Part shown: piece after piece, positions 1 through 24,630 of the stretch
How the letters are laid out: each line of letters opens with the position of its first letter
Position numbering within the stretch: position 1 is the first letter of the stretch
Origin: a virus
DNA length: 24,630 nucleotides
Direction: 5' to 3' (one strand)
Virus record (IMG/VR): IMGVR_UViG_3300029955_000134
Span: 1-24,630 of that record
Program-made: the position numbers and the translations under genes
The notes under the pieces: model-generated
Told to the model about the DNA's origin: nothing
Database searches by the model: none
The model's input: only the letters and a program-made list of their open reading frames with translations

Positions 1-102
1 CACATCGTATCCATCGTTGCGTGTGAGTGGGCTGGTGCTGGTTCCCTCGCTCCATGCGATGAGAGATAAAAATGCGTTCCTGCATTGCTCGCTTGATTGC
101 AT
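1..102 (-). CDS. Endolysin, lambda R-like (N-terminal 34 residues, truncated by window edge)
   Basis: The first 34 codons encode a peptide containing FLSLIAWSEGTS and then TRNDGYDV. This matches the start of phage lambda R endolysin (AFLDMLAWSEGT, then TRNHGYDV), a lytic transglycosylase that cuts peptidoglycan. In this family the Glu of the WSEGT motif is the catalytic acid; here it is residue 19. The ATG at 102 follows a GGAGG ribosome site by four bases. The rest of the gene lies beyond base 1. It is the last visible gene of the lysis block, after a holin-like gene, an exported protein and a lipoprotein. There is no signal peptide, so export would depend on a holin. The family call is strong despite the short fragment; activity cannot be judged. 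Confidence 0.85.
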   Translation of the reverse strand, partial: MQSSEQCRNAFLSLIAWSEGTSTSPLTRNDGYDV

Positions 103-133
103 GGTGCCTCCATCAGCCGCCTACTGCAATGTT

Positions 134-167
134 CGGGGCCGGGCCTATGCCTCATGCAGCAGCCCCG
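134..167. other. Inverted repeat between lipoprotein and endolysin genes
   Basis: CGGGGC and GCCCCG flank a 22-base interior that can pair only weakly. It lies in the 72-base gap between the lipoprotein stop and the endolysin start. No T-run follows on the minus strand, so it is not a typical terminator. It may limit readthrough or be chance. Confidence 0.25.
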
Positions 168-174
168 TGAATGG

Positions 175-798
175 TTAGAGTCCTGCCGCGATGAGTGATG
201 CTTCTGCCTGATGCACGCGGTAGGACGCCACAAACGATGGAACTCCTTCATGCTCGGCCACCAGCGCCACGCTCTTGCTCTCATCCAAGTAGGGAAGAAC
301 CTGAGAAGTAGTTACCGAGCCGGTCGTGACGGTCAGCGTGTTTCCCTTGATCGTCTGGAGCAGAGCCAGTACCGCCGTCGCTCCGGTAAGCACCACCTGA
401 ATCTGAGCGATGATTCGTTTCTGGCTGTCCGAGTTGGTAATCTTCAAGGCCGTCAGAACTGCCGAGTTGAGGCTTTGCTGGAACGTCACCGCTTGGGCCT
501 GTAGCTGCGCCAGGACGCCCGCTGTAGGGTTGGCGAGGTAAGCCTGAGCCTGGTTCTTCAAAAGGTTCTGAGAGGTCACCAAGGCCGTCACGACGGGATC
601 GATAATCACGGAGTCCTGCGGGGATAACGAACCGGCAACAGAGCCGAGCGTGGTAAGCGCCGAGTCGATAAAGGGCGTCCATCCGACGATCTGCTGTGCA
701 ACGCTTTGGCCGGAGCAGCCGACAGTTGGCACGATGCCAAGCATGAGAACTGCGATCAGCGCCCATGCGCCGAGCTTCGATTGGAGATTGAACTTCAT
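175..798 (-). CDS. Putative phage-encoded lipoprotein (207 aa)
   Basis: The protein begins MKFNLQSK, then a hydrophobic stretch (about residues 11-26), then TVGC followed by S. This is a lipoprotein-type signal with the modified Cys at 28, although Thr at -3 is not the preferred residue. The mature part is Ala/Gln/Leu/Val-rich and mostly helical, with a hydrophobic segment (VVLTGATAVLALLQTI) near residues 135-150. I recognise no enzymatic motif. It lies 30 bases after an exported Cys-containing protein and just before the endolysin. An outer-membrane lysis role (an o-spanin-like function) is possible from position, but it is much longer than ordinary o-spanins. AGAGG precedes the ATG closely. 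The lipoprotein call is moderate; the function is unknown. Confidence 0.65.
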   Translation of the reverse strand: MKFNLQSKLGAWALIAVLMLGIVPTVGCSGQSVAQQIVGWTPFIDSALTTLGSVAGSLSPQDSVIIDPVVTALVTSQNLLKNQAQAYLANPTAGVLAQLQAQAVTFQQSLNSAVLTALKITNSDSQKRIIAQIQVVLTGATAVLALLQTIKGNTLTVTTGSVTTSQVLPYLDESKSVALVAEHEGVPSFVASYRVHQAEASLIAAGL

Positions 799-828
799 AA
801 TTCCTCTTTTCGGTTGTGCTGTGGTGGG

Positions 829-1209
829 TTATCGTTTGCACCATTCAGGAGCGCGGTGTAACGGGTGGCCTATGTGCCACCAAAACGACGGATGGCACTG
901 TTTGTAAAACACGATTGCAAAGTCTCGATTTTCTTCCTCCTGTAAACCCTGATCCCCAGCCCGCAACGCCACCGTGTTGGCATGTATCGCTGCTCTGTCG
1001 CACTGGTGCAGTTGATTGTCCACGTCGCGCCACATGGATCCGAGTTCGTCATTGTTGTAGGCGGACGGCAGCAATGTGTTCCACTTTAGACTCAACGCAT
1101 CGTAATCCTGTTGTATGCAAGGCGCTTGCGCGCGTGCCAGAACGCCCAGCAGAGCGCCAAGAGCCAACAGCGCAAGGATGGAGAGGATCGTCTTCAGCGT
1201 CATCTGCAT
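829..1209 (-). CDS. Exported or membrane-anchored Cys-containing protein in the lysis block (126 aa)
   Basis: The start is ATG at 1209, which overlaps the TGA of the upstream holin-like gene (TGATG). A second ATG two codons on is the alternative. Residues 1-28 form a signal peptide or signal anchor (TLKTILSILALLALGALLGV, then ARAQA). The rest is hydrophilic with four Cys residues, including a pair near the C-terminus, and the unusual string HPSFWWHIGHPLH. Its place between a holin-like gene and a lipoprotein is where an inner-membrane spanin would lie. It lacks the long coiled coil of Rz proteins, however, so that role is only inferred from position. I do not recognise a family. Confidence 0.6.
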   Translation of the reverse strand: MQMTLKTILSILALLALGALLGVLARAQAPCIQQDYDALSLKWNTLLPSAYNNDELGSMWRDVDNQLHQCDRAAIHANTVALRAGDQGLQEEENRDFAIVFYKQCHPSFWWHIGHPLHRAPEWCKR

Positions 1210-1433
1210 CACTGCTTGTTGATGGCCGCGAGCTCTGCGGCGTGCGCTTCGGTGGTGGCCGTCTGCGTTTGCTCCACGGTTGAATGCGTGTCGTAGTCTT
1301 TGGCATAAAGCCCAAGCGCGACGGGCACAAGACACGCGACATATCCCTGCCACGTATGCTCTCCGCTGTAGTTTGCAGCAGCCATCAGCAATGCGCCGAC
1401 TGCTCCGATGAGTGTTGTTTTCCAATTCTCCAT
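1209..1433 (-). CDS. Holin-like small membrane protein (74 aa)
   Basis: The protein begins MENWKTTLIGAVGALL, has a second hydrophobic stretch (YVACLVPVALGLYAKD), and ends in a polar, Ala/Thr/Glu-rich tail. The NWKTT opening, two short membrane helices, an AKD motif after the second helix and a length near 75 residues are typical of small phage holin-like proteins that open the inner membrane for the endolysin. ATG at 1433 is preceded by AAGGAG with about ten bases of spacing, better than the upstream in-frame starts. Its stop overlaps the next start (TGATG), so the two are probably co-translated. The family is unnamed in my recall, so holin is a functional inference from size, topology and neighbours. 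Confidence 0.65.
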   Translation of the reverse strand: MENWKTTLIGAVGALLMAAANYSGEHTWQGYVACLVPVALGLYAKDYDTHSTVEQTQTATTEAHAAELAAINKQ

Positions 1434-1508
1434 GATGCTTGCTCCTTTGCTTTGCGGCAGCTTGCATCGCTGCTCACCGCCGCTCAGCATACCGGAATTA
1501 AAGGCTCC

Positions 1509-1540
1509 CGGCTGGCCTATGCGCTATCCGTAGACAGCCG
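1509..1540 (-). other. Hairpin between RHH-like and holin-like genes
   Basis: CGGCTG pairs with CAGCCG, and an imperfect inner stem (CTACG with CATAG, one mismatch) can extend it. On the minus strand a loose CTTTAATT follows after a few bases. It could be a weak terminator or RNA-processing site in the 112-base gap before the holin-like gene. Nothing else is apparent in that gap except the holin ribosome site. Confidence 0.25.
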
Positions 1541-1545
1541 CAGTC

Positions 1546-1743
1546 TCACTTCTTCCGTGCTTGCAAACGTCCTGCGTCCCGATAAGTTTTCACCACATCT
1601 TGCAAGTGACGCGCAACCAAGCTCTTCAGCGACAGATGCAACTGATGCGCTAACAGCTTCAGCTCATCGTGCAATTCACCGGGAATGTAGACTTGCTTGG
1701 GTTTCACAAATACACTTTTACACTTTTCACTCTCTGCTGTCAA
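1546..1743 (-). CDS. Small probable ribbon-helix-helix protein (about 65 aa)
   Basis: The C-terminal two thirds (KPKQVYIPGELHDELK, then LLAHQLHLSLKSLVARHLQ) has the pattern of a ribbon-helix-helix DNA-binding fold: a short beta strand with alternating polar residues, followed by two amphipathic helices. I chose TTG at 1743 because GAGGA lies just upstream. The frame is open further upstream to an ATG at 1839, but that stretch is covered by another small gene with a better ribosome site. A GTG later in frame would give about 53 residues. The tail is basic (DAGRLQARKK). It could be a small regulator of late or host genes. Target unknown. Confidence 0.5.
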   Translation of the reverse strand: MTAESEKCKSVFVKPKQVYIPGELHDELKLLAHQLHLSLKSLVARHLQDVVKTYRDAGRLQARKK

Positions 1744-1849
1744 GCGGTTCCTCTTCGGTTTCCTCGACAGGCGCGACGGGTTCTTCGCACGGTATTTTCG
1801 GATTCGGGTCTGGGTTTCCTGGAATCTTGGGCGGATCATCTGAACGCAT
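1727..1849 (-). CDS. Acidic, proline-rich 40-residue peptide
   Basis: ATG at 1849 lies eight bases after GGAG, directly after the membrane protein that ends at 1862. The reading frame gives a 40-residue peptide starting MRSDDPPKIPGNPDP and continuing into a Glu-rich half (VEETEEEPLDSRE). It has no predicted fold and a strongly negative charge. It overlaps the start of the RHH-like gene by 17 bases in another frame. The ribosome site and tight spacing argue that it is translated; the low-complexity composition gives no function. The overlapping frame is the competing interpretation. Confidence 0.45.
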   Translation of the reverse strand: MRSDDPPKIPGNPDPNPKIPCEEPVAPVEETEEEPLDSRE

Positions 1850-1861
1850 GGTAGTTCTCCT

Positions 1862-2275
1862 TTACTGTGGGATGTAGTCGGTCACTTCTGAGATCGGCGC
1901 GGACTTCTCTTTCAGGGCCATCGCGCCTGACATTTTAGGGATCTTATCAATTTCGCTCTTGTGGGTTTGATGCCATTCCTGAGTTATTTGGTAGACATCA
2001 ACAACGAACGACCAAACTTTTGCAGAAGGCCACGCAAGCAAAGTCATAATGATGCCCACAGCAGCGAGTTTGTTTGACGTAGACCATCGCCTAGACCGCT
2101 CTGCGTTCAGCTTGGCGAACTCTTCAATCACGATAGTCTTTACGCCTTTGACTCCATCGTGGTTAAAAATTTCGTCTTTCATATCATAAACAAGGGGTTT
2201 AATTTCGGCCATTTGTTTATCAACTCCGCTTCGCCAGTCTTCGAGTTTTTCTACTCTGCTCTCGATGTCAGCCAT
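1862..2275 (-). CDS. Coiled-coil protein with one membrane segment (137 aa)
   Basis: Residues 1-30 form a heptad-like amphipathic helix (ADIESRVEKLEDWRSGVDKQ). A charged region and one hydrophobic segment (LAAVGIIMTLLAWPSAKVW, about residues 70-88) follow, then a polar tail. An N-terminal coiled coil plus a single membrane helix is reminiscent of XhlA-like phage haemolysin or holin accessory proteins, but here the membrane helix is not at the C-terminus, so I do not assign the family. ATG at 2275 follows GAGGAAGA. The 88 bases upstream, between it and the fibre stop, hold no other supported gene or clear terminator. Position at the head of the lysis block suggests a lysis or membrane role. 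Confidence 0.6.
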   Translation of the reverse strand: MADIESRVEKLEDWRSGVDKQMAEIKPLVYDMKDEIFNHDGVKGVKTIVIEEFAKLNAERSRRWSTSNKLAAVGIIMTLLAWPSAKVWSFVVDVYQITQEWHQTHKSEIDKIPKMSGAMALKEKSAPISEVTDYIPQ

Positions 2276-2363
2276 TATTCTTCCTCGTACTCATGATCTA
2301 CTGCCCCGGCAACTCTTTCAAGCCTGTCACCTGCTCTGTGACTCCTATGTACAGGACAGCCGG

Positions 2364-5300
2364 TTAATACAATCCGTTGTAAATCACTCCCACGTTTACG
2401 ACCATGTTTCCCCCGCTGACCGTTGAAAGGTTGGCTCCTGTCGCGGTGAATGTCACGTTCACCGCACCGCCCGGACCAACGTAGGTAGGCGAAGCTGTTG
2501 TGTCGCCTCCTGACATCAGGCTGAATGCGCTCTGATATGAGGTCGTTGAACCTCCACTATTGCCTACTGACATTGTTAGAGTTGTCGGTCCAGTAAATGC
2601 GCTTGTAATGTTCTCGCTGAGCGAACACACGTTCTCACCTTTGGCGAGTTGTATGCCCAGTGGAATCGTCTGAGTGAGGCCCGGGGAAGCTGTGTTCGCC
2701 GCCACCAATACCTGATAGGGAATCTGCTTTTGCACTATCGTGCACGTATTCAAGCGCCCCTGCACTAACTTTATCGCCGCGCTTTCTCCTGATGCCATCT
2801 CAGCGTTCATTGCAGCGGTAAAGTGAACGCAGTCAGAATCGAACCACGTTGCATTGCATGATGACGCTGCTGAGGGATTGTATGTGTTCGGCGTAACTTG
2901 TGTCGCTGCAATCGGATCATTGGCATTGTCGTCTACCGCATCGCCGTTGAATGTCCCTGCCACCCATCCGGAAATAGCATCCGAGTTGAGTGTCTCGCGG
3001 TAGCCCTCCATCGTCGCCGTGAAAGAGCCTCTGGCGACGGATGTAGCATACAAAATTTTCACTCCATTACACGCTGTGTGCAGGTTAGAGGCATAGCTCT
3101 GCAACGATGCGTAGGTCGTTGCGCCCGTCGCGCCGCCTTGAATGTCATTCGTACCAGCGTCAAGAAGGACTGTCTTTGCCACACTTATATTTTGTGTGCA
3201 AAGAGGCGTGATCTCGTTGGGCATATTCGTAACCATAGTTGAAAGTCTCTGGTTATACATTCCCATATTGTTGTACTGGTCGCGGTCCGGCTCTAAACGC
3301 GAAATCTGCCACTCACGCGAAGTCGTGAGCTGCCAATTACCTCCGCTCGGAGGCGATCCAGCCGCATTCGCCATGCGTGAATCTCCTTGATAAGCTAGCC
3401 AGTAAGGTGGGCGCGATTCAATTCCAAAGGTTGTCGCTCCATGTTGTGGCAGAGCAGTCTTCGACATAAAGGCTTCGTTCTGTAAGACAATCGCTGGAGT
3501 GACTGGGACAGTCGTCGGATAGACCACAATACCGAACAGCTTCCACTGCGGCGTTGAGTTTCCAACTCCAGAGAAATAAGAAGTGCCGCCTATCTCTACG
3601 CTTCCTGTGCTTGCCCAGGTCGGACAAGAGGGTAGTGTCGATGTAACCGCAGGGTACAGATAACTCGTTGGCGAGTGTCCATTCACATATGCGGTTGCCG
3701 GAGAAGCTCCATTGCACACAACGGTGAATGAGGAGTTGCCGATCAGGCGATCCGTTGGGATGAGATCGTAGTTATAAAGCGTCGGGTTGCCTATCATGGC
3801 AGGTGCACCGAAGTACGCAGGATACCAACCAAGTCCATTTCCGCTGCTGTCGCCGATAGCCCATTGTTTGTAGATTGAATGCGATAATCCATCAATTGAA
3901 TAAGGCATGATTTGCTCATACCACATCTGGATCGTTCCTGCTCCAGCTAAAACGGCTGCTGGACCAGACAACCATTGTCCGCCAGCAATCGTATTGGTCG
4001 GCGTAAAGATAATCGAACCATCCGCAGACCAAGTGGGCGCATTTCCTCCAGATGCAAAAGTCATGTCATAGTGATTACCGCTCTGATCGTGCAGTACAGT
4101 GCCGCTTCCGTCCATGTAGGGGAGATACAGTGCTTGGTATCCAGGATAAAGTGCCGCACCGAGCAGGTTCTCAGCCCATGAGGTAGCATCGATGATCTGG
4201 CCGCTGCTGTTGGTCCCAACAACTGATTTGCTTGCTGGCACCGCCGCACCGTTCACCTTGCCAACCGTCGTCGCCGATTGCGTGCCCGTAACATCGCCCG
4301 CCAATGAGCCGGTAAAGCCGGCCGCTGTGCCCGTGGTATTCGCGGCATTACTAGGAATATCGCCTGAAACCAGCACCGGTAACTGCGCGTGCGGCAAAGT
4401 CCCCGTCGTCAAATCCGATGCAGACACCGTCACGTTGCTGCTCAAAGCATGGCCATTGACGGTCGTTGATGTACCTACCGCGCCCAGGTTGGCAAGTGCA
4501 CCCGCCGCCGTGGTTGCGCCCGTGCCGCCCGACGCCGGAAGCAATGGCGATCCAAGCGTCTCACTGCCAGCCGAGACGGTGCCTGAGAATGATGCGCTGG
4601 TGCCGGTGAGTGCGCCGGTCAGTGTGCCTCCAGAGAGAGGTAGATAGCTCCCACCTCCAGACCCACAAGCCGCTCCAGCATCTGCTAGTGTGCCCGCTGT
4701 ATCTCCAAACTTTACGCAGTCATTCAGCGTGGTTGTTGTTGGACCCGTTGTAATTCCCGCGCCAGTCCCTGACAATACCTTGCTGCTTGTGATTGTGCTG
4801 GCCGTGGCCGCAATTGGAATCTGTCCTGCTGTCATGCCAGAGATTCCACTGGATGTGTTTATGGCGATAGGGGATTGAGAAGTAACCCTTCCGTTAGAAT
4901 CCGTTGTGATTGCGCAGGTGTGTGAGGAATCTCCGCAGTTTCCCGGTGATGAGTTGACTACCTTCAGTGTTGCGTTTGCCGATCCTGTTCCCGGTCCGGC
5001 AAGAACATCTCCCGTCAACTGCGTTATTCCTCCGCTAACTCCTAAGACTAACTCCTGCTCAATCTCTGTCACCTTATCTAAACCGCTCTCAATATTCGCA
5101 TACATCACAGGCATATATGGCGTGAATTGCGTCAACTGCGTAATTGGTGTAACCCTTTGCAGAACAAGAATCTGCGCAGCGGGGCAGGCTGTGTTCAGTG
5201 TGACAGAGCCGCCATTGGCGTAGGAGTTATTGACTGGAGAAATCGTGTAGGCAGAAGAAGCCAGAACAGTACCGTTCTGCGTCACCGTCATAGCCGCCGC

Positions 5301-5444
5301 CGTGTCAATCGGGAAGGTGAACGGGAAGGGGCCTGTGCTTCCTGTGCAGACGAAAGAAGCGCTAGTAGCGGTGCCGGTTACAGTCGCATGGGCCACGACC
5401 GGAGACAGTAGCAAAGCGCACATCAGAACGATTCTGTTTTTCAT
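2364..5444 (-). CDS. Tail fibre with T7-type N-terminus, SGNH-hydrolase domain and signal peptide (1026 aa)
   Basis: ATG at 5444 follows GAGGAG by nine bases. Residues 1-20 look like a Sec signal peptide ending AHA. Residues 28-135 match the T7 gp17-type attachment domain (PFTFPIDTAA, then GGSVTL and QRVTP, and a helix IESGLDKVTEIEQEL). Residues 145-425 are Gly/Thr/Ser-rich fibre repeats (SGGTLTGALTG; ASGGTGATTAAGALANLGAV). Residues 430-650 resemble a LamG/concanavalin-like domain (DQSGNHYDMTF). Residues 680-895 are an SGNH hydrolase: GDS with Ser689, a block III Gly near 728, GTND at 764-767 and Asp871-x-x-His874. Residues 905-1026 are a beta-rich C-terminal domain. The likely role is receptor binding plus deacetylation or de-esterification of surface glycans. 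The signal peptide is anomalous for a virion fibre. Confidence 0.88.
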   Translation of the reverse strand: MKNRIVLMCALLLSPVVAHATVTGTATSASFVCTGSTGPFPFTFPIDTAAAMTVTQNGTVLASSAYTISPVNNSYANGGSVTLNTACPAAQILVLQRVTPITQLTQFTPYMPVMYANIESGLDKVTEIEQELVLGVSGGITQLTGDVLAGPGTGSANATLKVVNSSPGNCGDSSHTCAITTDSNGRVTSQSPIAINTSSGISGMTAGQIPIAATASTITSSKVLSGTGAGITTGPTTTTLNDCVKFGDTAGTLADAGAACGSGGGSYLPLSGGTLTGALTGTSASFSGTVSAGSETLGSPLLPASGGTGATTAAGALANLGAVGTSTTVNGHALSSNVTVSASDLTTGTLPHAQLPVLVSGDIPSNAANTTGTAAGFTGSLAGDVTGTQSATTVGKVNGAAVPASKSVVGTNSSGQIIDATSWAENLLGAALYPGYQALYLPYMDGSGTVLHDQSGNHYDMTFASGGNAPTWSADGSIIFTPTNTIAGGQWLSGPAAVLAGAGTIQMWYEQIMPYSIDGLSHSIYKQWAIGDSSGNGLGWYPAYFGAPAMIGNPTLYNYDLIPTDRLIGNSSFTVVCNGASPATAYVNGHSPTSYLYPAVTSTLPSCPTWASTGSVEIGGTSYFSGVGNSTPQWKLFGIVVYPTTVPVTPAIVLQNEAFMSKTALPQHGATTFGIESRPPYWLAYQGDSRMANAAGSPPSGGNWQLTTSREWQISRLEPDRDQYNNMGMYNQRLSTMVTNMPNEITPLCTQNISVAKTVLLDAGTNDIQGGATGATTYASLQSYASNLHTACNGVKILYATSVARGSFTATMEGYRETLNSDAISGWVAGTFNGDAVDDNANDPIAATQVTPNTYNPSAASSCNATWFDSDCVHFTAAMNAEMASGESAAIKLVQGRLNTCTIVQKQIPYQVLVAANTASPGLTQTIPLGIQLAKGENVCSLSENITSAFTGPTTLTMSVGNSGGSTTSYQSAFSLMSGGDTTASPTYVGPGGAVNVTFTATGANLSTVSGGNMVVNVGVIYNGLY

Positions 5445-5446
5445 AG

Positions 5447-5515
5447 TCAAAGCTCCTCGATACCCAAATCCATGCAGATGCAGTCCCAAAGGTGCTGCCA
5501 CGAATTGTGTCCCAT
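5447..5515 (-). CDS. Possible 22-residue leader peptide before the fibre gene
   Basis: A short frame starts with ATG at 5515 (peptide MGHNSWQHLWDCICMDLG and four more residues) and ends with TGA two bases before the fibre ATG. GAGGG lies only three bases upstream of the ATG, which is tighter than usual. It fills the 76-base gap between the HELVE protein and the fibre and would couple fibre translation to upstream reading. The Trp/Cys-rich composition is unlike random noise but proves nothing. Confidence 0.25.
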   Translation of the reverse strand: MGHNSWQHLWDCICMDLGIEEL

Positions 5516-5520
5516 AACCC

Positions 5521-5898
5521 TCATAAGCTCATCACTGCCTTGGAGTATTTTTCCCAATCCAAGCCTAACTCTAATGCAATCATACGCTCGATGTTGGTTG
5601 CGAAGAAATGCTCTTTCCGGTAAGGTGCATCGGGATGGTTCCCAGGCTCGGACTCGTCACCCTCTGGCCGGTTCTTCTCGTATTCGATGTCGAAGGCGCT
5701 CACCGCTTCGTCTGTGATTCCGCGCTTGTTGCAGAGCCACACCTCGACAAGCTCATGGATGGCAACAAGGAACGCATAGTCATCATTGCCCATGTCGCTA
5801 ACCGAAATGCGCAGCGATCCTTCGGGAAGGTTTTCCCAATCCCCGCACGTCTCGTAGCGTTGCTCAGAGTGCGGTATCGTTCTCAGTTGAATCTTCAT
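5521..5898 (-). CDS. Small HELVE-motif protein, possible zincin-like (125 aa)
   Basis: The sequence starts MKIQLRTIPHSEQRY and contains SDMGNDDYAFLVAIHELVEVWLC (two parts joined here: SDMGNDDYAFL and VAIHELVEVWLC), with His48, Glu49 and Glu52. Further on is YRKEHFFATNIERM with His97 and Glu104. A helix with HExxE followed by a distant His or Glu is reminiscent of zinc-dependent peptidase helices, but the second His of HExxH is absent. Proteins of this size with the same HELVE pattern recur in phage genomes, to my recollection without known function. ATG at 5898 sits just after GGAGGAG. It begins inside the upstream PurD-like gene and overlaps it by 35 bases, so the two are probably made together. 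Metal binding is a hypothesis. Confidence 0.6.
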   Translation of the reverse strand: MKIQLRTIPHSEQRYETCGDWENLPEGSLRISVSDMGNDDYAFLVAIHELVEVWLCNKRGITDEAVSAFDIEYEKNRPEGDESEPGNHPDAPYRKEHFFATNIERMIALELGLDWEKYSKAVMSL

Positions 5899-7210
5899 AC
5901 TCCTCCACTCGCTTCCCGATGTCAGACCTGTACTTCTGCCCCGCGATTAAAAGATTGTCTTTGATATACTCGATCAACCCCTCGCGCACCTTGGCAATCT
6001 CCTCACCAGTTGCGGTCACGGTCAGAAGGTAGCCGCTCTTGGTTGCGACCTTGTAGCCCTCCTCGTCCTTCTTGAAGTTATAGAGGTGGACATGTTTCTT
6101 TTGGTCTGAATCGAACTCGTCAACAGGTTTCCCATCCTTGAGAATCCAAAGCCGCTCACCGATACTGGTTGCTTCGTCGTCTACGTCGGCCTCTACAGGG
6201 AACGGCTTGGCCGCGACTACGATTACCATGCCCCATCCCTGGAAGAGCGGCACGGGGCGATTCTGGCCTTTGGCGACGGCCTCTATGAGCTTTCCTGCAC
6301 CGCTCTCCATCGCCTCACAGAACTCATAGGCTGTGCTTGGAACGCCGAACCTGCACGTTGGTTCAAGGGCGACGATCTTTCCCTCGTCAGTCACGATGCA
6401 GTTGATGTCGAACACGCCCCGGAATCCGATCTTCTTCAACCTGGCTTTGATAGCAGGGCGGCAGATCATCTCGCGGAACAGTTCGTTTTCTTCTGTGCAT
6501 CCCCAGAACGTCGTGCCCATCTCTCCGGTCGTTTCGCCCGTGTTGCCGTCCGCTTCTTTCTTCTCCTCGAAGTTGAGGAAGCCGGTCACCTTACCCTGCG
6601 CGTCGCGCATCCAATCTGAGCCGTTGAAGAAAGCCGAGGCCGCAACTTCCAGCCCCTCCACTACCTCCATAATGTCAAAGTCGATAGGGCCAAAATGCGA
6701 CTCGTTCCACTTCTTCTTTAGCTCATCCAAGTGGTAGAGCATATCTGAGCCATCATCGAACTTGCCCATGTGGGAGAGAGACTTTGGGGCGTTCCCGTTC
6801 TGTTTGAGAATCCAGCGCCGGCCTGAGTTCGCCTTCACAAACTGACTGGCTGATTCAAAGTCTTTGAAGTTCTTCGACTCAACCTGATCGAATCCAGCCT
6901 CGGCGAACCAATCCTGTCCCGCTTGGCGGTCGTTCTCCAGCCTATCGCCTTCCGTGCATCCGCCGAAAACGGATTCGCCTTTCTCGCGCAACCATTCTTG
7001 CAAGTCGCCAAAGGAGCATGAATCGAATACCCACACGTACCCCTTTCCCATGTAGCGATACCAGTCATCAACGTGTATCAGAATCCCGTCTGCGATCTTG
7101 TCATAGTCTTTATTGGCAACGTGGAACACAACCTCGTGGCCCTCCACATCTTGCAGGTGTATGGCGAGGTCTGCGATCTCTCCGAATTCGGTGTAGAAAA
7201 TGAATTTCAA
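5864..7210 (-). CDS. PurD-like ATP-grasp ligase (448 aa)
   Basis: Length and domain order match phosphoribosylamine-glycine ligase (PurD, GAR synthetase): N-terminal Rossmann-like domain (1-90), ATP-grasp (about 95-320) and C-terminal domain (325-435). Visible landmarks are Lys136 in WILKQNG, EVVEGLEV at 182-189 (ATP-grasp), DGNTGETTGEMG at 221-232 (PurD has D-x-x-TG-x-x-TG-x-MG), EPTCRFG at 283-289 (PurD EFNxRFG) and TVTATG plus YRSDIGKR near 397-434. Differences are notable. The phosphoribosylamine-binding GGREHA loop near the N-terminus is absent, and the metal-binding Asn of EFN is Thr285. It is therefore probably an ATP-dependent carboxylate-amine ligase with another substrate. The start is TTG, supported by GGAGG six bases upstream and a TTGA overlap with the previous stop; the next Met is at residue 54, too late. 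Confidence 0.8.
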   Translation of the reverse strand: MKFIFYTEFGEIADLAIHLQDVEGHEVVFHVANKDYDKIADGILIHVDDWYRYMGKGYVWVFDSCSFGDLQEWLREKGESVFGGCTEGDRLENDRQAGQDWFAEAGFDQVESKNFKDFESASQFVKANSGRRWILKQNGNAPKSLSHMGKFDDGSDMLYHLDELKKKWNESHFGPIDFDIMEVVEGLEVAASAFFNGSDWMRDAQGKVTGFLNFEEKKEADGNTGETTGEMGTTFWGCTEENELFREMICRPAIKARLKKIGFRGVFDINCIVTDEGKIVALEPTCRFGVPSTAYEFCEAMESGAGKLIEAVAKGQNRPVPLFQGWGMVIVVAAKPFPVEADVDDEATSIGERLWILKDGKPVDEFDSDQKKHVHLYNFKKDEEGYKVATKSGYLLTVTATGEEIAKVREGLIEYIKDNLLIAGQKYRSDIGKRVEEYEDSTENDTAL

Positions 7211-10200
7211 CGATAGCCTCCGCGGATGGAGAACTTCCGCCCCTTATTCTTGGTAGGCACGTTCTCCTGCATCCCAGGAACGCTCTTTTCGATGGTCTGC
7301 TCCAGGTTGGTTGGTTTGCGCTGCTTATTCTGCGGATCTTGCATCTGAGCAACCCGGCGCACATCTGGCGGGACAATCAGACTCTCAATCAGATCGTCGA
7401 GGAATAGACCGGCGGAATCAGCCGTGTGCGTAGCCTCTCCCAACCGTGTTGCTTCTTCGAGGAACGGTACTTTCTTGGCCGTGCCCAGCGCCGCCGCCGA
7501 TGCACCCGCAACAAACCCGCCGCTTTTTCCCTTCATCGTATAGGCATCGTTGACCCGCCGCATCGTCGCACCCATCTCGAATACCAGACCAACGGGGGTG
7601 TGTTGAATCCAGGGGGGAACATCTACACCGCCGATAGTGAGTGTTTCAGCCTTCTTTTCCTTCTTTTCATCTCCCGGCTGATAGAATCCTGTCGATTGGA
7701 TGAATCCAGTTGAAGCCCCGGCGTAGTACCCCATTGCCAGCACTGCCAGACCGATGCTGCCTTTTTTCAGAGAGCGCATGATATTGTCGGCTTCATGCCC
7801 GGTCAGATTCTTGAGGCCGTCTTTGGATACCAACACGCGCAAGGCATTAATGCTACCCGTAACTGTGCCTGCCGCAAAAGTTCCCGTCTCGGCAACGATG
7901 TTGGTTGGAACCTTGACAATCGGCAGAACAGTTTTAATCATGAACTCGGTCGATTTTCCGCTCAATCCCTGCGAATGGAATTCACCCATCAGCATCCTGA
8001 ATCCGGTATTGATGAAGTTCTCCTGCATGAAGATGGCTCGGTTTGCGTCGGTATACGCATCCGCAGCCATCGTTGCCTGGACCTTGGGATCGTTGATGTC
8101 GAGATGGTTATCAAGTGCCCATTGCGCCCGCTTCTCCAGAGAGCGGAAGAACTCGGCCCGTTTCGGCAATACTTTGAGAGCGCCGTGCAGATGGCCGAAG
8201 AAGTCCAGTGCCTCTGGCGGCAGTGTTCCCTTTTTCCCGTAGAGGTAGTCGAGAGACGTTTTTCCCGTCTTGACCGCTTCCTTGATGTCCTGATACGTGG
8301 CTTTCTCGAAGAATTGCCCGAATGCCTTAGCCTCTGCCGAAATGTTCAATCCGCCGCCCTCGCGCGGGGCTTTCTCTGCGATGTCAGACAGACCAGGCAT
8401 CTTGGACAGCACTCCTCCGATAAGCTCTTCGATTGGAGTTGTGCCGAATCTCATCATCGCAGCGGTAGTCAGTTTGCCTAGCGTGTTGACGCTCGACAGC
8501 AACACGGCCCGCCGCCACTTCTGAAAGATCGCCGCGCCCTTTTCGAGCGGAGTTCTCGCAGCGAGTTTCTGCTTGTGAATCGCGTCGTCCACCTGCCCCT
8601 TGAGCTTCTCCGACTGCGCTTTCAAGTCCTGAGCCTGCTGGTCGAGGACAGTCTGCCCGCGAGTAGGCTTGGCAAAGTCTCCGGTATCGAGTTGCTTCTG
8701 GAGGTCCGCAATCCTCTTCGTGATACGCGTCTTGTACGCTCGGAGCGCCCTCGTTGCAGGGTCAGCTTTCTCTCTGACTTTCATGCTGTCCAGAGTTTCC
8801 CTAAGGGCATCTCGCCGTGCTTTCAGTGAGGCGGCCTCCTCCGTGTCTGGACCTTGCATCTTCGCCGGAGCGGAAGTGTCCCGTTCCTTAATCCGTCTCT
8901 CTAGTTCGGCGATGCTCTTTTGAAGAGCTTTAGCCCGCGCCGCCTCCTTGGTGCCTCCCTTGTCGATGCTTGCCGATTTCATTTCATCAAACGCTTCGCG
9001 CAGAGAATCGCGTTGCTCTTTCAGGGAATCAAGTGTTTCCGTGTCCGGACCTTGCATTCGCTGAGTAGGAGATAAATCCTTATCCTTGATTCGCCTGTCT
9101 AGTTCGGAAATCGACTTCTCTACAGCCTTTTGCCGCGCCGCTTCTCTCTTCCCACCCTCATCTGTCTTTTCTTCGACAGGCTCTTCTTTCTTCATTGCCT
9201 CATCAAGTTGCTTCCGAAGTTCCTTGACGCGCTCAGACGGCTTGCCGGGGGCTTTGCCCTTCGCCGGTTGCTCTCCAGATTCCGCATCCTCGATAGCAGA
9301 AATGAGTTTGCCCTGCTTCATCGCCTCGCGTAGCTGGACCTGTACTTCATCCTTCGTCCGCTCAGTCGCTTGCCGTCCGTACTGAGAGATGTAATCCCGA
9401 ATCTCCCGCTTGCTGATTCCCCGCTCTTGGAGATTCGAGTGGATTTCGTCTACGATCTGCTCGATTGTCGTCAAACCGTCTTCGATGTGGCTGACTGCCA
9501 ACTTGCCGAATAGCTCGTAGAGTTTGGGGTTGAGCATGGGGTTCGCGCTCAACTGCCCCGTCAACTCCTCATTCAGCTTCTTGTAGAGAATATCCCTCTC
9601 CGCCTTTCGGCTCTCCTTGGTTGCCGTGCGCTTCTCCGTGCGCTCGGATAGCCCCTTGCGTATCTTCTCTACCGCACGCTCCGCTGTCTGCTGTTTCTTC
9701 GTCTCCTCGTAATCGTCGATGCGCTTGTTGGCTTCGTCGAGTTGCTTGGTGAGCGTTTCCAGCGTATTGCGAAGCTCAGGCGATACCTCACCATTAGGGC
9801 TGGCAACACGCGCCCTCTGTAGGACATTGGCAAGCGAGTAGTCTTGCTTAATCATCATGCGACGTGCAGCGAGAGCGCGGCCCGTCTCCGTACCAGACCT
9901 CCGCGCCGCCTCATCGTTCGTGTTCATCGCATCCTCGACTTTAGCGAGTTGCGCTTTGCCCCGCGCCTCCATTGCTTCGTCCCCGGATGCGCGGGCCGCT
10001 TCGATGGTGTTCATGGCGGTTGCGTGTTGGTTCTGGAGCTTCATGCGGTCGTAAATCAAGGCCGCGGCTTCCTCGTCTGTGTGCGGGCGGGGATTGTCGG
10101 CCAACTCTTTAGCCAAAGATCGCGGGTCAATCGTTCCCTCATCGACTGCCTTTTTCCCAGCCTCAAAAGCCGGAGTCTGTCTCGCTTCAACTTCAACTTC

Positions 10201-11301
10201 CGGTAATCCACGCTCGGCACGTTCCGCTTCTGTGACCTCGTTTTTGATGCTTGTCTCGCCTTTGGGAGCGTCGGCAGGCGCTTCGGCTTCCGGTGTCTTG
10301 CCGGGAATACCGCGAAGCTCATTGTCGATCTTGTTCATTACCTCCATCGGGTTGTCTGAAGGTTGCTCCCCAACAGCGCGGCGGGCTGCTTCCGATGCCA
10401 AGTCCGCCGGGTGTACTCCGTCCCTGGCGTACAGGTCCATCGATTTTTCTTGCAAATCGGAAGATGCTTTCTTTGCAAAAGGAAGATTCCCAACCGTAAC
10501 GTGCATCAGGGCCAGCAATGCGGCGTTGCTTGCAAAATCTCGCGCGGTGGGAACCTTCCCCTCAAGCAAACTTCCGACCGTGGTCATCGTGGCAAGCTCC
10601 GCCGCCGTCTTGTAGGCTCGTGCGCCAAAAACCTTTGCTATCGTGCCCTCAGCCAGCGGTGCCGCTTCCCCAGCGAAACTAAATGCCGTTCCGGTCAATG
10701 CGCCTTTGCCGGTCGCCTTGATAACGTCCATTACTTCATCGAACGCAGAGATTTGCTTGCCAGCGTACTTGTCCACAAGCCACTGGCGCAATCCAGCGGT
10801 AAGACCAAACCCACCCGCCCCAGCGCCTACCACGCCGCCTGATATGGTTCCAACGACCGGAAGCTCTGCCGTACCCGCCGCACCGCCAGCAATCATACCT
10901 AGACCGCCGCCAACAAGGTATTCAGGCAAGTCACCAATCATTGTTCCGAATCCTTCGATGAACTTGCTCACTTCATCGTCAGTTTCGAACGGGCCGGAAG
11001 TTCGCCCTCTCAGATACTCTCCAATAATGGAGTCTTGCGTAAGCCCCTTCCAACCCGCCGAAGCGTAGCCTTCAAGCCGAGTGGAGAAATCTTCGTTGAA
11101 CGCATCCCGATTTTCATAGGTGTAACTGGGCGGCGCTCCGGTCATATGGGAGTACACCAGCGCATCTGTAGCCCGCTGCGCTTGATCGTGGTCTAGAGAG
11201 AGGGAAGGAGCAGGTTGATACTGCGTCCAGGGGCCATTGCTGGGCGCAGATGAAGTAGGGGAAGCAACAGGATTCGCGTATTGTTCCCAAGGTCCAGGCA
11301 T
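7207..11301 (-). CDS. Large internal virion (ejection) protein (1364 aa)
   Basis: ATG at 11301 overlaps the upstream TAA (TAATG). The N-terminus carries two copies of a short motif (GPWEQY at 3-8, GPWTQY at 23-28). A Gly/Ala-rich hydrophobic region follows (about 120-175; YLVGGGLGMIAGGAAG), which may insert into membranes. The middle (about 330-860) is highly charged and coiled-coil, with two tandem 66-residue repeats at roughly 717-848. The C-terminal 480 residues are mixed helical, ending in basic KGRKFSIRGGYR. Size, position after tail tubular B and two smaller virion proteins, and composition fit the large podovirus internal proteins that are ejected to form a channel across the envelope (T7 gp16 analogue). 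I see no lytic transglycosylase motif. Family placement is by architecture and order. Confidence 0.72.
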   Translation of the reverse strand: MPGPWEQYANPVASPTSSAPSNGPWTQYQPAPSLSLDHDQAQRATDALVYSHMTGAPPSYTYENRDAFNEDFSTRLEGYASAGWKGLTQDSIIGEYLRGRTSGPFETDDEVSKFIEGFGTMIGDLPEYLVGGGLGMIAGGAAGTAELPVVGTISGGVVGAGAGGFGLTAGLRQWLVDKYAGKQISAFDEVMDVIKATGKGALTGTAFSFAGEAAPLAEGTIAKVFGARAYKTAAELATMTTVGSLLEGKVPTARDFASNAALLALMHVTVGNLPFAKKASSDLQEKSMDLYARDGVHPADLASEAARRAVGEQPSDNPMEVMNKIDNELRGIPGKTPEAEAPADAPKGETSIKNEVTEAERAERGLPEVEVEARQTPAFEAGKKAVDEGTIDPRSLAKELADNPRPHTDEEAAALIYDRMKLQNQHATAMNTIEAARASGDEAMEARGKAQLAKVEDAMNTNDEAARRSGTETGRALAARRMMIKQDYSLANVLQRARVASPNGEVSPELRNTLETLTKQLDEANKRIDDYEETKKQQTAERAVEKIRKGLSERTEKRTATKESRKAERDILYKKLNEELTGQLSANPMLNPKLYELFGKLAVSHIEDGLTTIEQIVDEIHSNLQERGISKREIRDYISQYGRQATERTKDEVQVQLREAMKQGKLISAIEDAESGEQPAKGKAPGKPSERVKELRKQLDEAMKKEEPVEEKTDEGGKREAARQKAVEKSISELDRRIKDKDLSPTQRMQGPDTETLDSLKEQRDSLREAFDEMKSASIDKGGTKEAARAKALQKSIAELERRIKERDTSAPAKMQGPDTEEAASLKARRDALRETLDSMKVREKADPATRALRAYKTRITKRIADLQKQLDTGDFAKPTRGQTVLDQQAQDLKAQSEKLKGQVDDAIHKQKLAARTPLEKGAAIFQKWRRAVLLSSVNTLGKLTTAAMMRFGTTPIEELIGGVLSKMPGLSDIAEKAPREGGGLNISAEAKAFGQFFEKATYQDIKEAVKTGKTSLDYLYGKKGTLPPEALDFFGHLHGALKVLPKRAEFFRSLEKRAQWALDNHLDINDPKVQATMAADAYTDANRAIFMQENFINTGFRMLMGEFHSQGLSGKSTEFMIKTVLPIVKVPTNIVAETGTFAAGTVTGSINALRVLVSKDGLKNLTGHEADNIMRSLKKGSIGLAVLAMGYYAGASTGFIQSTGFYQPGDEKKEKKAETLTIGGVDVPPWIQHTPVGLVFEMGATMRRVNDAYTMKGKSGGFVAGASAAALGTAKKVPFLEEATRLGEATHTADSAGLFLDDLIESLIVPPDVRRVAQMQDPQNKQRKPTNLEQTIEKSVPGMQENVPTKNKGRKFSIRGGYR
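7217..7221 (-). promoter_or_regulatory. Ribosome binding site deciding the TTG start of the PurD-like gene
   Basis: GGAGG lies six bases upstream of TTG at 7210 and inside the end of the preceding internal virion gene. No ATG or GTG in frame nearby would keep the Rossmann strand MKFIFYTEF. It supports translation starting at TTG, coupled to the upstream stop. Confidence 0.7.
8759..9154 (-). repeat. Two tandem 198-base coding repeats in the large internal virion gene
   Basis: Two in-frame copies of a 66-codon unit are spaced exactly 198 bases apart. Each encodes EAARxKAxxKSIxELxRRIK, then MQGPDTE, then SLKxxRDxLRE. A degenerate third helical unit (ITKRIADLQKQLD) follows towards lower coordinates. 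The unit is a charged helical hairpin. Identity is higher at the protein level than at the DNA level, pointing to an old duplication. Confidence 0.8.
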
Positions 11302-13115
11302 TATTTTTTTACCTGCTCCCAATTCGACATCTGGCCAGGATCACCGCCTTTGAATTTGTATCCATCAACTATGGCTCCTACTTCGGGAGCTTGCCGTGCG
11401 GCAGATTCCTGCTTCGCATAAGACTTCATCGTTGTCGGGAAGGCGTTCGTTATGACTTGATTCTCTGCCCATGTACCAATTCTGCTGAAGAATCCCGGTT
11501 GTGCTGTGCCAGAGGCAGCGGTTGGCGTGGCGAGTTGCGGGTACACGATCTGGTCAAGGCGGTTCTTGATGTCCTTCTCGACATGAGGACGAACGGTTTC
11601 ACTGGCAAACTTCAACAGGTCTGTGCCCGTAACCCCCTCTTTTGCCCGTTTGAGCATGGCGATATTGGCCTCGCCCACATCCGAGAGAGTCATAGCACCT
11701 TGATTCGCCGCGTCCTCGAAAATCTTCATTGCAGATTGGAAATTAGGATCTGATTGCGCGGAACGCATCTCGACAACATGTAGAGCGTCGGAATACTTCA
11801 TTTTAGGATTGCTCTTCATCAAATCTGGAATGTCGTTCCTAGTCAGGTATCCAGGCTGTGATCCGAGACGCGCCACAAGTTCGTAACTGTCCTCCGCCGC
11901 CTGCTGCCTTGCCAATGCCCGCTCTTGCATATTTGTTGCGCGTGCTTCTTTTGCGTCTTGCTTCATTACTTTGAGAGAATGATCTGCAACTTCTTGAGGT
12001 ATCCATTTTGGATCGCTCGGATGTAATTCTCTCCTTTGCTTAACTTCGGAAGGAGTCAAAGCTCCACCCTTGGCATCTGTGTTCCCGATCCTGTCGTCAA
12101 GTGAATTGAATATCTTCTGGTTTCTCTCCGCGACAATTCTTTTTTGAAGCACATCCCTCTGCTCGTACTCCTCACGGACGTACTTTTTTACATTGGTGGA
12201 AAGATCAGGATTCTCATCAACCCTCTTGGCTGCTTGCAGATAATCAATTTCTCCGGTTGACTGGTCTTTGAGAGTCGGATCTTTTGCGTCGCTGGAAATT
12301 ACAGCATCTCCTATTTTCGATACGTCAATCCGGTCGGAACGACTCAGAGCCCGTTCGTAGGAAGTAGCAAGCTGATCTTGCATCCTTTCGAGAGCATCGG
12401 GATCGACGTATCCCTTGTCCTCGTATTCTTTCAGCTGAGCCATCTCCGCTTCCATGATTTCAGGAGCGTTCATTGGGTTAGCGGCGTGGTCTACCTCGGT
12501 AGCGATTGTGCGCGATCTGAGGAGTTTCTTAGCCTTTTCACCCTTTTCAGCGCTAATCGATCCGTTCTTCACCATCACATCTGTCTTTGCATCCTGAATA
12601 GCCCAGATGCGCTCCTTGCCGTCAATCGTCGGTTCGGTAGCCGCTTCATTCTCTGTGTGGAGTTGGGAATCAAACAGTTGAGCCTCGTTGTAATCTGCGG
12701 TCAACTGAGCCGATTTTTTATCAATCAGACCGTTAAACTTGTTCGTCTGCCTGACAAGATACGGTTCGATGTGACGCCACAAGTCAGGCCGGTTCCCGTA
12801 TTGCTCGGCATACTTTTCCTGCAATGCGGTAGCGGTGTCTTGCTTTAATTGGTCAGCGTGAGTGTAGTCAGTCCAGTTGGCAAGACCTGATTGCGCTTTC
12901 TCAATATCCGCACCGATTTGATTCTCCGCGCCAAGCAGAATCCCTTCGTCTTGCGCCTTCTTGATTTTCTGGGCAACCTGAAACCCCATATCCGCCACGC
13001 TGCCCATTTGCTCCGCAGCGTTCGCCATTGTCCTGCCTGGTTCACCAGCGATACGGGGGTTCATCTCCGGTGGAGGAGTCAGTGTTGGGGCTACGGCTTG
13101 AGGGATTTCAGGCAT
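11301..13115 (-). CDS. Internal virion protein (604 aa)
   Basis: ATG at 13115 (a TTG one codon earlier is also open) follows AGGTG. The protein has a Pro-rich start (PEIPQAVAPTLTPPPEMNP) and is then almost entirely helical and charged, with motifs such as AEQMGSVADMGFQVAQKIKK. It lacks membrane segments and recognisable catalytic motifs. It lies between a T7 gp14-sized protein and the 1364-residue protein, the same slot as T7 gp15, and its stop overlaps the next start. The expected role is part of the internal core ejected with DNA. The assignment rests on order, size and composition. Confidence 0.68.
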   Translation of the reverse strand: MPEIPQAVAPTLTPPPEMNPRIAGEPGRTMANAAEQMGSVADMGFQVAQKIKKAQDEGILLGAENQIGADIEKAQSGLANWTDYTHADQLKQDTATALQEKYAEQYGNRPDLWRHIEPYLVRQTNKFNGLIDKKSAQLTADYNEAQLFDSQLHTENEAATEPTIDGKERIWAIQDAKTDVMVKNGSISAEKGEKAKKLLRSRTIATEVDHAANPMNAPEIMEAEMAQLKEYEDKGYVDPDALERMQDQLATSYERALSRSDRIDVSKIGDAVISSDAKDPTLKDQSTGEIDYLQAAKRVDENPDLSTNVKKYVREEYEQRDVLQKRIVAERNQKIFNSLDDRIGNTDAKGGALTPSEVKQRRELHPSDPKWIPQEVADHSLKVMKQDAKEARATNMQERALARQQAAEDSYELVARLGSQPGYLTRNDIPDLMKSNPKMKYSDALHVVEMRSAQSDPNFQSAMKIFEDAANQGAMTLSDVGEANIAMLKRAKEGVTGTDLLKFASETVRPHVEKDIKNRLDQIVYPQLATPTAASGTAQPGFFSRIGTWAENQVITNAFPTTMKSYAKQESAARQAPEVGAIVDGYKFKGGDPGQMSNWEQVKK

Positions 13116-13122
13116 CAATCAC

Positions 13123-13614
13123 CTACATTGAATCATACATCGAGTTAGGTGCAGATGGCACCGTTCCGTAAGACGACGAGTTCATTGCGCCAGCGGCCAT
13201 CATTCCAGCCTGCGACAACCCCGAAATAGCTGTGCTGATTCCGCCTATCGTTCCCGACCAAGCCGCCACCTCGCCATAATACTTTTGCAGCGCCGCTTCT
13301 TCCGTGCCGGCCTGAGACTCGCTTTCCTGCTCTACTCCACTCTGCGCGGCGGTATGCGCCATCATTAGCAAGGGAGAGCCGGAAGCAATGTCCACTCCAG
13401 CCCGCGCATAAGCCGTTGCCTGCTTCCCGATGAGGTTGGAATACTTCGCCTCAGAGGTCTGCATTTTCTGCTGCATTTGGTCAAGCGTGACCTGTGCATT
13501 GTAGTCGTAAGCGCCTTTCTGCTCCTGGCCTTGCTCGTACTGGCCGAATCCAGAGGCAAGGCCGCTAAAGGCACTCTCGCCAGCGAAGAGCATCATCAGA
13601 GATTGCGGGTCCAT
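13123..13614 (-). CDS. Small internal virion protein (163 aa)
   Basis: ATG at 13614 overlaps the TGA of tail tubular B (TGATG) and follows GAGGAGG. The protein begins MDPQSLMMLFAGESAFSG, has a Gln-rich helical middle (NAQVTLDQMQQKMQ), then AYARAGVDIASGSPLLMM and a Gly/Ala-rich C-terminal segment (SGTIGGISTAISGLSQAGM). The ARAGVxxxxGSP motif in a 150-200-residue Ala/Gln-rich protein directly after tail tubular B is usual for the small podovirus core protein (T7 gp14-like position), which forms the outer-membrane part of the ejection channel in T7. Function is inferred from family position. Confidence 0.65.
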   Translation of the reverse strand: MDPQSLMMLFAGESAFSGLASGFGQYEQGQEQKGAYDYNAQVTLDQMQQKMQTSEAKYSNLIGKQATAYARAGVDIASGSPLLMMAHTAAQSGVEQESESQAGTEEAALQKYYGEVAAWSGTIGGISTAISGLSQAGMMAAGAMNSSSYGTVPSAPNSMYDSM

Positions 13615-16600
13615 CAGCCCTCCTCGGCCACGGAAAGCCGTGGGGTGACACTTCGCAGCGTGCACGGGAACGGGTCGCTATGCACAATTGTGATTGTCGC
13701 ACCATCTGTCCATTCAGCATCCAAATCGTTGATTACGTTTCCGGTAAACAGAGTTGCCGGACTTCCGGGCGGGAGTGGGTTCGGAGTGCCCTGCGTGTAG
13801 TCGATGTTGTAGAGGTGAGTTGAGTCCGTGCCCACCATGCCGCCAACAGATTCGTACATCGAAAGGTTGACGCGAGTGAACTTCTGCCTCTTGCTTTTCG
13901 AGGTATTCTTTTGATCGCCGAGCACTGGATTCATGGGTTCAATCGTGGATGAGTAGGGAAGCCCGATGGTGACCTGGTTGGCGTAGGAGCCAAAAACAAC
14001 TGTGTCCGCCGTCACAATTCCGGTGTAGATTACCGCCTCATCCCCAACCGCCGTGACGTTCTGGCCCATCAGATAGCTCATCCCGGTGACCTGGTTCGTC
14101 ACCTGCTCAACCGTTCCTCCTCCCGTGTAATCTCCCCATGCGGTTGAGTCGCTGCCTTGAAGCTGGAAGGTATTGCCACTCACGTTGGCCACGGTCCATG
14201 CCTGCAAGGGGTTCGTGTTCACCTGAGTCATGCCCAGCACGCCCGCAATGGCTACCGTCTGCCCATTCACGAGCGTATGACCTGGCGCTGTCACGACGGC
14301 GGGGTTGGCGTTCGTGATCCCGGTGATATTGAACGGCCCCACTCCCTGCCACTGGAGGCCGCAATTCACAAAGAAAGCGTTCGATAACTGGCCGAACAAT
14401 TCCTGCGGCATGAAGTATTCCACGAACCGCTGCGTTACGCCGTTGATGGTGCGGTTGACCACCACCACGATCTGATCTTCCTGATTCTGCCCAGAGATAA
14501 CGGCTACGGACTCAATCAATCCGGCTCCCATATTTACTCGGAACCATGCATACACCTGATCCTGCGTGTTGAAAACCAGACCAATCAACTGACCATCGTT
14601 CCGCACACCCCAGTAAATCGGGTAAGGTTCCATACTAAACGCCGTCTGCGCAATTCCTGACATTGCCGCCGAGGTTCCGATGGTGATGTTGCGATTGAGC
14701 CGAGTCAGATCGGTATTGTCCCACTGGTTCGTTACGAAGTTGTAGGCTAGAAACGTGACAATCCGAGACGACCGGCTAACAAAGATGGCCGAGCCGTTCA
14801 CCACTTGCGGCTGCAACGCGCTTACGCCTTCAGAGCTTTGCTGTAACGCGTTCACGTTGGTTTGACTTAGCGAAGAATTGTTAGACCCGGCCACAATCCA
14901 CACGCCGCCCGATGTGCCGATAACCAGAGCATTAGGTGTTCCCACCATGTTGAGAAGCTGGTTCACCTTATTCGACACGAGGGTATACTGGACGGCGTAA
15001 TCGTCCGCGTTCGGATCACAAATGAAATCAGGGTAGTCGTCTTGCGTAGAACCGTTCATTTGCGTTGGATTGTTATTGCTTCCGCCAACGCAGAGACGTT
15101 CCTGATACAACGCTCCGCAAGCTGGGTAATCTCCAGTCGCCGCGAACATCGCAACCACCTGCACAGCGAACCCGCCGCCTGTGTACTGCTGATAGCTTGA
15201 AGAATCAATGCTCGCCCCGGTGCTGGGGTCTTGAGGGGTAAAACTCCATCCAACCCCGGTCACGGTTGTAGTAGTTCCTGAAGAGTCTGTTACGGAAACG
15301 GTCACTGACCCATAAGTCATTCCTGAGACAAAAAATTCTCCCTCATTCAGACTTACCAGCCCGGAACATTCGTTGATATAAATTCTGCTTCCATCTTGAA
15401 AGGGTTGCGAAGATGGACTTGAAGCCAGCACAATTACGCAAGGATTCGCCTGCGAAATCAAAGTGATGTTCTGGCCGAGCGCGGAGTATCCCGTCTTCAC
15501 CACATCCAGAGTTCCGCGATACGCAGGTTCGCCCGGTTGCTGGCCGGGGAGAGATAGGCTGTACTGCCATGAATTTGCGCTCAACCGCTCAATTATTCCC
15601 GGCGGATAGTTGGGATGGAAAATCCAGAGCACGTCCGCGCTCTGTGTGCTGCAATCGAGAGCGAATAGATCGGTCTCCAAATAGGGAGTGACCAAATCAA
15701 TCGGTTCTTGCACAGCGGCAACAGGCCCCCAATAAGTAGCATTCCACGCTATAGAAAGACCCAATCCGAGAATATTTGTTAAGATAACTGGAAACTGATT
15801 GTATTGATTGGAGGCGACACACTCACCTATCCAATTGAAAGGATATGCGGGAAACTGAAAATCGTATAAGACTGGCAAAGATGTCCACGGGGTTGCATAA
15901 TAGATAGCGTCTGGAGTAACGCACCATGCCGATAAATCCACATATCCGTATGATGGAGAATTCAAGCTACCTAATGCGCGGATCGCTGCCTGAATTGCGC
16001 TGGCGGAGTTATTTGATGCGGTTGTATTTGCCAGTGCTATATTTATAATCTGGTTAGGAGAAACCCCAGACTTGAATACACTCAAAGAGTCGGATGTGTT
16101 TATCGAGATGCTGCCAATTCCCGTCAAGGAACTGACTGGCTCCCCATAAGGGATTGAGATGTAAAGCACTCCCTTTGTTGTATCCTCAGTGCCGGAGATT
16201 CGATCAAACATATACGCAAGATAACTGGAACCGACAAGAACCTTGTTGGTTGAAACGTATGCAGTGGCGGGATTGTAGTTTATTCCCCCAGCGGGGATAA
16301 CGCTCTGCTCAGCCAACCCCAAAGCCCACGAACCTTGTGTCGCGCCTTCCCACACGCGGCACATCCCAGCAGAAAACTCAAGTACTGCACCCTGCTCTGT
16401 CGAGTACTGAAACGGCACAAGACGGCTCTGACCATTGCTGGCCGTCTGCATTATCTCGCTGCCAACCGTCTGCGTTGGCGTGATCGTATAAGCGCCCACG
16501 CCGCCCGTCCCTGTGCCGTAGGCGCTCACGGTGGTACCAGAGGCTACCCCACCCCCCACAATCGTCTGCCCGACCTGTAGAACGCCGTAATTGACCGCTG

Positions 16601-16826
16601 TGACGGTCATGGTCGTGCCAGCGATCGACGCGGTGAACATTGCCCCGCCGTTGGCCGTCGTTCCGGCGAAGTATGTCCCCGGCATCTTCTTCGCGCCGCC
16701 CTCAACAAGCGGTACAAAATTCTCCAGCGTCTTACATGCGGAGGAAAATTTGGCGAGGTCGCTTCTGCTTTCGCAGAGACCGCTGATCTCGCCCGTGTTC
16801 ATGCTATTAATCAACACGTTCGGCAT
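13614..16826 (-). CDS. Tail tubular protein B, nozzle (1070 aa)
   Basis: The N-terminus (MPNVLINSMNTGEISGL, then CKTLENFVPLVEGGAKKMPGTYF) is the standard opening of podovirus tail nozzle proteins (T7 gp12-like), which form the distal tail tube. RLVPFQYSTEQ, YPACGALYQERLCVGGS and LPYSSTIEPMNPV are further family landmarks. Two apparent insertions are seen: a Gly/Thr-rich module at residues 62-130, splitting the normal junction between the opening and RLVPF, and an FCCH-like beta module at about 830-912 (VVTAPGHTLVNGQTVAIAGV, then GMTQVN and WGDYTGGGTVE). The gene overlaps tail tubular A by TGATG at its start and the next gene by TGATG at its end. 1070 residues is long for the family, consistent with the insertions. 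Confidence 0.88.
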   Translation of the reverse strand: MPNVLINSMNTGEISGLCESRSDLAKFSSACKTLENFVPLVEGGAKKMPGTYFAGTTANGGAMFTASIAGTTMTVTAVNYGVLQVGQTIVGGGVASGTTVSAYGTGTGGVGAYTITPTQTVGSEIMQTASNGQSRLVPFQYSTEQGAVLEFSAGMCRVWEGATQGSWALGLAEQSVIPAGGINYNPATAYVSTNKVLVGSSYLAYMFDRISGTEDTTKGVLYISIPYGEPVSSLTGIGSISINTSDSLSVFKSGVSPNQIINIALANTTASNNSASAIQAAIRALGSLNSPSYGYVDLSAWCVTPDAIYYATPWTSLPVLYDFQFPAYPFNWIGECVASNQYNQFPVILTNILGLGLSIAWNATYWGPVAAVQEPIDLVTPYLETDLFALDCSTQSADVLWIFHPNYPPGIIERLSANSWQYSLSLPGQQPGEPAYRGTLDVVKTGYSALGQNITLISQANPCVIVLASSPSSQPFQDGSRIYINECSGLVSLNEGEFFVSGMTYGSVTVSVTDSSGTTTTVTGVGWSFTPQDPSTGASIDSSSYQQYTGGGFAVQVVAMFAATGDYPACGALYQERLCVGGSNNNPTQMNGSTQDDYPDFICDPNADDYAVQYTLVSNKVNQLLNMVGTPNALVIGTSGGVWIVAGSNNSSLSQTNVNALQQSSEGVSALQPQVVNGSAIFVSRSSRIVTFLAYNFVTNQWDNTDLTRLNRNITIGTSAAMSGIAQTAFSMEPYPIYWGVRNDGQLIGLVFNTQDQVYAWFRVNMGAGLIESVAVISGQNQEDQIVVVVNRTINGVTQRFVEYFMPQELFGQLSNAFFVNCGLQWQGVGPFNITGITNANPAVVTAPGHTLVNGQTVAIAGVLGMTQVNTNPLQAWTVANVSGNTFQLQGSDSTAWGDYTGGGTVEQVTNQVTGMSYLMGQNVTAVGDEAVIYTGIVTADTVVFGSYANQVTIGLPYSSTIEPMNPVLGDQKNTSKSKRQKFTRVNLSMYESVGGMVGTDSTHLYNIDYTQGTPNPLPPGSPATLFTGNVINDLDAEWTDGATITIVHSDPFPCTLRSVTPRLSVAEEG

Positions 16827-17563
16827 CAGTAGCGCCCCCCGGAATAGCGCCCTGCATGAATCCAGTTGTAATTCCCGCTCTCATCGGCCAACCAGTCGCA
16901 TTCCTGTTGAGCCGCAGCGGAGTTGAGTGTCGTGAAGTACATCTGCATCATGCTCTGAGCCTTCTTCGCATCCTCTGTGACGGGAACGGCCAATGCAGCA
17001 GCCATCCGGTACGTCGCAACATCAGCAAGTCCAGGAGTTATCTGCGTAAAATCTGTAATGAGCCGGATGTAGTTGATGACGATGGGGCAGACGGTAGTGT
17101 AAGTATCGCAGTGCGGATAGTTGCTCAGGAGATTGTTGGTATACGAAACTCCATCTGCGCTCAGAACCGCCTCTATGACGTACGGCGCTGCCTCGTGCGG
17201 GTGTACTGGAATGTCACGATGACGGAACCATCCATATCCATCACCGCCCCAACCCCACACGGCTCCATCGGCAATGCGGCGCTCTTCCGGTATCTCGCGT
17301 GGCTTAACTAGCCTCAAATAATCCGCTGGCAGTGCGTAGGCAAACTTGTATCCTCCCGCTGGAGATTGCGCGTTCTGTTGCAAAGCAACCCGCGTCTTGG
17401 CGCACTTCCATTCACGCTCGGATAGCACGCTGGGCCAGATCATATTCCATGCCACATTCGCTTTTATGGCGTTGGGAGTTTGCTCAGTCAGAGAGCCAAT
17501 AGTCCCACGCGCCCCTAACAACTGCAAACTCATATTGGATATGGACACGGGCGAATAGTTCAT
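16826..17563 (-). CDS. Tail tubular protein A, head-tail adaptor (245 aa)
   Basis: The protein starts MNYSPVSISNMSLQLLG, followed by IGSLTEQTPNAIKANVAW, SVLSEREWKCAKTR, and then FAYALPADYLRL. These are the characteristic steps of T7 gp11/P22 gp4-type gatekeeper proteins: an N-terminal helix bundle, W-x-FA-like RxxL residues and the Y-x-LPxDxL motif. It forms the ring between the portal and the nozzle. The Trp/Gly-rich loop GAVWGWGGDGYGWF near residues 100-115 is unusual in composition. ATG at 17563 follows GGGAG by five bases. The gene comes after a terminator-like hairpin and overlaps tail tubular B at its stop. Confidence 0.85.
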   Translation of the reverse strand: MNYSPVSISNMSLQLLGARGTIGSLTEQTPNAIKANVAWNMIWPSVLSEREWKCAKTRVALQQNAQSPAGGYKFAYALPADYLRLVKPREIPEERRIADGAVWGWGGDGYGWFRHRDIPVHPHEAAPYVIEAVLSADGVSYTNNLLSNYPHCDTYTTVCPIVINYIRLITDFTQITPGLADVATYRMAAALAVPVTEDAKKAQSMMQMYFTTLNSAAAQQECDWLADESGNYNWIHAGRYSGGRY

Positions 17564-17573
17564 CGAGACTCCC

Positions 17574-17611
17574 TAAAGAAAAGCGAGGACAGGGCAATGC
17601 CCCGCCCTCGC
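17574..17611 (-). terminator. Rho-independent terminator after the capsid block
   Basis: On the minus strand GCGAGG pairs with CCTCGC, and inside it GGGC pairs with GCCC around a short loop. TTTTCTTTA follows directly. It lies in the 67-base gap between the 121-residue gene and tail tubular A. It would separate high-level capsid transcription from tail genes, with readthrough for the latter. Confidence 0.65.
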
Positions 17612-17630
17612 CGGTGAATGGTGAACCGTT

Positions 17631-17996
17631 CTAAGCCGCTGCCGCTTCCAGCCTGGCCTTTTTCGCAGCGCGTCCCTTTGTGAGTGCTGCGACTAGTTGA
17701 GCCTTGCGTTCCTTGCTCATCGGCCCCTTCTTGAGTTTCCGCTTGTCAATCTTGGGCTCGACAACTTCCTTGACTGTTGCCGTTGCCACAACAGGCTCAT
17801 CTCCCGGCTTTGGAGCACGTCCCTCATGGCCGGGATACTGGAAAAGCCAGTCGCCTCTAAGTGTCTTCAAGGTAGCCAGTTGGCTATCCGTGTCGATCTC
17901 ATAGAGGCCGTCAGGCAACGGCCCGGCATCGGGATTGTACGCTTTGCTGGCCTGACTATCCCAGGCAAACGCAAGGCACTTTGCATGAACAAGCAT
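17631..17996 (-). CDS. Small protein with a basic C-terminal tail (121 aa)
   Basis: ATG at 17996 overlaps the TAA of the cement gene (TAATG). The first 55 residues look folded (YNPDAGPLPDGLYEIDTDSQ, then GDWLFQYPGHEGR). The last 45 are Lys/Arg-rich and probably disordered or helical (KIDKRKLKKGPMSKERKA, ending in Ala repeats). Small proteins here in BPP-1-type phages are virion or assembly accessory proteins. I do not recognise this one. The basic tail could contact DNA or RNA inside the capsid, which is inference. A terminator follows the gene. Confidence 0.6.
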   Translation of the reverse strand: MLVHAKCLAFAWDSQASKAYNPDAGPLPDGLYEIDTDSQLATLKTLRGDWLFQYPGHEGRAPKPGDEPVVATATVKEVVEPKIDKRKLKKGPMSKERKAQLVAALTKGRAAKKARLEAAAA

Positions 17997-18754
17997 TATT
18001 GCTCTCCTCCAAGCTTCGGTCCCCACCACGAATAGATGGAACCGACATAGCCGTTGTTGGCCGGCGTGTTGACCGCATTCCAGCGCAGGAACTCAAGAAC
18101 AGAGTTGCCTGCAACCGGAATCCAGTAGTGCGCCCCCTGGACCTGAAGCTGCGCGATGGTCAAAGACCGGGTGGCGATGATCGTTGTGGCACCTGTCGCC
18201 GCCCCGGTTTCCACGTTGAAAGCAATGCTGGTGAGCGAGTTCCCGTAAACCGGACCGGAAACGACGATGTGAACGCCGAACGGGATTCCACCATCGCCCA
18301 CAACTTCGGGCGGATAGGAGTATCCCTTCTCGGTCAAAGACGGGAATGCGGAGATGAAGGGGTTGGATGTGCCAGGGTTCGGCGCTCCAAAGTCAAGCTC
18401 CAGGTTGCTCTGCTGTGAGGTTGCTCCGACAACCAGCAAGTCTCCCAAGAGCGCAGGGGTTGCGAGAATGGTTGCGCTAGCTGACAGTTGCGGGTTGCTG
18501 ACAGTGTAGGTGCCAACTCCGTTTGCGGCGGTAATGGCGGTAATGCCTGTCACGATGGTAGGGCCACCCACGGTAGAGATGTTGGCTCCCGTAAGCGAAT
18601 CCCCGACCAAAAGTTCAGACCCAGCAGTACCGGCCGTGATGGTCAATACCCCAGTCGTCGCAATCGAACCGGTGAACGATTTGGCGGTGGAAGTGATCGG
18701 ACCGAAGGCCGATGTTCCAGAGCCGTGAAAAAACTGCATTGCGTCTAAAAGCAT
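17996..18754 (-). CDS. Capsid cement protein, Bbp16-like, with an inserted beta module (252 aa)
   Basis: ATG at 18754 follows AAGGAGAG. The N-terminus MLLDAMQFFHGSG and, much later, NLELDFGAPNPG, FGVHIVVSGPVY, and the closing LRWNAVNTPANNGYVGSIYSWW match the pattern of Bbp16-family capsid cement proteins: an xLDxxxxF start, DLG-like strand, a beta core and a final Y-x-GxxxAxxxW-like strand. These coat and stabilise the capsid. Usual members are about 130-150 residues. This one carries roughly 75 extra residues at 26-98, a Gly/Thr-rich beta module resembling one in tail tubular B. Position directly after the major capsid gene supports the role. The Bbp16 match is from memory of the family and not a search. 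Confidence 0.68.
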   Translation of the reverse strand: MLLDAMQFFHGSGTSAFGPITSTAKSFTGSIATTGVLTITAGTAGSELLVGDSLTGANISTVGGPTIVTGITAITAANGVGTYTVSNPQLSASATILATPALLGDLLVVGATSQQSNLELDFGAPNPGTSNPFISAFPSLTEKGYSYPPEVVGDGGIPFGVHIVVSGPVYGNSLTSIAFNVETGAATGATTIIATRSLTIAQLQVQGAHYWIPVAGNSVLEFLRWNAVNTPANNGYVGSIYSWWGPKLGGEQ

Positions 18755-18780
18755 GATGACTCTCCTTCTAGCGACATCGG

Positions 18781-19833
18781 CTAGCTGATGATGGTTTCCG
18801 AGTTGGAAATCTTTTCGGCCATAACGACCTGGATTCCCTGGAAGCGCGTAATACGCCGCGATCCCCAGATGTCGCCGGTCTCCGCGTTTTGCGTGTAGTA
18901 GCCATTGGTTTTCTGTGAGACCGCTCGGATGTTCATCTGATTCAGAATGGCGCGACTGCACAGAATCACCGTGCCGGGAGCATTACCCGCACCAGGAAGA
19001 TTGCCCAGGGCCAGAATGAGCAGGTTCTCATCGAAGCCACCCGGCTGCAACGGAATCGGGTTCACGTTGGCAACGCGTTGAGCGCAGCGTTCGTCAACGA
19101 TCTGAAGTCCCAAGCTCCATTTGCACTGAGTGACATACGCCATCAGTGCCCTCGATTGACCGAGAACTCCACTCAGGGCGGTGGCCATTGTCCACGGAAC
19201 TTTGCCGATGGTGTTGATTTCCAGGCCTGCCGGACTACTGGCGGGGTAGATTGCTTGAACCTTGTCTTTTCCGAATTCGACCGCCCAGATGCTTGTGGCG
19301 TTGCCGGAGGTCAGCCCGCTGTTGTAAGCATTCGCAGGCCAGCTTCCGTCTCCGTTGGGAACCGATTCAAGATTGTTGATTCGTGTTGCCAGGCCTCTGA
19401 TTCCACCAAGATCGGTAGCCGGGTTTCCGTAAAACAATACGGATTCGATTTTCTGCTTGAAGCCCTCGATCTTGTTGCTGATCTGGTCCGACATATACGC
19501 CGAGGGATCGGGTTGAAGGTCGGCAAACGCCGCATCTTGAACATCCCAATTTTCCCACATGGCAATATCGTCGGTGATGTTGGTGTTCTTGGAGTTCGTA
19601 ATCACGGCTGCTTCATTGAACCGGCGCGTTGCAGGAACGTCCAGGTAATCGGTACGCCGAGCGACGTTGAAAAGCATGTTGTTTGCCGGGACGAAAGGCA
19701 AGAACTCAAGCAAAGGGCAAGCGCGGGCAAGCACCTTTGCGGGCTGGACAAACTGCGCACGGGCATCCGAGGACGAGTAGCTGTTGATTACATCCGTCAT
19801 CGTGGTGTAACCGAGTTGCGAGGCATCTGCCAT
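18781..19833 (-). CDS. Major capsid protein, probable HK97 fold (350 aa)
   Basis: The gene directly follows the scaffold gene, is 350 residues long, and begins MADASQLGYTTMTDVINSY. Typical coat features are an N-terminal helical region, the segment LLEFLPFVPANNMLFNV, a long alpha-helix with AYMSDQISNKIEGFKQKIE preceding FYGNP (the E-loop and spine-helix region of podovirus coat proteins), and a C-terminal strand RFQGIQVVMAEKI. The order scaffold, coat, cement and the family pattern GNPATDLGGIRGL support the call. The ATG is preceded by AAGGGGAG. Codon use looks regular and there is no frameshift or visible protease site. Confidence 0.85.
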   Translation of the reverse strand: MADASQLGYTTMTDVINSYSSSDARAQFVQPAKVLARACPLLEFLPFVPANNMLFNVARRTDYLDVPATRRFNEAAVITNSKNTNITDDIAMWENWDVQDAAFADLQPDPSAYMSDQISNKIEGFKQKIESVLFYGNPATDLGGIRGLATRINNLESVPNGDGSWPANAYNSGLTSGNATSIWAVEFGKDKVQAIYPASSPAGLEINTIGKVPWTMATALSGVLGQSRALMAYVTQCKWSLGLQIVDERCAQRVANVNPIPLQPGGFDENLLILALGNLPGAGNAPGTVILCSRAILNQMNIRAVSQKTNGYYTQNAETGDIWGSRRITRFQGIQVVMAEKISNSETIIS

Positions 19834-19858
19834 GGCGATAATCTCCCCTTAGAGAGGC

Positions 19859-20620
19859 CTAAATCCTTGCTGGCGGAAGATTGAATTTACTCAAATCGTA
19901 TCCGGCCTTAGGCGTTTCCGCCCTCTGCCCTGACCCGCGCAAAGATGAATCCTCTCCGGTTTTTGCGGCCACGTTCAACAGGAAGCGCATCATCGTAGTT
20001 CGGTTGGCGCTGCTTTCAGCTGCAAACGCCTTGTCGAATTCGACTTCTGTTTTTCCCCATTGCTTCCATAGCCGCGACACGAGCACTACGCTCGCATCGT
20101 ATTTGTCGCCCAACTCGGTTTTCAGCGTTTCAGCCGCCTTGGTATTCTCTGCGAGAATCTTGGCGTTGTGCGCTTCCACCATTGAGGTCAACTGAGCATT
20201 CAACTTCCCTTGAAGAGCTTGAGCGGTTTTCTTGGGGATACCCTCAGAAAACAAGGTGTCTTCCCAATACTTGTTCCACTCAGGTGCATTCTTCTTCTCA
20301 GGGTCTAGCTCATAACCTTCCGGCTTATCGGGCCGTCCGAGTGAGGTGTAGAACTTATCGCGCTCTTCCGGCGTAGCATTCTCGCCCAGTTTGGGGATCG
20401 AGTTCGCCAACTTCCCCTCGTACTCTTTGGCTTTGTTCGCCGTTTCGAGATGGGCCTTTGCAAAGTCTCCCACCGTGCGATACGGCTTGAAAGCCTCATT
20501 GTCTCTGAGGTCGCTAGGCAAACCCGCTAACCATCCCGGCGTCTGCGTCTGCTGGTTGCCCTGTGCTCCGGTAGTTTCACTTCCCGTTACGGGTTGATTG
20601 ACGACAACTTCATCTGCCAT
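19859..20620 (-). CDS. Scaffolding protein (253 aa)
   Basis: The protein is acidic and largely helical, with a disordered Gln/Thr-rich start (GAQGNQQTQTPGWLAGLP), then LRDNEAFKPYRTVGDFAKAHLE, PEERDKFYTSLGRPDKPEGYEL, and a long helix around residues 125-170. W-x-x-x-LP and LGRPDKPEGY are standard landmarks of phage scaffold proteins that precede the coat gene. It would direct procapsid assembly and leave before DNA packaging. ATG at 20620 follows GGAG by eight bases. The 141-base gap upstream holds two hairpins. The C-terminus (YDLSKFNLPPARI) may bind coat. Confidence 0.75.
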   Translation of the reverse strand: MADEVVVNQPVTGSETTGAQGNQQTQTPGWLAGLPSDLRDNEAFKPYRTVGDFAKAHLETANKAKEYEGKLANSIPKLGENATPEERDKFYTSLGRPDKPEGYELDPEKKNAPEWNKYWEDTLFSEGIPKKTAQALQGKLNAQLTSMVEAHNAKILAENTKAAETLKTELGDKYDASVVLVSRLWKQWGKTEVEFDKAFAAESSANRTTMMRFLLNVAAKTGEDSSLRGSGQRAETPKAGYDLSKFNLPPARI

Positions 20621-20650
20621 TTACTGCTCCTTCAAAAATCTTTGGGCCAA

Positions 20651-20695
20651 GAAAAGACGCGGAACCGAGTGATCGAGCACTCGATTGCCGCGTCT
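20651..20695 (-). terminator. Terminator-like hairpin before the scaffold gene
   Basis: AGACGCGG pairs with CCGCGTCT, and inside it CGAGTG pairs with CACTCG. On the minus strand TTTTCTTGG follows. It sits between the 140-residue gene and the scaffold. It may be an intrinsic terminator with partial readthrough or an RNA-processing site that isolates capsid mRNA. Confidence 0.55.
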
Positions 20696-20707
20696 GTCTT
20701 ACTTTCG

Positions 20708-20737
20708 CCGCTCTCAGTCTGGCCGGACTCTGAGCGG
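20708..20737 (-). other. Second hairpin before the scaffold gene
   Basis: CCGCTC pairs with GAGCGG; after a two-by-two internal loop AGTC pairs with GACT around a six-base loop. No T-run follows on the minus strand. With the neighbouring hairpin it makes a tandem structure in the only gap above 120 bases in the right-hand 23 kb. Confidence 0.4.
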
Positions 20738-20761
20738 ACCCAAATTGTGAAAAACCAAACT

Positions 20762-21184
20762 CTATCCGTTCCTGAGCATCACACCGCCGTTGTTCCCGGT
20801 ATGCACGATTTCAGACATACTGCCGGTTGCGGCCAGGAATGGAACGACTGCGGTATTGGCTGCGTTTCCTGCGATCTGTACGGTGACGCTATAGGTCGCC
20901 GTCGCCAGATTCCAGAGAAAGAAGTGATGCCCCGGCTGGCAGGTGGGGAGAACAATCGTCACAGCCCCGGTCGGGGTGATGGTGATGAGGGAGGCTCCGG
21001 CCTGCTGCGCATTGAGAGTGATGGTGCTGGCTGCTACGGTTCCAAGGTCAAGCTCGCCATATGTCTCAAGACTCGCCTGCGTCTGAGTAGATTTGGCGAC
21101 AAACCCGCCGCGCTCCGTGGGAATGCGGAGTGCATCCGCTCCCGGCCAGTTCACACCGCCATACGTTGGACTTGGATTCGCCAC
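20762..21184 (-). CDS. Small beta-rich protein upstream of scaffold (140 aa)
   Basis: The start is GTG at 21184, with GGAGGG five bases upstream, one base after the Bbp19-like stop. The protein opens MANPSPTYGGVNWPGAD and then runs through Thr/Ala/Val-rich strands (ASLITITPTGAVTIVLPT, then FFLWNLATATYSVTVQIAGN), ending GGVMLRNG. The composition suggests a beta sandwich, perhaps a virion surface or head-decoration protein. I recognise no named family. Its position between Bbp19-like and scaffold genes suggests a structural role. Confidence 0.6.
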   Translation of the reverse strand: MANPSPTYGGVNWPGADALRIPTERGGFVAKSTQTQASLETYGELDLGTVAASTITLNAQQAGASLITITPTGAVTIVLPTCQPGHHFFLWNLATATYSVTVQIAGNAANTAVVPFLAATGSMSEIVHTGNNGGVMLRNG

Positions 21185-21185
21185 T

Positions 21186-21434
21186 TCAACCCTCCACGAT
21201 TCCTATTAGAGCATCCACTTCGCTCATTGTACCGCTCATCCTGGCAATTGCAATAGCCACATTGTACTCAATCCGCTCCACTTCGTTGTTCAATGGAACC
21301 CCGAAGTGATTTGAAACGAGTATATCACCAAGCACTTTCCGACCCTCAGTCGAGCTAAACACGCTCCGGTAATACTGCTTCATTTTCTTATCGGCAATCT
21401 GTCTGGCGTCTTCTTCCGGCGTGTAGTCAATCAT
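21186..21434 (-). CDS. Bbp19-like small phage protein (82 aa)
   Basis: The central sequence YYRSVFSSTEGRKVLGDIL, followed by NNEVERIEYNVAIAIARM, follows the Bbp19-family pattern (YxxVFxxxxGxxVLxDL, then ExxxxxGxRxVhxxIxxx). These short helical proteins lie next to portal genes in many podoviruses; their role is not established to my knowledge. ATG at 21434 overlaps the portal TGA (ATGA), so translation is coupled to the portal. Confidence 0.7.
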   Translation of the reverse strand: MIDYTPEEDARQIADKKMKQYYRSVFSSTEGRKVLGDILVSNHFGVPLNNEVERIEYNVAIAIARMSGTMSEVDALIGIVEG

Positions 21435-23278
21435 TCGCCTGGCTCCTTACCGCCGCCCATCATGGTTTTGAGAGGGCTGTCCGGCTCTGCCGCCTTGCCG
21501 GCCAGTGCCGCCGCCTTGGCAATCTTAGGTGCGTTCTCAATCTGCTGCTGCTTCTCCTGCTGCTTCTGAGCCATCTCCCGTATCTGAGCAATGGCCTTTG
21601 GGTCACGTAGGCACGTTGCTGGACCGCCTACCGCGTCCCATGCCTCGCGCACCATCTCATCCGTGTCGAGAGCGTGCATGGCGAGAGGATCGAACTGTGT
21701 GATTGACGTAATCAGAGCCACTCCGGATTGAATCGCCCGGACCTTCGTTACCCTGGTCTGTGCCTGAGACAAGAGGCCCAGATATTGCACCTTGATTGGC
21801 TCATGCTCGGAATCTTGAAGAATTTGCGGAACTTCAGGAATGCGTCCTGCCCTTGCCTCAATGTCGAACACCCTGGCAATCATGGGGTTGAACCCTTCCG
21901 ATTGCAGGTTACCGACAATGGTTCCGAGCAGCGCCGCCTTCTCGGTCATCAACTCATTGATTTGCGCCGTCACCATACGCTCAGTGGCACCGCCCTGCGC
22001 CAATTGCGTAAGCAGGGTGAACACATCTGTGTGGAAGTGCTGGTTGATGATCTGCGCAACTTTGCCCTGATACTCCGTATTGAACGGAAGGTTTTGGACG
22101 CCGGTCGTTAGAGGTTGCGGCATGATCTGGCGAATGTCGCCACGGTTGGTTGGGATGAATGTAAAGCCGTTCGGGCCACGCTGAATCTTTCCCCGCTGGT
22201 CCTCATACGCCACCATCGGAGGTTCAGCCGCTTTCTGGGCAGTAATCAGATTGGTTCTCCCCATCTGATTGTCCAACGCGATGGCGACCCAAGCATCGTG
22301 CGCCGGAGAGCGACCGTAGGATTCGTCTGAATTCTTCCTCCATCTCCAACTCAGTATCGGCATAGAGTCGTAGCCGCCCTCGGACAGCATCTTCAATCCC
22401 TGATTCCCGTCAGCGCCGAGAATCTTGCCTCCCTTTCGATACACCCAATCGGATGCCCATTTCTTTCCCTTGGCATCTATGCGCCCAGGGTTGTAATCCT
22501 TGCGGGGATAGACCGCATGGAGAACTTCGCGCTGCTCGTGCATATTGCTTTCGTAGTCATGCTCGAAGTTCGTATCGGCCTTCTTCATTTCGTCCAAGCC
22601 GAACTGCTGAACGAACTGCCGAAGCGTCATTTTGTAGACGCGATAGTTTGTGTCGACCTGGCCAAATCGGTTTTCCGCGATGAAGCATTCCCGGAAATGG
22701 GGAACGGTGAAAATGATGGTTGCCGTCGAAACATCTTCTTCTATCAGCAAGTGGGCCGTACCTGGAGCAGACCCATCACCGATGAATTCCGGCACTACAT
22801 CATAGAAATTGCTTCGGTTGAACGCTGAATACATCACGTCTTGGCAGTCTTGAATCCACCGCTGGACTTCTGGGTAGGAATCGACTCGCTTTCCGGTCCA
22901 TGCTCTCATCCGGCTTGTGCACGGGAAGTTTAGTTTGCCGGGAAGTTCCAGTCCAAACCAAGGTTGATTGCGAGAACAGAGATACCCCACCATACCCTTG
23001 ACCAGAGTGTTGTGGGCAAGCATGGCGGAGTCGGCGAAAATCTCTAATCCGGTGGGCTGGCCGGGCCACAAATCCTTGTCTTGCACGCCCCGCCTGCCGT
23101 GGTTGACGTACATGATGATGTTGTCCACCATCCATTCCCACGGAAGTCTTTCTTGTGCAAGCACTTGTAGATATTTCTGAGCATCCTTGGCTCGTTCGTC
23201 GGCGGAGCGGTCGTTGAGCCGGGAGGGTGCATATCCCCCGGAGTACATATAAGGCGAGGCTAGACCGACAGAAGCCAT
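21431..23278 (-). CDS. Portal protein, T7 gp8-like head-tail connector (615 aa)
   Basis: Length and motifs fit the podovirus head-tail connector family: LPWEWMVDNIIMYVNHGRRG near the start, FADSAMLAHNTLVKGMVGYL, PHFRECFIAENRFGQVDTNY, PILSWRWRKNSDESYGRSP with the hallmark W-R...YGRSP at about 300-320, and GGATERMVTAQINEL. The C-terminal 60 residues are Gln/Lys/Ala-rich (QKQQEKQQQIENAP) and probably a flexible or coiled barrel end. It forms the dodecameric DNA gate at one capsid vertex and docks the terminase. TAATG joins it to the gene before and ATGA to the gene after. Confidence 0.93.
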   Translation of the reverse strand: MASVGLASPYMYSGGYAPSRLNDRSADERAKDAQKYLQVLAQERLPWEWMVDNIIMYVNHGRRGVQDKDLWPGQPTGLEIFADSAMLAHNTLVKGMVGYLCSRNQPWFGLELPGKLNFPCTSRMRAWTGKRVDSYPEVQRWIQDCQDVMYSAFNRSNFYDVVPEFIGDGSAPGTAHLLIEEDVSTATIIFTVPHFRECFIAENRFGQVDTNYRVYKMTLRQFVQQFGLDEMKKADTNFEHDYESNMHEQREVLHAVYPRKDYNPGRIDAKGKKWASDWVYRKGGKILGADGNQGLKMLSEGGYDSMPILSWRWRKNSDESYGRSPAHDAWVAIALDNQMGRTNLITAQKAAEPPMVAYEDQRGKIQRGPNGFTFIPTNRGDIRQIMPQPLTTGVQNLPFNTEYQGKVAQIINQHFHTDVFTLLTQLAQGGATERMVTAQINELMTEKAALLGTIVGNLQSEGFNPMIARVFDIEARAGRIPEVPQILQDSEHEPIKVQYLGLLSQAQTRVTKVRAIQSGVALITSITQFDPLAMHALDTDEMVREAWDAVGGPATCLRDPKAIAQIREMAQKQQEKQQQIENAPKIAKAAALAGKAAEPDSPLKTMMGGGKEPGE

Positions 23279-23538
23279 TATTCCCCCAATGTCGCTTTCC
23301 CTACTGTAGCATTACCGCTGGTCATCGGGCTTTGCAACATCGTGCTTGCCATACCCCGGCGCTGTGTCAATGCCTGAGCCTGAGCCAAAGCCGACGCCTG
23401 AGCCGCCTGAGCCGTCTGTTCATTGGTTTGTGCCTGAGTGGGAGCCACGGGTGTGGAAGGCTTGCTGACATCCGCATAGATGCCCTCACCAACAGCCGCT
23501 GCGCCGATAATCAATGCCGCTGAAATGCTTCCTGCCAT
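23278..23538 (-). CDS. Small Ala/Gln-rich phage protein upstream of portal (86 aa)
   Basis: The protein has a short hydrophobic start (SISAALIIGAAAVGEGIYA), a Thr/Gln/Ala-rich middle that is probably helical (QAQTNEQTAQAAQASALAQAQ), then QRRGMASTMLQSP and a closing GKATLGE. Small proteins with RRGxASTxLxxP and a KATLG end commonly sit between terminase and portal in podoviruses. Their role is unknown; a virion or ejection-associated peptide is a guess. GGGAG precedes the ATG; its TAA overlaps the portal ATG. Confidence 0.6.
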   Translation of the reverse strand: MAGSISAALIIGAAAVGEGIYADVSKPSTPVAPTQAQTNEQTAQAAQASALAQAQALTQRRGMASTMLQSPMTSGNATVGKATLGE

Positions 23539-23539
23539 C

Positions 23540-24004
23540 CTATTCTCCCGTAACCACTATCGTATCACCGCTTCCATCGCGGCGAGACATCAACTGATCG
23601 GACTCTGCAAAGACTTCATCCTCAGCCTCTTCAACAGTTCCAAGAGCGGTCGGGTAAATCATCGTCATCTCAACCGGCCCATGAGTCCAAAAGAACTGCT
23701 TCCGCCCCGCGCATCCGGGAATGACATTGTATCCGGTCAGCTCAACTCTTTGGTCTCCGATCAACACTGAACAGTCTCCATGAACGATAAGAACAGTTGC
23801 CAACTTGATAAGCGAACCCATCATCTTTGTCCCCGGTTGGAGACGAATGGTTCTTGCATACATTCCGCCGTGGAATAGATGTTCTGTGGCGAGTTCGATC
23901 TGGGGGTAAGAGAGGATGATTTTGTTGATTTCGTTCAGTTGCTCGAGAACGGCTGGCGAAGCCGGGAACATGGCAATCGGTAAAGGTGCCGTCAATGTGC
24001 TCAT
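23540..24004 (-). CDS. Cupin-like phage protein without the usual metal ligands (154 aa)
   Basis: ATG at 24004 overlaps the acetyltransferase TGA (ATGA). Residues 40-120 form a beta-helix-like pattern: HLFHGGMYARTIRLQPGT, then LIVHGDCSVLIGDQRVELTGYNVI, then GRKQFFWTHGPVEMTMIY. This resembles a cupin-like protein common beside terminase genes in podoviruses. To my recollection those relatives carry two His residues before the VxGD turn; here the segment is GSLIKLATVLIVHGD, so both appear lost, while the later His (108) is kept. A negatively charged helix (EEAEDEVFAESD) and an extra tail (about 139-154) follow. The function of the family is unknown, and small-molecule or metal binding is doubtful here. 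Confidence 0.6.
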   Translation of the reverse strand: MSTLTAPLPIAMFPASPAVLEQLNEINKIILSYPQIELATEHLFHGGMYARTIRLQPGTKMMGSLIKLATVLIVHGDCSVLIGDQRVELTGYNVIPGCAGRKQFFWTHGPVEMTMIYPTALGTVEEAEDEVFAESDQLMSRRDGSGDTIVVTGE

Positions 24005-24444
24005 AGCCACCTCGTAAACATGGTATGGCTGGCCTTGCAACCGGGGCGATGGGACAACACCACATCCAAAGGACTTCCTACCCTGGCGGTGTACAGCAGG
24101 GCCACACATCCATTCCTGATCGAGAAGCTCTCGACGGTAGACAGCAGGGCATCTGCGGTGCCAAGTTTCCTGTGAGACGGCAGAGCAAACAGACTTTCTA
24201 TCGTGGCTATTCTCTTTCCATTGTGCGGCATAACGCCTGCAACCACAGAGACAAATCCTACAAGAACATCATCCGAGTATGCGCCAAAGCAGTGAAGCGC
24301 CCCTGAATTCTCCATCGCGGCGTATATCTGGCGCTGTGGGTTGTAGTCGGGCATCACGCAGTCTTTCGAGTAGGCGTCCAACAGTTCTGCCGAGTTGGGA
24401 GCATCGAGAATGTCTGCATAACTGACTGGCTTTATCTCAAGCAT
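24001..24444 (-). CDS. GNAT-family acetyltransferase-like protein (147 aa)
   Basis: The fold pattern is GNAT: an N-terminal helix region, strands with VLVGFVSVVAGV (about 60-71), strand IATIESLFALPSHRKLGTADALL with R92-x-x-G95-x-A97 as the acetyl-CoA pyrophosphate loop, and VALLYTA as strand 5. ATG at 24444 is chosen over one at 24462 because GGAG sits six bases upstream; it overlaps the terminase TGA by eight bases. GNAT genes in this slot after terminase are known in other podoviruses without a proven target. The acetyl acceptor could be a host or phage protein, or a small molecule. Family call good, role unknown. Confidence 0.75.
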   Translation of the reverse strand: MLEIKPVSYADILDAPNSAELLDAYSKDCVMPDYNPQRQIYAAMENSGALHCFGAYSDDVLVGFVSVVAGVMPHNGKRIATIESLFALPSHRKLGTADALLSTVESFSIRNGCVALLYTARVGSPLDVVLSHRPGCKASHTMFTRWL

Positions 24445-24630
24445 TGGCGCTCCGTAACCCATAGCTTAGGGGATTGTAATCCGTTTCGCTTCGTGCCGCT
24501 AGGAATTGAGCGATCAAATCATTCTTCTCGTTCGGCGGTGAGTAAACCGGCTGCTCCAGGCAGAGGTAGCGAACTGTGTCCGCAAAATCCTTATATCCCT
24601 CTTCCGGTTTATCGGTTCCCGCCTTCCACT
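24437..24630 (-). CDS. Terminase large subunit, C-terminal 63 residues (cut by window edge)
   Basis: An open frame enters from beyond base 24630 and ends with TGA at 24437. It reads KPEEGYKDFADTVRYLCLEQP and ends SYGLRSANA. The segment D-K-P-E-E-G-x-x-D-x-x-D-x-x-RY is the usual end of phage large terminases, where the helix after the nuclease domain carries DAxRY. TerL is the ATPase/nuclease motor that packages DNA at the portal. Its position just upstream of the GNAT, small protein and portal genes agrees. Only the tail is visible, so motor and nuclease residues cannot be checked. Confidence 0.72.
   Translation of the reverse strand, partial: WKAGTDKPEEGYKDFADTVRYLCLEQPVYSPPNEKNDLIAQFLAARSETDYNPLSYGLRSANA

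Follow-up and report, generated by a model that had tools for sequence, protein, structure and literature searches.

Why would a gene resembling one of purine biosynthesis lie within the virion operon of a phage, and what would its product join? The question is raised by the IMG/VR virus record IMGVR_UViG_3300029955_000134, of which positions 1 to 24,630 (24,630 nucleotides, hereafter the window) were analyzed. An initial annotation made from the letters had described the product of the ORF at 5864–7210 as a PurD-like ATP-grasp ligase with an altered substrate site. This ORF was confirmed on the minus strand, which had been left unstated, and all the quoted landmarks (K136, EVVEGLEV, DGNTGETTGEMG, EPTCRFG, TVTATG and YRSDIGKR) were found in its translation. 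Comparison of the ligase gene of the window with that of a relative (L002, 88% amino acid identity) gave a dN/dS of about 0.07, indicating that the ORF is a real gene, and a second ligase comparison gave about 0.09 with synonymous sites near saturation; the ligase is under strong purifying selection. The features of the locus are summarized in Table 1.

Table 1. Features of the ligase locus, in positions of the window, with the basis of each assignment.
Feature	Position	Strand	Basis or remark
PurD-like ATP-grasp ligase, 448 aa	5864..7210	-	TTG start at 7210, stop at 5864
Residues 7-14, position of PurD GGREHA, motif absent	7169..7192	-	alignment
K136, ATP-grasp lysine	6803..6805	-	equivalent to E. 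coli PurD K145; 31/31 representatives
E215-x-K217, E-x-K for PurD D-H-K	6560..6568	-	E and K in 31/31 and 79/79
D268, acid at PurD Tyr271 position	6407..6409	-	D in 31/31 viral; Y/F in PurD
EPTCRFG, residues 283-289, PurD EFNxRFG with N to T	6344..6364	-	alignment
HEVE partner, 125 aa, putative zincin-like metalloprotein	5521..5898	-	co-occurrence with ligase; model pLDDT 96.5
HEVE H48-E-L-V-E52 motif, putative metal site	5743..5757	-	H48, E49, E52 invariant in 49 sequences
HEVE H97 to E104, next conserved helix, putative further ligands	5587..5610	-	both invariant in 49 sequences
Overlap TTGA (4 nt), upstream stop/ligase start	7207..7210	-	same NTGA in relatives
Large ejection-type virion protein, 1371 aa (presumed)	7207..11322	-	gene order
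Internal virion protein	13123..13665	-	phrog_418, E 1.8e-5
Fibre-like protein with GDSL-like domain, downstream of the ligase/HEVE pair	2364..5501	-	Lipase_GDSL_2, E 2.3e-4

The ligase gene had been placed between ejection proteins and the fibre. The virion operon was borne out by podovirus-type genes upstream on the same strand, which encode a head-tail adaptor (phrog_332), a tail protein (phrog_376) and an internal virion protein (phrog_418), and what had gone unmentioned is the gene for a protein that we call HEVE, between the ligase and the fibre. The start codon of the HEVE gene falls within the 3' end of the ligase gene, and the fibre-like gene comes next. Overlooked at first, this gene says more than any other feature of the locus. 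Two large ORFs (605 and 1371 aa) directly precede the ligase; they gave no family match above cut-off in Pfam or PHROGs, and judging from gene order they would be ejection-type proteins. The 4-nt overlap suggests translational coupling of the ligase to the 1371-aa gene. The Lipase_GDSL_2 match of the fibre-like protein is under the Pfam gathering score; its GDSL/SGNH hydrolase-like domain spans residues about 706–841, and the protein is possibly a receptor-deacylating fibre. The virion module of the window also contains a GNAT acetyltransferase (phrog_1249, 24001–24462, minus strand), and GNAT-sized ORFs lie between the tail protein and the internal virion proteins in many relatives (for instance, 10834–11280 in MW202796.1). 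The N-termini of the large ejection-type proteins of the window and of three relatives (L066, L062 and L087) each carry a short motif in two copies, which varies by phage (GPWEQY/GPWTQY, SFDDLIPK, GWETIVP and NPFAKY). When the upstream proteins were inspected by eye, no common C-terminal acceptor tail or peptide was seen on the virion proteins neighbouring the ligase.

The family of the ligase was evaluated by profile and structure searches. It matched Pfam GARS_A with 34.5 bits (gathering score 27, E 2.4e-8) and GARS_C below the Pfam cut-off, while TIGR00877 gave 78.8 bits (E 3.6e-22) and its equivalog cut-off of 288 bits was not reached. A profile built from 49 viral ligase relatives matched the PurDs of the PDB with E-values down to 2e-39, and the sole non-PurD ATP-grasp enzyme in that list was D-Ala ligase (E 0.0098). 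The GARS_A, TIGR00877 and PDB-profile scores show that the homology to PurD is far above chance. The AlphaFold (AF2) model (pLDDT 92.2, pTM 0.91) has the full-length four-domain PurD fold, and its 15 best PDB matches in Foldseek were all GAR synthetases (E 1.3e-27 to 1.5e-21, TM 0.68–0.75 by query length), followed by biotin carboxylase (E 3e-16), in agreement with the PurD-fold identity originally proposed. The fold and the conserved K136, E188, K217 and E283 place the protein in the ATP-grasp superfamily, and the profile scores together with the Foldseek matches indicate that it is a descendant or a sister of PurD. Among BFVD structures no full-length PurD-like viral protein was found (best TM by query length 0.43), and in PADLOC no anti-phage defence model matched the ligase or HEVE.

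Active-site residues were compared between 31 representatives of the viral family and nine PurDs, with a wider viral set of 79 sequences. The viral family keeps E92, K136, K143, E188, K217, G225, G229, E283, R287 and G289, and the G-x-x-T-G loop and the C-terminal RxDIG are also common to PurD and the viral ligase. On the other hand, the motifs GGREHA, PGN and GPE, present in the PurDs compared (n = 9), were absent from all viral members, so the loss of GGREHA noticed in the window is a property of the whole family. These motifs serve the phosphoribosylamine (PRA) side of PurD. The change of EFN to EPT noticed in the window likewise holds family-wide, as E[PFW]T (E283, T285, R287 and G289 in 31/31 representatives), and the further changes that had escaped attention are the replacement of the Y-A-G strand by D-x-N and the loss of the RFGDPE acid; residue by residue, PurD D214 is replaced by E, Y271 by D and N288 by T, and E295 is lost. 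An acid in the D-x-N strand, upstream of E283, is typical of many other ATP-grasp enzymes. PurD N288, probably a metal ligand, is Thr in the viral ligase, and because of this its catalytic competence is assumed from the conservation of the other residues.

The ATP residues of Aquifex aeolicus PurD are K103, K143, E185, E192 and K214, and its glycine residues are D212, R287 and E292 (PMC8880213). The viral equivalents are R, K, Q or M, E and K for the former, and Glu, Arg and a lost position for the latter, so that the glycine site differs from that of PurD; the Arg by which PurD holds the carboxylate is retained in the viral family. These residues suggest a ligase that would still activate a carboxylate, with a donor site altered relative to PurD and an amine acceptor other than PRA. 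We consider it highly probable that the viral ligase is an active ATP-dependent ligase, and still more probable that it is not a GAR synthetase. In one relative (L059, 7950–10394), the ligase gene is split by a Hint/LAGLIDADG intein, whose insertion point is exactly EPT|CRFG. Essential catalytic motifs are the places that inteins favour, and the insertion site is consistent with this motif being the ligase active site. Two other ligase copies each contain one in-frame TGA (G014:C1:18072–19394 and G028:C1:7696–8955), which could reflect decay, sequencing error or recoding.

Five IMG/VR scans with ligase or HEVE queries yielded well over 100 viral loci, and only one of 50,697 phage records, MW202796.1, had a recognisable ligase member. 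In this complete phage genome (L004) the ligase gene is located at 42140–43471, where the record has no annotation; the record is labelled Myoviridae, and its head and tail genes look podovirus-like. No cultured member of the ligase family was found. In the genome collection, the first profile scan (A2) found no ligase and the second found it on four contigs of 40–55 kb binned with bacterial MAGs, the same MAGs giving separate weak matches as expected of host PurD or related ATP-grasp genes. Most 'purD' matches among the phage records look bacterial (bacterial contigs or unverified fecal and wastewater scaffolds) and served as PurD comparators only. In an unrooted tree of 62 proteins, PurD formed one clade (100/100, branch 2.28), apart from which the viral ligases fell into several deep lineages. 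One of these, a deep second lineage here called the A7 group (L148, L153–155, L166, L168, L172, L173, L175, L180 and L181), was reached only via its HEVE neighbour; this deepest branch deviates at several residues of the ATP site, E283 (here Asp) among them, and the two A7-group ligases tested had no Pfam match. In the open literature searched, we came across no account of PurD-like ligases encoded within phage virion operons, a relative of which could be mentioned in Iyer 2009, and none of the ligase and HEVE pair.

In the loci examined, the gene-neighbourhood survey that had been proposed for the ligase placed it among the genes of virion morphogenesis, a block within which its position is mobile. 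In most loci it comes directly behind a large same-strand ORF, and an identical 4-nt NTGA stop/start overlap was observed in 63 of 81 distinct loci. In freshwater relatives, the ligase is followed by a short fibre-like protein and usually by a lysozyme-like protein, both recognised by eye. In one phage (L092) it lies between terminase and portal, with the scaffold and the major head protein following, and in another (L200) it is preceded by a large gene with matches resembling injection transglycosylases. The pair of L166-type phages seemingly lies between portal-like and scaffold/capsid-like genes.

HEVE homologues also adjoin divergent ligases. Scanning with HEVE alone retrieved 57 viral records, some of them near-duplicate contigs (54 distinct HEVE sequences). 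The original ligase profile (E < 1e-4) detected a ligase in the locus for 33 of these records, and one profile iteration raised this number to 40, 33 of them within 600 nt. The whole-record search added seven, giving 47 of 57, with two of the record-level matches being short local ones (E about 1e-8 to 1e-9). When only HEVE-positive records of at least 20 kb were counted, 43 of 44 had a ligase, against a baseline of 1/50,697 in phage records; the lone exception (L202) is also the weakest HEVE match. The order of the two genes reverses between phages and the pair still stays together; each deep viral lineage in the tree has it, and in HEVE loci the ligase is the only widely recurrent neighbour. 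HEVE was found neither in the phage record collection nor in 397 further Pseudomonadota genomes. The dependence is one-sided, as several complete-length ligase records of the freshwater type are without HEVE. Since many freshwater ligases lack it, HEVE is not required for every version of the ligase. We regard it as highly likely that HEVE and the ligase form a functional pair.

HEVE gave nothing convincing against Pfam, PHROGs and PDB sequences. In 49 sequences, Y15, T17, G19, D20, H48, E49, E52, D70, P85, P92, Y93, H97 and E104 were invariant. Its model (Table 1) has three strands, a helix with the HExxE motif and a later helix (residues 94–110) bearing H97 and E104. Foldseek returned no match below 0.001, and five of its nine best weak matches were zincin peptidases (SprT, Ste24, PprI, CapP and ACE2). 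The zincin core consists of three strands, an HExxH helix and then a helix with Glu (PMC5512222), whereas the motif of HEVE is HExxE in all 49 sequences. Judging from the model, HEVE may be a zincin-like metalloenzyme, and we hypothesize that it would hold the zincin set of two His and one Glu with their positions exchanged. Two other identities were rejected: a MazG-like nucleotidase, paired with a purine-type ligase as in Z-genomes, does not fit the acidic spacing or the three strands before the motif helix, and the matches to Fe_dep_repr_C (8 of 49 members, best E 0.0024) amount to a short helix resemblance. An annotated 'ubiquitin' of MW202796 (34127–34372), encoded near the ligase and considered as a conjugation partner, is a small four-Cys protein that does not look ubiquitin-like, and nothing visible supports its label.

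Since the ATP machinery is kept, the purine pocket is lost and HEVE is the companion, the ligase and HEVE look like an undescribed, non-purine amide-bond system. The explanation that we favour, tentatively, is that an amide-bond ligase descended from or sister to PurD works late with HEVE, its most likely target being a virion or assembly protein or peptide. The mechanism that we infer, from late expression through catalysis, donor and acceptor or target to the HEVE metal site, would run as follows. Late in infection, the ligase and HEVE would be made from the virion operon, with translation of the ligase probably coupled to that of the ejection-type protein. The ligase would turn a small carboxylate, perhaps an amino acid, into an acyl-phosphate by phosphorylation and pass the acyl group on; the acceptor would be not phosphoribosylamine but an amine of a protein or peptide, probably one of the virion. 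HEVE, as a putative metal-dependent hydrolase, would prepare, expose, trim or reverse the linkage site. A virion or assembly protein or peptide is the most likely target because of the presumed late virion-operon expression and the probable coupling to the ejection-type protein, and the probability that the target is a protein or peptide at all is somewhat below even. A more specific version is doubtful: a phage-exclusive conjugation/deconjugation pair, in which a virion (or host) protein would be linked by the ligase to an amino acid or peptide, which a swapped-ligand zincin would remove or mature.

The same genes could instead act on the host envelope late in infection, for instance by placing an amino acid onto peptidoglycan or a surface glycan and thereby blocking re-adsorption or superinfection. 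There is a precedent, as PMC10580990, citing Iyer 2009, reports the suggestion that the amidoligase and GATase of phage phiEco32 modify the cell wall against superinfection, and the ligase often lies beside fibre-like genes, including the fibre with a GDSL-like domain in the window. However, no glycan or peptidoglycan synthesis gene recurs as a third member in HEVE loci, and other lineages carry the pair between terminase and portal, away from the fibre; we consider envelope modification unlikely. Somewhat less likely still is that the protein is a catalytically reduced PurD relative serving as a structural or chaperone component of the virion, with HEVE as an extra assembly factor. A position in the virion operon, the Thr in place of PurD N288 and the several ATP-site departures of the deepest branch, Asp for E283 among them, would all suit such a role, but the catalytic E, K and R are invariant in the main family, purifying selection is strong and the invariant HExxE of HEVE suggests enzymes.

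Two further explanations keep the ligase close to nucleotides. Joining an amino acid to a nucleotide amine to make a modified nucleotide or DNA-base precursor, by analogy with PurZ of the 2-aminoadenine pathway, would be in keeping with PurD descent, phosphoribosyl amine being the natural acceptor of PurD, and genes for a ribonucleotide reductase and a cytosine methyltransferase are present in MW202796 as well. This is improbable in view of the lost PRA-side motifs, the location of the pair within virion blocks in the loci examined, a HEVE unlike a nucleotidase and the lack of a recurrent nucleotide gene next to the pair; the initial annotation had listed DNA-base precursors among the possible substrates, and no finding favours them, the loci examined having the module among their virion morphogenesis genes. 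Least probable of all, and very unlikely, is that the protein is a GAR synthetase which has diverged and still works, the gene being an auxiliary metabolic one that raises the purine supply. Environmental virome studies do count viral purD in this category (PMC11097641), and the full PurD fold and the conserved ATP residues agree with it. An ordinary-PurD placement in profile searches had been named beforehand as a result that would refute the initial annotation, and the outcome went against ordinary PurD (78.8 of 288 bits with TIGR00877). PurD-invariant substrate motifs are lost family-wide, the gene lies in a virion operon with a HEVE partner, and the annotations of MW202796 contain no other purine genes; with the PRA-side motifs lost and the score below the cut-off, the earlier conclusion that the protein is most likely not a GAR synthetase stands.

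If the preferred explanation of an amide-bond ligase acting late with HEVE is taken further, it predicts an unexpected amide-linked group on virion or host proteins. A conjugation/deconjugation pair, if true, would amount to a system by which phage particles are modified post-translationally, one with a wide occurrence in uncultured phages and hardly any in cultured ones. The reading of viral purD as a purine auxiliary metabolic gene is probably wrong for members of this family. HEVE, a family without a Pfam, PHROG or PDB match, is now linked with an enzyme whose chemistry is known, and the function of HEVE thereby becomes testable; the two genes constitute a compact module kept together across deeply diverged phages.

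Compared with known systems, the ligase is closest to PurD/GAR synthetase (TIGR00877, PF01071 and PF02843), with which profile searches group its family and with which it shares the four domains, the ATP-grasp residues, the catalytic E and R, G-x-x-T-G and RxDIG; it differs from PurD by the absence of GGREHA, PGN and GPE, by E-x-K in place of D-H-K, by its virion operon and by its HEVE partner. The amidoligases of LUZ24- and phiEco32-like phages (Amidoligase_2, COOH-NH2 ligase and ATP-grasp; Iyer 2009) have likewise been proposed to form amide bonds, on substrates that are mostly unknown, but the viral ligase belongs to another family, neither PF12224 nor PF14395 having matched it in Pfam with E up to 1, and has neighbours other than GATase. 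The amidoligase of phage UFV-P2 sits in the early gene block (PMC3890496). The R2K ATP-grasp peptide ligases (PMC4431377), which also occur in caudate phages and are predicted to modify proteins or peptides, appear to be a different ATP-grasp clade, without a described HEVE partner or virion-operon coupling. HEVE resembles zincin-like metallopeptidases (SprT, IrrE/M78 and the phage polyvalent-protein MPTase; PMC5512222) in its three strands, its HE-x-x- helix and a later helix with an acid or His, but it has HExxE and a later His where zincins have HExxH and Glu, with no significant sequence or fold match. The inference of a ligase other than PurD is well supported, and together with HEVE it looks like an undescribed two-gene phage module.
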